Assembly (NCBI GenBank): GCA_002842035.1
Contig: PHBP01000005.1
Coordinates: forward strand, 124,001 to 188,000
From: Candidatus Cloacimonetes bacterium HGW-Cloacimonetes-2
GTDB lineage: Bacteria; Cloacimonadota; Cloacimonadia; Cloacimonadales; Cloacimonadaceae
Length of the DNA: 64,000 nt
Reading direction: 5' to 3'
In this document: in pieces, positions 1 through 64,000 of the stretch
How the letters are laid out: every line of letters starts with the position of its first letter
Numbering within the stretch: position 1 is the stretch's first letter
Made by a program: the position numbers and the translations under genes
Notes under the pieces: model-generated
What the model was told of the DNA's origin: nothing
Database searches by the model: none
The model's input: the letters and a program-made list of their open reading frames with translations, nothing else

Positions 1-2
1 AA

Positions 3-3000
3 GCGCTGTTGGGAGGCAGGATCTATCTGCATAGTCTCTATGGAGCAACACAGCCGCACTATGTGAGAACTTTTGCCCATTGGTGCAATCTGATGGGCGA
101 TCCCTCGCTGGAAGCTTGGGTGGGGATACCGGATGCGCTTGAGATGAATGCTCCGGATAGTATAGTTCTGGGTACAAACAGCCTGGAAATCGGGATCATT
201 GGTGCGGACGGAGCAGGGCTGGAGGGAGTCCTGATCACTGCCTTTAGTCCCAGTCTGGATAGAGTAGTGGGCAAAGCACTCACCAATTCTGCCGGGCTGG
301 CATTTCTAAACTTTGCAGAACCCATCACGACAGATCTGATTATTACGGCTGCCAAGCACGATTGCAAACCGCTCCAGAAGAGCATAAGTTTGGATGCAGA
401 AGGCTCGTTGGTCTATTTAAGCCACGGCATTATGGATGATGGCAGCGGTGGTTCCACCGGTAATTCCGATGGTTTTGCCAATCCTCTGGAACAGATAGCT
501 CTGGAAGTTTATCTGAAAAATAGCAGCTTGGTAGAGCATGGAGGATTCAATGCCATCCTCAGTACGGACAATCCCAATGTTCAGATCACTCAATCCAAAT
601 CAGCCTATCCCTCCTTTGCACCGGGAGCGGAGCAAAGCCCGATCCAGCCATTCAGGTTCATCCTATCACCTGCCATACAGCCTCATGAGAGGGTAAGATT
701 CACTCTCAAGCCGGTGGGAGCGGGTAGTCAGCACCTTGAGATGGTCTTTTATCTGGATGCTTACAATGCCGGCTTGAGTCTCGCCAATTACAGCCTGGAT
801 GCCTCCGGCAACGGAGTCCTGGATCCCGGTGAGAGCTGCGGGCTAAACCTTAGGATATCAAACGACGGCATTTATCATGCATTGGGTCTCACTGGGGAAT
901 TGCGGTCTTATAACAGCTTGGTCAGTATTACTGATTCGCTCTCCTTCTTTGGGGATATAGCTTCCGGGGCGCAAGCTCTCTCGCAGAATGGATTTGGTAT
1001 TTCTGGACAGAATGGTCTGATCCCGGGGATGCAGATTCCGCTACAGCTCAGGCTTTACAACGATACAGGTTTTGAGCAGATTTGCGTCTTCAACATCCCG
1101 GTGGGCACGGTGAGCCAAAACACTCCGCTGGGTCCCGATGAATACGGATATCTGATCTATGATATGACAGATACGGCATTTCCGGATTGTCCCGGGTATG
1201 ATTGGTTTGAGATTGCTCCGATGCTGGGCGGGCCGGGGACGCTGGTGCCTGATCTCTTTGATAATGGATCGTGGAGCGCTGAGGGGGAATACTACAACGC
1301 CAGAGCGCTTAAAACCTTGGATTTGCCCTTTACTTTCCCCTTCTATGGTATTATGTACGATCAGATTACAGTCTGTGTAAATGGTTTTATCGCTATGGGA
1401 ATCACCAAGAATGGAGATTTTCGCAATGCCCGGCTGCCGGGTGGACAGGGTCCCAGCCCGATGATTGCTCCCTTTTGGGATGATCTCTGTATGCAGGGCA
1501 CGGACGGGATTTACAACTATTATGACATAGCAAATCACCGCTATATCGTGCAGTATCACGAGATGAGAAATGGCTATGACGGAGAAACCAGGGAGACTTT
1601 CCAGGTGATCTTTTATGATCCTCTATACTACCCGACGGGCCTGGGCGATGGTATGATCAAGATCCAGTATAAGACCTTCAACAATATCGATGTGGGTGGC
1701 TCCGGCATGCCGCCGGTGCAGGGGAATTTCTGCACGATTGGGATCAAGGATCATACCAATACCAGAGGTTTGGAATACTCCTTCAATAATAGCTATGCGC
1801 CTGCGGCAGCACCGCTTGGCAATGGAACTGCCATCCTTATCACCACTATCCCGGCATATCATCAGCAGCCTTATCTGGTGGCAAATGATCTGGTCGTTAC
1901 CGATCTTAGCGGAGACGGTCTGCTGGGTCCGGGAGAAACAGCTACACTCGGCATCAAGCTAAAGAATCTGGGCGCTGCCACTGCTGAGGATGCTCATATT
2001 AGCCTCAGCAGTCTAAGCCCTTATGCCACTGTAATACAGGGACAGAGCTACTATCCGGATATCGCGGGAGCATCCTCTGCCGTCAATCTTACTCCCTTTG
2101 AAATTGCCATATCCGATAGCTGCCCGGCAGATACCAGAATCAACCTGCAGTGTCTGCTTGATTACGCTGGATCAAGCCGGGAAATACCATGTTCAATGTT
2201 TGTCCGCAAGACCAACCTCAGATTCGAGAGTATTTATCTCAATGATACTAATGCAAATGCGGATGGAATTCTCGATCCCGGGGAAACGGCAGATTTGGTG
2301 GTGAACATAGAAAATAACTCACAGGTCTCAGCTCAAAATATAGTCTGCACGGTCACAGTGGCCGGAGATCAGGTAAGCCTGTTGGACGATTCCATCATGA
2401 TCGCTGAGATACCGGCAATGTCCGTCTCCCAGGTCAGCTTCCCCTTCAGGCTGGCGGAAACTGCTCTGATTGGCTCCAGTGCTACGTTCAATGTGGTTTT
2501 TGATTGTGAGCAGATAAGTCCCCAGAATCTGGAGGTTTTGCTGAGAGTAGGAAGCACCGGTCTGAGGGACAACTTTGAGGCAAGTAACTGCAATTATTTG
2601 GCCACTCCTGCACAAGGTGGCTGGGAATGGGGTGTGTCTGGGGCAGTTCCGGCTCATTCGGGAACCAAGCTCTGGGGCACCGGACTCAATCAGGCATATC
2701 CGGATAACGGGCAATTGATTCTACGCTCGCAATTGACCTATCTGGGCAGCGATACAATCTTGGATTTCTGGCATTATTGCGATATGGAAGCCGGAGTCGA
2801 TGGCGGCAATGTAAAGCTCTACAGAAGCGGTTACAACCCTGTATTGATCACTCCTGTGGGGGGATATCCTTATGAGGAGGTCACTGCTCTTGGAGAGCCC
2901 GGATTCTCGGGATCAGCAGGCTGGAGCAGAGCGAGATTTGATCTCAGCCCTTATGCTGGGCAGACCGTGCGCTTGCAATGGACTTTTGCCTCGAATGCTC

Positions 3001-3878
3001 AGGTTAGCGGACAAGGCTGGTTTATAGATGATGTCTCCACAATATCCTATGGCAGCTATCTGGGTAAGCTCACGGGACAGGTTAGCCTCTTGGGAGATCA
3101 GACGCACAGTTCAGACATCTGGTTGCGCACCGGAAGCTACCTTGCCAGAGCTGATTCCACCGGATACTATGAGCTCTATCTGCCGAGAGGAGTTCACAAT
3201 GTTACAGCCACTGCGCCCGGCTATGCGGCAATTGGAGCAATATCTCCTCAGATCAGCCCCGACAACCCTGTTCAAAGCCTGGATTTCACTCTGTGGGAGC
3301 TAAAGCCGGTCACAAACATCAGCTTTAGCCATACCGAGGATCAGATCAGCCTGGTCTGGAATCCTCCCGAGCAGCCTTATTACACCCTGATGGGCTATCA
3401 GATCTTGAGAAAGCTCAATGCTGGCGGCTTTGAAGAGCAGGCAGTGATCACAGATACTCTGTACGCCGAGAATCTGGTATGTCCCGGGACATACAAGTAT
3501 CAAGTAATCGCTCTCTATCAAGAGGGATCGAGCCTTCCCGGCCCTCTGCAAAGCTTCATTTACCCCTTTACGATTGATCCCGATACTCCGCCGGTACCCG
3601 AACAGACCAAGCTCTATGCAAACTATCCCAATCCCTTCAATCCGCGTACCTATATCAGCTTTGATCTGGCGGAATCTGCCGTAGTGGAGCTGAGGATCTT
3701 CAATCTCAGGGGTCAACTGATCCGCACTATCTTTCATGATATGCTGGATGCAGGGAATTATCGCTTTGTCTGGGACGGCAGGGACAGCCAAAACCGCAAG
3801 GTAAGCTCGGGCTTGTACTTTTACCAGCTTCGCTGCCCGGGCATTAACCTCCGGCGTAAGATGATGCTGATTGAATGA
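3..3878 (+). CDS. C-terminal part of a secreted gingipain-type (peptidase C25-like) protein with type IX sorting domain; 5' end outside window
   Basis: The reading frame is open from the first bases, so the gene starts upstream; 1291 codons are visible. The first visible residues contain CNLMGDPSLE, which resembles the end of C25 (gingipain) catalytic domains; the catalytic His and Cys would lie before the window. Then follow a carboxypeptidase-regulatory-like segment, several Ig/CARDB-like repeats that begin with DxNADGILDPGE-type motifs, a jelly-roll region around residues 855-1015, a second regulatory-like domain, a fibronectin III domain near 1100-1180, and a C-terminal sorting domain with NYPNPFNPRT, an FNLRGQ core and a final Lys-rich strand. 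Such C-termini direct passage through the outer membrane by type IX secretion in the FCB group. The peptidase identity rests only on the short N-terminal piece, so other C25-like surface proteins are possible. Confidence 0.8.
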   Translation, partial: ALLGGRIYLHSLYGATQPHYVRTFAHWCNLMGDPSLEAWVGIPDALEMNAPDSIVLGTNSLEIGIIGADGAGLEGVLITAFSPSLDRVVGKALTNSAGLAFLNFAEPITTDLIITAAKHDCKPLQKSISLDAEGSLVYLSHGIMDDGSGGSTGNSDGFANPLEQIALEVYLKNSSLVEHGGFNAILSTDNPNVQITQSKSAYPSFAPGAEQSPIQPFRFILSPAIQPHERVRFTLKPVGAGSQHLEMVFYLDAYNAGLSLANYSLDASGNGVLDPGESCGLNLRISNDGIYHALGLTGELRSYNSLVSITDSLSFFGDIASGAQALSQNGFGISGQNGLIPGMQIPLQLRLYNDTGFEQICVFNIPVGTVSQNTPLGPDEYGYLIYDMTDTAFPDCPGYDWFEIAPMLGGPGTLVPDLFDNGSWSAEGEYYNARALKTLDLPFTFPFYGIMYDQITVCVNGFIAMGITKNGDFRNARLPGGQGPSPMIAPFWDDLCMQGTDGIYNYYDIANHRYIVQYHEMRNGYDGETRETFQVIFYDPLYYPTGLGDGMIKIQYKTFNNIDVGGSGMPPVQGNFCTIGIKDHTNTRGLEYSFNNSYAPAAAPLGNGTAILITTIPAYHQQPYLVANDLVVTDLSGDGLLGPGETATLGIKLKNLGAATAEDAHISLSSLSPYATVIQGQSYYPDIAGASSAVNLTPFEIAISDSCPADTRINLQCLLDYAGSSREIPCSMFVRKTNLRFESIYLNDTNANADGILDPGETADLVVNIENNSQVSAQNIVCTVTVAGDQVSLLDDSIMIAEIPAMSVSQVSFPFRLAETALIGSSATFNVVFDCEQISPQNLEVLLRVGSTGLRDNFEASNCNYLATPAQGGWEWGVSGAVPAHSGTKLWGTGLNQAYPDNGQLILRSQLTYLGSDTILDFWHYCDMEAGVDGGNVKLYRSGYNPVLITPVGGYPYEEVTALGEPGFSGSAGWSRARFDLSPYAGQTVRLQWTFASNAQVSGQGWFIDDVSTISYGSYLGKLTGQVSLLGDQTHSSDIWLRTGSYLARADSTGYYELYLPRGVHNVTATAPGYAAIGAISPQISPDNPVQSLDFTLWELKPVTNISFSHTEDQISLVWNPPEQPYYTLMGYQILRKLNAGGFEEQAVITDTLYAENLVCPGTYKYQVIALYQEGSSLPGPLQSFIYPFTIDPDTPPVPEQTKLYANYPNPFNPRTYISFDLAESAVVELRIFNLRGQLIRTIFHDMLDAGNYRFVWDGRDSQNRKVSSGLYFYQLRCPGINLRRKMMLIE

Positions 3879-3930
3879 TCCAAGCTTCTGAGAGATGAAT
3901 CCAAGACTTGACCCAAGTCTGGTAAGTATA

Positions 3931-3968
3931 GAAAAAGGGACGGTTTAAAACCGTCCCTTATCTTTAAT
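3931..3968. terminator. bidirectional rho-independent terminator between convergent genes
   Basis: A near-perfect palindrome with ten-base arms (gggacggttt and aaaccgtccc, 3937-3957) is flanked by a T-rich tract on the plus side (ttatcttt) and by an A-run (gaaaaa) that becomes a T-run on the minus strand. It sits in the 99-bp gap between two convergent genes and can serve both. Confidence 0.85.
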
Positions 3969-3977
3969 TGGATTGTC

Positions 3978-6900
3978 TTATTTACTGAGGATGAGCTTCT
4001 TGGTGGCGCTGTAGTTACCGCTGGTCATACGATAGAGGTAGATACCGCTGCCCACGAAGTTTCCTGAGGCATCCTTGCCATCCCAGTTCACACTGTAGTT
4101 ACCGGCACTTGCGTGATCGCGATCAAAGCTGCGCATGATTTGTCCACGCAGATTGTAGATATCGATCCTGGCATTTCCGGCATCCGCCATCGAGTAAGAG
4201 ATGGTGGTATTGGGATTGAAAGGATTGGGGTAGGCGTTGTTGAGGCTGGTAACAACGGGGATAGCGGGAGTTCCGGGATCTTGCGGGCCGGTGGTCATAG
4301 AGACCATCAAGGGACCGAAGAAGGTGGAAATGCCGCTCATATCAAGGCTCTGCAGCCAGTAATAGTAGTTGTTTCCGGCTTCTACTTCATAATCCGGGTA
4401 GCTGTAATTGATCTGAGAACCAATTTGATCGCCTGTGCTGATGGCTTCGGCATTGATCTGAATTGCGTTGGAGAGATCATTTGCAGTGTTGCGGAGGATA
4501 TTATAGCCCAGATGATCAGTCTCGGAAGCCACCATCCAGGAGATTGTAACGAAGGAATTTGCCATCGCAGTGGCTGTGAAACTGGTCAATTCTACCGGAA
4601 GAGTCTGCGGGTTTTCACCGAACATAATGGTCACACCACCAGCCTTGGCATCGGTGGAATAAGGACCGCCAACACCATTGTTGTGGTACTGGATACCCTT
4701 GGTTCCATCGGCATTCTCGATACCGATCGTGGGGGTATGGGCAGTTCCGGTGATATCATTGAAGTTCATTGCAATCCTGCCATCTGCATAGAGCACAAGC
4801 TGTGCTGTAACAGATTGCTGAGGATCATAAGCTGATCCGGTTCTACCGACATTCTTGTATGTAATTACAAAGCGATCCTGGTAGTTTCCGTAGTAGATAT
4901 GAGAGAATCCTTCATAATACTCAAGGTCATCCCAGAACAGGGCAATCAGATTATTAGGCGTACTATTGATCGGTATTGTGGCATTTGTATAGGCGGTAGC
5001 ACCTGTTCCAAAGCTTACAAAACCGTTTGTAGAGATGTAGCAATTGGTGTAAGGGCTGCCATAATAGTTAAATTCGAAGCCCAGATCAATCGGTCCCCAG
5101 TATCCATCATCGAGTGAACCGCTGGTGGGAGTGGAGCTTACTTCTGCTGTCTGCAGGTTGAGCCAGTAATAGGAAGGAGTCGTGGGGGCAGCAACCGAGA
5201 GGTTATTGGCAAAGTAGTATCCACCCGCTGTGGAAGCTGTATCACCACCACCGGCATTACCGGCATCGGTTCCGGTTCCGCTGAGGGGAATCTCGTGCAA
5301 GACTTTGGCCAGTGTATCAGTAACTTTCAAAGTAGCAGTGAATTCGCCAACGGCAGTAGGTGAGAATCTGGCGGTGAAATTATAGCTTTGGCTGGGGCTA
5401 AGCACCACAGGATAGCTATTGGGATCGAGCAAGCTGAACATCTCGCTGCCTGCCAGGCTGACTTCGCTAATGGTGAGCGGGCTCAGACCATCGTTTGAAA
5501 CAGTGAAAACCTGGCTGGTGCTTGCTCCCGCATTCACCGTGCCAAAGCTCTTGCTGGAGGGGTTAATGCTAAAGAGGGCTTCTGCTGCGATATGCTTGAA
5601 GCTGATATTGTCGATATCCAGATAGTAATCTCCCGCCGCTCTGGTAGCCTGCAATTTGACTACGACTATATCGTCGGCATTGGCAAGCTTGGCTTGGCTC
5701 AGGAAGACGCTGCACGTAGCAAAAGCGTTGCTGGTGTTGTGATTGCTGCTATCGATAGTGTAGAGGGTCTCAAAGGTGAGTCCGCTATCGGTGGAAAGCA
5801 TCACATCGAGCTTGTCGCCAGTAGCCAGAACGTAGGCAGTGCTGGGATAACCTGTATATTCCACATAGCGATAGTCAAAATCCAGCCTTGTATTGGCTGT
5901 GATGGGTCCTACGGGAGGAGTTGTGACGTAGCAGCTGCTTGCTGATGACCACAGGTTTTTGTACAAGCCATTGCCGCTTTGACCGTGACTCGGTAGAATA
6001 GTCATATCACTGGTCCAATTGGCAGGCAGTGAAACGCCGGCATCAAAGGTCTCGGTGTAGGGCATAGGACGTGTGGGATCAGCCTTGGTGGTAAAGTTCC
6101 ATTCTGAGCCCTGAACTTCCTGTTCGCCATTGAGAGTGGTCACTCTCCAGAAGATCTGGGTGCTGTAGGGCCAAGAAGAGCTATGCGTATATTGGCTTTG
6201 AGTTACGATAGCACCATCGACGATGTTATAGTTACCAGCGGCTAAGCCAACCTGGACTTTGAATCCGGTAGCACCTGCTACATCAGCCCAATTGAGCATA
6301 ACGGTATTCGCTTGGTTAGTGGCGTTGTTTGTTGGTGCTGTAACGGAAGGAACACCTGTAAGGGTAGTGAATTTCCACTCAGTGCCTTGCACTTCCTGAT
6401 CACCGTTGAGAGTGGTCACTCTCCAGAAATAGGCTGTATTAAAGAGCCAATTGCTGCTGTGAGTGTACTGGCTTTCAGTCACGACCGCACCATCGATCAG
6501 GTTGTAATTACCGGTCTCAGTGCCGACACTTACTTTGTAGCCTGTAGCACCGGCAACATCTCCCCAATTGAGGATAACATTCAATGCATTGGCGATAGAG
6601 TTATTCGAAGGAGTTGTGACGGAAGGAGTTCCGGCAGCAGTTGTGAAGCTCCAAACAGGAAGTTCAGCGCCATCGGAGGCATTGCCGAATTCATTGTAGG
6701 GATCGACTTTCCAATAATAGGTCTTGCCAAATTGGAAATTCGTCTCTGGATCGAATGTGTTTGCCTCACCATCGTAGGCGACTTCCAGGGCTTCCGGATC
6801 GGTTCCCAGGAAGAGCTTGTAACCCGTGGGCGAGCCACCGCCGGAAGTCCAGCTCAGGTTAGCGTTGATTGCCACGCTGGTGGCGCTGTTTGAGGGGCTG

Positions 6901-8342
6901 GGTGAAGCAGCAGGATTGGGAGGATTATTGGCTGCTGCGATCTTGATCTCGTCAACAGAGGCTCCATAAGCTGAATAAGTGGCATTGGTGCCATCTCTGA
7001 ATCTGATCAGTCTGCCATCACCGACATAAGCTGCCAATGAAACATCCGCCATCTGATATGCTGATTGAGATGAGGCGGCGGAGAGATAGGCAAGAACTGT
7101 CCAGCTTGCGCCGTTATCAGTCGAAATCTCGCAATAAGTCGTATCTTGGCCTGCAACTTTACTATCTGCATCTTTCCAGAAGAAGGACAATGCATGATTA
7201 GCAGGGATGTTTACGGGCGGAAGCTGTAAGCAAGCCCAATAAAGAGCGGAATAATTGTAGGTTACACGGGCTGCTCCGGCAGTGCTGTTGTAAGTACCTG
7301 ATGTCGCTCTGGTCCAGGTACCCTGGGCGTAGTTTGCAGCACCATTACTCTTGGTAACTTGGTAGTTTACCCAGCCCACGGGAGGGAAGGTGGTATTGTT
7401 GAAACCCTCTGTATAGGGGAAGCTGGTGATGGTGGGATCTGCCATGGTCGTAAAAGACCATGTGGGGCAGTTGGCATATCCTGTGGATCCATTAGCATTC
7501 CAGGGAACCACTTTCCAATAGTAAGTCGTGGAGTACTGTAAAACTCCCGGATTGAAGGAGGTGCTTGTTTGGCTTTCGTGCCCAATATTTGGATTACCTT
7601 CAGCCGGTAGGGTCGTGCCAAAATACACGTCATAACCGGTAGGTGCGCCGCCACCGTTAGACCAGGAAAGTGGGGTGCTTAATCCAATATTTGTTGCTAA
7701 ATCTGCAGGATTTGGATTAGTTGCGGGATTGGGGGGATTTGCGCTGGGAGTCATCAGTATGACTTGATTTGGCGAGTTACCTCTGCTGGTGGCAGTAGGT
7801 GGTGAAGCCGGATTTGGGTTTGTAGAATCGCTTCTATACCACATTGCCGTGTTTGTTCCTGAAGTATAAGCATACCACAACGCATTGGTTGTTCCATAAT
7901 TAGGTGAGTTTTCGTCAATTGCGATCACAAGGTTGCTGGTACCATCATAGGAAAAAGGTGTGTTAAATGTGATCTCCCACCAACCGGGTGCAGTTGGCAT
8001 AACCAGATTACCACTATAAACTTGGGTCAAACCACTCAAGGGTACCCAGTCAGTAGTAGTACTGAATGCCGTTTTTGTCGTATTGCCAAGATAGATTGTC
8101 CAGTTGTTACTGCTGGCAGTAGAACCGGAAACAAAGTAGAACTTAATACCGACAAGAGTATTAGCTGCGCCCAGTTGAGCTTGCGTAACAATCTGTTGGG
8201 TGTAGTTGTAACCCCAGTTAGTCGATAACGGCACGGTATTAACTGTCGCTGTGCCTGATCCAATCGTTATGTCCGCTAAAGCGGTTGTGAACGTCCCCAG
8301 TAGCGCGACCAGGAACATGATAAAGAGTAGGTGTTTTCTCAT
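3978..8342 (-). CDS. giant secreted protein with fibronectin/Ig-like repeats and type IX sorting domain
   Basis: 1454 residues. A signal peptide (MRKHLLFIMFLVALLGTFTT, then ALA) is followed by a beta-rich N-terminal domain. Repeated fibronectin III-like modules come next, each opening with NPPNPA or PSVT and containing LNWGDVAGATGY-like strands. A jelly-roll region around 750-900, an ASPM/choice-of-anchor-D-like domain (SKSFGTVNAGASTSQVFTVS), a nidogen-like domain and a fibronectin module follow. The C-terminus is YPNPFNPNTTISYSM with a DIYNLRGQ core, the type IX sorting signal. It is probably an exported surface adhesin or glycan-binding protein; no enzymatic motif is visible. A taaggagt ribosome site lies just before the ATG. 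The last FN3 plus sorting module is paralogous to that of the LamG protein at 50524-51864. Confidence 0.85.
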   Translation of the reverse strand: MRKHLLFIMFLVALLGTFTTALADITIGSGTATVNTVPLSTNWGYNYTQQIVTQAQLGAANTLVGIKFYFVSGSTASSNNWTIYLGNTTKTAFSTTTDWVPLSGLTQVYSGNLVMPTAPGWWEITFNTPFSYDGTSNLVIAIDENSPNYGTTNALWYAYTSGTNTAMWYRSDSTNPNPASPPTATSRGNSPNQVILMTPSANPPNPATNPNPADLATNIGLSTPLSWSNGGGAPTGYDVYFGTTLPAEGNPNIGHESQTSTSFNPGVLQYSTTYYWKVVPWNANGSTGYANCPTWSFTTMADPTITSFPYTEGFNNTTFPPVGWVNYQVTKSNGAANYAQGTWTRATSGTYNSTAGAARVTYNYSALYWACLQLPPVNIPANHALSFFWKDADSKVAGQDTTYCEISTDNGASWTVLAYLSAASSQSAYQMADVSLAAYVGDGRLIRFRDGTNATYSAYGASVDEIKIAAANNPPNPAASPSPSNSATSVAINANLSWTSGGGSPTGYKLFLGTDPEALEVAYDGEANTFDPETNFQFGKTYYWKVDPYNEFGNASDGAELPVWSFTTAAGTPSVTTPSNNSIANALNVILNWGDVAGATGYKVSVGTETGNYNLIDGAVVTESQYTHSSNWLFNTAYFWRVTTLNGDQEVQGTEWKFTTLTGVPSVTAPTNNATNQANTVMLNWADVAGATGFKVQVGLAAGNYNIVDGAIVTQSQYTHSSSWPYSTQIFWRVTTLNGEQEVQGSEWNFTTKADPTRPMPYTETFDAGVSLPANWTSDMTILPSHGQSGNGLYKNLWSSASSCYVTTPPVGPITANTRLDFDYRYVEYTGYPSTAYVLATGDKLDVMLSTDSGLTFETLYTIDSSNHNTSNAFATCSVFLSQAKLANADDIVVVKLQATRAAGDYYLDIDNISFKHIAAEALFSINPSSKSFGTVNAGASTSQVFTVSNDGLSPLTISEVSLAGSEMFSLLDPNSYPVVLSPSQSYNFTARFSPTAVGEFTATLKVTDTLAKVLHEIPLSGTGTDAGNAGGGDTASTAGGYYFANNLSVAAPTTPSYYWLNLQTAEVSSTPTSGSLDDGYWGPIDLGFEFNYYGSPYTNCYISTNGFVSFGTGATAYTNATIPINSTPNNLIALFWDDLEYYEGFSHIYYGNYQDRFVITYKNVGRTGSAYDPQQSVTAQLVLYADGRIAMNFNDITGTAHTPTIGIENADGTKGIQYHNNGVGGPYSTDAKAGGVTIMFGENPQTLPVELTSFTATAMANSFVTISWMVASETDHLGYNILRNTANDLSNAIQINAEAISTGDQIGSQINYSYPDYEVEAGNNYYYWLQSLDMSGISTFFGPLMVSMTTGPQDPGTPAIPVVTSLNNAYPNPFNPNTTISYSMADAGNARIDIYNLRGQIMRSFDRDHASAGNYSVNWDGKDASGNFVGSGIYLYRMTSGNYSATKKLILSK

Positions 8343-8712
8343 AGATACTCCTTATGAGTTATTATTTATCGGATACTTATATTCAGATTGCGCGCAGGTG
8401 CTTGTAGAGCTAGTGGGAATGAGCCTGAAAGGGGGATAAAAGGGCATTAAAAATTTTAACAAAAAACAGGAACTGCCGCCTTTAAGTCTCATATACAAAA
8501 ACCTTTATACTATTTATTCTTTGGATGTTCTGCAAGATATTTCCATCCAAGTACATCAGCTTGTACTACTTTAGGATTGTCAACTGATTTTTATAGTTTT
8601 TTCCAAAGTTATAGGTTACCAGATTGTTTTTTGGAATTGTTGTCAGGGTAGTTGCATTATTTATGGTTCTAAATTTTAGCATTAACTCCTGACAATGGTG
8701 ATCGATTACCCT

Positions 8713-8741
8713 TATAAATGCCAATGTTTTAGCAGTGTCAA
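8713..8741 (-). promoter_or_regulatory. sigma-70-like promoter, TTGACA - 17 bp - TTTATA
   Basis: On the minus strand TTGACA (8741-8736) is separated by exactly 17 bases from TTTATA (8718-8713). It points towards the giant secreted gene that starts at 8342 and would give a leader of about 360 nucleotides. A plus-strand CTGACA - 18 - TATAAA overlaps the same -10 bases. Confidence 0.5.
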
Positions 8742-8778
8742 CAGCGCATTGCCGACTCCCTGCTCCTCCCTGCCCTCT

Positions 8779-8830
8779 GCTTCATATCCTGCTTGTTGCC
8801 TGCTTCTATCCTGCTTGAATCCTGCATGAA
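8779..8830 (+). repeat. 52-bp intergenic repeat, copy 1 (iterated CCTGCTTG units)
   Basis: Contains successive units of the type cctgcttgnntc and ends in tcctgcatgaa. A second copy with about seven differences lies at 36945-36996. Both copies are in non-coding DNA and in the same orientation. Confidence 0.7.
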
Positions 8831-8938
8831 CATCCATCATATAGCTGTCCTGCAAGGTTTTAGCAATGTACAAATGAATGGGTGCCCAAGTGGCGGTTAA
8901 TGCGTTTATTGAGTGGATTAGCCCTGAAACACCGAGGT

Positions 8939-9745
8939 TTAGCTGTTTCTAAGTTTCTTCACTTTACCTACAAAATCCTCAAGTCTTTGGGTAGAGATAT
9001 TGTTTGCCCAGTTGCCCTGCTCTTTGAAATGAGAGCCGATGATAAAGCCATCTGCAAGATGCCAGTACTTCTCTATATTCTCTGCTGTGATACCGCTGCC
9101 GATCAGGATGGGCAGTCCGGTGGCTCCTCTGGTCTCGACAAGATCATCCACTGCGGCTTCTGTCCCGGTGCTGCTGCCTGTGATGATCATACCATCGGCA
9201 GAGAAGAATTCAGCGGCTTTGGCAATCTCTGATAGGCTGAGATCGCCGGTGATAGCGTGAGAGCTGTGTTTTTTGCGGATATCGGTGAAGATTCTGATTC
9301 TCTCTGCTCCGATCAGTTTGCGATAACGCAGGAGTTCACCGGCGTCGCTATCCATATAGCCTTCATCGGCTAGATGACCAAAGACAAAGCCTTCCGCGCG
9401 AATGAAATCCAGCCGGGCAGCATTGGCAGCCGCCAGGGCGGCTCGATTGGCACCGGCAAGGATCTGGATTCCGATCGGTCTGGTAAAGACCTGGCGTACC
9501 GCGAAAGCCACAGCAGTCATCGTTGCAGTAATTTCTTCTCCGACCCGGCGGTTCAGATAGGGCAAATCGTGCATATTTTCCAGGATAATTGCGTCTAAAC
9601 CATAGTCTTGGTAGAGCTTAGCTTCTGCACAGGCATCGAAAATGATCTCGCTGATTGGGGCTTGGTGGCGGGGAGTTCCGGGCAGGGCTTTGACGTGAAC
9701 CATCCCGATAATGGCTTTGCTTTGCAGCGAATTGATGATATCCAT
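8939..9745 (-). CDS. BtpA/SgcQ family TIM-barrel protein
   Basis: 268 residues, the normal length of the BtpA/SgcQ family. Family signatures seen are the N-terminal GMVHVKALPGTP, the DGLDAIILENMHDLPY-like strand (here YGLDAIILENMHDLPY), PIGIQILAGAN, FIRAEGFVFGHLADEGYMDSDA and the C-terminal PILIGSGITAENI phosphate-binding-like loop. The family is named for a cyanobacterial photosystem I biogenesis factor, but members in heterotrophs are probably enzymes or binding proteins of unknown substrate, so no reaction is assigned. It is transcribed alone. A hairpin and a promoter lie upstream (9782-9888), and the former may end the parAB transcript. Confidence 0.85.
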   Translation of the reverse strand: MDIINSLQSKAIIGMVHVKALPGTPRHQAPISEIIFDACAEAKLYQDYGLDAIILENMHDLPYLNRRVGEEITATMTAVAFAVRQVFTRPIGIQILAGANRAALAAANAARLDFIRAEGFVFGHLADEGYMDSDAGELLRYRKLIGAERIRIFTDIRKKHSSHAITGDLSLSEIAKAAEFFSADGMIITGSSTGTEAAVDDLVETRGATGLPILIGSGITAENIEKYWHLADGFIIGSHFKEQGNWANNISTQRLEDFVGKVKKLRNS

Positions 9746-9779
9746 AATCTTACTCCCTAAATCTCAGGATTATTTTGGG

Positions 9780-9819
9780 GATAAAAAAACCGTGGGGAAC
9801 ACCGGGCGGTGTCCCCACG
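9780..9819 (-). terminator. rho-independent terminator on the minus strand, upstream of the BtpA-family gene
   Basis: A GC-rich stem (GTGGGGACACC pairing with GGTGTTCCCCAC around a short loop) is followed on the minus strand by gg and seven T residues. It can end the rsmG-parA-parB transcript. Because a promoter-like sequence lies just upstream at 9860-9888, it may also end a short RNA or attenuate the BtpA-family gene. Confidence 0.75.
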
Positions 9820-9859
9820 ACTCGGAGGGCATTCTATGTAGGGTCTGTAGGCTAATGAC

Positions 9860-9888
9860 ATAATATAATGACTTTGCAAGAAAAGCAA
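9860..9888 (-). promoter_or_regulatory. promoter-like TTGCTT - 17 bp - TATTAT on minus strand
   Basis: TTGCTT (9888-9883) and TATTAT (9865-9860) are spaced by 17 bases on the minus strand. A start about seven bases downstream would yield a leader that runs straight into the strong hairpin at 9780-9819 before the BtpA-family start codon at 9745. Confidence 0.45.
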
Positions 9889-9990
9889 ATTCTTTTTTTG
9901 GGATTTTTGCTTTTCCTTGTTGTTGAAGTTTTTCCCCGGCAGTTACCAAGTTGCATAGGTGGCTGATATAAAATCATTTAAAAGAGTCTC

Positions 9991-10839
9991 TCAGCGAATG
10001 GATAAGAGCTTTTCCTTTAGCTTTTGGAGTTCTTCAGGGCTGGAATATTCGAGTGTGATTTTTCCTTTTCCTTTGTTATCTTTGATTTTGGTCTTTACGT
10101 GGAAGATTTGGGAAAGCTCTTGCTCGATACTTCTGATCAGGCTGGTCTTGGCTGGTTTGGGAGCAGGATTGTTGCGGCTCTCGCTCCAAGTCTTGGCTTT
10201 TTCTTCTGCCTGACGCACTGTAAGCTTGTATTTGATAATAAATTGTGCAAATTCTATCTGGTATTCAGGCTCGAGGCTAAGCACGGCCCGGGCGTGTCCG
10301 GCACTGAGTTCTCCACTGCTTACCTTTTCCTGCAGTTCTTCCGCCAGGTTCAAGAGACGCAAGGTGTTTGAGATGGTAGCGCGATCTTTGCCCATCGCTT
10401 TGGCGACATCCGCGTGTGTGAGCTCAAAATCCTCAATCAGCATACTATAGGCGAGGGCTTCCTCGATCGGATTGAGATTTTCTCTTTGCACATTTTCGAT
10501 GATGGCAAGCTGGAGCTGTTCCTTACGCCCTACCGAGCGGATGATCACCGGGACGCTGTCCATTCCGGCAAGTTTAGCTGCTTCCAAGCGACGTTCTCCG
10601 GCGATCAGTTCATAGCCGGAATTGGCTGTCTTGGTTACAATTATGGGCTGAATGATGCCGTTGGAGCGGATGGATTCTGCCAGTTCTGACAGCTTTTGCT
10701 GATCAAAGACCTTACGCGGTTGATAGCGATTTGGCACTATTGAGCTTACGGGCAGCGTGCTGAGTCCGGCACTTACCTTATCATTATCGGCGGATTCGGG
10801 GATCAAAGCACCCAGTCCACGTCCCAGTCGTTCGTTCAT
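9991..10839 (-). CDS. parB: chromosome-partitioning protein ParB (Spo0J/Noc family)
   Basis: 282 residues, typical length. The N-terminus (RLGRGLGALIP) is characteristic of chromosomal ParB. The CTPase/nuclease-like domain has the ANSGYELIAGERRLEAAKLA box (GERR motif), followed by the helix-turn-helix THADVAKAMGKDRATISNTLRLLNL that binds parS. A C-terminal dimerisation segment ends the protein. It acts with ParA, encoded 7 bp upstream, to segregate origins; the rsmG-parA-parB order matches the oriC-proximal arrangement in many bacteria, which suggests that the replication origin may be near. No parS (TGTTTCACGTGAAACA-like) site was recognised in the window by eye. Confidence 0.95.
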   Translation of the reverse strand: MNERLGRGLGALIPESADNDKVSAGLSTLPVSSIVPNRYQPRKVFDQQKLSELAESIRSNGIIQPIIVTKTANSGYELIAGERRLEAAKLAGMDSVPVIIRSVGRKEQLQLAIIENVQRENLNPIEEALAYSMLIEDFELTHADVAKAMGKDRATISNTLRLLNLAEELQEKVSSGELSAGHARAVLSLEPEYQIEFAQFIIKYKLTVRQAEEKAKTWSESRNNPAPKPAKTSLIRSIEQELSQIFHVKTKIKDNKGKGKITLEYSSPEELQKLKEKLLSIR

Positions 10840-10846
10840 AAGTTCC

Positions 10847-11614
10847 TCACTTGCTGCATCTTTGGATCAATTCGGTGGCGAGATTGAGATAACTCATTGC
10901 ACCCGGAGAACGGATGTCATAGAGGAAGATTGGCTTGCCAAAGCTGGGGGCTTCGGTGAGCTTGATATTGCGCGGGATGATGGAGCGGAAGACTTTCTCT
11001 TTGAAGTAGCGGTGAACCTCTTTGGCGACCTGGAGGGATAGATTGACTCGCTTGTCGTACATCGTGAGTAGTACCCCTACGATGTTGAGGGCGGGATTGA
11101 GGTTCTTTTGGATCAGGCGGATTGTGGTAAGTAGCTGGCTAACTCCTTCCAGGGCATAATATTCGCATTGGATAGGTACCAGAACATCCGTGCTCGCAGT
11201 CATCGCATTAACTGTCAAAAGACCCAGCGAGGGCGGGCAATCAATCAAAATATAGTCGTAGTTCCCTGCGATAGGTGCGAGGGCTTCTTTGAGCTTTTGT
11301 TCCCGGGCAAATTCGTGCACCAGTTCGATCTCTGCGCCGGTCAGATTGATATTGCCGGGGATGCACCAGAGGTTGGTGGTGTTGGTGCTTACGATGGTAT
11401 CCTTGATCGGCACGCGTTGGATAAGTGCATCATAGATTTGCAGTTCCAGCTTCTCTTTGTCCAGTCCGACACCGCTGGTGGCATTACCTTGCGGATCCAG
11501 ATCGACCAATAAAGTCTTCTTCTCCAGCACTGCCAGGGCAGCAGCAAGGTTCACGGCGGTGGTTGTCTTGCCGACTCCGCCTTTCTGATTTACTATAGTT
11601 ATAATTCTTCCCAT
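10847..11614 (-). CDS. parA: chromosome-partitioning ATPase ParA (Soj)
   Basis: 255 residues from the preferred ATG at 11614, which has an aagga ribosome site five bases upstream; a GTG 15 bases earlier, directly after the rsmG stop codon, is the alternative. The deviant Walker A motif KGGVGKTTT lies at residues 10-18, with [11 protein letters not shown], the Walker B-like [12 protein letters not shown] and the C-terminal [16 protein letters not shown] stretch. This is a ParA/Soj ATPase that binds DNA non-specifically as an ATP dimer and moves ParB-bound origins. It lies between rsmG and parB in one operon. Confidence 0.95.
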
Positions 11615-11629
11615 ATATTCCTTAAGCAC

Positions 11630-12277
11630 TTAGCTCTGTCTTATAAGATCTTTACGCTCTATGGCGTAGAAGCGTCTGAGACCCAAAATCTCGTCTTCTT
11701 TTTGCATTAAGAGCTCTGTCTTGATGCCGTCCAAATCGCTGATATTGTGCGATTTGTAGATGGCAAGTTTGCCGCCGGGAGCCAGCAAAAGGCGCAGCGG
11801 ACCAAGGTATCTGTCTTCCAGAGCAACAGCCCGGCAGACGATCAGATCAAAAGCCGGTCTGTCTTTGAGCACAGCATAATCTTCCAGCCGGCTCCATACC
11901 GCAGAGATATCTGTAAGCTCAAGATGCTGTATCATTTGCTTTAGAGCGTTCACCTTCTTGGCAACCGAATCCAGCAGCACAATAGAGCAGCTTGGCTCCA
12001 GCAGTTTGAGAGGTATTCCGGGCAAACCGCCACCGCTGCCAAAATCCAAAACCTTCTTCCCAGCTAAATCCAAACATTCCAGCAGGCTGATGCTGTCAAG
12101 GAAATGCTGAGTCCAATAGAGCTCAGCCGGGGTTTTGCGCGAGATCAGGTTTATCCCTTGGTTAATCTCCAGCAGGATATCAAGATAGCTCTGAAACTGA
12201 GGCATCCGTTGATCAGCTTCCAGAGGCCTGATTTGCTGTAAATAGTGGTAAAAAATGGTCTTGTTATCGGGATTCAA
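11630..12277 (-). CDS. rsmG: 16S rRNA (guanine-527-N7)-methyltransferase RsmG
   Basis: 215 residues. The SAM-binding core VLDFGSGGGLPGIPL matches the GxGxGxPG signature of GidB/RsmG, followed by VLLDSVAKKVNALKQM and the FDLIVCRAVA motif. It methylates N7 of G527 in 16S rRNA. It overlaps the upstream 824-residue gene by four bases (ATGA) and its stop abuts the parA region, so it is translated as part of the lipoprotein-to-parB operon. gidB next to parAB is common near chromosomal origins. Confidence 0.95.
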   Translation of the reverse strand: MNPDNKTIFYHYLQQIRPLEADQRMPQFQSYLDILLEINQGINLISRKTPAELYWTQHFLDSISLLECLDLAGKKVLDFGSGGGLPGIPLKLLEPSCSIVLLDSVAKKVNALKQMIQHLELTDISAVWSRLEDYAVLKDRPAFDLIVCRAVALEDRYLGPLRLLLAPGGKLAIYKSHNISDLDGIKTELLMQKEDEILGLRRFYAIERKDLIRQS

Positions 12278-14748
12278 TTGTCCTCCGGGAGATTGCGTAC
12301 CATTGAGCGTATAAGGAAGGATGGATCACCTGCCAGGCTACGCAGGATGGCTTTGGCTTCGGGACTGCCGATAGCCAGAAGACTGCGTGCAGCGATATAG
12401 CGGTAACGCTCCACTTCACTATGGCACCAAGTATTAAGTATTGCAATGCTTTCCGCTGTCTTGACTGCGCCCAGAGCGCCCAGACAAGCTATCCGGTATT
12501 TTCCTGTAGTAAGAAAGCGCTTGATCGGCTCGATCAGGAGGCTGTCACCCGTGCCGGCGATTAGGGAGAGGGCATTCTTTGCCTTGAGGCTGTCTGCATC
12601 GTCCAGATAGCTGTAAAGCTCTTGTTTAAATCTATCTGAGCTATCCAGAAACTCTTCCAGAGCCCGGTATTCCAGGCCGCTCTTGGAATCTAGCTTGTTT
12701 TCCAAAATGTAGGGGATGGCTTCTTCGGCGCGGTTAGCGAGCAGTCTGCGGGCATTACGGACTCTCTTTACTGCCGATCCAACTTCCCATTCAGAGGCTG
12801 CGGCAAAGATGATATCTATGGAGGCAAGACTATCGACCAGCGCATCCGCCACAAAGGGAGCAGCATCAACCTCATCAGCGGCAAAGTGCTCCAAATCCCA
12901 GCCAATACCGTATTTACCTCTGATCCAGGTTTGGTTATCTGTAAACAGCGTATCGGGATAGGAATCAGTACCGGCGGTATCCAGGAACAGACCTATAGCA
13001 CCGGCACTGCGGCTGAAACTGCCAAAGCCGTAAGCATTTGAGACCTTGCGTTCATAACGGTCGTTACCCCTGCTATCTATGAAGATGCCGACGGAGTTGT
13101 TGAGCCCCAGTCCGTTACCTCCCGGGATGGAATAGGCATCGTCTCCGCTCTTGTCGAGCAGGATACCCAGAGCCCAGTCGTGTCCGGCTCCCTGTCCCGG
13201 TCCATTTCGTGTGTAATAAGCATCATCTCCTGCACCATCATAGAGATAGCCATTGGCAAGATGAATGCCGGAGCCTTGAGGATAATAGACCGCATTATAG
13301 ACGTCGTTACCTTCTTCATCGATCAGGATGCCGGTGGCGTACCAATAACCGACGCCTTGTGCGTAGATACCGCCAAGGTACTTGTCGTTTCCGGTGCGAT
13401 CGTAGATCATACCCGTTCCTCCGGCAAAATCAGGACGAAAACCAAAGCCCATACCCTGTCCCATACTGCGGTAATCATTTGGCATCAGGGGAGCGTGAGT
13501 GTATTTTCTGCCAAGTAGATAGCGGTCACTGCCGCCCAGATCCAGGATGGCTCCCATACCACAGGTAGAGCCCATACCCTGCGCCATAGTGGTTGCAGAA
13601 TAAAGATCATCACCTGCCTCATCAATGAGGAGTGAAGCTCCAAAGAAAGCTGCTCCCTGGCTAAAGATGCCGCTATCGTAGATATCTTCGCCCTGTAGGT
13701 CTTCGTGCAGTTGAATACCTATACCGGCGCTAAAGGCATAGTCACCACCTCTGTAGACGTCGTTTCCGCTTATGTCAGCAGAGATGCCAAAGCCCTGGCA
13801 GACTGTAAACTGCTCGCCCCAGTTGCGGTTTTGATAGATGTCATCACCGGCAAGATCGAGCATGATATAAAACGGCTTATCAGCGCTGGTGGCAATCTTT
13901 TGAGCATAGATGTCGTTACCACCAGGTTCAATCAGCAGGCAGAGCCTGTTTATGTCAAAAGAATCGTAATGATCGTCTCCGAGGGTGCCTATTACGATCT
14001 CGCCAAAGGGGGTATTGTAACGCTGAGGGCGGCTGTTGCGATATTGTAGCTTGGGAGCTTCCTCTTTCAGGAGTTCAAAGAAGATCCTATACCTGCCGAA
14101 AGCGCTGTAAAGTCCACCCATATGAATGCTATCCAGTCTCTGAGACCAGTCCAGGGGACTTGTGTTGATCCTGACCGGGAGCTTTTCTTTTTGCAGGAAC
14201 TGCTTCAAAGCCAGCGAATCTTCTGCCTCGCTAAAGGCTTGGAAATAAAAGCTGGAAAGGCTATCAGCAGTAGCAGGCTCATAAGGTAGTAGCTCAGATA
14301 AGTCATCACGGAAATCAGCCAGAACTCTCTGTGCAAAATCCACGATATCACGCGGACTGCGTACGGATGCTGACCAAAGGCGTCTCAATTCAGTCTCGAA
14401 CAGCTCGTTATTGTCAACCCTATCCTGCTCTCGGTGTAGCGCCTTGCCCTGGGCATAGAGGCTAAAATCCTGCCACCAAGTGCAGTCACGCTGCCCCCGG
14501 CCCAGTAAACCTCTGATGCCATCCAGCTTGTCAAATGCCAGCCAGGGATTCTGAAGCTCAGTCAGTTGATCAGGCAGCTTGTACTTGGTCGATAGATCCC
14601 AGTCCTTCTCAAAGGCCAGAGAAGCCGAATCCAGCTCTGCAGATTCCAGCATCCTGAGTAGTAAAGTCTTCTCATCGGGATGCAGACTATTTGCCATAGC
14701 CGCCAGGCAGATATAAAACAGGAAGAAGGACAGGATCAGTTTTCGCAT
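12274..14748 (-). CDS. exported repeat protein with GxDxY beta repeats and C-terminal HEAT-like region; function unknown
   Basis: 824 residues with a signal peptide (MRKLILSFFLFYICLAAMA). Residues about 276-596 hold twelve copies of a 25-35 residue unit ending in G-[NDSE]-D-x-Y (for example GGNDIY, AGDDIY, SGNDVY, GGSDRY, AGTDSY). Between these motifs lie glycine-rich strands such as QGFGISAD or QGMGSTCGMGAILD. This resembles a beta-solenoid or RTX/hemolysin-like calcium-binding repeat, but the nonapeptide GGxGxDxUx is not strictly kept. The C-terminal 180 residues look like alpha-helical HEAT repeats (IPYILENKL, LSIDPLKRF-type pairs, AIAKAILRSL-like). I do not recognise the family. It is encoded between a lipoprotein gene (4-bp gap) and rsmG (4-bp overlap), so it is co-transcribed with origin genes. 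Confidence 0.75.
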   Translation of the reverse strand: MRKLILSFFLFYICLAAMANSLHPDEKTLLLRMLESAELDSASLAFEKDWDLSTKYKLPDQLTELQNPWLAFDKLDGIRGLLGRGQRDCTWWQDFSLYAQGKALHREQDRVDNNELFETELRRLWSASVRSPRDIVDFAQRVLADFRDDLSELLPYEPATADSLSSFYFQAFSEAEDSLALKQFLQKEKLPVRINTSPLDWSQRLDSIHMGGLYSAFGRYRIFFELLKEEAPKLQYRNSRPQRYNTPFGEIVIGTLGDDHYDSFDINRLCLLIEPGGNDIYAQKIATSADKPFYIMLDLAGDDIYQNRNWGEQFTVCQGFGISADISGNDVYRGGDYAFSAGIGIQLHEDLQGEDIYDSGIFSQGAAFFGASLLIDEAGDDLYSATTMAQGMGSTCGMGAILDLGGSDRYLLGRKYTHAPLMPNDYRSMGQGMGFGFRPDFAGGTGMIYDRTGNDKYLGGIYAQGVGYWYATGILIDEEGNDVYNAVYYPQGSGIHLANGYLYDGAGDDAYYTRNGPGQGAGHDWALGILLDKSGDDAYSIPGGNGLGLNNSVGIFIDSRGNDRYERKVSNAYGFGSFSRSAGAIGLFLDTAGTDSYPDTLFTDNQTWIRGKYGIGWDLEHFAADEVDAAPFVADALVDSLASIDIIFAAASEWEVGSAVKRVRNARRLLANRAEEAIPYILENKLDSKSGLEYRALEEFLDSSDRFKQELYSYLDDADSLKAKNALSLIAGTGDSLLIEPIKRFLTTGKYRIACLGALGAVKTAESIAILNTWCHSEVERYRYIAARSLLAIGSPEAKAILRSLAGDPSFLIRSMVRNLPEDN

Positions 14749-14752
14749 CTAT

Positions 14753-15364
14753 CTAAAAGTCGTTCTCTGTAAGGAAGGCATTGAGCAGCATCAATATGCG
14801 GTTGTTTGCCTGATTGATGGCATCCGAGAAAGCTGCCACTTCGTGGTCGTAATCTGTACTCGCGTCGGCGCTGGCGCTAAAGCTGCGTTGCACCTTTACA
14901 CCATCCTGCTCAAGGCTTACTTCCACCGTTACAAATGCTGAGACCATATAGTTTACGATGCTATCATCATCCACCAGGATGGATATAGCCTGGATACCGG
15001 CACTGCTGGTGGTATAATGCTCCATATAAAAGTCTGTAAGTGTTACCTGCATCTTGAGATCGGCATCCGTGCTTAGCTCGTGATACTTGTTTGAAAGATA
15101 CTGATTAAGCATACGCTGCAATGTACCGCTCTGATCGCAGGTGTAATTTCTGTTATTCGTGAGGGCGGATTTGTTCTGTCTGTAGATCGGAATCTTGTTA
15201 TCTGGCAAAAGACTGGAATAAGTGAAGTTTAGCCCGCGATGACTGGAGGTTGTGATGCCCATCAGGACGTTGTCGTTGATACTGGGTTTTATTGATATAT
15301 TCTGTGAGCAAGCTGCTGCCATTAAGGCAATTACAGCTACAATGAGTAACTTAAGATTCTTCAT
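14753..15364 (-). CDS. small lipoprotein, function unknown
   Basis: 203 residues. The N-terminus MKNLKLLIVAVIALMAAAC is a lipoprotein signal with lipobox MAAAC, giving lipidation at Cys19. A clear ggagag ribosome site precedes the ATG. The mature part has a predicted alternation of beta strands (LKMQVTLTDFYME, YMVSAFVTVEVSLEQD) and a helical C-terminus (FSDAINQANNRILMLLNAFL), like small envelope lipoproteins of the LptE or DUF4136 kind, but I cannot assign a family. It is the first gene of the operon that continues with the GxDxY-repeat protein, rsmG, parA and parB. Confidence 0.7.
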   Translation of the reverse strand: MKNLKLLIVAVIALMAAACSQNISIKPSINDNVLMGITTSSHRGLNFTYSSLLPDNKIPIYRQNKSALTNNRNYTCDQSGTLQRMLNQYLSNKYHELSTDADLKMQVTLTDFYMEHYTTSSAGIQAISILVDDDSIVNYMVSAFVTVEVSLEQDGVKVQRSFSASADASTDYDHEVAAFSDAINQANNRILMLLNAFLTENDF

Positions 15365-15468
15365 AATTCTCTCCTGAACGTCACAAGAGACGATCCCCCG
15401 GGGATGTCAAGCCCCTTTTAGTGAAAAAGACTATTGACAGATTCCGGCTCTCTATCTCCTTTTACCAT

Positions 15469-16017
15469 ATGAATATCAAAGAAATCATCAACGTGCGTAA
15501 GAGCACTCGAAACTTCCTGCCGGATCCGGTTCCGCAAGAGATTCTGGAGGAGATTCTGGAGGCAGGCCGCCTTGCTCCCTCTGCTCAAAACCGCCAACCC
15601 TGGCGCTATCTGGTCTTCAATGACAACCGCAAGATCCGCGAGCTTGCCAAGAACTGCGGTTTGATCGGGCTTTCCAATTTCTTTATCAAAGAAGCTCCGC
15701 TGGTGATTATTGCCTGTGCTGAGACCAAATCAAACGTAAGAATAAACAATCAGGACTACTATCTGGTCGATACTGCCATCTCTTTCCAACAGATGATCTT
15801 AACTGCCACTGCGCACGGCCTGGGGACTTGCTGGATGGCTGCCTTTAGCGAAAAGACCCTCAGTAAATACCTGCAACTACCTCCCAGTTGGCGCATTGTG
15901 GCTATCTCGCCCTTTGGCTATCCCGCAGAAAAGAAAAGCCTCTACTCCAAGGCTCTCAGCGCCCTTGCTAAAAGCAAAGATCGTCTGCCGATGGATAAGA
16001 TTGTTACTTACAAGTAG
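15469..16017 (+). CDS. nitroreductase-family FMN oxidoreductase
   Basis: 182 residues from the ATG at 15469. A GTG at 15421 gives 16 more residues but overlaps a TTGACA box (15434-15439) that looks like the promoter, so the ATG is preferred. Family signatures are IINVRKSTRNF (phosphate-binding Arg residues), LEAGRLAPSAQNRQPWRY and the C-terminal ISPFGYPAE. The C-terminal part GLGTCWMAAF matches the nitroreductase fold. It reduces small nitro, quinone or flavin substrates with NAD(P)H; substrate unknown. It is transcribed divergently from the lipoprotein operon. Confidence 0.9.
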   Translation: MNIKEIINVRKSTRNFLPDPVPQEILEEILEAGRLAPSAQNRQPWRYLVFNDNRKIRELAKNCGLIGLSNFFIKEAPLVIIACAETKSNVRINNQDYYLVDTAISFQQMILTATAHGLGTCWMAAFSEKTLSKYLQLPPSWRIVAISPFGYPAEKKSLYSKALSALAKSKDRLPMDKIVTYK

Positions 16018-16099
16018 ATATCTGTGAGAAAGCGAGTAAAACAGCCTGACTGATAGAGTAATACACCAAATTGAAGAAGAATTTTCCGGGCAAAAAAAA

Positions 16100-16174
16100 T
16101 GGCTCCGGAAGAGGGATTCGAACCCCCGACCTAGTGGTTAACAGCCACCCGCTCTACCGCTGAGCTATTCCGGA
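16100..16174 (-). tRNA. tRNA-Asn (anticodon GTT)
   Basis: The minus strand folds as a full cloverleaf. The acceptor stem is TCCGGAA with TTCCGGA, the discriminator is G and the CCA end is encoded. The D arm is AGCTCAGCGGTAGAGC, the anticodon loop CTGTTAA carries GTT, and the T arm contains GGTTCGAATCC. Length with CCA is 75 nucleotides. Confidence 0.95.
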
Positions 16175-16187
16175 ACACATTGAGAGC

Positions 16188-16216
16188 AAAATCCCAGAGC
16201 AGCCTTTTTTTGTCAA
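16188..16216 (-). promoter_or_regulatory. tRNA-Asn promoter, TTGACA - 17 bp - GATTTT
   Basis: TTGACA at 16216-16211 and an AT-rich hexamer GATTTT at 16193-16188 on the minus strand lie 13 bases before the mature 5' end of tRNA-Asn. The -35 is perfect and the -10 is weak. Confidence 0.5.
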
Positions 16217-16302
16217 TCAGAAATCTTTGGTAAGACGAAAAATACCTGTTTCGCTGTAGATTCTGCCACTATTATACCCTTATTTATCAGCGGATCGTGG
16301 CT

Positions 16303-16836
16303 CTATCTTGCGGCTATGGGACGGATTCCGGTCTCCCTAAAGATAAAATCCCTGTGCGAGGCAAAGGCTATCGGGGGAAGCGCATCCAAAGGCACAAAAG
16401 CTGCATCCTCCGCATCGTCACCCGCTTGTAGCGAGCCACCCCGTATATCTATCCTAAAGCCAATACTCAAGACCTTTTCATAGATGGGGCTATTTCCGTA
16501 AAACCAGCCGACACAGTGTCTGATATCGCCCAGCAGCCCTGTTTCTTCCATCAGCTCTTCCAGTGCATTTTCCTCCGGGCTCAAATCCACTTCCATATAC
16601 CCGCTGGGAAGCGCCCAGGCTCCTGCAGCAGGCTCGAATTTCCTTTTTACCAGGAGCAGTTCACTAGCGCTGTTTAACATCACAATAGCCACTGCCGGCA
16701 CCGGATTCTTATAATAAGTCCAGCCACAAGCAGGGCATTGCGGCCTGATTTTGTTCTCGCGATCTGCCTTGATCTCCAGAGGATTAGCGCATCGCGTGCA
16801 GTAGTTTACACCATTGTATCGCTTAAAAATATCCAT
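16303..16836 (-). CDS. NUDIX hydrolase with N-terminal zinc ribbon
   Basis: 177 residues from ATG 16836; a TTG four codons earlier is less likely. The N-terminus has two Cys pairs, CTRC and CPAC, typical of a zinc ribbon such as that in NudC-like enzymes. The Nudix box follows as GYMEVDLSPEENALEELMEETG. The usual Arg of REUXEE is replaced by Glu, but the metal-binding Glu residues remain. It probably hydrolyses a nucleoside diphosphate derivative (ADP-ribose or NADH type); the substrate is not predictable. A TTGACA box (minus strand, around 16867) lies 28 bases before the start codon, and no Shine-Dalgarno is evident. Confidence 0.88.
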   Translation of the reverse strand: MDIFKRYNGVNYCTRCANPLEIKADRENKIRPQCPACGWTYYKNPVPAVAIVMLNSASELLLVKRKFEPAAGAWALPSGYMEVDLSPEENALEELMEETGLLGDIRHCVGWFYGNSPIYEKVLSIGFRIDIRGGSLQAGDDAEDAAFVPLDALPPIAFASHRDFIFRETGIRPIAAR

Positions 16837-16866
16837 AATTCCAATCAAGCCACTTAGCCTTGACTG

Positions 16867-17628
16867 TCAACAACAAGATTCGGCTATACCATTCAATTTG
16901 TCATAAAAGCCAAGTACCCACCGCGATGCCTTTTGGAAAGCCTCCGTATCTGCTATTCCCTGTTGCAGATAGCAGCAAAAAGCCATTGCCAAAGCACAGC
17001 CCGTGCCGTGGGAATACTGCCAGTTCCTGCGCGGATGGCCAAAGCTCAGGATCGCATCAGGACTTACAAATGCTTCCTCGATATCCTCAGCATCAATATG
17101 CCCGCCTTTTAGCAAGATGGACAAACCCAGCTCTCCGGCATAGCTCCGAGCCAGTTCCTTTGCTACGCGAAAGTCCCTTGCCTGCTTGCCGCAGAGCATC
17201 TCCAGCTCTGGCAGATTGGGGCTGAGGTAGTCCACCTGGCGGATCAGTTTCTTCAGTTCAGATATCCCGGCTTCATCCAAAAAAGCCTTGCCATGGCTGG
17301 CTCTGATCACAGGATCGAGAATCACCTTGTAGGCTCTTGTTCTTGCCAGATACTTAGTTAGGAGCCGGATCTGCTCTACAGTATTCAGTGCGCCTATCTT
17401 TACATAGCGCAGATCATTACTATGAAGTACAGCTCTCAAGTTAGCCTCAAAAACATCCTCCTCGAGGGGGTGGATATATTCCACCCCTCTACTGCTTTGC
17501 AGGCTGAGATTGGCAACACAGACCAGGGGACTGTATCCAAACAGCGCTGCCACTCTGATATCCTGATTGATTCCGGCTCCACCGCTGCTATCGATGGTGC
17601 CGATAACTGCAATAGGTGTCTCAAGCAT
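16867..17628 (-). CDS. thiD: hydroxymethylpyrimidine/phosphomethylpyrimidine kinase ThiD
   Basis: 253 residues, ribokinase fold. The N-terminal IGTIDSSGGAGINQDI is the HMP-binding GxDxSGGAGIQAD motif, DPVIRASHGKAFL follows, and SHGTGCALA is the GTGC anion-hole motif. It phosphorylates HMP and HMP-P to HMP-PP for joining with the thiazole by ThiE. It is the last gene of thi4-thiE-thiC-thiD and overlaps thiC by eight bases. Confidence 0.94.
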   Translation of the reverse strand: MLETPIAVIGTIDSSGGAGINQDIRVAALFGYSPLVCVANLSLQSSRGVEYIHPLEEDVFEANLRAVLHSNDLRYVKIGALNTVEQIRLLTKYLARTRAYKVILDPVIRASHGKAFLDEAGISELKKLIRQVDYLSPNLPELEMLCGKQARDFRVAKELARSYAGELGLSILLKGGHIDAEDIEEAFVSPDAILSFGHPRRNWQYSHGTGCALAMAFCCYLQQGIADTEAFQKASRWVLGFYDKLNGIAESCC

Positions 17629-18895
17629 TTTTCAGATCATTCTTGATGGCACAGAGTTTTCCGCACATACTGCATTGATCGCTTAGCTCTCCGGAGGTCT
17701 CGCTCTTGCGTCTTCTAGCGAGTTCCGGATCGACGCTCAGGCTGTAGATCGTTTCCCAATCCATCTTGCGCCTGGCATGGGAGATTGCATCGTCGATCCC
17801 GGCAGCCCCGGGGCATCCTCTCGCCAGATCGCCAATATGCGCAGCAATACGGGATGCGATAATGCCCTGCTTTACATCATCCAAGGTAGGTAGGCAAAGA
17901 TGCTCTGCCGGTGTAACATAGCAGAGGAAATCAGCACCAGCGGAAGCTGCCAAAGCACCTCCGATTGCGGCTGTGATGTGGTCGTATCCACTGGCAAAGT
18001 CAGTAGGCAGCGGTCCCAATACATAAAAAGGAGCGTTGTCGCACAGCCTCTTCTGAAGCCGCATATTGGCATCGATATCGCGGAAGGGAACGTGTCCCGG
18101 ACCCTCGACCATTACCTGAACACCTGCATCGCGACATCGGCTTACCAATTCACCCAGAACTATCAATTCCGCTATCTGAGTCGCGTCACTTGCATCGCTG
18201 ATTGCTCCGGGACGAAAGCCATCGCCCAGGCTAAGCGTTACGTCGTGCTCTTGGCAAATCCTGAGCAGACGGTCAAACTGCTCATAGAGGGGATTCTCTT
18301 GATTTCTGTGCAGCATCCAGCGTTTGAGCAGTGAACCACCCCGGCTTACGATCCCGAGCAGTCTGGTGTCACGCTGATGAGCTGCCAGGCTCCAACGGTT
18401 TATCCCTGCGTGCACCGTCATAAAATCCACTCCCTGCTGTGCTTGCAGCTCTATTTCGTCAAAGAGCAGATCTGCTTCAAATGCCAGGATGTCTTTGCCC
18501 TGCTGCTCCAGTTTTGATGCCACCGCATAGATTGGCACCGTGCCCAAAATCAGCTCGGTATTGGCGAGCATCCTCTTGCGGATGGCGTCGAGATCGCCTC
18601 CGGTGGAGAGATCCATCACCGCGTGCGCTCCGTAATGGGCACAGAGCTGCAGCTTATCAAGCTCTGCCTCAGGATCGCAATCGAGATTTGAGCTACCGAT
18701 ATTAGCGTTGATTTTTACGCTCATCGAGCTCCCGATTCCGACCGGTCTGCTTTTACGGTTGCGGTTTGCCGGTATTACGACCTCGCCGGCAGCAATTTTC
18801 TTTACCAGTATATCTTCTGCAATTCCTTCACGCTGAGCCACCTGCATCATCTGCGGGCTCAGATTTCCGATTTTTGCTTCGCTGTATTGTGTCAT
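17621..18895 (-). CDS. thiC: phosphomethylpyrimidine synthase ThiC (short anaerobe type)
   Basis: 424 residues, the short form lacking the N-terminal extension of the E. coli enzyme. Conserved parts include MDLSTGGDLDAIR, TVHAGI, SRGGSL, DGFRPGA, MVEGPGHVP, LGPLPTD and SGYDHITAAIGG. The C-terminus bears CSMCGKLC, i.e. Cys408, Cys411 and Cys415, the ligands of the radical-SAM [4Fe-4S] cluster. It converts aminoimidazole ribotide to HMP-P. It overlaps thiE by four bases and is under the TPP riboswitch at the operon head. Confidence 0.96.
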   Translation of the reverse strand: MTQYSEAKIGNLSPQMMQVAQREGIAEDILVKKIAAGEVVIPANRNRKSRPVGIGSSMSVKINANIGSSNLDCDPEAELDKLQLCAHYGAHAVMDLSTGGDLDAIRKRMLANTELILGTVPIYAVASKLEQQGKDILAFEADLLFDEIELQAQQGVDFMTVHAGINRWSLAAHQRDTRLLGIVSRGGSLLKRWMLHRNQENPLYEQFDRLLRICQEHDVTLSLGDGFRPGAISDASDATQIAELIVLGELVSRCRDAGVQVMVEGPGHVPFRDIDANMRLQKRLCDNAPFYVLGPLPTDFASGYDHITAAIGGALAASAGADFLCYVTPAEHLCLPTLDDVKQGIIASRIAAHIGDLARGCPGAAGIDDAISHARRKMDWETIYSLSVDPELARRRKSETSGELSDQCSMCGKLCAIKNDLKNA

Positions 18896-19530
18896 TGATT
18901 ACTCCATAAGTTTCTCATAATGCGTATCTTGTCTCTCAGACTCTGGCTGTCCTGGCATTCACCAAAATAGCGGATCATACAGATATTTTTGGCTCCGGCA
19001 GCCAGTACTTCATCGAACTTATCGGGAAAGATTCCCCCAATCGCCACGATCGGATGCTGCGCCATTGCAATTACTTGTGCTAACTGAGCGGTGCCCACCG
19101 GAGGATCGGGGATTGCCTTGGCAACCGTCGGATAGACCGGCCCGAAGCTTATATAATCCGGATTTTCACAGCCGGTCTCGATTTCATCGTATAGGCTATA
19201 GAACTGCTCGAGCGAGTGAGTCGATACGCCTATCAGTTTATCCGGCATCAATTTGCGTGCATCAGTCCAATGGATATCCTGCGGACCCAGATGCAGGCCG
19301 TCGGCATCCGCCAAAAGGCAGAGATCGAGCCTGTCATTGATCATAAAGCGGGTCTTGCTATTCCTGCAGAGATCCTTCAGGAGTTTCGCCAAAAGCAGGT
19401 AATCCCGGTCGCAGATCGTTTTATCACGCAGTTGCAGCATCGGAACCTCTTCCTCTACGCAGATTTTGGTAAATTCCCGATAACCCAGTCGTGGTCTGGT
19501 CATCACTATATAGAGCCCAAAGTCTGTCAC
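18892..19530 (-). CDS. thiE: thiamine-phosphate synthase ThiE
   Basis: 212 residues, TIM barrel. Signatures are QLRDK, FMINDRLDLCLLADADGLHLGPQD, IGVSTHS, YISFGPVYPT and VAIGGI. It couples HMP-PP with thiazole phosphate to thiamin phosphate. It overlaps thi4 upstream and thiC downstream by four bases each, so translation is coupled. Confidence 0.95.
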   Translation of the reverse strand: MTDFGLYIVMTRPRLGYREFTKICVEEEVPMLQLRDKTICDRDYLLLAKLLKDLCRNSKTRFMINDRLDLCLLADADGLHLGPQDIHWTDARKLMPDKLIGVSTHSLEQFYSLYDEIETGCENPDYISFGPVYPTVAKAIPDPPVGTAQLAQVIAMAQHPIVAIGGIFPDKFDEVLAAGAKNICMIRYFGECQDSQSLRDKIRIMRNLWSNQ

Positions 19531-20306
19531 TTCAGGCTCCCGGAGAGGCTGGCGCTGATCATCATTGCGGCTTTTACTCCCGAGAGCAGCATTCCGCCGA
19601 AGATCGGACCCATTCTGTTGCTACCGCTTACACCGCAGGCTGCCATCCCGGATACAAATAGCCCGGGATAAATCTCACCGGTGTATTCGACGCAGGCTTT
19701 TTCCCCTGCTTCGGCATTCATCGAGCGCTCATAAGACATCGTATCGCCCGGGAGATTCAGCTTAACCGGATTCTTACGTGTGAGTACGCTGACCACTTCG
19801 CTGGGGTGGCCTGTTGCATCCAAAACGATTGAAGAGCATAGCGATAGCGGATCCACGTGCATCCCGAGCTTGCTTACCGGAGTCCAGTTGATGACTACTC
19901 CGCTGACGCGCTCGTCCTTGTGCAGGACGTCCTCCATCGATATTCCGCTAAAGATGGCAGCACCGCGGTGTGCAGCCTGATAGATCAGCGCGGAGGTGGC
20001 TTCTACGGCATCAACCGTGTAAAGCCCTTGTTCTGCTTGCAGATACTTGATCCCATAGCGATCCAGGATTGGCAGTACTTCGGCTTGGACAACGATTGAA
20101 TTGAAGAGCATAGCACCGCCCCACATCCCGCCTCCGGGAGCGAGCTTGCCTTCGATCAGGCAGGTTTTGATCCCTTCCCGGGCGAGTTCAGCAGCACAAA
20201 TCAAGCCGCTGGGACCGCCTCCCACAATTATTACGTCGGTCCGCAAATTTGCTTGCAGTTTGTCAAACCATCTCTCGCAGATGGCTTTGGAGATTGTGTA
20301 CTCCAT
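19527..20306 (-). CDS. thi4: Thi4-family thiazole synthase, His-type (sulfide-dependent, non-suicidal by motif)
   Basis: 259 residues. The Rossmann motif VIIVGGGPSGLICAAELA binds NAD, followed by EGKLAPGGGMWGGAMLFN and the C-terminal GMAACGVSGSNRMGPIFGGML. In yeast Thi4 an active-site Cys donates its sulfur and the enzyme dies; archaeal and many anaerobic bacterial enzymes have His there and use free sulfide catalytically. Here the corresponding segment reads LGMHVDPLSL, with His. So the enzyme should make the thiazole from NAD, glycine and sulfide. It is the first gene of the operon, directly after the TPP riboswitch; no thiG or thiH is present in the window. Confidence 0.92.
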   Translation of the reverse strand: MEYTISKAICERWFDKLQANLRTDVIIVGGGPSGLICAAELAREGIKTCLIEGKLAPGGGMWGGAMLFNSIVVQAEVLPILDRYGIKYLQAEQGLYTVDAVEATSALIYQAAHRGAAIFSGISMEDVLHKDERVSGVVINWTPVSKLGMHVDPLSLCSSIVLDATGHPSEVVSVLTRKNPVKLNLPGDTMSYERSMNAEAGEKACVEYTGEIYPGLFVSGMAACGVSGSNRMGPIFGGMLLSGVKAAMMISASLSGSLK

Positions 20307-20354
20307 ACTATTTCCCCTTTATTTTATTGGGGGTAAGTGAGTTAGCGCCTTCGA

Positions 20355-20456
20355 GCGGCATCGGTGTGATGCGTCATTCTCCCTATCGCCGGTATTATCC
20401 GGATCAGGTTCGAAGGGTATTATCTCAGCCGAAGTTTCCTTCAGCACCCCTGTATT
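20355..20456 (-). promoter_or_regulatory. TPP riboswitch (THI element) controlling thi4-thiE-thiC-thiD
   Basis: On the minus strand the aptamer landmarks appear in order: CAGGGGTGC (20452-20444), a short stem AAGGAAACTT, CTGAGA (20429-20424), ATACCCTTCGAACCTGATC, GGATAATACCGGCG and AGGGA...TGACGCATCAC. It ends about 50 bases before the thi4 start codon, so control of translation initiation or a short terminator-type switch are both possible; I see no T-run hairpin. Confidence 0.95.
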
Positions 20457-20462
20457 AATTCC

Positions 20463-20491
20463 CAAAATTACCATCCTGCCCGGCTTGTCAA
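20463..20491 (-). promoter_or_regulatory. promoter of the thiamin operon, TTGACA - 17 bp - ATTTTG
   Basis: Perfect TTGACA at 20491-20486 on the minus strand with a weak AT-rich hexamer 17 bases downstream, placed just before the first bases of the TPP aptamer. Confidence 0.5.
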
Positions 20492-20520
20492 TGCTTTAAT
20501 GCTAGAGACCGGCTATCTCA

Positions 20521-20600
20521 TTCTTGCTCTTTGGATTCTGAGGTGATCCTCTGGTGATTCCCTAGTGATCCCCTAGTGGCGACAAGGGGATCACCAGACA
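20521..20600 (-). repeat. 75-bp intergenic repeat, copy 1
   Basis: Reverse-oriented copy of the family built on 11-bp units of ctaggggatca type. On the plus strand it reads as successive gtgatcc(t/c)ct and gtgattccct units, then agtggcgaca, then aggggatcacca. Flanks resemble the other copies (27124, 47325, 53446). It lies in the divergent gap between the thi operon and the MutS-like gene. Confidence 0.8.
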
Positions 20601-20683
20601 AATGCGAGGGGATGACCGGATATATCAAGCAGCAGGAAAAGCTAAGTGGCGGATCAATTGGAACACCGGCGTGGATAAAATGA

Positions 20684-20712
20684 TTGACAGACAATCAGCT
20701 TTGGGATTAATA
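20684..20712 (+). promoter_or_regulatory. promoter of the MutS-like gene operon, TTGACA - 17 bp - TTAATA
   Basis: TTGACA at 20684-20689 and TTAATA at 20707-20712 are 17 bases apart, about 80 bases before the first start codon of the five-gene operon. Confidence 0.5.
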
Positions 20713-20792
20713 GTGCGGACAGCTTATCTTGTCTTTTACCCTGAAGATATTCTGGCAAAGAGCGGATAAATTATATTACTACAAATAGATAG

Positions 20793-22379
20793 ATGGTTGC
20801 TATGAACAAGGAATTGCGCAAGGCATTGGCACTGGATCAGATTTTTGAACTGATCACACTAGAGGGTGAAATGCTCTCTCAGGCGCGTCACGCCGGTCTG
20901 AAAGCTGAAACTGGCGATATAAACCGGTTGCGGGCAGATTATGCCCGGATCGGGGATTTGATGCGTCTTGCCACTGATAACGCCAGGCTACGCAAATTGG
21001 AATCGCTCCTGCCTCATTTCGGTGTGCCTGCTATTCCTCAGCCCGGAGATCTTCTTGGGATGGGTGAACTCTTTGAAATCAAAAGCTTTATCTATCACTA
21101 TCGTCAACTTGTGGCATTTTGCCGTGAGCATAAACTAAATAAGAACTACGATTTTCCGGAGCTTGAAGCGCTCTACAAAAAGCTCGATCCGGAGGGGCTG
21201 AATCTGCCGAGTTTCCGGCTATGCCCGGCATTTTCCGCAGAACTGGCAAAGCTCTACGGCAATCGAGACGAGCTGCAGCTAAAGCTTAAAACTCAGACTG
21301 CCAAAGACTTGAAAGCAGCAGCTAAGAGCCTTGAGCTTCCGCATCTCAAAGAAGAATTTGTGATCTCCCGCGCTCGTAAAGATCTGGCGGATAAACTAAT
21401 CGCAAGCGGGCTCTACCACCTTGCCTCAGAGGATATTGCCAATCTGCGTTTCCGTCTGGCAGAAAGCGAGGAGTCAGCGCAAATTACGCAGCAACTTGCT
21501 AGCCTGCTAAAGGCGGTGAAAGCCGCGGAAGAGAAAGTACTGCAGAGCCTTACAGATAACATACTACTCGCCAAAGAGCAGCTAAAGGTTGCAATAGAAT
21601 CGGTATCTCGCTTCTCTTGGGATTTCTTGAGAGCAGAATTTGGAATCAGATACCACTGCTGTATTCCCAAGCTCAACGAGGCTGGCGCGATCCGGCTCAA
21701 AGCCGCGCGAAATCTGGCAACTCAGCTCTGTCTGGAGCAGCAAGACAGGCAATATCAGGCGCAGGATCTGGATTTTGGCAGCCGGGTAAGCCTGATCACC
21801 GGACCCAATATGGGCGGGAAGACCAATATTTTGGTCACTTTGGGACAGCACGCCCAGATGGCTCGACTGGCGATCCCCTTGGCATCAAAGGCAGCGGAAC
21901 TACCAGTATTTGACCACGTATCATACAATTACAATCCGCATCAGGAAAATCTCAGCAGTTTTGGCAGGGAGATCATCGGGCTCAAACAAGCGCTTTCCGC
22001 AGGGCAGCGTAGTCTCATCCTGCTCGATGAATTTGCCAAGGGTACCAATCCCACCGAAGGCGAAGCATTGAGCTCTGCAGTGCTGCTGCATCTGCTCGGA
22101 ACGGATCATTATTGCGTTGCTGCCACGCACTTTACAGCTCCGGCTATGCTAAAGGATATTGCCCAGTACGTGATGGCGGGACTAAAGGAAGACTCCTTGG
22201 CAAAGCTCGCAGAACACAGTGACTTAGCGCAGCGTTTGAAGCTTTTATCCGAGGCAATGGATTACCGATTGATCCGGCTCAAAAAGAATCAGGCTCCTCC
22301 AATGGCGGCCATCCGGATTGCCCGGGCTTTAGGACTCCCCAAGGAGATATTGGATATTTTGGAAGGTATTAATGATTAG
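20793..22379 (+). CDS. MutS-like ATPase (MutS domain V without mismatch-recognition domain)
   Basis: 528 residues (525 if the ATG at 20802 is used). The N-terminal 320 residues are mostly helical and lack the mismatch-binding domain I. The ABC-type ATPase has Walker A GPNMGGKT (about residues 336-343), Walker B LILLDEFAKGTNP and the H-loop ATHFTAP. There is no Smr domain, so it is not a full MutS2. MutS-like ATPases of this size include KamC, the reactivase ATPase of lysine 5,6-aminomutase in lysine-fermenting anaerobes such as Cloacimonas; no kam genes are near, so this remains a possibility only. Its stop overlaps the ThrE N-half start by eight bases. Confidence 0.85.
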   Translation: MVAMNKELRKALALDQIFELITLEGEMLSQARHAGLKAETGDINRLRADYARIGDLMRLATDNARLRKLESLLPHFGVPAIPQPGDLLGMGELFEIKSFIYHYRQLVAFCREHKLNKNYDFPELEALYKKLDPEGLNLPSFRLCPAFSAELAKLYGNRDELQLKLKTQTAKDLKAAAKSLELPHLKEEFVISRARKDLADKLIASGLYHLASEDIANLRFRLAESEESAQITQQLASLLKAVKAAEEKVLQSLTDNILLAKEQLKVAIESVSRFSWDFLRAEFGIRYHCCIPKLNEAGAIRLKAARNLATQLCLEQQDRQYQAQDLDFGSRVSLITGPNMGGKTNILVTLGQHAQMARLAIPLASKAAELPVFDHVSYNYNPHQENLSSFGREIIGLKQALSAGQRSLILLDEFAKGTNPTEGEALSSAVLLHLLGTDHYCVAATHFTAPAMLKDIAQYVMAGLKEDSLAKLAEHSDLAQRLKLLSEAMDYRLIRLKKNQAPPMAAIRIARALGLPKEILDILEGIND

Positions 22380-23151
22380 TATCAAAGAGGTTACAGAGCT
22401 GGCACTGGAAAGCGCCAGGATCATCTTGCAGAGCGGAGGTACCACAAATCGCTGCGAGAAGATTATGAGCCGGGTTTGCGCTGTCTTCGGCTATCACAAG
22501 ACGGAGTCCTTCGTGACGCCTACCGGACTCTTCATCACAGTGATGGACAAGGATCACACAGCCAATACGCAGCTTATGCGCATTGAAACCAGACGGATCG
22601 ATCTGGGCAAGATCAGTCAATTGACCAGGTATATAAACGAGCTTTCCCAATGCGGCAAGAAAGGCAATTGTCCGGATTACTCCGAGGTGATGCGGCGCTT
22701 GAAAGAGATCGATGCCTTCAGTCCTTATCCGGAGTGGTTGAAGCTGCTTTTGGGCGGGCTAACCTCTGCCTGTTTCTGTCTGCTTTTTGGCGGTAGCTGG
22801 CTGGAGACGGGAGTGGCGTATCTGGTGGGTCTAATGGTGAGTATCTCGCTGCGCTATATCGCCATCCTGCAGGTCAATAGCTTCCTCACCAATGCCTTGG
22901 GAGCAGCTTTGATAGTGCTCTTTGCCAAGACTTTGGATCTTTATATCATTGGGATCAAGCTGGATACGATCATCATCGGGGGAATAATGCTCCTGGTGCC
23001 GGGGCTGGCGATTACCAATGCGATGCGCGATATGATGAGCGGTGATTTGGTCTCGGGAACAGCCAGGGCGATCGAAGCTTTCCTGATCTCGGTGGCAATT
23101 GCGGCAGGATCCGGCTCGATGCTAAAGATTTGGTCGCTGGTGGGGTACTAA
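22372..23151 (+). CDS. ThrE/YjjP-type exporter, N-terminal half (DUF1212)
   Basis: 259 residues. The soluble N-terminus carries SGGTTNRCEKIM, the conserved (S/G)G.(S/T).R.E motif of the DUF1212/ThrE family. About five transmembrane segments follow, with LLVPGLAITNAMRDMMSGDLVSG near the C-terminus, the signature that precedes the last helices. The family exports threonine/serine (ThrE) or works with YjjB in succinate export (YjjP). The C-terminal half is encoded separately three bases downstream, so the transporter is split as in YjjP/YjjB. Confidence 0.9.
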   Translation: MISIKEVTELALESARIILQSGGTTNRCEKIMSRVCAVFGYHKTESFVTPTGLFITVMDKDHTANTQLMRIETRRIDLGKISQLTRYINELSQCGKKGNCPDYSEVMRRLKEIDAFSPYPEWLKLLLGGLTSACFCLLFGGSWLETGVAYLVGLMVSISLRYIAILQVNSFLTNALGAALIVLFAKTLDLYIIGIKLDTIIIGGIMLLVPGLAITNAMRDMMSGDLVSGTARAIEAFLISVAIAAGSGSMLKIWSLVGY

Positions 23152-23153
23152 AA

Positions 23154-23606
23154 ATGCGGCCATTTGATTCACTTACACTTATGCAGTTTCTATGGGCTGC
23201 GCTCTCCATCTTTGGTTTTGCTATCCGCACCAATCTCAAAGGCTTTAGCATCCTGCTTACAGCGCTGGGTGGGGGACTGTCCTGGGCTTTTTACCTGATT
23301 AGCCTGTACTATACCAAGTCGCCGTTGCTTTCTGTGCTGATTTCGACTATATTGGTTTGTAGCTACTCGGAATTGGTGGCTCCCAGATTCAAGACGCCGG
23401 TCTCGGTATTTGTGATCTGCGCGATCATACCACTGGTGCCCGGAAGCGGGCTTTATTACACGATGCGGGCATATCTGGATCAAAATATGACAGAAGCTTC
23501 CTCCAGGATGTTGCAGACCTTGATGATCGCAGGCACAATCTCCATCGGAATCGCCATAGTCTCTTCGGTCACCAATCTTATCCACCGGGTAATGAATAAG
23601 TTATAG
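23154..23606 (+). CDS. ThrE/YjjB-type exporter, C-terminal half (DUF3815)
   Basis: 150 residues from ATG 23154, two bases after the stop of the N-half; an earlier in-frame GTG/ATG at 23130 would overlap it. Four to five transmembrane helices are seen, with the family motif IIPLVPGSGLYYTMRAYL. It completes the two-part amino-acid or dicarboxylate exporter with the preceding gene. Confidence 0.9.
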   Translation: MRPFDSLTLMQFLWAALSIFGFAIRTNLKGFSILLTALGGGLSWAFYLISLYYTKSPLLSVLISTILVCSYSELVAPRFKTPVSVFVICAIIPLVPGSGLYYTMRAYLDQNMTEASSRMLQTLMIAGTISIGIAIVSSVTNLIHRVMNKL

Positions 23607-23619
23607 GAGATAATTATAT

Positions 23620-24426
23620 ATGTATAAATCAGTTAAACAGAGCCAGATGGAGGAGCGTATCCTCAAGAGACTATCAGGGAAACCTCTTCAGGCAGCCGAA
23701 CTACTGTTTGCGGATGAAGAACTGCAAGCTCTGCAGGAATACGCAAACATAGTGTCCATCAAGCGCCTGGGCTACAACGACCACGGTCCTGTCCATATGC
23801 GCAAGGCGACTTACTATACGATCAAGCTATTCAGCTTGCTTACCGATGCAGGGATTCAGATGAATCTCGAGAAGGAAGGACTGGGTACTGCCGAGGATTC
23901 GCTCGTAGCAGTGCTTTTTGCCTCTCTGTTGCACGATCTGGGGATGTCCATTGCCCGTGATTCTCACGAGATGCTCAGCATCCAGCTTGCCACTCCCTAT
24001 ATCGAGAAAGTAATCAACCAAGTCTATCCTGAGGGCCCCCTGATTCTCAAGACAGCCCTGAAGTCACTCGCCATTGAAGGCATCTTTGGACATATGGCAA
24101 ATCGCAAGATTCACTCTCTGGAAGCAGGACTTGTGCTGATCGGAGACGGTTGCGATATGGAGAAGGGACGCGCCCGCATACCCAGTATGCTCTCCGGAGT
24201 GCCCCGGGTCGGCGATATTCACCGCACCTCTGCCAGTGCCATCCAAAAGGTGAAGATCACCAAGGGAACGGAAAAGCCCATCAATATTACGGTTGAGATG
24301 AGTGCATCGGTCGGCTTCTTCCAGATCGAGGAAGTCTTCTTCCCCAAGATCAACATCAGCCCCGTCAAGCCCTACATCGAGCTCTACGCTGGAGTGCCCG
24401 AGCGTGAGATGCTCAAATATCTGTAA
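23620..24426 (+). CDS. HD-domain metal-dependent phosphohydrolase
   Basis: 268 residues with an aggag ribosome site. The HD motif is complete: His55/His59 in NDHGPVHMRKA, His105-Asp106 in LLHDLGMS, His116, and Asp near 180 in GDGCDMEKGR. The C-terminal 90 residues form a separate beta-rich part (VKITKGTEKPINITVEMS). Archaeal and bacterial relatives are annotated only as HD phosphohydrolases; the substrate could be a nucleotide. It stands in the operon after the split exporter and before the transglutaminase-like protein. Confidence 0.88.
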   Translation: MYKSVKQSQMEERILKRLSGKPLQAAELLFADEELQALQEYANIVSIKRLGYNDHGPVHMRKATYYTIKLFSLLTDAGIQMNLEKEGLGTAEDSLVAVLFASLLHDLGMSIARDSHEMLSIQLATPYIEKVINQVYPEGPLILKTALKSLAIEGIFGHMANRKIHSLEAGLVLIGDGCDMEKGRARIPSMLSGVPRVGDIHRTSASAIQKVKITKGTEKPINITVEMSASVGFFQIEEVFFPKINISPVKPYIELYAGVPEREMLKYL

Positions 24427-24452
24427 ATCATATCTGATATAGAGGTAGATCA

Positions 24453-27014
24453 ATGTCTCTTTTTAGGCTCTTTGTCATAATAGTCATATTGTCATTATGC
24501 GGCATCCTTGTCGCAGCACTCCCGGCTGAACTCACTGCCCAGGGCAATCCCGAGCTTTACAATAGCCTCAGGACCAAGGCATTAGGCAATCTCAACCTGC
24601 TTTCACGTCAACAACAGAGAGATTATACCCGCCTGCTGGATAGCTATCCCGATGCTTTGATGGCTTATCTGATAGCTTATGAGCCGGATAGCAACCTGGC
24701 AATGAGCAATCCCGGGAACATCCTCAGCAATTACCAGGCAAGCCTCGAAGTCCTGGAATACACTGGCTTGAACTATTCTCCTGAATTCTATCTCTCCTAT
24801 GTGGCAAAGATTACCGTCTCGGACGAGACTATCTCCCTCTATCGCAAGAACTTCCTGGATAGCGGACTGCGCGAGATTCTGCACAACTATCCCGATGAGA
24901 CCGAGCGTTATCGCCAGGTGGCTCTCTGGTGCGTGAAGAAGCTGCGCTTTCAGCCTACTTCCGGTAGGGATCAAAATCCCATCGATATTGCTTATTATTC
25001 GCTCACCGGACGCTGCGAAGAGATGCAGATTCTCTTTGTGGCAGCAGCCCGCACTGTGGGCATTCCGTCCCGTCCGGCTTCCACTCCCTGGTGGGCTCAT
25101 ATCGATAACAACCACGCCTGGGCAGAGATCTTTATCCAAGATGCCTGGCATTACACCGGCGATATGGATGCAGCTCATTTTCCTGATCAGACCTGGTTTA
25201 GCGGTATGATCGACAAGACAGTCCTGATTCTGGCGGATGGATCGATGGCAACCGAAGGCGAGGAAGTGCTGGGACGCGGGCGTTATGATACCTTGATCAA
25301 TTCCACTAGAAACTATGCCAAAGAGCGCACCCGCACCATCAGAATCTCCTCAAAAAACGCCGATGGCACCGGCATTGCAGATCTTTTGATCACACCCCTG
25401 GTGTATAATTGGGGCAGCCTGCGTGCTATCACCAGTATCCAGGCAGATTCCACAGGAAGCAGGACTCTCAGCGTGGGCAGAGGAGCCTTTTTCCTGATGC
25501 TTTCCCGAGGTGAAGAGCGTGCTTTGGTGCCGATTGCGTCAGATCCCGGAAATCTGGATATTATTGCAGTTGTAGGCAATTACCAGCCAGAAGACGCTCC
25601 AGCAGGATCTACTATTGCTCGCTTGAGTCGTGACAGACTGCCCGATCAGTATCTGGTGATGGATTATCCCGGCAACGAGATGATCTGGCAACAGGCTCCG
25701 GAAAGCTGGAACACCGCGGCAAACCAAGCAAAAGCCGAGATCGCAGAAAACCTGCAAGCCTTTGAAAACAGAACACTTCCATCTTGGTTTGAGCCTGTGG
25801 ATAGCCTTTATACTCAGGTCTATCGCGAGACTCGGGGCAATTGGACTGCTTTCTTTAATTTCATTTCCCGGCATCGTCCACTCCCCCAGCCGTTTATTGA
25901 ACTGCTGGCAAATGGAGATCCCAAACTGCTCTGGCAAGCTCAGAGCTGGCTCTTTGAAGCACTTTACAATTTCTATCTTGAACACCAACAGACCTTTGCA
26001 GCGCTTTCTGCGGAAGACCGCCAAATCCTCTTTGATCCCACCGTCTATTTCGAGGAATTACCCACCCCTCAGAGACCCTTTTCCCGCAATCCGACGCTCT
26101 ACCCAAAGTTCTTTAGGGTGAGAGGTAACAGTGACTTACAAAAGACTCAGCGGGTGATCGACAAGCTCTCCCGCCGCTTTGAGATAGATGCCTCCAAGGC
26201 TCTTTCCGGCTTGATTCCGCTGGACATTGCGGTCAAGCAGGACTACCTTTCCGGATATCAATTCCGCATCCTTGCCGTTTCTGCCTTGAGAGCAAATGGC
26301 ATTCCTGCTCAGTTCAGCCGCATTCCGGACGCTATCGAAGTGCTCCTCGATGATGAGTGGCAGTATTATAATGTCAAGACCAATAGTATCTACGATCCTT
26401 CGCAAGACACTCAGGAAGAGAGCATTACGAAGAGAATCTGGATCGGTGATGCGGAAGGTTTACCGCTACAACTTTCCCCTGATCAGATGAAACTTTCCAT
26501 CGTATCCGGACAGCAACTCTATCCCGTCAATCGTGAGTTAAATTACCTTGGCAATGGCTTTTACGAAGCATCCGTCTCTCCTGCCGGGATTTATCTGCAG
26601 ATTGGCTATCGCGTTTCTGATTCCCGCACTATCTATGCCCTGGGCTGGCTGCGTCCCACGGAAGAAACCACCAGCTTTAGTTTGGAACAATACCCGCGTA
26701 GCTGGTTACCTGCCGAAGATGCTACCCTGGCGTTACTGGAAGGGGTTGATACACAGGGCTTTGATACAATCTTGTTGGGTCACGAAACCCAAGAAAACAG
26801 TATCCGTATCCTGGAAAAACTAGGCAATCGTAGAGTCCTCTTTTTAGACTACTCCGAGTATATCCAAGCAACTGAGACGCATCGCATTGCGCCTGCCTGG
26901 CGGGATCTGGTCAAAGCCGACTACTGGAACTCCCAGCGCACCATCACTTTGATCCGCGACGGAGAGACCTGGCAATCCTATGAAGGTTTCTGGGAACGAG
27001 TGCCACAGGAATAG
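24453..27014 (+). CDS. secreted transglutaminase-like protein with a second, degenerate copy
   Basis: 853 residues with a signal peptide (MSLFRLFVIIVILSLCGILV). The transglutaminase/protease core around residues 185-240 shows the triad: Cys in GRCEEMQILFVAAARTVGIP, His in NNHAWAE, and Asp in YTGDMDAAHF. A second region near residues 590-655 repeats the framework (YQFRILAVSALRANGIPAQ ... EVLLDDEWQYYNV) but lacks the Cys and His, so it is probably not catalytic. Beta-sandwich segments follow each core. Secreted members of this superfamily act as proteases, peptide N-glycanases or cross-linkers; the exact role is unknown. The gene is the last of the operon. Confidence 0.85.
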   Translation: MSLFRLFVIIVILSLCGILVAALPAELTAQGNPELYNSLRTKALGNLNLLSRQQQRDYTRLLDSYPDALMAYLIAYEPDSNLAMSNPGNILSNYQASLEVLEYTGLNYSPEFYLSYVAKITVSDETISLYRKNFLDSGLREILHNYPDETERYRQVALWCVKKLRFQPTSGRDQNPIDIAYYSLTGRCEEMQILFVAAARTVGIPSRPASTPWWAHIDNNHAWAEIFIQDAWHYTGDMDAAHFPDQTWFSGMIDKTVLILADGSMATEGEEVLGRGRYDTLINSTRNYAKERTRTIRISSKNADGTGIADLLITPLVYNWGSLRAITSIQADSTGSRTLSVGRGAFFLMLSRGEERALVPIASDPGNLDIIAVVGNYQPEDAPAGSTIARLSRDRLPDQYLVMDYPGNEMIWQQAPESWNTAANQAKAEIAENLQAFENRTLPSWFEPVDSLYTQVYRETRGNWTAFFNFISRHRPLPQPFIELLANGDPKLLWQAQSWLFEALYNFYLEHQQTFAALSAEDRQILFDPTVYFEELPTPQRPFSRNPTLYPKFFRVRGNSDLQKTQRVIDKLSRRFEIDASKALSGLIPLDIAVKQDYLSGYQFRILAVSALRANGIPAQFSRIPDAIEVLLDDEWQYYNVKTNSIYDPSQDTQEESITKRIWIGDAEGLPLQLSPDQMKLSIVSGQQLYPVNRELNYLGNGFYEASVSPAGIYLQIGYRVSDSRTIYALGWLRPTEETTSFSLEQYPRSWLPAEDATLALLEGVDTQGFDTILLGHETQENSIRILEKLGNRRVLFLDYSEYIQATETHRIAPAWRDLVKADYWNSQRTITLIRDGETWQSYEGFWERVPQE

Positions 27015-27123
27015 AGATACTATCCTATATCTAACTGCATATTACGCTTGAAAATGGCGAGGCGGTCATATCCATTTGTTTGCCCCTTGAAAGCAATCTC
27101 AATTATACTGGCATCCTCTTTCT

Positions 27124-27198
27124 TCCTGCTTGAATTCTTAGGTGATCCCCTAGTGATCCCCTAGTGATCCTCTGGTGACGACAAGGGAATCTCCAGAG
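27124..27198 (-). repeat. 75-bp intergenic repeat, copy 2
   Basis: Minus-oriented copy. The plus strand reads tcctgcttgaattcttag, then three gtgatcc(c/t)ct units, ggtgacgacaa, and gggaatctccagag. It lies in the 330-bp gap between convergent genes (transglutaminase-like and queE); the rest of that gap shows nothing recognisable. Confidence 0.85.
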
Positions 27199-27344
27199 CA
27201 GTACCAATTGATTGGCTGAGTATCCTATAGGGAAGCTAAGGCATTGCATTCAGGGAAGTACCACTCAACAAGTGACGATTCGTTATGATATCAAATCAGT
27301 TAAATTGGTTTTTTGGTGGGCTATTATTAAAAATTGGCGGGGAA

Positions 27345-27971
27345 CTACTGTATATTCAACAGCTTATGAAGCTGAAGCTGCAAGCGAACATTAAGCCCGT
27401 CACGGAGGATCCAGAGTGCCAGATCTTCAGCCTTTAGGAATCTGCTCACGGGTGAGAAGTGGATAGTTTTGCCCCACAAGGCGTTATCCTCAATGAACTT
27501 CAGCGCAAATTGATAGTCGTAGAATGTCGATAAGACAAACTTCAGTTCATCGTGCTCTTTCAGAAACTTCATGTTCCACTTCATAAAAGACTCGCCCTCA
27601 CCGCTGCCCGGGCATTTAACGTCAACTATCTTAATCACATAGTCCTGGATCTCTCCGAGATAGAGCGAGCCATTGGTCTCAAGAAGGATCTTGTAGTCTA
27701 GCTCATTAAGAGCAGAGATCAGCTCTGTAATCTCATCCTGCAAGACCGGTTCGCCGCCCGTAAGTTCAACCAGCTTAGCAGGATACTTCTGCACCTCGGA
27801 GATAATCTCGGGGATGGTCATCCGCTTGCCGGGGGCATGCGAATAGCGCGTATCACAATAGAGACAATCGAGATTGCAATCGGCTAACCTGATGAAAATG
27901 CAGGGATATCCGGCATAAGTTGATTCGCCTTGCAGGCTGTAGAAGATCTCGCAAATCTCGAGTGTAACCAT
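27345..27971 (-). CDS. queE: 7-carboxy-7-deazaguanine synthase QueE
   Basis: 208 residues. The N-terminal EIFYSLQGESTYAGYPCIF is the QueE signature, followed by the radical-SAM motif CNLDCLYC, VELTGGEPVLQ and LLETNGS. It rearranges carboxy-tetrahydropterin to CDG in the preQ0/queuosine pathway. It is the last gene of the bamA-to-queE operon and its start codon overlaps the mobB stop. No other que genes are in the window. Confidence 0.93.
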   Translation of the reverse strand: MVTLEICEIFYSLQGESTYAGYPCIFIRLADCNLDCLYCDTRYSHAPGKRMTIPEIISEVQKYPAKLVELTGGEPVLQDEITELISALNELDYKILLETNGSLYLGEIQDYVIKIVDVKCPGSGEGESFMKWNMKFLKEHDELKFVLSTFYDYQFALKFIEDNALWGKTIHFSPVSRFLKAEDLALWILRDGLNVRLQLQLHKLLNIQ

Positions 27972-28720
27972 CAGGGCTTGATCCTGAGCTCGATTGAGGC
28001 ATCTTTATCGACACCTTTGAGGTTGTGTACGAAGCTCAATACGCTGTCTTTTAAAAGTTTTTGCACAAATGGAACTATCGTGAGAGCTTCGCCATTGACT
28101 AGAAGTTCAAGCTCCAGGGCAGTGTCCTGCACGCAGTCATTGCGGCTGGCACGTCCCTGCACAATATCGCAAGCCATTTGATAGCAAGTCTTTCCGCAAG
28201 CGCTGCAGCAATCAGGATCCGAACAAGGCAGGATCGGAAAACTCTTCTTAATGACTTCATCTACAAGGCTTTGCAGGCTCTTCTCAAGGCAGTAAACAGC
28301 TAAGCCTCGGTAAGTCTCGAGTTCAGATGCGATGATTCCGGAGACACCAATGGCTGTATCGTCCAGCAGTTCATCAAGTTGCGTCGTATCTTTGGCGCAG
28401 ACCAGCTTTGGCACCGGGGCATCTTTCATCCCCTCAATAATGAGGAAGTCTGAGGTGATAAGCGGGAGTATATCAGCAAGTTGCATCTTACCCGGAATAA
28501 TCAGGGAGTTGTCAAAAAGTCCTCGTGCAAAGACGCGAACTGCACCGGCATCTGCGTGCTTGGCAGAATTGGATCCGGGCTTGTCTGCGCGGTATTCTTC
28601 ACTGTGTATATCTTTGATAGAGGATACTTTATAGCCTCTTGCGGTGAGCTCGCGGATCAGGGCGGTGGCTAGAGTAGTCTTGCCGGTATGGTGATAGCCT
28701 ATCACGGCTAAAGCTTTCAT
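27971..28720 (-). CDS. mobB: MobB-like P-loop NTPase with C-terminal Cys-rich cluster domain
   Basis: 249 residues. The P-loop GYHHTGKTTL near residue 8 and the following LTARGYKVSSIKDIHSE match MobB of molybdopterin guanine dinucleotide synthesis. Residues about 165-195 add a cysteine cluster (CSDPDCCSACGKTCYQMAC then a further Cys), which may bind an Fe-S cluster, as in MobB-like proteins fused to 4Fe-4S domains. No mobA, moaA or molybdoenzyme is in the window, so the partner is unknown. It overlaps ispF by four bases. Confidence 0.85.
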   Translation of the reverse strand: MKALAVIGYHHTGKTTLATALIRELTARGYKVSSIKDIHSEEYRADKPGSNSAKHADAGAVRVFARGLFDNSLIIPGKMQLADILPLITSDFLIIEGMKDAPVPKLVCAKDTTQLDELLDDTAIGVSGIIASELETYRGLAVYCLEKSLQSLVDEVIKKSFPILPCSDPDCCSACGKTCYQMACDIVQGRASRNDCVQDTALELELLVNGEALTIVPFVQKLLKDSVLSFVHNLKGVDKDASIELRIKP

Positions 28721-29199
28721 TCGTTTACCCTTACAAGCATTAGCGTGGCATAAGCGCAGATGCCTTGCTTGCTTCCGCTGATCCCGAGTCCCTCTTCTGT
28801 GGTGGCTTTCACGCTGACAGAGCTTGTCTCCGTTTCCATATCATCGGCTAAGTTACTGCGCATCTGCATAATATACGGTGCGAGCTTGGGCTCCTGAGCG
28901 CAGATGGTGCTATCCAGATTAAGCAGGATGTAGCCCTCTGAACGGATCTTAGCATAGGCTTGGCGCAAGAGGATACGGCTGTCTATATCTTTGTAGGACA
29001 TATCATTATCAGGAAAGAGCTTGCCGATATCACCCAGAGCCAGCGCACCCAGAAGTGCATCTATGATGGCGTGGATCAGTACGTCTGCGTCGGAGTGCCC
29101 CAGGAGTCCCTTCTCAAAAGGGATCTCCACGCCTCCGAGGATCAGTTTACGTCCGCTTTCCAGCCTGTGAACATCGTAGCCAAAACCTATGCGGTACAT
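28717..29199 (-). CDS. ispF: 2-C-methyl-D-erythritol 2,4-cyclodiphosphate synthase IspF
   Basis: 160 residues from the ATG at 29199; an upstream TTG-type extension lacks similarity and overlaps the GlmS-like gene. Signatures: RIGFGYDVHRL (metal-binding Asp and His), GVEIPFEKGLLGHSDADVLIHAIIDALLGA, and KATTEEGLG with ICAYATLML. It cyclises CDP-ME phosphate in the MEP pathway. It starts four bases after the stop of the GlmS-like gene; ispD is one gene further upstream. Confidence 0.96.
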   Translation of the reverse strand: MYRIGFGYDVHRLESGRKLILGGVEIPFEKGLLGHSDADVLIHAIIDALLGALALGDIGKLFPDNDMSYKDIDSRILLRQAYAKIRSEGYILLNLDSTICAQEPKLAPYIMQMRSNLADDMETETSSVSVKATTEEGLGISGSKQGICAYATLMLVRVNE

Positions 29200-29203
29200 A
29201 GCG

Positions 29204-31984
29204 TTAGTCCACTGTGATCGACTTTGAGACGTTCTTTGGAACGTCGGGATGCACACCGTGATCCAGGACGCTGAGGCGATCAAGCTTCTTGAGCTTGCGG
29301 ATACTCATCCTAAGTGCAAGCAGTTGCAAGACGATAGTTGCCGAGAAGCAGGTCATCAAGCTGTCACCTGTCTTGGGCAGATTGATGTAGCCCCAGCCGT
29401 AGTAGGAGCCTTCGTTGGGATTGACGCTGGCATTCTTCAGGAGCTTGGCATTTTCCTCGGCAATCACATAGGTATCTGCACCCCGGATCTTATGGGTATT
29501 TATCTGGGAAATAGTGAGGTTAACGTCGCGCTCATCCGGCCCGGTCACGTAGATCAGGGGATAATTGCGGTACATAGGCTCAAAGAAATCGTGTTTTGCC
29601 ACGACCTCGCCGAAGATCTTGTTTCCGGCTGGAGAAAGATTGAATGGCATATTACGTGTAAACATATAGGTGCTCATAGCTTTAAAGAGCTCTTTTGTCT
29701 CGTTATGAGCGATACCTGCTTCGGTCGCCAGGTCATCCACCTTGTCGATCATATCGCCATAGGAACGCACGAAGTTACGCACGTGTTTCAGTCCAAAGAC
29801 GGTATTTTTGCCGAGGATGGTATTGGGTCCGTGCTTAAACTCTGATGCTTCACGACCTTCCGCGTGGTTTAGCACGGTCTCGCGGATCTTCAGAGCACCT
29901 TCCATAGCCACGCCGGTGATCTTGGTGGCGAGGATGTGCAGCGATGGCTCCATATAGATTTTGGCAGCCGTGTAATCAATCGTTTCTGCCGTATTATCAA
30001 TGGTTTCCTTGAGCAGTGAGGGAATGTTCCAGAGAGATTGATAGCGGCGCTCGATCTGGGCTTTAAGTTCGGGCAGCGAGGGGTCGTCAGAAGGTAAGAG
30101 CGAGAGCTTCATCTCGGCAGTTCGGATCGCCAGGTAGTAAAAGAGCGTCATCTGGTTCATAAAGCTCTTTGTGGCGGGCACTGCAATCTCCGGTCCGCAA
30201 AGGATGGGGATGGCAACATCGCTCTTTTCCTGTCCCAAAGTGGAATTCATATTGTTGACCAGCACAACTTTGTGCACATTGAGGCGTTTCTCGTCGATGT
30301 CATTGAAGATATCGATCAGGTCTTTGGTCTCGCCGGATTGGGAAACACCAATGATCAAGTCGTTGTCTTTGATGCAGTTCGAGTATTCTCCACGGAAGTC
30401 TCCGGGAAGAATCGGGATGATCTCGACCTTGGCTATTTCATTGAAGAAAAGAGCTGCGACCTTGGTAGCGTTAAAAGAAGTGCCGCATGCGATTGTGTAA
30501 GCATTACGGTTTGCTTCCAGAGTGATCTTTACTTGCTCGAGGAAGCCTTTGACGCTGGCTTCGAAATCCACTACGTCCACCTGTTCTGCCAAAGAATCCA
30601 GCGCTTTGGCGAGGAAGAAGCGGGAGAGCTCGTATTCTTCGCCGATCAAATCTATAAAGACGTTCTTTTCATTGGAAAAGAAGTACTTCTTGTCAAAGTC
30701 TTCTTTTACTGCGACGTCGAAGAGAGCTCGCCATTCGGTCTCGGCTTTTTGGTAGAAATGCTTATAGGTATTGGAAGCGCAGAGTTCATTAAAGACAGCC
30801 AGGCGTTCGTTGCGCTCCGCTGTCCCCAAAATTGTCAGCATTATTCCGCTGAAGTGATCCCTAAGACCCTCTTTGGTCAGTAATTCGAGCATCCTGCGTC
30901 CGGTATTGGATCCGCCCTGGAAGAGCTTGATCAGTTTGCCGGAAGATTCTGCCTGGGCATAGATCTCCTGCTCCATAAAGTATTCAAATTCGGGGAGTAG
31001 TTCTACGTCTTCGGCTCTTAGCTTGGAATAAACGGGCTGAGTAAGGATGCGTTCACCGGTCTTGTACAGCTCATCCTTGAAACCTCTGCGACGGAAGACC
31101 AGATCGCGCTGCGCATAGATCTGGTAAGCATCAGCTGTGTATTCGACAAATTCGCCTTCACGCAGATTGACCAGGAGTTTGGTAAAACGCAAGACTGCTG
31201 TGAGATCGCTGGAAGCAAGACAAAACTTGCCTTCATCGAGCTCGCCGATGCCAAAGTAAAGGCTGCTGCCGGCTTTGATTGCCCAGGAGGTTTCGGTCTC
31301 GGGATCCACGATCACCGCTGCATAGGAGCCGATCATCTTGGCTGCAGTCTGTATAATAGCACGGCGCATACACGCCTTGCGTTCTTCATGGATAGTAGGA
31401 TTGCCGGCTTTGGTCATCTCAATGTCAAAATAGTGCTCAACGCTATGCACAAGCATCTCTCCGTCGTTATCGGAAAGCACTGTATGTCCTTCCTGGGTGA
31501 GGAAGATCTTGAGCTCGCGGGTATTGGTGATATTGCCGTTGTGAGCTCCGTAGATGTGGCGCTTGCACTTCACTTCGTGAGGTTGGGCATTGGTCTTGTT
31601 GACAAAGCCAAAGGTAGCCCAGCGAACTTGTCCGCAGAAGATCTTACCGGCCTGCTTCTCGATACCCAAGGTCTTGACGAGCGTGCTGGGTGCTCCAACG
31701 TCCTTGAGCAGTGTGATCTTCTTGTTATCATCCTGAAAAGCAGCCCCCGTAGAATCGTAACCCCTGTATTCAAGAGCTCTGAGCAGAATTGAGGCATATT
31801 GTCCCAAATTGATGCTTACCCTGGGTAAAGCCAGTCCCAAGACTCCGCATCCCAGCCCCGGGATGGGTATCCTGAAGCTGAAAGAGAGCTTTTGCAGCTT
31901 GCTGATTAGCCTGATCATCGCCCGTTGGTAGCCTGAATTATGCCCGGTGTTCTGCAGCTTGTTGTCTCGCATAGGAATCCTCAT
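29204..31984 (-). CDS. large GlmS-like glutamine amidotransferase/isomerase with N-terminal extension before the catalytic Cys
   Basis: 926 residues against about 610 for GlmS. An Ntn-type glutamine amidotransferase domain begins with CGVLGLALP at residue 46, then YRGYDSTGAAF, GQVRWATFG, NAQPHEV and YGAHNGNITN. A helical insertion spans about 310-480. The SIS domains follow: first ACGTSFNATKVAALFF with GVSQSGETKDLIDIF, second LATKITGVAMEGALKIRETVLNH and FKHGP. Class II amidotransferases need a free N-terminal Cys, so the 22-45 residue extension is probably removed as a propeptide, or glutaminase activity is altered. Starts at ATG 31984 (overlapping the ispD stop) or 31972 are both possible. 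The sugar substrate is presumably fructose 6-phosphate, but the length leaves this open. Confidence 0.85.
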   Translation of the reverse strand: MRIPMRDNKLQNTGHNSGYQRAMIRLISKLQKLSFSFRIPIPGLGCGVLGLALPRVSINLGQYASILLRALEYRGYDSTGAAFQDDNKKITLLKDVGAPSTLVKTLGIEKQAGKIFCGQVRWATFGFVNKTNAQPHEVKCKRHIYGAHNGNITNTRELKIFLTQEGHTVLSDNDGEMLVHSVEHYFDIEMTKAGNPTIHEERKACMRRAIIQTAAKMIGSYAAVIVDPETETSWAIKAGSSLYFGIGELDEGKFCLASSDLTAVLRFTKLLVNLREGEFVEYTADAYQIYAQRDLVFRRRGFKDELYKTGERILTQPVYSKLRAEDVELLPEFEYFMEQEIYAQAESSGKLIKLFQGGSNTGRRMLELLTKEGLRDHFSGIMLTILGTAERNERLAVFNELCASNTYKHFYQKAETEWRALFDVAVKEDFDKKYFFSNEKNVFIDLIGEEYELSRFFLAKALDSLAEQVDVVDFEASVKGFLEQVKITLEANRNAYTIACGTSFNATKVAALFFNEIAKVEIIPILPGDFRGEYSNCIKDNDLIIGVSQSGETKDLIDIFNDIDEKRLNVHKVVLVNNMNSTLGQEKSDVAIPILCGPEIAVPATKSFMNQMTLFYYLAIRTAEMKLSLLPSDDPSLPELKAQIERRYQSLWNIPSLLKETIDNTAETIDYTAAKIYMEPSLHILATKITGVAMEGALKIRETVLNHAEGREASEFKHGPNTILGKNTVFGLKHVRNFVRSYGDMIDKVDDLATEAGIAHNETKELFKAMSTYMFTRNMPFNLSPAGNKIFGEVVAKHDFFEPMYRNYPLIYVTGPDERDVNLTISQINTHKIRGADTYVIAEENAKLLKNASVNPNEGSYYGWGYINLPKTGDSLMTCFSATIVLQLLALRMSIRKLKKLDRLSVLDHGVHPDVPKNVSKSITVD

Positions 31985-32685
31985 CAGAAGTTCTTGTCCA
32001 CGATTAGATTAGCTAGAAACCAATCTGTCTCGTCGGTAATTTTAAGATTGAGTTCGCTGGAAGGCAGGATATAGACCTTCTCCCCACAATATTCAAGGAT
32101 GGAAGCATCGTCTGTGCTAAAGAATCCATCCTCATAAGCCTTTTGATAGCATGTATGGATTAGATGATAGTTAAAAACCTGCGGTGTATAGACCTGCACC
32201 AGGTGTGAACGGTTCAGAGTCTGCTGGATCAGATTGCCGGAAACCTGTTTTACAGTATGCTTGAGCGGAGCAGCCGGCACCACTGCCTGATGGATGATCA
32301 CCCGGCGATACAGCTCTTCCAGAAAGCTGACGGTGATAAAGGGACGCACTCCATCGTGGATAAAGACGTAATCCGTATCAGGGGGACATGCCTGCAACGC
32401 TCCAAAGATACTATCCTGACGCTCTGCGCCTCCGGGGATGACCTTCAGAGGCTTCTCGGGCTGATCCAGGAAGTCGTTGATCAGGCTCTCGCAGAGGGCA
32501 ATATCATCCTCTGGCGCTGTAATCAGGATATTAGAGATCAGCGGGCAATTCAGAAAGACAGACAGACTGCGGATAAAGACAGGGATTCCACCCAGGGAGC
32601 GGAATTGCTTCTTGACTGTTCCACCCATCCTGGTGCCGCTTCCGGCTGCGGTGATGATTGCGGTGCTTTGGCTTATATCTTCCAT
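31984..32685 (-). CDS. ispD: 2-C-methyl-D-erythritol 4-phosphate cytidylyltransferase IspD
   Basis: 233 residues. AIITAAGSGTRMGGTVKKQF is the CTP-binding loop, followed by YVFIHDGVRPF and PAAPLKHTVK, all typical of IspD. It makes CDP-methylerythritol in the MEP pathway. It overlaps the radical-SAM gene upstream by 13 bases and the GlmS-like start downstream. Confidence 0.95.
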   Translation of the reverse strand: MEDISQSTAIITAAGSGTRMGGTVKKQFRSLGGIPVFIRSLSVFLNCPLISNILITAPEDDIALCESLINDFLDQPEKPLKVIPGGAERQDSIFGALQACPPDTDYVFIHDGVRPFITVSFLEELYRRVIIHQAVVPAAPLKHTVKQVSGNLIQQTLNRSHLVQVYTPQVFNYHLIHTCYQKAYEDGFFSTDDASILEYCGEKVYILPSSELNLKITDETDWFLANLIVDKNF

Positions 32686-33620
32686 TGGTAAAAGATACCT
32701 CTCTGTTCACGTTGTGATATGATCAGACCCTCAGCGCCAAACTGACGCAGGATCTTGGAGATTTCATTGATATGCAGATTGAGGATGGATGCCATTTCCT
32801 CGGCAGTGCAAGGACGCCTGATCAATAGCGAGCGGATCAAGTCGCGTGCCTGGGCATCGACAGTATGATCCGGCTTGGAATACTCCACTTTGGCAATGAT
32901 TTCCACAGGCATTGGCAGTGTCTCCGCAAAGATATCGCTGATCCGTGATAGAGTTGCCGAATCGGCTGCACCGACCCAATCTTCCGCTCCCGGACGATCC
33001 AGACTATTGAGTTGGACAATATCAGGAGATATCATAGCGATGGCATCCCTTAGGAGATAGATCTCTTCGTCTGTATCATTAAGCCCCGGCAGGATAAAGA
33101 CTTCCAACCAGATATTGCCGGTATATTCCTGCCTCAACGAGATCAGATTGTTGATCAGTTCGGCAGATTGCAAGCCCGGTTTGGGACGGTTCAGCTTCTC
33201 ATAAACGCTCTGTGAAACTGCATCCAGAGAAGGCAGGATCAGATCGCAGGGGAGGATGTCTCGCCTGAGATCAGGATCATTCAGGAGCACCCCGTTAGTG
33301 AGCAGAGCCAGTTTATAATCCGGAAACTCGCTCTTTACAAAGCTGATGATCTCCCCGATCCGGCTGTACAGAGTAGGCTCACCAGCCCCGGAAAACGTGA
33401 TATAATCGAGCTTTGGAGCAGTCTGTAGATAGCTCCTAAGCTCTCTGATAATAGTGAGAAGCGGAAAGAACTCCCTGCGCTCGGTCTCGAGATGAGTCGT
33501 ACGCTGCACCTCGCAATAGACGCAATTGAGCGGACAGTATTTGTACGGCACAAGATCCACGCCCAGTGATATCCCTAAGCGCCGCGAGATAACCGGTCCA
33601 AAGAGATGGGAGTATTTCAT
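32673..33620 (-). CDS. radical SAM protein (COG0731-like) with C-terminal winged helix
   Basis: 315 residues. The N-terminal GPVISRRLGISLGVDLVP and radical-SAM motif CPLNCVYC mark the COG0731 Fe-S oxidoreductase family. FSGAGEPTLY and LPGLNDTDEEI follow in the barrel. The C-terminal 75 residues (RRPCTAEEMASILNLHINEI...) look like a winged helix. The substrate is unknown. It starts three bases after the bamA stop and overlaps ispD, so it is part of the same operon. Confidence 0.9.
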   Translation of the reverse strand: MKYSHLFGPVISRRLGISLGVDLVPYKYCPLNCVYCEVQRTTHLETERREFFPLLTIIRELRSYLQTAPKLDYITFSGAGEPTLYSRIGEIISFVKSEFPDYKLALLTNGVLLNDPDLRRDILPCDLILPSLDAVSQSVYEKLNRPKPGLQSAELINNLISLRQEYTGNIWLEVFILPGLNDTDEEIYLLRDAIAMISPDIVQLNSLDRPGAEDWVGAADSATLSRISDIFAETLPMPVEIIAKVEYSKPDHTVDAQARDLIRSLLIRRPCTAEEMASILNLHINEISKILRQFGAEGLIISQREQRGIFYQWKI

Positions 33621-33623
33621 CGC

Positions 33624-35876
33624 TTAGAAGGTCGTGCCAAATTGCAGATGCGGCTCCCAGGTGCGATCTTCCGGGTTGTAGGCATAATCAAAACCGATCA
33701 GGCCAAAGGGACTCTGGATGCGCACGCCTGCTCCAACGCCTTTCTTGAGCTTCAGGAAGTTGAATTCTCTCAAGTGGTTATAGCTGTTACCGGCATCAAA
33801 GAAGAGCACGCCGATGATCTGGTCGCCACCAATCGGGTAACCCAATTCGGTGGAGAAGATGATTGCCCGGGTACCACCACCGACTGGCCCAATGGAGCGA
33901 TCAGGATAGCCTCGGATACCATCTGCGCCTGTACCTCCCAGATAGAATTTCTCGTCCGGAGGTGCATCCGCGGAGCTGCCAAATGGCGTCACATAGCAGA
34001 AACGCCATTTACTGCGCAAGGTTAGCTTTTTCCAAGCCTGCATATACCAGTTGACCTGGGCAATCTGCTTGAAATAGTCAAAGTCACCACCCAAAGCGCC
34101 GCCTGCAAGCTCTGAGAATAGAGTCACTTGCGAGCCTCTGGTGGGGAAGAATATGTTATCGCGGGTATCCCGGCTGAGGGTGAGATTAACGCTGGATGTG
34201 TAGCGCCAGGAGAGGCTGTCGAGCTCTATCAGTGTCGCATTGGCGACCGGATCGAGCAGGATCTGGCTCATATTGGTAATATCATAACGTTTTGAATAGA
34301 AAGAATATCCTGCCACCCAGCGGGATCGGTTGATCCAGGGAATCGGTTGACCTGCCCGGATACTGGCGCCGCGAGTGTAGATCTCATAGTAGAATGAGCT
34401 CCAGTTCTTCTTTGTATAGTAAAGGCTGGAGCCTAAAAGCACGTCGGTATCATAAAGATTGGGATTGGTAAAGCTGAATTCAAAGTTTTGAGTGCTGCCA
34501 CCAAACTCCCAGGAGAGGCTGCTGGACCAGTTGTTGCCAAATAGATTGTTCTGCGAGACAGAGAGTTGCCCCACAAACTTGTCCTGGCTGTTATAGCCAA
34601 CTCCACCATTCGCCACGCCGGAGGATTTGTCCATCACGTCGATAAAGAGATCGATATCCCCTTCGTTGTTGATCCGGGTATAATCCAGCTTGATGTCCGG
34701 TTCAAAGAAGCCCAGGTTGTAGATATTTTGCTGGCTGCGAACCACTTGGCTCTGGCGGAAGTAATCTCCGGGAGCTACTTCGAGCTGACGTCTCAAGACC
34801 TTTTCCTTGGTACGCAGATTGCCGGAGAAGTGAATCTGGCGGATTTGTGCGCGCACACCCTCGGTAATCGCAAGGCGGGCTGTCACGGTTCCATCGGCCT
34901 TATCGTAAGCAGGCTCGACATTTACATAGATAAAACCTTCGTCAAAATAGAGTGAATATAGCTGTGAAAGCTGTTTCTCATACTTTTCCTGATCGAAGAC
35001 ATCGCCTGCTTCCATCGTGAAGACGGATTCCAGACGTTCTGAGGTAAAGTATTCATTGCCGGTAATTTCTGTGCTGCCATAGAGATAGCGCGAACCCTCG
35101 CGGATATTGATCAGGAGTTCCAGATCACGCTCGTTGATCTGCACCAGTTCATAGGGTCCGACTCTTACGTCGATATAGCCGTTTTTCTTGTAGAAATTGG
35201 CGATATTCACAAGGTCTTGATCAAATTTCTCCTGGTCAAAGCGGCCTGAACGGAAGAATCCTGCGGCTTTGGTCTTCATTCTGCGGGCTATCACCTTGTC
35301 TTCAAAGGCTGTATTACCCTCGATGATGATGCGCTGCACGGCTACTCGGCGTCCCTCGTCGATGAAAACGGTCAGGGCTACCTTATTGCCTTCCATCGGG
35401 CGTTCATTCACCTCGATGGCGACATTGGCAAAGCCCTTGCCGGAGTATTCGGCTTTGAGCTTGCGGAGCAGTTGGCTTTTGAGCTGATCCGACCAATATG
35501 ATCCTTGGCGCAAAGTGACTAATTCATCGACCCGATCGCGATTTACGGCCTTTAGACCGATATAGGAGATGCCTGCAACGATGGGATTTTCCACGGTGCG
35601 GATCACCAGGTTGATGCCGGTACGATAAGGCTCGGAATGCACCTGGATATCGGAAAACACTCCCATTCGATATAGGGTTTTGATCGATGAGGCTACTTTT
35701 TCCGGATCAAGCGCATCTCCCACCCGCAAACTGATGGCGGTGGTGATGAGGCTTGGATCTATGTTTTGGCTGCCTTCGACCCTGATCTGGTAGATGGTCT
35801 CTCCGGCGGCAAACAGGCTGCCGAGAGTAATCAGGAGCACAAAGCTCAGCAAGATTCGCTTTATATATGGGCGCAT
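33624..35876 (-). CDS. bamA: outer-membrane assembly factor BamA (Omp85)
   Basis: 750 residues from ATG 35876, preceded by ggagg four bases upstream; a longer ORF start at 35921 lacks a ribosome site. The signal peptide is IKRILLSFVLLITLGSLFA. About five POTRA domains occupy residues 25-380 (e.g. VEGSQNIDPSLITTAI, IIEGNTAFEDKVIARRM, ITGNEYFTSERLESVF, HFSGNLRTKEKVLRRQL). The surface-antigen barrel follows, with GxRGY loop (TGADGIRGYPDRSIGP) and terminal aromatic residue in HLQFGTTF. It inserts beta-barrel proteins into the outer membrane. It is the first gene of the operon down to queE. Confidence 0.95.
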   Translation of the reverse strand: MRPYIKRILLSFVLLITLGSLFAAGETIYQIRVEGSQNIDPSLITTAISLRVGDALDPEKVASSIKTLYRMGVFSDIQVHSEPYRTGINLVIRTVENPIVAGISYIGLKAVNRDRVDELVTLRQGSYWSDQLKSQLLRKLKAEYSGKGFANVAIEVNERPMEGNKVALTVFIDEGRRVAVQRIIIEGNTAFEDKVIARRMKTKAAGFFRSGRFDQEKFDQDLVNIANFYKKNGYIDVRVGPYELVQINERDLELLINIREGSRYLYGSTEITGNEYFTSERLESVFTMEAGDVFDQEKYEKQLSQLYSLYFDEGFIYVNVEPAYDKADGTVTARLAITEGVRAQIRQIHFSGNLRTKEKVLRRQLEVAPGDYFRQSQVVRSQQNIYNLGFFEPDIKLDYTRINNEGDIDLFIDVMDKSSGVANGGVGYNSQDKFVGQLSVSQNNLFGNNWSSSLSWEFGGSTQNFEFSFTNPNLYDTDVLLGSSLYYTKKNWSSFYYEIYTRGASIRAGQPIPWINRSRWVAGYSFYSKRYDITNMSQILLDPVANATLIELDSLSWRYTSSVNLTLSRDTRDNIFFPTRGSQVTLFSELAGGALGGDFDYFKQIAQVNWYMQAWKKLTLRSKWRFCYVTPFGSSADAPPDEKFYLGGTGADGIRGYPDRSIGPVGGGTRAIIFSTELGYPIGGDQIIGVLFFDAGNSYNHLREFNFLKLKKGVGAGVRIQSPFGLIGFDYAYNPEDRTWEPHLQFGTTF

Positions 35877-36100
35877 ATTTCCTCCATTTAAGCTGGATAG
35901 ACCATTTCTACAAGCGCGCAATTTAGTAAAGTCTTTTTTTCAGGAGCGGGAATCGGGGGGCGCTTCGAGCAGTTAATAGTTAATAAGTTAATGAGTTAAT
36001 AGTGATAGGCTGCGCTGCGTGCTTCGCACAGTTAGAAGTTAGCAGTTAGACAGTTAGAGCTGCGCATTGTTCGAACATATCACCCAGCCTGACCCCCTCC

Positions 36101-36160
36101 GTCATTCCTGCGAACGAATCAGCAAAGCGCATGCTTTGGGGAGTCGTGTAGGCAGGAATC
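36101..36160 (+). repeat. 60-bp REP-like palindromic element, copy A
   Basis: Begins gtcattcctgcgaac and ends taggcaggaatc. Arms ATTCCTGC/GCAGGAAT, GAATC/GACTC and AAAGC/GCTTT form an interrupted hairpin. Intact copies also lie at 36751-36810 and, inverted, at 37264-37323; half copies begin at 36540 and 36646. Confidence 0.8.
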
Positions 36161-36188
36161 TCCCAGCGCTTTGCGCCTCAAGCCCTAT

Positions 36189-36388
36189 AAGGGCGACATC
36201 CGATAGCGAGGGGTGAAGCCCCTCGTAAATGGCATCCCGACCCCTTTTAAGAAAAGACCTCTACCCCCCAGATAGAGCACAGGAGTGCTCTATCTGGGGG
36301 GTAGAGGTAATTGGATTGATTTGTACAAGGCATCCATACGAGGGGTTCCGCTTCGCTCCACCCCTCGCTATCGGATGTCGTCCCTACG
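36189..36388. repeat. 200-bp nested inverted-repeat element (MITE-like)
   Basis: Outer arms read gggcgacatccgatagcgag + gggtg on the left (from 36191) and the reverse complement on the right (to about 36383), each followed inwards by cccctcgta and ggcatcc. In the centre is a perfect 24-bp hairpin (36257-36280 with 36285-36308, loop agga). No open frame is supported. Confidence 0.75.
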
Positions 36389-36539
36389 GGACTTGTGCGC
36401 TGCGCGCAGTTAATAGTTAGTGAGTTAATAAGTTAGTGAGTGATTAGCTGCGCTGTGTGCTTCGCACAGTTAGAAGTTAGCAGTTAGACAGTTAGAGCTG
36501 CGCATTGTTCGAACCTGTCACCCAACCTGTACCCCCACC

Positions 36540-36750
36540 GTCATTCCTGCGACCGAATCGACAAAGCGATGATTGTAGGTGCGTCATCCTGACGCACAGC
36601 TATCTGAGCGACAAGATGTCGCTCCTACGTAAACTGTCCCCCTCCGTCATTCCTGCGAACGACTCAGCAAAGCGCTTATTGTAGGTGCGTCATCCTGTCG
36701 CAAGCTATCTGAGCGACAAGATGTCGCTCCTACGTAAACTGTCCCCCTCC
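36540..36750 (+). repeat. two tandem 105-106 bp units
   Basis: Unit 1 (36540-36645) and unit 2 (36646-36750) each join a half 60-bp element (gtcattcctgcga...) to a second palindrome (gtaggtgcgtcatcctg; gagcgacaagatgtcgctc) and a common end (ctacgtaaactgtccccctc). A third start, now a complete 60-bp element, follows at 36751. Confidence 0.8.
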
Positions 36751-36810
36751 GTCATTCCTGCGAACGAATCGACAAAGCGCCAGCTTTGATGAGTCGTATA
36801 GGCAGGAATC
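36751..36810 (+). repeat. 60-bp REP-like palindromic element, copy B
   Basis: Complete copy of the element at 36101-36160, with gaatcgacaaagcgccagct in the centre; it follows the two tandem 105-bp units directly. Confidence 0.8.
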
Positions 36811-36944
36811 CATCTATCAACTGCGCGAAGCGTATTCCATATAATCTGATCACTATTCACTGATTACTGTTCACTGCGCTCTGCGCCCCACTCCGATCCT
36901 ATCTGTTCTGTAACACATTCTTGAAGAGTATGACCCTTGGCTCC

Positions 36945-36996
36945 GCTTGGTATCCTGCCTGCTGCCTGCTTGTAGCCTGCTTGAATCCTGCATGGA
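36945..36996 (+). repeat. 52-bp intergenic repeat, copy 2
   Basis: Second copy of the pyrimidine-rich repeat at 8779-8830, about 45 of 52 bases identical by eye, with the same orientation and the same end tcctgcatg. Confidence 0.7.
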
Positions 36997-37056
36997 GATG
37001 CATCAAACAACTGAAAAACAGGCACATAGGATTGTATCAAGCATAAGGAGCGTATA

Positions 37057-37348
37057 ATGGCTGATCAAACCAATTGCGGAGCTTCGGAAAGCTCCGATAC
37101 GTTCGATTACCAAGCCTCGGAAAGCTCTGGCAGCTCAGCTAAGGCACCGGGAATCTCCAGACGAATATGAGGCTTATGCCCAAAGGCTCAAGGGGGGGGA
37201 TAAGATTGAAGACGTCATCTTTTCCAAAGAAAGCGGAGCTGTCTTGAGCGTTGCAGTAAAATGGATTCCTGCCTACACGAATCACCAAAGCATGCGCTTT
37301 GCTGATTCGTTCGCAGGAATGACGGAGAGGGGTCGGGCTATGAGGTAG
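37057..37348 (+). pseudogene. broken small reading frame, unknown
   Basis: An ATG at 37057 has a good ribosome site (aaggag, 37045-37050) but its frame stops after 37 codons at 37170. The +1 frame is open from 37058 to 37345 and reads like real protein: a basic start (KPIAELRKAPIRSITKPRKA) followed by ESPDEYEAYAQRLKGGDKIE and DVIFSKESGAVLSVAVK. This suggests a small gene with an early one-base frameshift. Its last third (from 37264) is the inverted 60-bp repeat, so the natural end was probably replaced by insertion. I do not recognise the product; a genuine 37-residue peptide in the first frame is the alternative. Confidence 0.4.
37264..37323 (-). repeat. 60-bp REP-like palindromic element, copy C (inverted)
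   Basis: Exact-length reverse-complement copy of the 36101-36160 element, beginning gattcctgcctacacgaatc and ending caggaatgac; it forms the end of the broken reading frame. Confidence 0.8.
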
Positions 37349-37617
37349 GATGGCAGGAATCATGGCATGGGGTTGAAAAAAAACCTATCCAGTTCAAACC
37401 AATCCACAGGAATGACAGAGAAGTTCAGGACTTGGCTATTTCTATGCACAATGCGCAGCTAATCACTACTAACTTACTAACTGATTAACTATTAACTGCG
37501 CTCTGCGTTCTGCGCAGCTCTAACTGCCCAACTACTAACCACTTACTGTGCGAAGCACACAGCGCAGCACAAAAAAGTTTGCAGGAAAAGAATATTGTCA
37601 TGATATAGATAATTACA

Positions 37618-37678
37618 GCAATTGGCACGGCAATTGCATCCAATTTTACTCTGCTATTCGTTTGGAATAGAGTAAAAT
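37618..37678. promoter_or_regulatory. two palindromes in the leader of the PqqD/ATP-grasp operon
   Basis: GCAATTG (37618-37624) and CAATTGC (37631-37637) form a 7-bp inverted repeat around gcacgg. Close behind, ATTTTACTC-tgc-TATTC (37643-37659) pairs with GAATAGAGTAAAAT (37665-37678). The second palindrome ends 37 bases before the ATG of the first gene. They are candidate operators or an mRNA hairpin for the seven-gene operon. A weak TTGCAG - 17 - GATATA lies just upstream (37579-37607). Confidence 0.45.
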
Positions 37679-37715
37679 ACGGCTTATATTATCCGTGATG
37701 ATTCCGGGAGGAAAG

Positions 37716-37964
37716 ATGGAAACAAGCAAGCTGCAAAACCTTGCAATGAATGACAATGGCTTTGTATTTGACCCCAATTCGGGTTACAGCTATACAAGTA
37801 ATGAAACAGGCATCTTCATTATGAAGCTGCTGGCTCAGGGCAAGGACAAGGTACAGATCCTTGAGGCTATCCAAAACGAATATGAGATTTCCGAAGATCA
37901 CTTCAGCAGCGATTTTGACCACTATCTCCTGATGCTGGAAGCTCTGGACTTGGTGGAACTCTGA
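37716..37964 (+). CDS. PqqD-like peptide-recognition (RRE) protein
   Basis: 82 residues from the ATG at 37716, which has gggagg at good spacing; the upstream GTG is rejected. The sequence follows the PqqD pattern: FVFDPNSGYSYTSNETGIFI (first beta strands and Gly-Thr/Asn-x-T-G turn), then MKLLAQGKDKVQILEAIQNE (helix), EYEISEDHF and DHYLLMLEALDLVEL (helix ending in the typical L-x-x-L-x-L). PqqD-like domains bind leader peptides of RiPPs. There is no phosphopantetheine DSL motif, so it is not an acyl carrier protein. Its stop overlaps the ATP-grasp start (TGATG). No obvious precursor peptide gene is adjacent; the decarboxylase N-terminus may be the partner. Confidence 0.8.
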   Translation: METSKLQNLAMNDNGFVFDPNSGYSYTSNETGIFIMKLLAQGKDKVQILEAIQNEYEISEDHFSSDFDHYLLMLEALDLVEL

Positions 37965-39025
37965 TGGCAAATCCTGATCTTAGTAAACTGGCGATCACCA
38001 TAGCCGTTACAGGGCTCAAAACAGGCGATAACCCCCAGCCGGGCGTACCGGTAATCCGCAGCATCCGTGCGGCGGGATTTGGCGGGAAGATCATCGGCCT
38101 GGTCTATGATTCCCTGGAATCCGGCATCTATTTGGATGGTCTCGTGGATGAAGTTTATCAGATGCCCTATCCCTCCGCCGGAGCAGAAGCTTTTCTTGCC
38201 CGGATGGAGTATATTAACGGAAAATGCCCAATCGATGTAGTGATCCCCACTCTGGACGCCGAAGTAATCCTCTATATCAGGCTGCAGGACGAGCTTGAAC
38301 GCTTGGGAATCCACACCTTTCTCCCCACCGAGTCGTGCTTTCTATTGAGAGACAAGACCAAGCTCGGCACATTCTTCCCGCCCAAGGGAGTTTCTGTGCC
38401 GGAGACATCTCTGATCAGCGATGCGTCGCAGATTTTGTCCGTCAAAGATCAGTTTCCGATGATGATCAAAGGAAAGTATTACGAGGCTTACAAGGCAAAT
38501 AGTCCGGAAGAGGCCTTTAAGTATTTTTATGAGATACAGGAACGCTGGGGACTGCCGATCATCCTGCAAAAACTGGTGCCAGGTGATGAGTATAATATTG
38601 TCATCGTTGGAGATGGCGAAGGCGGAATGCTGGGAATGGTGCCGCAGAAAAAGCTGGTAATTACCGATAAAGGCAAAGGCTTTGGCGGAGTAGTGGTAAA
38701 GAACCCCGAGCTGGACGATTTTGCCGCCAAAGTCATCAGTATCCTCAAGTGGCGCGGTCCCTGCGAACTGGAAGTAATGCGCGGTTTCGACGGAGTATAT
38801 TATCTGATCGAGATCAATCCGCGCTTCCCTGCCTGGGTGCGTTTGGCGGAAGGTTCTGGCCAAAATCAGCCTGCAGCAGTGGTACTCAAAGCTTTGGGGA
38901 TGGATGTGGATCCTTTGCCCCAATGCAAATCCGGCACGTTGTTTATCCGTCACGCAGAGGATATCATCACGGATATCTCGGTGATGGGAGAGATCTCGGC
39001 AAAAAGTGAATTGATCAGAAGGTAA
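37964..39025 (+). CDS. ATP-grasp ligase (carbamoyl-phosphate-synthase-like)
   Basis: 353 residues. The N-terminal Rossmann-like part (LAITIAVTGLKTGDNPQPG, IDVVIPTLDAE) precedes the ATP-grasp fold: KTKLGTFF, FPMMIKGKYYEAYKANSPEE, IILQKLVPGDEYNIVIVGDG and the metal-binding ELEVMRGFDGVYYLIEINPRFPAW with E..N.R. ATP-grasp enzymes join a carboxylate to an amine or thiol through an acyl phosphate. Substrate unknown. It lies between the PqqD-like protein and the PLP decarboxylase with overlap or a one-base gap, so the three form one functional unit. Confidence 0.88.
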   Translation: MANPDLSKLAITIAVTGLKTGDNPQPGVPVIRSIRAAGFGGKIIGLVYDSLESGIYLDGLVDEVYQMPYPSAGAEAFLARMEYINGKCPIDVVIPTLDAEVILYIRLQDELERLGIHTFLPTESCFLLRDKTKLGTFFPPKGVSVPETSLISDASQILSVKDQFPMMIKGKYYEAYKANSPEEAFKYFYEIQERWGLPIILQKLVPGDEYNIVIVGDGEGGMLGMVPQKKLVITDKGKGFGGVVVKNPELDDFAAKVISILKWRGPCELEVMRGFDGVYYLIEINPRFPAWVRLAEGSGQNQPAAVVLKALGMDVDPLPQCKSGTLFIRHAEDIITDISVMGEISAKSELIRR

Positions 39026-39026
39026 T

Positions 39027-40376
39027 ATGAAGAAGACTTATGTAGCACCAAACATCGAGCGCAATAGCGCAGGTAATATGAATAAATACGGCGCAAAGAG
39101 CGTCGTAAGACACCAGGATCAGATCGAGGGAGTAGCAATCAACGATTTGGTGAGCAAATTCGGCTCGCCTCTGATCGTGCTCTCCGAAAGCCAGATGCGA
39201 AAGAGATACCGCCGTCTCCAGGACGTGATGCAAATGCACTATCCCAAGGTGGAACAAGCCTGGAGCTACAAGACAAACTATCTTGGCGCAGTCTGCAGCA
39301 TCTTTCATCAGGAAGGTGCCAGGGCGGAAGTGGTCTCCGGAATGGAGTATCAGATGGCTCGCAGATTGGGCATCGCTGGCAAAGATATTATCTTTAATGG
39401 ACCTGGTAAGCGTCCGGACGAGCTTAAAGCAGCCATCCTGGATAACGCACTGATCCACATAGATCATCTTGATGAGCTTTATCTGCTTGAGAAGCTTGCC
39501 AAAGAATTGGATAGCCGTCCCAACGTCGCGATCCGTGTTAATATGGATACGGGGATTAGTCCGCAGTGGAGCCGATTTGGCTTTAACTATGAGAATGGCG
39601 AAGCTATGCGGGCAATACAGCGTCTATTGGCTGGCAAGGCGATGAATCTCAAGGGCTTGCATACACATATCGGCACCTTTATTCTGGATGCCAATGCATA
39701 TTATTGGGCTGCCAGATCTCTCCTGGATCTGGCGACCAAGATCGAGGCGGAACACGGGATAGTATTGGAGTACATTGATTTGGGCGGTGGTTTTGCCTCG
39801 CAGAACACTCTGCACGCTCAGTACACACCCGGGGAATTTGCCTCGCCATCCTTTGATCAATACGCTGCCGCAATCGGAGCAGCTTTTAACGAATCGCACT
39901 TTGTAAGCCAGTATCTGCCGCTTTTGATTCTGGAAACAGGACGTGCAATGGTTGATGAGGCAGGTTATCTGATCTCCAGTGTCCTGGGCAAGAAGAATCT
40001 GCCTACCGGAGAACGTGCTGTGATCCTCGATGCAGGTGTCAATACGACTATCACAGCCTGGTGGTACAAGCTCAAGGTTACACCCACCCGCAGCTTCCCC
40101 GGTGCTTATCAGAATACTGTCTTTTACGGTCCGCTCTGTATGAATATCGACGTGATGCGTTATGCCCTGCCTTTCCCGGATCTGCATACGGGCGACAAGG
40201 TGTTGATCACGCCGGTGGGTGCTTATAACAACACACAATGGATGCAGTTTATCGAGTATCGTCCGCGGATCGTCTTGATCACCGAGACGGGCAAAGTGGA
40301 GCTCCTCAGGGAGCGGGAAGAGCTGGAAGACGTGATCTCCCGGGAACTAATACCGGAGCATCTCAGAAAGATCTGA
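39027..40376 (+). CDS. PLP-dependent decarboxylase of DAP/ornithine decarboxylase family (fold type III) with leader-like N-terminal tail
   Basis: 449 residues. Lys82 in AWSYKTNYLG is the PLP lysine; LKGLHTHIGT, YIDLGGGF, LETGRAMVDEAGYL and GPLCMNIDVM (active-site Cys of the other subunit) match DAP decarboxylase. VGAYNNTQWMQFIEYRPR is the C-terminal motif. Ahead of the enzyme lies a 35-residue tail with Y5-x-x-P8-x-I10, G16-x-M18-N19-K20-Y21-G22, which resembles the Y-x-x-P leader motif bound by PqqD-like domains in lasso and related RiPP systems. Substrate unknown: DAP, an acidic amino acid, or a carrier-bound amino acid are possible. The lysine-biosynthetic lysA role is less likely given the neighbours. 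Confidence 0.88.
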   Translation: MKKTYVAPNIERNSAGNMNKYGAKSVVRHQDQIEGVAINDLVSKFGSPLIVLSESQMRKRYRRLQDVMQMHYPKVEQAWSYKTNYLGAVCSIFHQEGARAEVVSGMEYQMARRLGIAGKDIIFNGPGKRPDELKAAILDNALIHIDHLDELYLLEKLAKELDSRPNVAIRVNMDTGISPQWSRFGFNYENGEAMRAIQRLLAGKAMNLKGLHTHIGTFILDANAYYWAARSLLDLATKIEAEHGIVLEYIDLGGGFASQNTLHAQYTPGEFASPSFDQYAAAIGAAFNESHFVSQYLPLLILETGRAMVDEAGYLISSVLGKKNLPTGERAVILDAGVNTTITAWWYKLKVTPTRSFPGAYQNTVFYGPLCMNIDVMRYALPFPDLHTGDKVLITPVGAYNNTQWMQFIEYRPRIVLITETGKVELLREREELEDVISRELIPEHLRKI

Positions 40377-42577
40377 TGAAGATAGCGCAAGCGCTTTGGT
40401 CTCTTCTAAAGGCAGTTCCGCACAGCTATTCCACTATTCTGTTTTCAGATAACCTGCTGGTGGGATTGGCTTTGATGGGACTTACCTTCATCTCGCCAAT
40501 CGTCGGTTTGGGAGGCTTGGCAGGCTTGCTGTTTGCGCTGGTCTTCTCGAGACTTTTGGGCTTTGAAGGCTGGGAATCTCAGGGCGGGATTATGGCTTTT
40601 AATAGCCTGCTGATCTCTCTGGCGATTGGATATTACTATCCATATAGCGGGATCGGCACGCTGTCCCTTCCCTTCTTTGGGCTGATTCTGACAGCTTCAT
40701 TGATAACAGTATTTCTCTATGCCGGAGTGAATTACCTTACTCAGTCGCTCTTTAAGATGCCCTCGATGAGCCTGGCTTTTTCGATTGCTGCACTCTTCTT
40801 TTGGTACTATATGGTGCGGAGTGGCTTGTTCACTGGATTGGACTTTCAAAAGCCTCTTATCTGGTCGCACTCGCTCAAGCTGAATTGGTTTTGGCAGGAT
40901 TACTTCCTGAGCCTGGGCAGCATCGTCTTTGTGCCGGATCTGATCGCAGGGATACTCTTGGCGATTGTGCTCTTTATGATCACCAGGATTGGTTTTATGC
41001 TTTCGCTGGTGGGTTGGACGATATGCTATATCCTCCTGCATTTCAGCAGTATCGGCAGCACCTACGGGATGTTTTTCCCGGGCTTCAATCTGATTCTGAT
41101 CAGTCTGGCAGTGGGCTCGGTCTTTCTAATTCCCGGTAAGAGCTCCTATCTCTTGGCGGCTTTTGCCACTCTGGCTGGTTTCCTGCTTGCTTACGCCCTC
41201 TCCGGTAAGTACTACTATTCCGATCTGATGGGCGGCAGACCCTCCTTTCTCTATCTGCCGATCTTTGCTTTCCCGGTTAATATCGTGGTGATCGGGCTGA
41301 TCTATGCGCTCAGACTGCGGGTTCATCAGAAGTCACCCATTATAAACGACTATGGCATCCTGCATCCGGAAAAGGCTTTGGAAGCATATCTCTCGCGCTA
41401 TCGCAGATTTTCCAGTGCCGGAATACCGCAGATCCATCTACCCGTGAATGGTGAATGGATTGTAACGCAGGGACATAACGGCGAGCATACGCACAAGAAA
41501 GATTGGGCGATGGCTTGGGACTTTGAGATAGTCGATGCAGCGGGTAAGAAGTACTCGGACAAAGAAACAGAACTGCGGGATTACTACTGCTATGGTAAGA
41601 CCGTCTATGCAGCTGCTGCAGGCTATATTGCCAAGGTTGTAAACAGCATCCCGGACAATCCGATTAGCGGGATCAATACTCAGGACAACTGGGGCAATTA
41701 CGTTACAATATCCCACGGTTACGGTTTTTATACGCTATATGCGCATCTCAAGGAAGGCTCTGTCAAACTGGCTGAGGGAGATTACATCAAACAAGGCGAG
41801 AAGATTGGTCAGGTGGGTAATTCAGGACGTTCACCGGTTCCGCATCTTCACTTTCAGGCACAGCTCGGCATTGATGCAGGCTCCAAGACCGTCTATAGCC
41901 ACATCATAAATTACAAAAAGGCAGATCAGGACGGCTATCAGAGCTTTGTCTCCAGTGGAGTGCCTTTAGAAGGCGAATTGATCTCTCCTTTGGTAGCGGA
42001 GAAGGATCTGGCACCCATACTCCAGCTTGGTTATGGACAGAAACAGAGCTTCAGCGTGCAGCAGGGGGGTAAAAGTTATATTGAGCACTGGAAGGTCGAT
42101 CTTGACCTGGCAGGTACACATAGTATCATCTCGGATCAGGGCAGTAATCTGGAGTTTTCGATCTACAACGGAATCTACAATTCCCTCAGCCTGCACGGAA
42201 GACGCAGGACTGCTTTGGCTGCTTTTGCTTATGCTGCCTCACGTCTGCCCTGGATCGAGAATCAGGGGCTGGTCTGGCAGGATGAACCGAGTCTTTCGGT
42301 CGTGATGAATCCCTTCTGGAAGAATCTGACTTTATTCCTGATACCTTTCTTCAAGCCAATCAGGGTGAGTTCCAGTTCCCGGATGAGCCCCGATAAGAGC
42401 ACTATAACCGTTACTACAATCACCAGGCTCAAAGCTCTGGGGATGCAGGTTTACAGCTATGAATCCAGCCTTGTTCTGGATCGCAAACACGGAATACGTT
42501 CCTTCAGCCTGTCTCAAGGAGCAAAACTCCTGATCAAAGCAGAACACATCGAAGCCAAGGAGGAAAACAATGCCTAA
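40376..42577 (+). CDS. urea-transporter-like channel fused to M23 metallopeptidase
   Basis: 733 residues from ATG 40376, overlapping the decarboxylase stop (TGATG); an ORF start at 40238 lies inside the previous gene. Residues about 15-310 are hydrophobic with the urea-transporter pattern: FSDNLLVGLALMGLTFISP, ESQGGIMAFNSLLISLAIGY, and repeats of the second half (LSFSIAALFFWYYMV-like). Residues about 340-520 are an M23/LytM domain: HTHKKDWAMAWDFEI (His and Asp ligands), DNWGNYVTISHGYGFYTLYAHL, GEKIGQVGNSG and PHLHFQ (HxH). A C-terminal beta domain follows. The channel would sit in the inner membrane with the peptidase in the periplasm acting on peptidoglycan cross-links or a peptide product. 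Confidence 0.85.
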   Translation: MKIAQALWSLLKAVPHSYSTILFSDNLLVGLALMGLTFISPIVGLGGLAGLLFALVFSRLLGFEGWESQGGIMAFNSLLISLAIGYYYPYSGIGTLSLPFFGLILTASLITVFLYAGVNYLTQSLFKMPSMSLAFSIAALFFWYYMVRSGLFTGLDFQKPLIWSHSLKLNWFWQDYFLSLGSIVFVPDLIAGILLAIVLFMITRIGFMLSLVGWTICYILLHFSSIGSTYGMFFPGFNLILISLAVGSVFLIPGKSSYLLAAFATLAGFLLAYALSGKYYYSDLMGGRPSFLYLPIFAFPVNIVVIGLIYALRLRVHQKSPIINDYGILHPEKALEAYLSRYRRFSSAGIPQIHLPVNGEWIVTQGHNGEHTHKKDWAMAWDFEIVDAAGKKYSDKETELRDYYCYGKTVYAAAAGYIAKVVNSIPDNPISGINTQDNWGNYVTISHGYGFYTLYAHLKEGSVKLAEGDYIKQGEKIGQVGNSGRSPVPHLHFQAQLGIDAGSKTVYSHIINYKKADQDGYQSFVSSGVPLEGELISPLVAEKDLAPILQLGYGQKQSFSVQQGGKSYIEHWKVDLDLAGTHSIISDQGSNLEFSIYNGIYNSLSLHGRRRTALAAFAYAASRLPWIENQGLVWQDEPSLSVVMNPFWKNLTLFLIPFFKPIRVSSSSRMSPDKSTITVTTITRLKALGMQVYSYESSLVLDRKHGIRSFSLSQGAKLLIKAEHIEAKEENNA

Positions 42578-43169
42578 GTATCTACTGATGCTCGTAATAA
42601 GCCTACTAATGTGTAACTTGGCAGCTCAGACCGCCAGCATCCAGGAATCCTATCTGGCTGAAGCACGAGGCGACTATCAAAACGCTCTGCGTATTATGCA
42701 AAGCCTCTCTTCCGGGGAACCAAACGACACCTTTTACCAGATGCGCAAGGCATGGCTGAACTACCTGCTGGGCTCCTATCAGGAAGCCTTGGCAGACTAT
42801 CAGGCGGCAGCCAACAAACTAAACCACCTCGATGCCCACTTGGGAGAGATCAATTGCTATCTTGCACTGGGAAACTGGGATCAAGCCAAGGTTGTTGCAG
42901 ATCGGTTGCTCCAGGTTCACGCCCAAAACCCGACTCTGCTCTCCAAAGCCGCTTACGCCCTTTATATGAAGCGTGACTATGCAGGAGCAGCAAGCTACTT
43001 TGAGCGAATCATCAGCATCTATCCCTGGGACTTTGAAAACCTCGGCTACCTGGTAAACAACCTCTATCTGGCAGGCAGAGTCGAAGATGCCCGTGCTGCT
43101 TATCAAGCGCTGAAGAAATACTATCCACAAAGCCAGATCGTTATAGACTACCGGGATTTACTGGACTAA
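42570..43169 (+). CDS. periplasmic TPR protein
   Basis: 199 residues with aaggagg before the ATG and a signal peptide (MPKYLLMLVISLLMCNLAAQ). About four TPR units follow (YLAEARGDYQNALRIMQSL, WLNYLLGSYQEALADYQAA, ALYMKRDYAGAASYFERI, NLYLAGRVEDARAAYQAL). TPRs mediate protein contacts. Its start overlaps the urea-transporter/M23 gene by eight bases, and the next gene starts four bases after its stop, so it works with them in the envelope. Confidence 0.88.
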   Translation: MPKYLLMLVISLLMCNLAAQTASIQESYLAEARGDYQNALRIMQSLSSGEPNDTFYQMRKAWLNYLLGSYQEALADYQAAANKLNHLDAHLGEINCYLALGNWDQAKVVADRLLQVHAQNPTLLSKAAYALYMKRDYAGAASYFERIISIYPWDFENLGYLVNNLYLAGRVEDARAAYQALKKYYPQSQIVIDYRDLLD

Positions 43170-43173
43170 ACTC

Positions 43174-44430
43174 TTGAGATACACCGCGCTAATTCTCTTT
43201 ATCCTGCTGGTTTCCGCTCTCTCTGCTCAGGCAGGGATCTACGACCAGCAGATCAGGGAATTGCGCCTGACTATTGCTCAGAATCCGGTTGATACCGCCA
43301 GCCGGATGTCACTGGGCTATTTACTGATGCTTTCCGAGGACTACCCGGGAGCTTACAATCAGTATGACACTGTCTTCAGACAAGATAGCCTCAGCGTTGA
43401 TGCTGCTTCTGGTAAGCTTTGGGCTCTCAATGCCCAGGGCTTGTTCCGGCGCACCATCTCTGAATCACAGCCTTTGGCCACAGCTTTCACCGGGCACGCA
43501 CCCATCTCCAATCACCGGGCTTATGCTTTATCGCAGGTGGGATTGCATCAGCAGTCCCGTTACTACTATGCCCAAGCTCACCGATTCTCCCGTGATCAAC
43601 AAAGCTCGGCAATAGCCAGGGAAGGCTTGGCTTGGGATTATCTCGCCTTGGGAGACCGCTATAAAGCTCTGCGCTATTCCTTAAAAGATGATACAGACTT
43701 TAGGACAGCTTTCCGCAAGCCCAAGCTCGCTATCACTTTGAACTACAACCTTTCCAATGCAGATATGCAATCCCTGGGGCTGCAAAGCTCAATTCAGAGC
43801 GGATTGTATCGCCTTAGCCTCGAGGCTGATGAACTACTGATCTCGGGTGAACACTTCCGCTATTCCGCCGGACTGGGACTGGATGTTTCAAACCCATTCG
43901 GGCAAACCAGCTTTGCTTACACTTACCTGGATGGCGAAGACGCAAGAGTCTATCCCGCATCTCATTACTCGCTCTCCCAGGAAGCTCCTGTCTATATCAA
44001 ATATCTCTCGCTTGTGCCAAAGATCAGTGCTCATCTGGGCAATTTTGAACGTTTCGATACTTACCAGGGCGATTTGAGCCTCAGTTTGCGCTATTCACCG
44101 GTCTCTGCAGGCATTAGCTATTCCAAGCTCTATCAGGATAGCGACCCGATCGATTCAGACCGCTCTTGGGATATCCTCAGCCTGGTTACAAGCCTCAAGA
44201 TCGCAGGCAGATACGTCGTTTCCGCATACTACACACAAGGCGATCAAGCCTGGTGGGTCAATCCTTACGGAGCAATCACGGACGACTTCAATTCTGTGGA
44301 CGAATCCCTTGCTCTCTCCCTTTGGGCTCCCTTTGGAAAGCACCTGGGATTATTGTTATACCATCAAATTGGACTTTTAGATGAAGAATACAGGCATTTC
44401 TCCAGCCTATCGTTTACTTACACTTTGTAG
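43174..44430 (+). CDS. TPR plus outer-membrane beta-barrel protein
   Basis: 418 residues from a TTG start directly before the signal peptide (RYTALILFILLVSALSAQA). Residues 20-180 form TPR repeats (LRLTIAQNPVDTASRMSLGY, LALGDRYKALRYSL). Residues about 190-418 show alternating polar/hydrophobic strands (LAITLNYNLS, RYSAGLGLDVSNPF, AYTYLDGEDARVYPAS, SAGISYSKLYQDS, VVSAYYTQGDQAWW) and end in LSFTYTL, like an outer-membrane barrel. The layout is similar to PgaA or YaiO-type TPR-barrel exporters of polysaccharide. Its 3' end overlaps the lipoprotein gene by 50 bases. Confidence 0.8.
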   Translation: MRYTALILFILLVSALSAQAGIYDQQIRELRLTIAQNPVDTASRMSLGYLLMLSEDYPGAYNQYDTVFRQDSLSVDAASGKLWALNAQGLFRRTISESQPLATAFTGHAPISNHRAYALSQVGLHQQSRYYYAQAHRFSRDQQSSAIAREGLAWDYLALGDRYKALRYSLKDDTDFRTAFRKPKLAITLNYNLSNADMQSLGLQSSIQSGLYRLSLEADELLISGEHFRYSAGLGLDVSNPFGQTSFAYTYLDGEDARVYPASHYSLSQEAPVYIKYLSLVPKISAHLGNFERFDTYQGDLSLSLRYSPVSAGISYSKLYQDSDPIDSDRSWDILSLVTSLKIAGRYVVSAYYTQGDQAWWVNPYGAITDDFNSVDESLALSLWAPFGKHLGLLLYHQIGLLDEEYRHFSSLSFTYTL

Positions 44431-47161
44431 CCTGATCCTCTTTGGACTGGTGCTCTTCTCCTGCAATATCAGGGAAAACAGCCTCTTGCCTCCCAATCTT
44501 GACCCCAAAGAATACATCATCGAAAGCACCATCCGAGTCTATTCCGACCACCTCATAAAGAGCTCAAACGATGATACTTACATCTATATCCCCAAAGAAA
44601 GCATCTCCGACAGCCTGCTCTGGTACAACGACCGCATAGTCCTGGAAAAAGTAGATGAACTTACAGAGCGCGACAGCCTCGCCTTTGATAGCTCACTTAC
44701 AATGCTTACAAATACTTACAAGCTTTCAGTAATCCGCGAAGGCAACCCTATCATCCTCGATTCCATCCCCGGTTTTGCCACGCTCTACACTGATCGTATC
44801 GCCGGCAATCCGGGAGCGCAATCCTACCTTTTATCCTTGCAGTATATACCTCAGGCGCAGAGACTTGAGCAGTACAGCTATGCCTCTTCCCGCTGCTTCT
44901 TTGATCTTGATGGAAGTGGTGAGTTTACTCTCAGTTCCGCAGCTCAGGAGAGCCCAAGCCTTAGCTTCCCAGAGAGCGGTAAGGACGTTCAAGCCCTGCT
45001 TTTTGACGAGGATCTTTATCTGCAAGCCTGGATTCCATCTGCCTTTACCGAGCAACTTGGCTCCATTCAGATTACTGTAGAAGAATCACTTGGCTCCACT
45101 ATGGCGCAGACAGCCCAGCAGCTTTTTCCCGGGTTTGCTGTGCTCAGTAAAGTAATAACAATCAATACAGAGCGCCCCGGTTCGAGCAGTAGTGTTCCTA
45201 TCCTGCACTACCGTATGCTACAGAGTAAAACCTTTGGGACACAATGGATAAAGCTGGCAGATAGCGGCATCAGTGCCTGGCCTCAAGGCGATAATACCTG
45301 GAAGATCGAAGGCGATAAACTGATTACTTTCGTGAATGGCGCCGGTACTTACTTCCTGCTCAATCCTGTAGGAGGGCAAAACAGCCTGGAACTCGCTCTG
45401 GACAGCTCCTATCGCCAAATCTATCTCGAAGATATCTGGCTCGATCTCAAAGATACCAATCTCAGCGGAATAAAGCTCCGGCTCGATACCCAGCCACCCT
45501 TGGGCGAGCTCTATAATGCCTACTTCAAAGCCAATCCTTACACCCTCTGTAGTCCGGCAAAGGCTTATGGTATTAGTTTTTACAAAGGCAACAACCTGAT
45601 CGAGACCCTACCGGGAGATGCCTGGATCGAGTTTGGATTCAGGACAGACGAGAGCCGCCGATCTGCCAATCGCCTGATGCGCATCTACCGCGACGCATCT
45701 GTCGATCATCTGGATTACAAGAGCTGGGCAAGTGCATACGACGATGGACACTACACTATCTCAAACGGCTTTGTTTACAGTGGGATAAACTCCTCCGGAA
45801 CTTATCTTTACGGCTTGATCAACGAGCCTGCTACCCGGCTTGATATCCCCCGTTACAAGGCAAATCTAAGCCTTCAAACCGCTCACACCAATCTCTCCTG
45901 GAGCGATAACAGCCTGGCTTTTTCTACACTGAGCCTTGAATTCAATCCCAGCCTCGAGACCACTCATCCCTGGCTCAACGGTCTGCCTTACAATTACATT
46001 GGAAGTCAGGCCCTGATGAAGATAAGTACTAATCTAAGAGGGCGCGAGGCAGACGAACTGCCTGATGGGCTGTATCTGGAAAGCTCCTTGGCAAATAGCC
46101 CGGAATCTATCATAAACTTCTCTGCCCGTGCCGACTATCCCAAATTTTACCGCTATCGCAGAGCTCAAAGCTTTGATCACAACACATACCTGATGGAAGG
46201 CAAGATACTGAAGATTTCACCTGCCGTAAGCGGCTGGCTAATCGATTCCTCAAGTATCAGAAAGACAAGGATATCGCGTCAACTTGCGCTGTTCTCCCGG
46301 ATGATCTTTGACGATTATGACCTGGAACTCTATCTGGATAGCGCTACTCCAATGCCAGCCAGCACTTTGGAGATCTATGACAGCCCCACGCTTACTGATC
46401 GCTTTGGCGTCCTGGCCAGCCAGTATAGCCTTGCCTATCTCTCAGCCGCATACAGCATTAGGATGCTCAATAATCCTGGTTTCTACCAATCTTTCAGCCC
46501 CCTCATCAGGATAAAGCAGACCGATAGGCGGGAGAATTTGCTCTTCTCAATCTCAGATGGAGATTATTACAGGATATACACTTACCCTCAGGCTGGGACA
46601 GCTGATGGCTGGTCCTTCAGTATCGCGGATGGTCACATAGCTTTCTATTTGGCGCACGACGCCCAATATGCCGTAATTTCAGACCAGAATCCGCACACAG
46701 AAATTGATGTGCTTGCCTTTGGAGCGCAGGATAAACACGTGTCTCTTTATCAGGCTCAAATGGTTATGCCACAGGAACATATAGGTAATCTCATCCCGGC
46801 AGGCTCGCATCTTACCTTGCGCAAACTGAGCGATCCCCCCACGGGAGTGGTAGCTCGCAGTGTGTATCAAGTCCTGATGCGAGGGCCACAGCTCACCCCG
46901 CTGACCCCCGCTTTCTATTCGCATCCGGAGTTGGCTCGCTGGCCATTCATCTATATCCCGGTGCCGGATTATGTTCCGGGAGAATCGATCAGGTTGTTCT
47001 ACCGCAGTCCTTTAGGTGTCACCACAGAGTTGCACAGAGTGCAAGCCTTTGATTCGGTTGATCCTTCCGATGAGTTTGTGATGGTTGGCAATAGTGCGGT
47101 CTGTTTTATCAACAATCCCGGTATCTTTTATACAACGAGCGGACGAGTATCGGGGCACTGA
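44381..47161 (+). CDS. large surface lipoprotein, function unknown
   Basis: 926 residues. The N-terminus MKNTGISPAYRLLTLCSLIL continues to a lipobox LFSC with Cys28. The mature protein is beta-rich with many aromatic strands and repeated segments (ISDQNPHTEIDV, YRIYTYPQAGTADGW, RIKQTDRRENLLFSISDG), without transmembrane helices and without a family I recognise. It starts inside the preceding barrel gene by 50 bases and is the last gene of the seven-gene operon. The position suggests an outer-membrane or surface partner of the TPR-barrel protein. Confidence 0.75.
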   Translation: MKNTGISPAYRLLTLCSLILFGLVLFSCNIRENSLLPPNLDPKEYIIESTIRVYSDHLIKSSNDDTYIYIPKESISDSLLWYNDRIVLEKVDELTERDSLAFDSSLTMLTNTYKLSVIREGNPIILDSIPGFATLYTDRIAGNPGAQSYLLSLQYIPQAQRLEQYSYASSRCFFDLDGSGEFTLSSAAQESPSLSFPESGKDVQALLFDEDLYLQAWIPSAFTEQLGSIQITVEESLGSTMAQTAQQLFPGFAVLSKVITINTERPGSSSSVPILHYRMLQSKTFGTQWIKLADSGISAWPQGDNTWKIEGDKLITFVNGAGTYFLLNPVGGQNSLELALDSSYRQIYLEDIWLDLKDTNLSGIKLRLDTQPPLGELYNAYFKANPYTLCSPAKAYGISFYKGNNLIETLPGDAWIEFGFRTDESRRSANRLMRIYRDASVDHLDYKSWASAYDDGHYTISNGFVYSGINSSGTYLYGLINEPATRLDIPRYKANLSLQTAHTNLSWSDNSLAFSTLSLEFNPSLETTHPWLNGLPYNYIGSQALMKISTNLRGREADELPDGLYLESSLANSPESIINFSARADYPKFYRYRRAQSFDHNTYLMEGKILKISPAVSGWLIDSSSIRKTRISRQLALFSRMIFDDYDLELYLDSATPMPASTLEIYDSPTLTDRFGVLASQYSLAYLSAAYSIRMLNNPGFYQSFSPLIRIKQTDRRENLLFSISDGDYYRIYTYPQAGTADGWSFSIADGHIAFYLAHDAQYAVISDQNPHTEIDVLAFGAQDKHVSLYQAQMVMPQEHIGNLIPAGSHLTLRKLSDPPTGVVARSVYQVLMRGPQLTPLTPAFYSHPELARWPFIYIPVPDYVPGESIRLFYRSPLGVTTELHRVQAFDSVDPSDEFVMVGNSAVCFINNPGIFYTTSGRVSGH

Positions 47162-47324
47162 TTATTATATTGACACAAGCTTTGTGCTGCTGAAGCTGCT
47201 TGCAAACAAATACTAGTGTGAAGAACTAATGAAAGCAAGCGCTTCTGACCCTGATGCCTCCCAAATAGCTATAGCTCATAGCATTCTTCCCTTTTGAATA
47301 GTCCGGTAAACGGCTAGTAATTCT
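47162..47324. other. non-coding spacer after the seven-gene operon
   Basis: Holds an isolated TTGACA at 47170 and no terminator with a clear T-run. It runs into the third 75-bp repeat copy. I see no gene. Confidence 0.5.
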
Positions 47325-47396
47325 TTGGTGATCCCCTGGTCGTCACTAGGGGATCACTAGGGGATCACTAGGGGATCTCCAGAGGAATCAAGCGGA
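47325..47396 (+). repeat. 75-bp intergenic repeat, copy 3
   Basis: Plus-oriented: ggtgatcccctgg, tcgtcac, then three ctaggggatca units, tctccagagg and aatcaagcgga. The first and last blocks are exchanged relative to copies 2 and 4 (ggtgatcccc first, ctccagagg last), so the palindromic ends are interchangeable. Confidence 0.85.
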
Positions 47397-47492
47397 GCAA
47401 AAGAGCGAAATCACCATTTTTCCGATGAATTTGGCTTTATCCAAAAGGAGCCCAAGGAGAGGGATAGGTGAAAGTGCCATCAAAAATGACTC

Positions 47493-47521
47493 TTGACAAA
47501 AGCTCTGGACTCAAGAATTGT
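47493..47521 (+). promoter_or_regulatory. putative leuS promoter, TTGACA with weak -10
   Basis: TTGACA at 47493-47498; the hexamer 17 bases on is AATTGT. The leuS start codon lies 55 bases further downstream and has a ttggag ribosome site. Confidence 0.4.
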
Positions 47522-47575
47522 GCAAGCTGATGAAATTTAAAGGATTAGCTATAGCCTGATCCTGTTGGAGAATTT

Positions 47576-50059
<2,484 letters not shown>

Positions 50060-50075
50060 AATAGACTTGTTACAG

Positions 50076-50110
50076 AGCAGGTGGTTGAAAGCCACCTGCT
50101 TTTGTTTTGT
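50076..50110 (+). terminator. rho-independent terminator of leuS
   Basis: Arms AGCAGGTGG (50076-50084) and CCACCTGCT (50092-50100) around a seven-base loop, followed by tttgtttt. Confidence 0.92.
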
Positions 50111-50523
50111 GGCGCGAATTCAGGTCGCCAGCTCCGGGTGTGGATGAGAATGTCTGTGGAAATATGGATACAGGCTGGCTTGATAATTCTTGCGGCAACA
50201 TTGGAGCTGTCAAAAAACCTGATTGCAAGAGGGGTTAAGCGTAGTTTATCATAGCGTGTCTTCTTTGATGGCAGTTAGTTACGGCTCCGCTGTATAGCCT
50301 TAATGCTGCTGCTTTGATTGGTTTCTGCCTTGAACTCAATCGACCATCAAGCAGCATCAAATCTTGGGTTGATTCATTTCCACGAGCTGTAGAATGTTTT
50401 CCAGAAGTGGCTTTTGAGGGTAAAACAACTTGACAAAGTCCCGATTCTGATTAGCTTGTGTCTGTGCCTTAGGTGGCAATATGAGATTATTAACATAAGT
50501 GATAGAGTGTCAAGGAGGTACTT
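50111..50523. other. 413-bp non-coding gap with promoter-like TTGACA
   Basis: Contains a weak inverted repeat (atgctgctgctttgat near 50302 with atcaagcagcat near 50348), a TTGACA at 50430-50435 with no good -10, and a strong aaggagg ribosome site before the next gene. No gene is visible. Confidence 0.5.
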
Positions 50524-51864
50524 ATGACACACAAACAGTTTATTTTAATGGCTATTATGATTGCGGCGATTGGCTTTATGTTCGCCAATAATGCCCTATA
50601 TTTCGACGGAGTTGACGACGTTGTGAAGTTCCCCAATCCGGGAGCCACCAATATCGTTTCTATGGAAGCATGGTTCAAGCCCAGCACTTTGAAGCTGGGA
50701 ACCCTGGGTAGCACAATCTTTGCCGCCAATCCCTCCAATCTTAAGACTCTCTGGCTTACCCAGTATGGCAGCGAGCTGAGGCTTTGGGCTTTTGGCAGTG
50801 AGAACAACGCTCTGTATTTCCAGACCAGCGGTGCCAATCTGCAGGTTGGACAGTGGTATCACGTAGCCGTGACCGCTCAACGTGGTGCAGCCAATCGCAC
50901 CAAGCTCTATCTGAATGGCGTGCTGATGATAGACCAGGCCAGCTACAACTTAAATGACTTTGGCACCACCTTTACTCTGGGTAACCTGCGTGAAGGTGCT
51001 TTGTCAGAATTTGCCTTCCACGGTTATATTGACGAAGTCCGCGTATGGAATACCATCCGCACTCAGAGCGAGATTCAAGCCAGTATGAACACAGTGATCA
51101 GTCCTTATCCTGCCAATCTGATTGCCTATTTCCCGCTGGATTCATCCAACGCTTCCACCATCTACGATCTTACCACTCCTGCTGCCAATGCTACAGCTCA
51201 AAACGGCTTTACTGCCAATCCTGCCCCTGTATTCACTACAAGCGATGTTACATTGCCTGTGGAACTGACTACCTTTATGGCAACCGGCACAGCAGAGAAC
51301 TTTGTTCGTCTTACCTGGATCACCCAGTCTGAGACCGACGTGATGGGCTATTACATCTATCGTAATGAGACCAGCAGCTTTGCCACAGCAACTCGCGTAA
51401 GCGGTCTGATCGAAGCCCAAAACCAAGCCGGCACCACTCACTATAACTTCATCGATAGCGAAGTAAGCGAAGGCACTTATTACTACTGGTTGCAGAATGT
51501 CGATTACAATGGCACAGACGGCGTGCATGGTCCCATTACATACAACGTAATGATCCAGGATGATGATCCCGAGACTCCCGGCATAGTCCGCACCGGTTTC
51601 AACGCTGTCTATCCCAATCCCTTTAACCCCACAGCCTTCCTGAGCTACACTCTGGCAGAAGCTGCAGACGTTCAGATCTCTGTGATCAACGCCCGCGGTC
51701 AAGTCGTTCGCACTTTCAGAGAAGGTACCCGCAATGCCGGCGAACACAGCCTTTCCTGGGATGGTCGCGACAATACGGGTATGGATTGCTCCACCGGCAT
51801 CTATCTCTTCCGCTTAAACGTTGGAGAAGCCAGCTATACCCGCAAGGCAGTCCTTGTAAAGTAA
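50524..51864 (+). CDS. secreted LamG-domain protein with type IX sorting domain
   Basis: 446 residues with a signal peptide (MTHKQFILMAIMIAAIGFMF, then AN). Residues 22-190 are a LamG/concanavalin-like domain (ALYFDGVDDVVKFPNP, SMEAWFKPST, WYHVAVTAQRG, GYIDEVRVWN). A fibronectin-like module (LPVELTTFMATGTAENFVRL ... YYYWLQNVDYNG) and the sorting domain YPNPFNPTAFLSYTL with ISVINARGQ and final Lys follow. The last two modules are the same as in the 1454-residue protein at 3978-8342. It probably binds glycans at the surface after type IX export. Confidence 0.9.
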   Translation: MTHKQFILMAIMIAAIGFMFANNALYFDGVDDVVKFPNPGATNIVSMEAWFKPSTLKLGTLGSTIFAANPSNLKTLWLTQYGSELRLWAFGSENNALYFQTSGANLQVGQWYHVAVTAQRGAANRTKLYLNGVLMIDQASYNLNDFGTTFTLGNLREGALSEFAFHGYIDEVRVWNTIRTQSEIQASMNTVISPYPANLIAYFPLDSSNASTIYDLTTPAANATAQNGFTANPAPVFTTSDVTLPVELTTFMATGTAENFVRLTWITQSETDVMGYYIYRNETSSFATATRVSGLIEAQNQAGTTHYNFIDSEVSEGTYYYWLQNVDYNGTDGVHGPITYNVMIQDDDPETPGIVRTGFNAVYPNPFNPTAFLSYTLAEAADVQISVINARGQVVRTFREGTRNAGEHSLSWDGRDNTGMDCSTGIYLFRLNVGEASYTRKAVLVK

Positions 51865-51887
51865 ACAACTAGATCAAGACATAATCA

Positions 51888-51922
51888 AACCCGAGCCCTC
51901 GTTGGTTCGGGTTTTGTTTTTA
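51888..51922 (+). terminator. rho-independent terminator of the LamG gene
   Basis: AACCCGA (51888-51894) pairs with TCGGGTT (51907-51913) around a 12-base loop and is followed by ttgttttt. Confidence 0.85.
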
Positions 51923-51944
51923 CCCAAAGCATAAAGGATTTTCC

Positions 51945-53402
51945 TTGACCCTCCAGCGATACTGTAAAGATGGAGCTATAAACTACTGTGAGCTTGGATT
52001 GAGAGATAAAAAAGCCATCCCAACTGCCAAAATCCGCGCTATCAGGAGTCCTGAGGGCATCCTGAGACGCACCTACCGTATCTCGATTACAGAAGGGATT
52101 TTTGCCCAGATCTACGGCTCTCTCGCAATGATCGGCAGCAGTTTTATCACCAAACTACTGGTCATTCTGGGCGCATCGCCTCTGCATTACAGTCTGCTAA
52201 GCTCTTTGGGGCAGGTCTCCGCAATCTTCCAGCCTTTGGGATTGGCGATCACAAATGGTCTGAAAAGACGCAAATGGGCATGCGTCTGGATCACTGCAGC
52301 AGGACGCTTTCTGACCTTTTTCCTGGGACTGGCGCTGCTCTTTACCAATAGCCGAGACGGTATCTGGTTTGTCCTGGGATTGCTCTTCCTGAGTGCAGGA
52401 TTGCAAGCCACCGGAGCTAATATCTGGATTGCCTGGCTGAGCGATCTGATCCCTCTACAACTGCGCGGACGCTTCTTTTCCCGGCGCAATCAAATCCTCC
52501 TTCTGGCAGGATTGATAGTAAGCTATCTACTTAGTTTTCACGTGGATCTGTTTGAGAACAAGGCAAGCGGAATCAAGAACACCTACATCAAATTCCTCGG
52601 TCTTGGAGAGCTATTTCAAACTGCCAATCAAGGCTGGTTTTTGGCAGGAATTTTTGTCTTTGCGACTTTGATTTCTCTGATCGGACTGGTGATTCTGGCG
52701 CATCAACCGGAGCGCAGACGCAGCTTTGGCAAGCCTCGCAAGCTGCTGAGTATGTATCGTGAACCATTCAGAGACAAGAACTTCCGCCTCCTGATGGTCT
52801 TTGGGATCTGGTGGATGCTGGCGATCGGAGTGGGCTCTGCTTTTTGGGGACCCTTTATGCTCAAAAAGCTGCAGATGGGACTCTTTGAGGTGCAGCTTTA
52901 TGGCTCTCTGCACGCCATCGCATCGCTCGTGGCATATAACTACTGGGGTAGATTCATCGATAGTTTCGGCAACAAGACAGCGATGAAGATTTGCGTCTTC
53001 CTGGGCGGATTGAATCCGATGTTCTGGCTCTTTATGACGCCTGAAAATCACCTTGTGCTCTGGCTGGAAGCCCTGATCTCCGGCACAATGTGGGCAGGTG
53101 TGAGCATCGTGACGACCAATTTTGTGCTTTCTATCGCCAAAAAGGGCAGCGAACAGGCATATTCCGGGCTCTACAACGCCATCGCAGGGATCAGTATGAT
53201 GGCTTCAACGATGCTTTCCGGGATCTTTTTCCCCGGAGAATTGAGTATCGGCAGCCTGCATCTGGAGCCGGAGCAGATCATCTTTGGGATTGGAGGAGTC
53301 TTGCGCTGGCTCACCATCATTCCCCTGATGCTGGTCGTGGAGCAGCGTTCTGTGCCTTTGCGCCAGGTTTTTATCCAATTGCGCAACAAATTCAATCCCT
53401 AG
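51945..53402 (+). CDS. MFS transporter
   Basis: 485 residues as the longest form with a TTG start at 51945; the first TTG is part of a TTGACC promoter-like box, so the start may lie further in (for instance TTG 51999). About twelve transmembrane helices are seen from residue 50 on. Motif-A-like LSDLIPLQLRGRFFSRRNQI follows the fourth to fifth helix, and a matching loop YNYWGRFIDSFGNKTAMK is in the second half, both typical of MFS proteins. It resembles the large MFS-1 subgroup common in Cloacimonadota-like genomes; the substrate is unknown. Confidence 0.85.
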   Translation: MTLQRYCKDGAINYCELGLRDKKAIPTAKIRAIRSPEGILRRTYRISITEGIFAQIYGSLAMIGSSFITKLLVILGASPLHYSLLSSLGQVSAIFQPLGLAITNGLKRRKWACVWITAAGRFLTFFLGLALLFTNSRDGIWFVLGLLFLSAGLQATGANIWIAWLSDLIPLQLRGRFFSRRNQILLLAGLIVSYLLSFHVDLFENKASGIKNTYIKFLGLGELFQTANQGWFLAGIFVFATLISLIGLVILAHQPERRRSFGKPRKLLSMYREPFRDKNFRLLMVFGIWWMLAIGVGSAFWGPFMLKKLQMGLFEVQLYGSLHAIASLVAYNYWGRFIDSFGNKTAMKICVFLGGLNPMFWLFMTPENHLVLWLEALISGTMWAGVSIVTTNFVLSIAKKGSEQAYSGLYNAIAGISMMASTMLSGIFFPGELSIGSLHLEPEQIIFGIGGVLRWLTIIPLMLVVEQRSVPLRQVFIQLRNKFNP

Positions 53403-53445
53403 AGCTTAGCCTCCTATTGAGTCCTCTGACAACTCTTGGGTGCTG

Positions 53446-53520
53446 CTCTGGAGATTCCCTAGTCGCCACAAGGGGATCACTAGGGAATCACTAGGGGATC
53501 ACCTGTGCATTCAAGCAGGA
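53446..53520 (+). repeat. 75-bp intergenic repeat, copy 4
   Basis: Plus-oriented: ctctggagattccct, agtcgccac, aaggggatca, ctagggaatca, ctaggggatca, then cctgtgcattcaagcagga. Length is exactly 75 bases, as in copy 2. Confidence 0.85.
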
Positions 53521-53614
53521 AGCACCGAGATTTAACAATCAATCGGATTTTTATGCAGGAAAGCCATCCCGGATGCGTAAAGAGGGTATAGACAAAAAGC
53601 TCCGGGAGGAACTT

Positions 53615-54301
53615 ATGAGATACAAAGTATTAGCGATCATAGCATTGGTTCTGTTGGCAGGAAGCCTAAACGCTCAAAATATGTTCGGTGCCTTCGTGGT
53701 GCGGACAGAGCCCAGCGGGGCAAGCGTAAACTATTCCGGCAGTAACCAATACATAGGACAAACCCCCACCCAGGCTGTAGCTATCCTGATGGATCATAAT
53801 CTGACTTATAACAATGGCACACCCGGGCGGCGTATCACACTCGAGATTAACAAAGAAGGTTACAAAACACTACGGCAACAAGTATTTGTGCCATTTAACA
53901 AAGCACATCAACAGGATGCTCTGCGCAATCCCAGTGTCTTCTCATTTAGCCTGAGACGCGACGATATGCAGAGCGAACAGAATCATCCTAATCCTCCATA
54001 TCATCCCAATAACCCCAATCATCACAATCATCCGAACCACCCCAACAACCCGGGTCATCACGGACCCCAGAATGAACGAAGGCTTACGATTACGACTCAG
54101 CCACGTGGCGCACTTATCTACGTTAATGATCAATACGTTGGACGATCTCCTCTTACGGTTGACCCGAAAGTGCGCCCCGGTGAACCCAGAAGATTCGTAA
54201 TCAGAGCCGAGAAACGCGGTTATCGCACTGCCACAGAGATCGTTAGCCCCCGGGAAGACCGGGTAAGGCTGGTTCTCAGGCGTCGCGGACGCAACAACTG
54301 A
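53615..54301 (+). CDS. secreted PEGA-domain protein
   Basis: 228 residues from ATG 53615, which has gggagg nine bases upstream and begins a signal peptide (MRYKVLAIIALVLLAGSLNA). Two PEGA-like domains flank a low-complexity linker: residues 27-110 (VRTEPSGASVNYSGSNQYIG, GQTPTQAV) and 150-228 (ITTQPRGALIYVNDQYVGRS, PLTVDP, FVIRAEKRGYR). The linker (about 122-150) is rich in His, Asn and Pro. PEGA domains are beta folds linked to envelope or S-layer proteins. It is apparently single-gene. Confidence 0.85.
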   Translation: MRYKVLAIIALVLLAGSLNAQNMFGAFVVRTEPSGASVNYSGSNQYIGQTPTQAVAILMDHNLTYNNGTPGRRITLEINKEGYKTLRQQVFVPFNKAHQQDALRNPSVFSFSLRRDDMQSEQNHPNPPYHPNNPNHHNHPNHPNNPGHHGPQNERRLTITTQPRGALIYVNDQYVGRSPLTVDPKVRPGEPRRFVIRAEKRGYRTATEIVSPREDRVRLVLRRRGRNN

Positions 54302-54322
54302 TTAACAAGCTGCTCAACCTCC

Positions 54323-54412
54323 CTAACGGGAGCATTGAGGAGCGGCGGATAGCTATAGTTCCCTATGCGCTGCACCAACCCTCAATGCTCCCGTTAGTTA
54401 TTTATCTATCAA
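54323..54412 (+). terminator. long hairpin after the PEGA gene, possible terminator
   Basis: Perfect 18-base arms (54323-54340 and 54380-54397) enclose a 39-base loop with further imperfect pairing (gcggcggatag with ctatgcgctgc). A T-rich stretch ttagttatttatct follows. It is unusually long for a simple terminator. Confidence 0.6.
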
Positions 54413-54544
54413 TTAGATAGTCTGTTTGATTCCACAGTCCTTGCCGAAGCACAGGGAGGAACTGCTTGACAAGCGAAAGGCTGAACAAAATGCTGGGTTT
54501 TGGCTATTATACCGAGCAATACTTTATAATCCTAGGAGTATCCA

Positions 54545-55192
54545 ATGAAGAAAATCGTCTTGTTGACGCTTGCTATCTTGCTGTGCGGCACTGTGTTTGC
54601 GCAGGAGAATGATCCGGTAAATACTTACCTGGATTCACCCAATCCTACCGCATTCAGTCCGGCAATCAGTTCCTTGTATCAGAGCATCACTGCTGGAGAG
54701 AACCTAACCAGAAGCAAAATATACAGCTTGTATCTGATGAATGTAGAGATTCAGAGGCTGGTAGATGAACTGATGGCGACAGCCGATTCACTGCCGGCAG
54801 GAGAGCGCTTTTCTCTGGCTAATGTGCTGATGGGTATGGAGATGCTGGATCAGGCAGTTGTGCTGTATGAAGGTTTGAACGAGGCTTATCCCACCTGGAG
54901 CTGTCCCTGGCGTCACAAGGGCGAAGCCTATTACAAACTGGGCGAATACGAAGCAGCAGCGGGAGCTTTGCAAGAAGCTATCAACACAAACGAGAATCAT
55001 CAGGACGCATATCTCTGGATGGCATTTGCTCTCAATGAGTTAGGGGAGTATTCAAGTGCTCTGGAAAACTTGGAACGAGCACTCTCAATGGAAAGCGAAG
55101 AGGAAGGCGGGGAAGATAGCGTGATCCCTCAAGAACAGATTGAAGCTTTGCACAGAGAGTTAGTAGAACGTCTGAGTGGAGCAACCCAATGA
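54545..55192 (+). CDS. secreted TPR protein
   Basis: 215 residues with an aggag ribosome site and signal peptide (MKKIVLLTLAILLCGTVFAQ). Three TPR units lie at residues about 90-190 (LANVLMGMEMLDQAVVLYEG, AYYKLGEYEAAAGALQEAI, MAFALNELGEYSSALENLERALSM), then an acidic stretch. It is translated with the next membrane protein (4-bp overlap). Role unknown. Confidence 0.85.
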   Translation: MKKIVLLTLAILLCGTVFAQENDPVNTYLDSPNPTAFSPAISSLYQSITAGENLTRSKIYSLYLMNVEIQRLVDELMATADSLPAGERFSLANVLMGMEMLDQAVVLYEGLNEAYPTWSCPWRHKGEAYYKLGEYEAAAGALQEAINTNENHQDAYLWMAFALNELGEYSSALENLERALSMESEEEGGEDSVIPQEQIEALHRELVERLSGATQ

Positions 55193-55722
55193 TCACTACA
55201 GCAATCAGTTATGTTCAGCTCTCGACAGATCATCCGATCTTGATGGCAATGCTGCAATTTGCTATCCTGGGCACCTTTGGCGAGATCGTCTCGAAGTGGA
55301 TAGTTCGCAAGAGTATGCGCTATCCTTTTAACTGGGCTGAGACGCTCTGGAAAATGCTTGTTTGGGCTACTCTGGCGATAGGTATCAAGTATGCCTTCAA
55401 GGGCTATATCGGCTTTACCGATCATCTGATCGAGGAAGGCTATCTGCCTCAAGTATCGGGATTTGGCTATGCTTTTGTCCTATCTGCTCTGATGAATCTG
55501 CAATTTGGAGTGCTCTTGGTGCTGATGCATAGGGTCTTGGACAATCTTCCGCTTAAGGTGAAGAACTGGAAGAACTTGGACAAGGGATTCTACTCGCTGT
55601 TGTGGTTCTGGATTCCGGCTCATACAATTACCTTTACGCTGGCTCCTGAGTATCGGATTGGACTGGCTGCGTTGTGGTCGGTCTTCCTTGGGTTGATCCT
55701 GGGTTTCTTTAACCGCAAGTAA
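55189..55722 (+). CDS. four-helix membrane protein, unknown
   Basis: 177 residues. Four hydrophobic segments: LMAMLQFAILGTFGEIVSKW, LWKMLVWATLAIGIKYAFKG, GYAFVLSALMNLQFGVLLVL and YSLLWFWIPAHTITFTLAPE with a last helix AALWSVFLGLILGF. The W-FWIPAHTITF segment recalls the Mpv17/PMP22 pattern, but I would not name a family. It overlaps the TPR gene by four bases and is followed six bases on by comEC. Confidence 0.75.
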   Translation: MITTAISYVQLSTDHPILMAMLQFAILGTFGEIVSKWIVRKSMRYPFNWAETLWKMLVWATLAIGIKYAFKGYIGFTDHLIEEGYLPQVSGFGYAFVLSALMNLQFGVLLVLMHRVLDNLPLKVKNWKNLDKGFYSLLWFWIPAHTITFTLAPEYRIGLAALWSVFLGLILGFFNRK

Positions 55723-55728
55723 AAAGGG

Positions 55729-58035
55729 ATGATCAACCGGCGTCCTCTCCCGGCGCCTCTTTTTTTACCGCTGGTAGCGTGGTCTGCCGGCATTGTGCTG
55801 GCACGCTATCAGGAGCTACCGCAGGTTTGGATACCGGTGGCAGTTGCGGCTGTGCTGCTCTTAGCAGCTATATTCATCAAGCAGATAAGGCTGGGTTTGT
55901 TGCTTGTATCAATCCTGATCTGCGGAGGCATCAGGCAGGAAATCAGACAGGCAAAGCAGGATCATCTGGCTGCACTTCTCAGCACCAGAGAGACCTTTAG
56001 GCAAGAGATAGAGTTTGAGTGCGTCAATCTGATCTCCAGCCCAAACGGAAGCTATCAGATCAGGCTACGCAAACTGGCGGGAGTTGATAGCGAGGCAGAC
56101 TTGCTTTTCAGGACTGATGAGCGCTTGGTGATAGGCGGGATTTATAGCTGTGTGGCAGAACTGAGGGCTCTGAAGCAGGATTCCCTGCTGGATATCTATC
56201 CCAGTCGCTATAGCGGACTGGCTATACCACTACTGCATCTGAAGCATCTCAATAAAGAAACTAAACAACTATCAGTCAATAAGATCAGGGCGAGCTTACT
56301 GGACAATCTGGATCGGACTACCGGGGCTCATTCGGGTTTTGCGAAAGCCCTGTTGCTATCTGATATCAGCTCAAAGCAGCAGTATAGGGAGCGGCTTACC
56401 AGGGGCGGGCTGATCCATCTGATCGTAGTGAGCGGCTTGCATGTGTGGTTCATCTATGCTGCCTTGATGGTGGTACTCAGGCTGTTTCTGCCAAAGCGGT
56501 TTTCAGAGTTTATTGCGATCCTTCTGATCCTGGGATTTGCGGCTCTGAATGCGTGGTCTGCGCCTGTTTTGAGGGCAGCGCTGATGATCATAATCCTAAT
56601 TCTCTCAAAGTGGTCATCGAGGCCTGTGGCGATGCTGCAGGTGCTGTCTTTGAGCCTGTGGATCATCACATTGATCGATCCTGCGCAGCTATTCTCGATC
56701 AGTCTGCAGCTATCGTATTTGAGTGTTGCGGTGATCTCGCTGGGGGTGCCGAGGCTCTTTAAACCAAGCTTTGAGCATAGTTTTATCAGGACATTGCTCC
56801 AGGGACAGCTCCAGTACCTGCTGATGTCGTTTCTGGTGGGTCTGGCGATCCTGCCGGTGAGCTTGTATTACTTTGGGACAGGCTCGATGAACGGAGTGAT
56901 CGGCAATTTGGTGGGAGTGCCCTTGATCGGGCTCATCCTGCCTGTAGCGTTTATTCTGATGTTGATTCCCTCTGGATGGGGCATTACGACTCTGTTGGGA
57001 CTGGCATACAAGTATCTCTGCGAGTTGTTCTTAAACTGGGCAGAATGGGTGGCTGGCTTGCCTCTGTGGTTGGGCTCAAACTACCTAAGCCTGAGCCAGT
57101 GTCTGGCAGCTTGCCTGGGACTATTGCTCTTCTTCCTGCTGATCAGGAAGCAGTGGCAAGCCTTGAAGTATCTGGGAGTACCGGTTATCATAGGGATAGC
57201 CCTGCTCTTGGTGATCCCTGCCTGGGTGCTGCCTCCAAAGCCAATGCTTTATATCTTTTCGAGTGGATCTTCGGATTGCGCTCTGTTTCGATTTGACAAT
57301 GATACCGAGCTGATGATAGATACGGCTGGGATATATGGTAGTTACAACGATGCGCAAGAGCTTAACGAGGAGCAGCTATTTGAAAACAACTGGATGCAGA
57401 ACAGGCTGCTGCGCTTCCTCGCAAAGCAGGGCATCAAAGAGCTGGATTGGCTGGTGATTACTCATATGCACAATGATCATTATGGAGGATTGGCATCGCT
57501 GTGCAGAGCAGTAAAAGTCTCCAATATCCTGATCAGCGACGAGAGCTACTTCAACCCGGTATGGCAGCATCTTGACAGCTTGAAGCTGTTCTCGCGCAGC
57601 AAGATCCACATAGTAACAGATACCTTGAGTATGGATATTGCCGATGCCAGGCTGATCTTTCTGCATCCGGACAGGGACTATATCGCCAGTGATGAAAACA
57701 ACCGCTCTTTGGTCTTGAAAGTGGAGCATCTGGCTGGAAGCTATCTCTTTACCTCAGATATCGAAGCGGAAGCGGAGAATTATCTGGTGCGGCATTATGG
57801 TAAGCTCCTGAAATCTGATTACCTCAAGGTGCCTCATCACGGCAGCCGGAGCTCATCCACCCAGGCTTTTATCGATGCAGTAAAACCTCAATATGCTCTG
57901 ATTACTGCGGCTCGCAGAAATCGCTATGGCTTTCCCCACACTGAGGTCTTGCAGCGTTATCACAACAGCGGTGCAAGTATCCACACTACCGCCAATGGCA
58001 GCCTTGTTATCCCGCTGGAATCTCCTCGCAGATGA
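55729..58035 (+). CDS. comEC: ComEC/Rec2 family DNA-internalisation protein
   Basis: 768 residues. N-terminal helices plus an OB-like domain (residues 60-165) precede the Competence domain (GLIHLIVVSGLHVWFIYAAL, ISLQLSYLSVAVI) with about nine helices. The C-terminal metallo-beta-lactamase-like domain starts near 505 (MLYIFSSGSSDCALFRFD) and contains THMHNDHYGG, the HxHxDH motif, and VPHHGSRSSST. All three domains are present, so it is full-length. It forms the channel that takes single-stranded DNA across the inner membrane during transformation. It lies downstream of the TPR and membrane proteins. Confidence 0.94.
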   Translation: MINRRPLPAPLFLPLVAWSAGIVLARYQELPQVWIPVAVAAVLLLAAIFIKQIRLGLLLVSILICGGIRQEIRQAKQDHLAALLSTRETFRQEIEFECVNLISSPNGSYQIRLRKLAGVDSEADLLFRTDERLVIGGIYSCVAELRALKQDSLLDIYPSRYSGLAIPLLHLKHLNKETKQLSVNKIRASLLDNLDRTTGAHSGFAKALLLSDISSKQQYRERLTRGGLIHLIVVSGLHVWFIYAALMVVLRLFLPKRFSEFIAILLILGFAALNAWSAPVLRAALMIIILILSKWSSRPVAMLQVLSLSLWIITLIDPAQLFSISLQLSYLSVAVISLGVPRLFKPSFEHSFIRTLLQGQLQYLLMSFLVGLAILPVSLYYFGTGSMNGVIGNLVGVPLIGLILPVAFILMLIPSGWGITTLLGLAYKYLCELFLNWAEWVAGLPLWLGSNYLSLSQCLAACLGLLLFFLLIRKQWQALKYLGVPVIIGIALLLVIPAWVLPPKPMLYIFSSGSSDCALFRFDNDTELMIDTAGIYGSYNDAQELNEEQLFENNWMQNRLLRFLAKQGIKELDWLVITHMHNDHYGGLASLCRAVKVSNILISDESYFNPVWQHLDSLKLFSRSKIHIVTDTLSMDIADARLIFLHPDRDYIASDENNRSLVLKVEHLAGSYLFTSDIEAEAENYLVRHYGKLLKSDYLKVPHHGSRSSSTQAFIDAVKPQYALITAARRNRYGFPHTEVLQRYHNSGASIHTTANGSLVIPLESPRR

Positions 58036-58065
58036 TGGCTTCTCGTGAAGCCCAAAGATTTTCTA

Positions 58066-58094
58066 TTGACAAGAAACTGCCGTTGTATTGCAAT
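58066..58094 (+). promoter_or_regulatory. putative promoter of the etfA operon, TTGACA - 17 bp - TGCAAT
   Basis: TTGACA at 58066-58071 and a weak TGCAAT 17 bases on, followed by an aaggag ribosome site and the etfA ATG at 58117. Confidence 0.4.
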
Positions 58095-58116
58095 TGCCAA
58101 AGGAGTATAAAACTGT

Positions 58117-59307
58117 ATGATCGAAGTATTGACTGAAAAATGTATCGGATGCGGTGCTTGCCTGAGAGCTTGCGCTTACGACGCCATCACTCTGGAAGAC
58201 AAACTGGCTGTAATTGATGTAGATAAATGTGTGCTATGCGGTGCTTGCGTGCAAGCCTGCGCTTTTGATGCCATCCTGATCAGAAAGAAATCCTCACATC
58301 AGGTGGACAAGTCCGCCTATAAGGGCATTTGGGTTTTTGCAGAGCAACATCGTGGTGTGATCGCTCCGGTGGTTTATGAGCTCCTTGGAAAGGGACGCGA
58401 ATTGGCAGATCAGATGGGTGAAGATCTTACTGCTGTCCTTTTGGGAAGCGGTCTTGAAGGGATGAGCTCCATCCTGATCTCCTATGGAGCGGATCAGGTG
58501 ATCGAACTGGATGATCCCACGCTTGCTAATTTCCGCGATGAGAGTTATGCCAAAGCGCTCTCTGTGCTGGCAGACAAGTACAAGCCTTCAGTTATCCTTG
58601 CCGGCGCCACTGTGACCGGCAGATCCTTTATTCCCAGGGTCGCTGTGCAGCTTCATACCGGGCTTACGGCGGATTGCACAGGCCTTGAATACGATCCTGA
58701 AACCGGCAATCTGATGCAGACACGCCCTGCCTTTGGCGGTAATATAATGGCCACAATCGTTACGGCTAATCACCGTCCCCAGATGGCAACCGTCCGTCAC
58801 AAAGTGATGGATCCCCTGATGCCTGATGAGAGCCGCAATGGTGTCGTGATCCAGGAATCGGTAAATCTCGAGCTCGATGAAGAGAAGACTGTCTTCCTTG
58901 GCTTTGAAAAGGAAAAGACCAATCTGGTCAATATCACCGAAGCCAATATCATCGTGGCAGGCGGACGCGGTATTAAGGATGCCAGGAATTTCGCAATGAT
59001 CGAGGAACTTGCCGAGGCTCTGGATGGAGCTGTGGGAGCTTCCCGTGCTGCTGTGGACGCCGAATGGATTCCATATTCCCACCAGGTGGGACAAACCGGA
59101 AAGACAGTTAAACCAAACATATATATAGCAGTTGGCATCAGCGGGGCGATTCAACATCTGGCAGGGATGTCCTCCGCGGATTACATCATTGCAATCAACA
59201 AAGATCCCGATGCACCAATCTTCAAGGTAGCCGATCTCGGCATCGTTGGAGATCTCTTTGAAGTACTACCACAAGTAATAAAAAGGATAAAAGAAATCAG
59301 ACGATGA
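58117..59307 (+). CDS. etfA: electron-transfer flavoprotein alpha subunit with N-terminal 2[4Fe-4S] ferredoxin domain
   Basis: 396 residues. Two ferredoxin motifs (CIGCGACLRAC, CVLCGACVQAC) fill residues 8-50, followed by EtfA domain I (GIWVFAEQHRGVIAPVVYEL) and the FAD domain with VAGGRGIKDARN, GASRAAVDAEWI, HQVGQTGKTVKPNIYIAVGISGAIQH. Such fused EtfA proteins occur in anaerobes and pair with EtfB. No etfB is adjacent, which is unusual; the partner may be elsewhere. The stop overlaps the amidohydrolase start by four bases. Confidence 0.93.
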   Translation: MIEVLTEKCIGCGACLRACAYDAITLEDKLAVIDVDKCVLCGACVQACAFDAILIRKKSSHQVDKSAYKGIWVFAEQHRGVIAPVVYELLGKGRELADQMGEDLTAVLLGSGLEGMSSILISYGADQVIELDDPTLANFRDESYAKALSVLADKYKPSVILAGATVTGRSFIPRVAVQLHTGLTADCTGLEYDPETGNLMQTRPAFGGNIMATIVTANHRPQMATVRHKVMDPLMPDESRNGVVIQESVNLELDEEKTVFLGFEKEKTNLVNITEANIIVAGGRGIKDARNFAMIEELAEALDGAVGASRAAVDAEWIPYSHQVGQTGKTVKPNIYIAVGISGAIQHLAGMSSADYIIAINKDPDAPIFKVADLGIVGDLFEVLPQVIKRIKEIRR

Positions 59308-60515
59308 TAATCAAGCCTTCGATCAGTGTCATCAGCTCTGATCGGGTGGAATCAAGAATTGAGCTGGATCTTCAGAGCCGTTTCACTGTGGACGCACCGG
59401 ATGCCGTAAGTATCGACAATGCCGTCGCCTACAGCCCCATGATCAATTCTCATGACCATTTGATCGGCAACTGGTTTCCCCGTGCCGGGGACAAGCGTCC
59501 TTACCACAATTCTCATATCTGGGTGGAGGATATGAAGAGCTCTTTCAGCTTTCTGGAACGCAACAAGTTCTGGATGAACGACGGCTCTTTCCGGCTCCAC
59601 GAGCCTGCGTCTCTGATCCTTGCACAGCTTGGTGCTTATAAAAACCTCTTCTGCGGCTGCGCCACCGTTCACGACCACGCTCCCGTTCAGCAGGACGTCT
59701 ATTACGATGCAATGCCGATAGAGGTCATCCGGGCATATCGCCAGTGCCATTCCATCACCCTGGAAAACTGGTGGGGCGGTGAATCCGCCGATGAAGAGAT
59801 GCGGCTCACTGATGGTAAGATCCCTTATATCATTCACTTGGGTGAGGGTATCGATACCATCACCAAAGCCGAATTTAGCGAAGTAGTAAAGCGCAAATTG
59901 CTCAGGCGCAACACCCTGATGATCCATGGCATCGCTTTCTCCGAAGCTGATCTCAAGAAGATAGCAGCCGCCAAAGCCTCCGTCTGCTGGTGTCCCACCT
60001 CAAATTACTATCTGATCGGTGAGACCCTCAAGGTCGAAGCTGCCCTGGCGTGTGGTGCAAATGTCACCATCGGAACGGATTCCACCATGTCCGGCGGGAT
60101 CAACCTCTTCGATGAATTCGCCACAGTTCACCAGCACTTCCCCAATCTGCCTCTTTCCACTCTATACAAAATGGCCACTGAAAATGCCGTCTATGCTCTG
60201 ATGCTGCCCGAACGCTTTGCCAAGCTGCAACCGGACCAGACCCGCAATCTGCTCCTGATGGACATTATCGATCGTGATCCCTTTGCCAATCTGCTGGCTT
60301 GCGATGCCTCCAATATCCGGCTTCTGATGCGCGAAGGCAAGCCTATTTATGGCGATACCGACTGGCTCCAGTGGCTCGATCTCGACATGAGCGACTACAG
60401 CACTTTTAGAACCGGCAGCAAGGAGAAATTCGTCATAGGTGATCCCCAGGATCTAAACGACCAGATAGACGCTGTTCTGGGCTATCACAAAGACTTCCCT
60501 TATCTACCCTTCTGA
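59304..60515 (+). CDS. amidohydrolase-superfamily protein (TRZ/ATZ-like)
   Basis: 403 residues. Metal ligands of the amidohydrolase fold are visible: SHDHL (HxH), IIHLGEGID (His), MIHGIAFSE (His) and TIGTDST (Asp). The C-terminal part lacks the usual DxVDV beta sandwich of many family members, but AVYALMLPERFAKLQP and DLLLMDI-like strands are present. The family hydrolyses amides, ring N-C bonds or deaminates. The substrate is not predictable. It is encoded in the operon etfA - this gene - thiF - thiS. Confidence 0.87.
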   Translation: MIIKPSISVISSDRVESRIELDLQSRFTVDAPDAVSIDNAVAYSPMINSHDHLIGNWFPRAGDKRPYHNSHIWVEDMKSSFSFLERNKFWMNDGSFRLHEPASLILAQLGAYKNLFCGCATVHDHAPVQQDVYYDAMPIEVIRAYRQCHSITLENWWGGESADEEMRLTDGKIPYIIHLGEGIDTITKAEFSEVVKRKLLRRNTLMIHGIAFSEADLKKIAAAKASVCWCPTSNYYLIGETLKVEAALACGANVTIGTDSTMSGGINLFDEFATVHQHFPNLPLSTLYKMATENAVYALMLPERFAKLQPDQTRNLLLMDIIDRDPFANLLACDASNIRLLMREGKPIYGDTDWLQWLDLDMSDYSTFRTGSKEKFVIGDPQDLNDQIDAVLGYHKDFPYLPF

Positions 60516-60533
60516 TAGAGAGATATACTTGTT

Positions 60534-61145
60534 ATGACGCGCAATGAGTTCTTTGGCGCTCATGATCCCCGGCAGCTTGAGATCTGGCAAAAGGCTACGA
60601 TCGGCATCGCAGGAGCAGGTGGCTTGGGCTCCAATATCGCTATTGCGCTTACCCGTGCCGGAATAGGCCGCCTGATTATTGCCGATTTTGATCTCGTAAG
60701 CCCCAGCAATCTCAACCGTCAGCAATACTTTATGGATCAGATCGGAGAGCCCAAAGTAGAAGCTCTAAGGCACAATCTGGAGCGTATCAGCCCCTATACC
60801 CGGATCGACATCTATCAGGATAAGATCGATCCATCCAATCTCTCTCTGATCTATAGCGATGCACAGATTATGCTGGAGGCTTTTGACCTGGCAGATCAGA
60901 AGGCAATGCTCCTGGAAGCCTGGACTGCCAAATATCCCGAGCGTCACCTGATTGCCGCATCCGGCCTGGCAGGCGTAGGCTCCGGAGAAAACATCAAGAT
61001 CGAACACTATGGCAAGCTCCATATCATCGGCGATGGCATCAGCGAGCTTAGCCCCGGAATCAGCCCCGTCTCCGCCCGAGTGGCAATCGTCGCCGCAATG
61101 CAGGCCAATCTCTGCCTGGAACTACTCTTAAAGGAATCTCAATGA
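60534..61145 (+). CDS. thiF: ThiF-family sulfur-carrier adenylyltransferase, short anaerobe type
   Basis: 203 residues. The adenylation motif GIAGAGGLGSNIAIALTRAG, DFDLVSPSNLNRQQYF and the C-terminal PARVAIVAAMQAN-like stretch (here SARVAIVAAMQAN) match the short ThiF subfamily. There are no CxxC zinc motifs and no Cys in the core. It activates the C-terminal Gly of ThiS as an acyl-adenylate. Its stop overlaps the ThiS-like start by four bases. Confidence 0.88.
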   Translation: MTRNEFFGAHDPRQLEIWQKATIGIAGAGGLGSNIAIALTRAGIGRLIIADFDLVSPSNLNRQQYFMDQIGEPKVEALRHNLERISPYTRIDIYQDKIDPSNLSLIYSDAQIMLEAFDLADQKAMLLEAWTAKYPERHLIAASGLAGVGSGENIKIEHYGKLHIIGDGISELSPGISPVSARVAIVAAMQANLCLELLLKESQ

Positions 61146-61339
61146 TAAATGTCAATGGACACAATATAGACTGGCAGGAAGGTATGACCATCCGCGATAT
61201 CTTAAATGTAATGCGCTACACCTTCCGGATGCTGGTGATCAAAGTTGATGGCAAGCTCGTTCCAAAGACGGATTACGATACTTTCACCGTTGCCGATGGT
61301 GCCGAAGTCCACGTGATCCACCTGATCAGTGGAGGCTGA
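61142..61339 (+). CDS. thiS: ThiS/MoaD-like sulfur carrier
   Basis: 65 residues in a ubiquitin-like beta grasp (INVNGHNIDWQEGMTIRDIL, VIKVDGKLVPK), with C-terminal LISGG. The final Gly-Gly is the site of thiocarboxylate formation. It pairs with the ThiF directly upstream. Because the thiamin operon uses Thi4, its sulfur may serve another path. Confidence 0.9.
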   Translation: MINVNGHNIDWQEGMTIRDILNVMRYTFRMLVIKVDGKLVPKTDYDTFTVADGAEVHVIHLISGG

Positions 61340-61363
61340 TTTACCCTTTTGCCCCGGAACCGC

Positions 61364-61390
61364 TGCCCCCTCCCGCCTGGAGAAGGGGCA
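61364..61390. terminator. hairpin between convergent thiS and von Willebrand factor A gene
   Basis: TGCCCC (61364-61369) pairs with GGGGCA (61385-61390), and CTCC with GGAG inside, with a two-base bulge. There is no T-run on either strand, so its role as terminator is uncertain. Confidence 0.4.
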
Positions 61391-61404
61391 CCCGATCCCA
61401 TAGA

Positions 61405-63288
61405 TTAGTCTCCTGATCCCAGCCTGATGGCTTTCTGGATCAGCTCCATAAATTCTGCTTTGTATCCGTGAGGATCGCTGCTCATACTATTGGCAGCCAA
61501 TTCTTTTACCATCTCCCAATGCAGATTTCCCTTGAATCTGGAATTCTGCAGCATCAAGCCATATCCCACCACTGCCGCGGAGAAGCGATAACGTTCGCTG
61601 GTCTCCCGGAGACGTACAGGCCTGTTCAAGACCTGCTGATCCAGCGGAATACTGGTCTCGCCGTCGGGTTCTTTGTAACGCAGCTTGACGGTCATCATTT
61701 CTGCTGATTGCCTGGCTTCCGGGCTGATCTGAATACTCTGGTATCTCAATGAATCCAGCTCTGCGACGGGTTCTCGGGAGCTTGAGGGGATGATCTCGTA
61801 GATAGCTGTCACCGTATGTCCGGCACCCAGCTCTCCCGCATCGACCGTATCATCGCGAAATTCTTCCGGACGCAAGAGCCTGTTTTCATAGCCGATCAGC
61901 CGGTATCCACGCACGTGTGCCGGATTGAATTCTGCCTGAATCTTGACGTCCTTGGCAATCGTGTACAAAGTAGAGCCGATCTCATTGACCAGCACCTTCT
62001 TGGCTTCCATAATCGTATCGATATAGGCATAGTTGCCATTGCCGCGATTTGCCAGCAGCTCTATCTTGTTGTCTTTGTAGTTGCCCATTCCATAGCCCAA
62101 TACAGTAAGGAAGATGCCCCGGTTGCGATTGTTCACGACCAGCTCTTCCAGGGCTGTCATCGAGGAGAGTCCCACGTTAAAATCACCATCTGTGCAGAGG
62201 ATCACCCGGTTGTTTCCACCCCGGATCATACTGGAAGCTGCGGTATCATAAGCAAGCTGTATCCCTGCTGCTCCGGCGGTTGATCCACCTGCAGTAAGAG
62301 TATTGATCGCTTCCTTGATCCTGAGCTTTTGATCTCCTGGTGTAGAGGGCAAGACCACCCTGGTTCCGGAGGCATAGACCACGATTCCGATCCTATCCTG
62401 CGCCCTGAGGTTATCCACCAGCATCGTAAGCGATCTCTGCACCAAAGGCAGCTTGTTTTCCGGCATCATCGAGCCCGATACATCGATCAGGAAGACCAGA
62501 TTGGAAGGTGCTGCTTCTGCCAGATCTATGCTTCTGCCTTTGAGTCCGATATGCACGAGCTGATGCTGCGTATTCCAGGGGCACTCGCCATATTCTGTAT
62601 AGATGGAAAAGGGATGTTCGCCTCTGGGCTCCGGATAATCGTAGCTAAAGTAATTTACCAGCTCTTCGATCCGGATCATCGAGGCATCCGGCAATTGTCC
62701 GTTATTGAGCATCCTGCGAACGTTGCTATAGGTCGCCGTATCCACATCGATGGAAAAGGTCGAAAGCGGCTCCGTAAGCGGACTGTGGAAGATATTGGGA
62801 TTGATCGCACTATATTCTTCCGTGTTATGTACCGCAAAATCTCCTAACGAAGCCATCGGCATCTTATAGACCCCGGCTCCGCCTTGCAGCGAGAGGGATT
62901 CTGAAATATCAACGCTTTCTCGGGGAGCCGTCACCGGAGTGGTCTCGATTGCCCTAACCGGGCTCAAACGGACGTCCACCACCTCGGGTGCGCCTTCCAA
63001 TAGCATAACGCTATCTCTGGTAACGGTTTCAAATCCCGGATGCGTAAATACCAGCCGGTAATAACCCTGCTGCATATTGTCAAAACGGTAGTTACCGCGG
63101 TTGTTTGATTGAGTCTGAAAACTTGCCCTTGCCGCGCCCAGATAATGTGCCTGAACGCTCACTCTTGCCAAAGCTCTTCCGGCATTATCCGTGACCTTGC
63201 CGATGATGCTATTTGTCTTGAGACCTGTTTGTGCCAGCAGCATTCCCAGCAGCAGCACGATGGACAGAATAGTGATAAAGCGTTTCAT
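61405..63288 (-). CDS. secreted von Willebrand factor A protein (YfbK-like)
   Basis: 627 residues with a signal peptide (MKRFITILSIVLLLGMLLAQ). A carboxypeptidase-regulatory-like domain (residues 27-110: GKVTDNAGRALARVSVQAHY, GNYRFDNMQQGYYRLVF) precedes the YfbK N-terminal segment (NPLTEPLSTFSIDVDTATYS-like) and the VWA domain with intact MIDAS: LVFLIDVSGSMMPENK (DxSxS), TAGGSTAGAAGI, CTDGDFNVG. The C-terminal DUF3520-like part follows. It probably works in envelope protein assembly or adhesion. The SIMPL-domain gene lies directly upstream on the same strand. Confidence 0.92.
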   Translation of the reverse strand: MKRFITILSIVLLLGMLLAQTGLKTNSIIGKVTDNAGRALARVSVQAHYLGAARASFQTQSNNRGNYRFDNMQQGYYRLVFTHPGFETVTRDSVMLLEGAPEVVDVRLSPVRAIETTPVTAPRESVDISESLSLQGGAGVYKMPMASLGDFAVHNTEEYSAINPNIFHSPLTEPLSTFSIDVDTATYSNVRRMLNNGQLPDASMIRIEELVNYFSYDYPEPRGEHPFSIYTEYGECPWNTQHQLVHIGLKGRSIDLAEAAPSNLVFLIDVSGSMMPENKLPLVQRSLTMLVDNLRAQDRIGIVVYASGTRVVLPSTPGDQKLRIKEAINTLTAGGSTAGAAGIQLAYDTAASSMIRGGNNRVILCTDGDFNVGLSSMTALEELVVNNRNRGIFLTVLGYGMGNYKDNKIELLANRGNGNYAYIDTIMEAKKVLVNEIGSTLYTIAKDVKIQAEFNPAHVRGYRLIGYENRLLRPEEFRDDTVDAGELGAGHTVTAIYEIIPSSSREPVAELDSLRYQSIQISPEARQSAEMMTVKLRYKEPDGETSIPLDQQVLNRPVRLRETSERYRFSAAVVGYGLMLQNSRFKGNLHWEMVKELAANSMSSDPHGYKAEFMELIQKAIRLGSGD

Positions 63289-63416
63289 TTACACCTCCCT
63301 TGTGGTGAGCGGCGCAAAAGGGTGAGCGCTCACCCTCTCGCTGCCTGATGCTTTATATCAGCGGCAAAAGCCGCGGTCCGTATATACTTACTACTGCCTG
63401 ATGCTAATCCTGCAAA

Positions 63417-64000
63417 TTATCTTAAGGTAAACTCCGCCGTAAGGGTTACTGATATGTGTTTGCTACGGGTTGCGGTGCTGTAGATACCATAATCCGATAC
63501 TTCCGTGGAATAGGGCTCTGTAATCTGGAATACCCCCGCCCGGGCAAAATACATCTTGCCGAGGCGTGTCTTGGCGGCGCTGCTGATCTCTTTGGCTCGT
63601 GCCACCGCATCCTGAGTTGCCTCGGATAGTAGCGCCTTCTTCAGATCGGGCAGCTTCGTATAGAAATAGCCCAGATAGCTATTATCATAAGTAATCCCAA
63701 GCTGATTAAAGACCTGCGGATTGAGCGCTATCTGCTCCACCTTGTCCAGCTTGTTGCTGGTGATCACCAGGCTCTGCTGCACCTTGTAAGAGACCACATT
63801 GCCATAATTATCGGTAATCGCATTGGTAGAGGCTGGATTTAGCTGAATCTCTTTGGCTTCAAAGCCTTGCTGAGTAAGGTGATTGCGAAACTTGTCCACA
63901 TCCCCCTGCAGCAAGCCCGATGCCTCTCTCTGGGCACCCGGAGCAGCATCCCGGCTGATTGCAATATTCCACTTTACCAGGTCCGATTCAAAAGGCTTGG
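63417..64000 (-). CDS. SIMPL-domain (DUF541) protein, 5' end outside window
   Basis: The frame stays open to the end of the window, so the gene begins further right; 193 codons are visible. The visible part begins KPFESDLVKWNIAISRDA and carries the SIMPL pattern: QQGFEAKEIQLNPAS, VQQSLVITSNKLDKVEQIAL, FYTKLPDLKKALLSEATQDA, AKTRLGKMYFARAGVFQI and a final VTLTAEFTLR strand. SIMPL proteins are periplasmic or secreted, of uncertain function. It may be co-transcribed with the von Willebrand gene 128 bases downstream. Confidence 0.85.
   Translation of the reverse strand, partial: KPFESDLVKWNIAISRDAAPGAQREASGLLQGDVDKFRNHLTQQGFEAKEIQLNPASTNAITDNYGNVVSYKVQQSLVITSNKLDKVEQIALNPQVFNQLGITYDNSYLGYFYTKLPDLKKALLSEATQDAVARAKEISSAAKTRLGKMYFARAGVFQITEPYSTEVSDYGIYSTATRSKHISVTLTAEFTLR

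Follow-up and report, generated by a model that had tools for sequence, protein, structure and literature searches.

The minus strand of the window (the whole stretch of 64,000 nucleotides that was analysed) carries an ORF open from 31984 to 29204, stop codon included, which encodes a GlmS-like protein of 926 amino acids according to Pfam, NCBIfam and structure searches. The gene lies between two conserved neighbours on the same strand, ispD directly upstream (31984..32685; PF01128) and ispF directly downstream (28717..29199; PF02542). The ATG of residue 1 overlaps the stop codon of ispD (TGATG), and an AGGA sits 5 bases ahead of the ATG of residue 5 (31972). Because of this AGGA we infer that Met5 is at least as likely to be the true start as Met1 or Met23, the two starts that the first-pass annotation had considered.

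The motif CGVLG occupies residues 46–50, and the codon preceding Cys46 is GGA (Gly). In the alignments of N-termini and of active sites Cys46 (31847..31849; this and all following features are on the minus strand) is the predicted Ntn nucleophile and the predicted mature N-terminus. The leader comprises residues 1–45 (31850..31984, if read from Met1); its core, FSFRIPIPGLG (residues 35–45, 31850..31882), ends in the Gly at −1 that is invariant in 60 distinct homologues and in the further N-termini described below. The earlier observation of a CGVLG at residue 46 behind an in-frame leader is thus borne out, both by the reading of the ORF and by the Gly-Cys pair in all Cloacimonadota N-termini read.

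Counted from Cys46 the protein has 881 residues, while the canonical GlmS of the same genome has 611 including Met. The excess, first put at 300 residues over GlmS, is therefore ∼270 residues without the leader and 315 with it. It resides chiefly in two main insertions, which replace the single large insertion proposed at first.

Predicted fold and insertions

Pfam detects GATase_6/GATase_7 and SIS domains in the long protein. The glutaminase domain (approximately residues 46–325, 31010..31849) has the class II amidotransferase fold (1xff, Z 31.8 over 237 residues). The first SIS domain (residues 492–620, 30125..30511; Pfam and active-site alignment) contains CGTS and SQSGET. The sugar-isomerase catalytic stretch EGALK...E...KHGP (approximately residues 691–726, 29807..29914) holds the equivalents of K485, E488 and H504, and the C-tail (29207..29272), ending in PKNVSKSITVD, holds K921, the equivalent of K603 in the alignment.

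An AlphaFold2 model made with 34 rows (pLDDT 81, pTM 0.79) superposes on GlmS/GFAT from residue 46 on: Z 39.3 with 6svq, Z 38.4 and rmsd 3.0 over 581 residues with 1jxa, TMt 0.81 with 2j6h. The predicted model thus has the GlmS/GFAT architecture, a class II glutaminase joined to SIS domains in the GlmS fold. Values of pLDDT fall below 50 at residues 1–16, 33–45, 123–125, 704–728 and 916–926, and the modelled poses of the leader, the KHGP loop and the C-tail are thus unreliable.

Insertion 1 (approximately residues 345–455, 30620..30952), placed by alignment and models, was modelled with its flanks (338–494, 32 rows) as an all-helical domain with pLDDT 92 and pTM 0.86. No match for it was found in the PDB (best Foldseek E 1.3, best VIA-align Z 3.5), which is no proof that the fold is new. 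The second insertion (approximately residues 728–806, 29567..29803), placed by alignment, comes after the KHGP motif, and the full model shows it as helical. Both have only sub-threshold matches in Pfam. Leader-less relatives of 824–905 residues from Cys align with both insertions, so the insertions are not linked to the leader; a role in regulation or in subunit contacts is a guess.

Active-site residues

The active sites were compared in an alignment of 87 rows (60 Cloacimonadota, 20 other long and 7 canonical proteins), with site numbers that we take to be those of E. coli GlmS. Nine glutaminase residues (C1, R26, G27, R73, W74, H97, N98, G99 and D123) are identical in all 87 rows, as are C300, G301, S347, Q348, S349, T352, V399, K485, E488, K503 and H504 in the SIS part. 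K603 is kept in all rows except one that ends early (59 of the 60 Cloacimonadota rows). The residues of the glutamine site (C1, R73, W74, N98, G99, D123) are therefore present in 60/60 Cloacimonadota and 20/20 other long rows, and the fructose-6-phosphate site, including K485, E488, H504 and K603, is retained as well.

Few positions vary: Y28 is F in nine of the 60 Cloacimonadota rows, T302 is S in 19 of the 20 non-Cloacimonadota long rows and in one Cloacimonadota row, and T76 and S303 differ in one row each. The whole long class shares the changes H77 to F (Y in three rows), H86 to Q and S401 to A. With F or Y and Q at the equivalents of H77 and H86 the glutamine site is not identical to that of GlmS; Q in place of H86 is presumably as in PurF.

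Conservation of the leader

Class II amidotransferases use an N-terminal Cys, and GlmS is the textbook member of the group that needs removal of Met only. In Cloacimonadota we found Gly at −1 in 60/60 distinct homologues and in 32/32 further N-termini, some of them near-identical to the first set (34 rows in all, every one with Gly; two of them, L018 and L022, were already in the first set). The survey read N-termini from 90 of the 94 long-form genomes; of the other four, G102 and G122 have matches that lack the N-terminus, and G008 and G037 are, judging by coordinates, probably represented by the contigs of loci L050 and L070. The counts exclude L048 and L075, whose Cys is unaligned, and rows with fewer than 820 residues after Cys; L050, L070 and L071 are among these short rows, and their N-termini follow the pattern of their own groups, L050 and L070 carrying the leader. 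Hence a Cys directly after the initiator Met, the arrangement of GlmS/GFAT, occurs in none of the Cloacimonadota rows read, all of which have Gly at −1, and the leader stands directly before the nucleophilic Cys as in C44 precursors.

The conserved part is a run of alternating hydrophobic residues that contains Pro and Gly and in most rows ends in G-x-G before Cys. In the 60 rows, Gly is found at −3 in 55 (the remaining five have Ser, Thr or Phe) and Pro at −6 in 53, and hydrophobic residues prevail at −2, −5, −7, −9 and −11. Leader length varies, down to 13 residues in L112 (MKFIFYIPILGVG). A basic N-terminal part is present in many rows and is variable. The first-pass annotation had described a basic amphipathic segment ending in IPIPGLG; its Pro/Gly end is what has been conserved, and the basic amphipathic part is not.

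In codons −11 to −1 the third positions are highly variable (1.57–2.00 bits), while the second positions are nearly fixed (0–0.5 bits) at −11, −9, −7, −5, −3, −2 and −1, a sign that the leader is translated and under selection as a protein. Over 120 pairs, and with pS saturated, pN/pS was 0.46 for codons −11 to −1, 0.66 for −20 to −12 and, over the first 15 codons of the mature protein, 0.17. The leader core thus evolves faster than the mature N-terminus (0.46 versus 0.17), an observation that we count against our best explanation.

A search with PF13522 found four class II amidotransferases in the same genome: the long protein, the canonical GlmS, a PurF and an AsnB-like protein. The last three served as controls and all begin with Met-Cys (M-CGIVG, M-CGIIG and M-CGISG, respectively); only the long protein has a leader. 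At the DNA level the pattern P-hydrophobic-x-G-hydrophobic-G-C-G has one match in this genome, in the long gene, and the control has none. As the pattern is unique there, no shared set of protease substrates is seen.

Distribution and phylogeny of the long class

The long form was found in 94 of 124 Cloacimonadota genomes (E up to 1e-60) and, with E up to 1e-150 in both cases, in 18 genomes out of 140 from the phylum to which G124 (a Myxococcales record) belongs and in 2 out of 144 from that of G125 (a Bdellovibrionales record). Beyond these three phyla the survey consisted of one scan of genome contigs with short peptide patterns. It gave 42 loci, which come from Cloacimonadota, Myxococcales/deltaproteobacterial and Bdellovibrionales records and from one record titled only ‘bacterium’ (L064). 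The relatives' genomes are mostly drafts of many contigs.

The alignment with long GlmS-like proteins of related phyla that the first-pass annotation had proposed as a check shows the leader in Cloacimonadota only: Met directly precedes Cys in 20/20 distinct long rows from the other groups, and in 21/21 rows of an overlapping second set. In a FastTree phylogeny of 60 leader-bearing, 33 other long and seven canonical GlmS sequences, rooted on the canonical ones, all 60 leader-bearing rows group together with support 1.0; their sister group, likewise with support 1.0, consists of L073 and L137, two rows from the G125 phylum. The deepest split within the long form (L142, L143) is weakly placed (0.288). 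On this topology the simplest account is that the leader was acquired on the stem of Cloacimonadota.

The glmS models are the best NCBIfam matches of the 926-residue protein, and it stays below their curated cut-offs, with 278 bits against 418 for the glmS equivalog TIGR01135 and 290 against 381 for NF001484. In the genome survey, pieces of the long form scored 138–152 bits with TIGR01135 and the copies over the cut-off 466–855 bits. On these comparisons the protein is best read as one of a separate class of long GlmS proteins, with leader-less members in records titled Myxococcales, Deltaproteobacteria and Bdellovibrionales, and not as an odd single GlmS.

Co-occurrence with canonical GlmS

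TIGR01135 was sought in 121 Cloacimonadota genomes and compared with the occurrence of the long form in 124; 98 of the 121 have a match at 1e-40, and 88 are over the cut-off. Genomes without the long form were identified by elimination, as those of G000–G123 absent from the long-form matches. With completeness of 90% or more and contamination of no more than 5% as the mark of a good genome, 70 Cloacimonadota genomes qualify: both forms occur in 43 of them, the long form alone in 13 and the canonical form alone in 14, and none has neither. The chance of seeing no genome with neither form would be 0.04 if these draft genomes were independent, which they are not, and the co-occurrence is therefore support, not proof. 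Less complete genomes include two without either form, G049 (82%) and G060 (59%); G082, G108 and G109 are without the long form, do not figure among the genomes listed for TIGR01135, and may have neither.

The 13 genomes with the long form only are G020, G023, G018, G034, G053, G040, G039, G041, G096, G097, G078, G033 and G069; in the last two the sole TIGR01135 match is the long locus itself, below the cut-off. Absence of the canonical form recurs within groups (G020, G023, G034 and G064 of genus g6; G040 and G048 of family f6). Nine of the 13 have two matches each to the long protein as query (E up to 0.001), and genomes bearing the canonical form typically have four. SIS matches in G020, G023, G034 and G053 consist of the long form and one protein of 204–231 amino acids only. 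The other SIS matches in these genomes are of ∼330–350, ∼200–230 and in some ∼340–370 amino acids, the first being the size of KdsD and the second that of GmhA, which may be what they are.

A search for the NagB family (PF01182) gave no match in any of 16 genomes and was positive in 9 of 14 controls. For GlmU, 14 of 16 genomes have the uridylyltransferase part, scoring at least 266 bits, and none is over the full GlmU cut-off; the presence of this part implies a use for glucosamine-6-phosphate. The long form can thus probably serve, judging from gene content, as the sole glucosamine-6-phosphate synthase in some Cloacimonadota. Where both forms occur, as in 43 of the 70 good genomes, the long form may have another product. 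Each of eight genomes from the other groups has, besides the long form, a further GlmS-like ORF of canonical size, split into two fragments in G129.

Genomic context

The pairing with isoprenoid genes is general in Cloacimonadota, with ispD upstream in 54 and ispF downstream in 57 of the 60 rows, the misses including short contigs. Neither gene was found near the 20 non-Cloacimonadota long rows in flanks that extended at most 6 kb in each direction and were often shorter, and crude ORF picking at ten of these loci gave no neighbour common to all. An ORF that by eye looks like FtsZ lies upstream of both L066 and L074. The pairing with ispD/ispF suggests co-expression with isoprenoid-precursor genes and no more. 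We rejected a function read from the neighbours, since the context differs outside Cloacimonadota and gives no mechanism.

Proposed maturation and alternative explanations

We consider it probable that the protein represents a separate long GlmS class whose Cloacimonadota branch would carry a self-cleaved, PurF-like propeptide and would make glucosamine-6-phosphate. The long class, consisting of glutaminase, SIS isomerase and two helical insertions, would form this product from fructose-6-phosphate and glutamine. A short propeptide would have taken the place of the initiator-Met/Cys arrangement on the Cloacimonadota stem, and its last 10–12 residues would be a hydrophobic extended segment, as a rule ending in Gly-x-Gly. 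The precursor would fold and the Gly-Cys bond would then break, most likely through attack of Cys1 on the carbonyl before it, the mechanism of PurF and other Ntn hydrolases, after which the exposed Cys would hydrolyse glutamine. That the residue at −1 is invariant while its neighbours vary points to the Gly-Cys bond itself.

Other proteins provide precedent: the propeptide of many PurF enzymes is removed autocatalytically (PMC7056826); MEROPS C44 groups the self-processing precursors of PurF and glutamate synthase (PMC5753285), in which a few residues ahead of Cys are cut off autocatalytically (PMC9140057); Met1 of GFAT is removed, which is tied to the role of Cys2 (PMC7948480); and in the T1C mutant of proteasome β5 the cut propeptide is an antiparallel strand in the substrate channel (PMC4792962). 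By analogy, the alternating hydrophobic core of the leader would suit a strand pose like that in β5 T1C. Among the matches listed in the openly accessible literature searched, there was neither a GlmS-type enzyme with a propeptide nor a Cloacimonadota GlmS.

The first-pass annotation had left a choice between a leader cleaved as in PurF and a lost glutaminase. With the leader fixed and the glutaminase residues intact in 60/60 rows, a cleaved leader appears much likelier. If the leader were nevertheless retained, the glutaminase would be blocked and the enzyme would use ammonia or work as an isomerase only; Cloacimonadota are amino-acid fermenters of ammonia-rich habitats, and cleavage is a prediction from sequence. 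We regard this as quite improbable: a dead glutaminase would be expected to decay, and Cys1, R73, N98, G99, D123 and the W74 gate are invariant, the invariance of Gly−1 points to chemistry at the Gly-Cys bond, and E. coli GlmS uses free ammonia poorly. It is hardly credible that the leader is an artefact of a wrong start codon or frame and that the real protein begins at or near Cys. Start codons are indeed predicted from the sequence, and a Leu, Val or Met codon at −2 could serve in some rows; the constant Gly at −1 throughout the Cloacimonadota rows read, and selection on the protein sequence reaching back to at least −11, rule such an error out unless translation begins within the core in some rows.

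The leader could also be cut by a separate peptidase of a house-keeping or signal type, perhaps after membrane targeting through its basic part. Many leaders do have a basic N-terminal part, and a Gly/Cys cut superficially resembles lipoprotein processing; still, we hold this to be unlikely, as the N-terminal part differs from row to row and is all but missing in L112, a long hydrophobic core is not seen by eye in the leader of the 926-residue protein, and the leader-end pattern occurs once in its genome, in this gene. A lipobox has Leu, Val or Ile at −3, where most of these leaders have Gly; on this ground, and for want of conservation in the N-terminal part, we rejected a bacterial lipoprotein. 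As to the product, the long form might make another amino sugar phosphate, with the seemingly absent canonical GlmS hidden in assembly gaps. The co-occurrence of both forms, the second GlmS-like ORF in other groups, Ala at the equivalent of S401 and two insertions that may reshape the site all lean that way. We nonetheless think it rather unlikely, given that T302 (Ser in most non-Cloacimonadota rows), S303, S347, Q348, S349, T352, V399, K485, E488, H504 and K603 are kept, and that absence of the canonical form recurs within groups, which random gaps would not readily give.

Beyond the self-cleaved propeptide that we favour, we put forward a wider proposal tentatively, with doubt slightly outweighing belief: that the long form is a second and hitherto unclassed type of glucosamine-6-phosphate synthase, made in Cloacimonadota as an inactive precursor that would cut itself at Gly-Cys after a strand-like propeptide, that it replaces canonical GlmS altogether in some lineages, and that it bears a helical domain for which the PDB searches gave no match. 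Were a GlmS-type enzyme to carry a conserved propeptide, the maturation route of PurF and glutamate synthase would have been invented again in another branch. The Cloacimonadota proteins with the leader and their Bdellovibrionales and Myxococcales relatives without it would make a natural before-and-after pair for the origin of Ntn self-cleavage. Genomes scored as lacking glmS may carry the long class, which the standard glmS model rejects.

Comparison with known systems

The long protein is like GlmS/GFAT in its domain order, predicted fold (Z 38–39), catalytic residues and C-tail with the Schiff-base lysine, and differs from them in the leader before Cys, the two helical insertions and the changes H77 to F and H86 to Q. 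Its identity to E. coli GlmS is 27% in the structural alignment, and it falls below the glmS equivalog cut-off. With the PurF of the B. subtilis type and the glutamate synthase precursors (MEROPS C44) it shares a class II glutaminase and a short leader directly before the nucleophilic Cys; its AHNGNITN stretch is also one that we take to be PurF-like. Unlike the C44 precursors, it has a GlmS-type acceptor part, not a phosphoribosyltransferase or synthase. The B. subtilis PurF leader ends in acidic residues, whereas that of the long protein ends as a rule in Gly-x-Gly, and the PurF of its own genome, unlike the C44 precursors, has no propeptide. The nearest counterparts are the long proteins of Myxococcales, Deltaproteobacteria and Bdellovibrionales, which belong to the same length class, have both insertions and, in the rows compared, are 45–51% identical to the 926-residue protein; they differ from it in starting with Met-Cys, in having no leader and in that ispD/ispF were not found in their examined flanks.

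Gene neighborhood of the long GlmS

Within the window, the long form of GlmS, a GlmS-like protein with two helical insertions, lies in the order ispD - long GlmS - ispF (28717-32685), an arrangement conserved at most of the distinct Cloacimonadota loci that encode it; ispD is found upstream in 54 of the 60 loci and ispF downstream in 57 of 60. The neighboring MobB-like protein (27971-28720) matches PF03205 over the cut-off, and its C-terminal half may contain an Fe-S cluster stretch; its match to PF04060 is below the cut-off.

Distribution of GlmS and GlmU

The TIGR01135 search found no canonical GlmS in 13 Cloacimonadota genomes of at least 90% completeness and at most 5% contamination (G020, G023, G034, G053 and nine more), all 13 of which carry the long form. 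Some of these losses are grouped within one genus or family.

In a profile search of 16 Cloacimonadota genomes, the uridylyltransferase part was the sole region matched by the GlmU model in 14, in ORFs of about 250-360 aa such as 415190-416152 on contig C2 of genome G000 and its relatives in other genomes. None of the matches passed the model cut-off; those in G018 are pieces at contig ends only, and G044 has weak ones only.

Two diverged long GlmS-like proteins, L142 (genome G198) and L143 (genome G168), come from the phylum of the Myxococcales record G124. They form, with weak FastTree support, the deepest branch among the long forms, and both have the N-terminus M-CGIVS.
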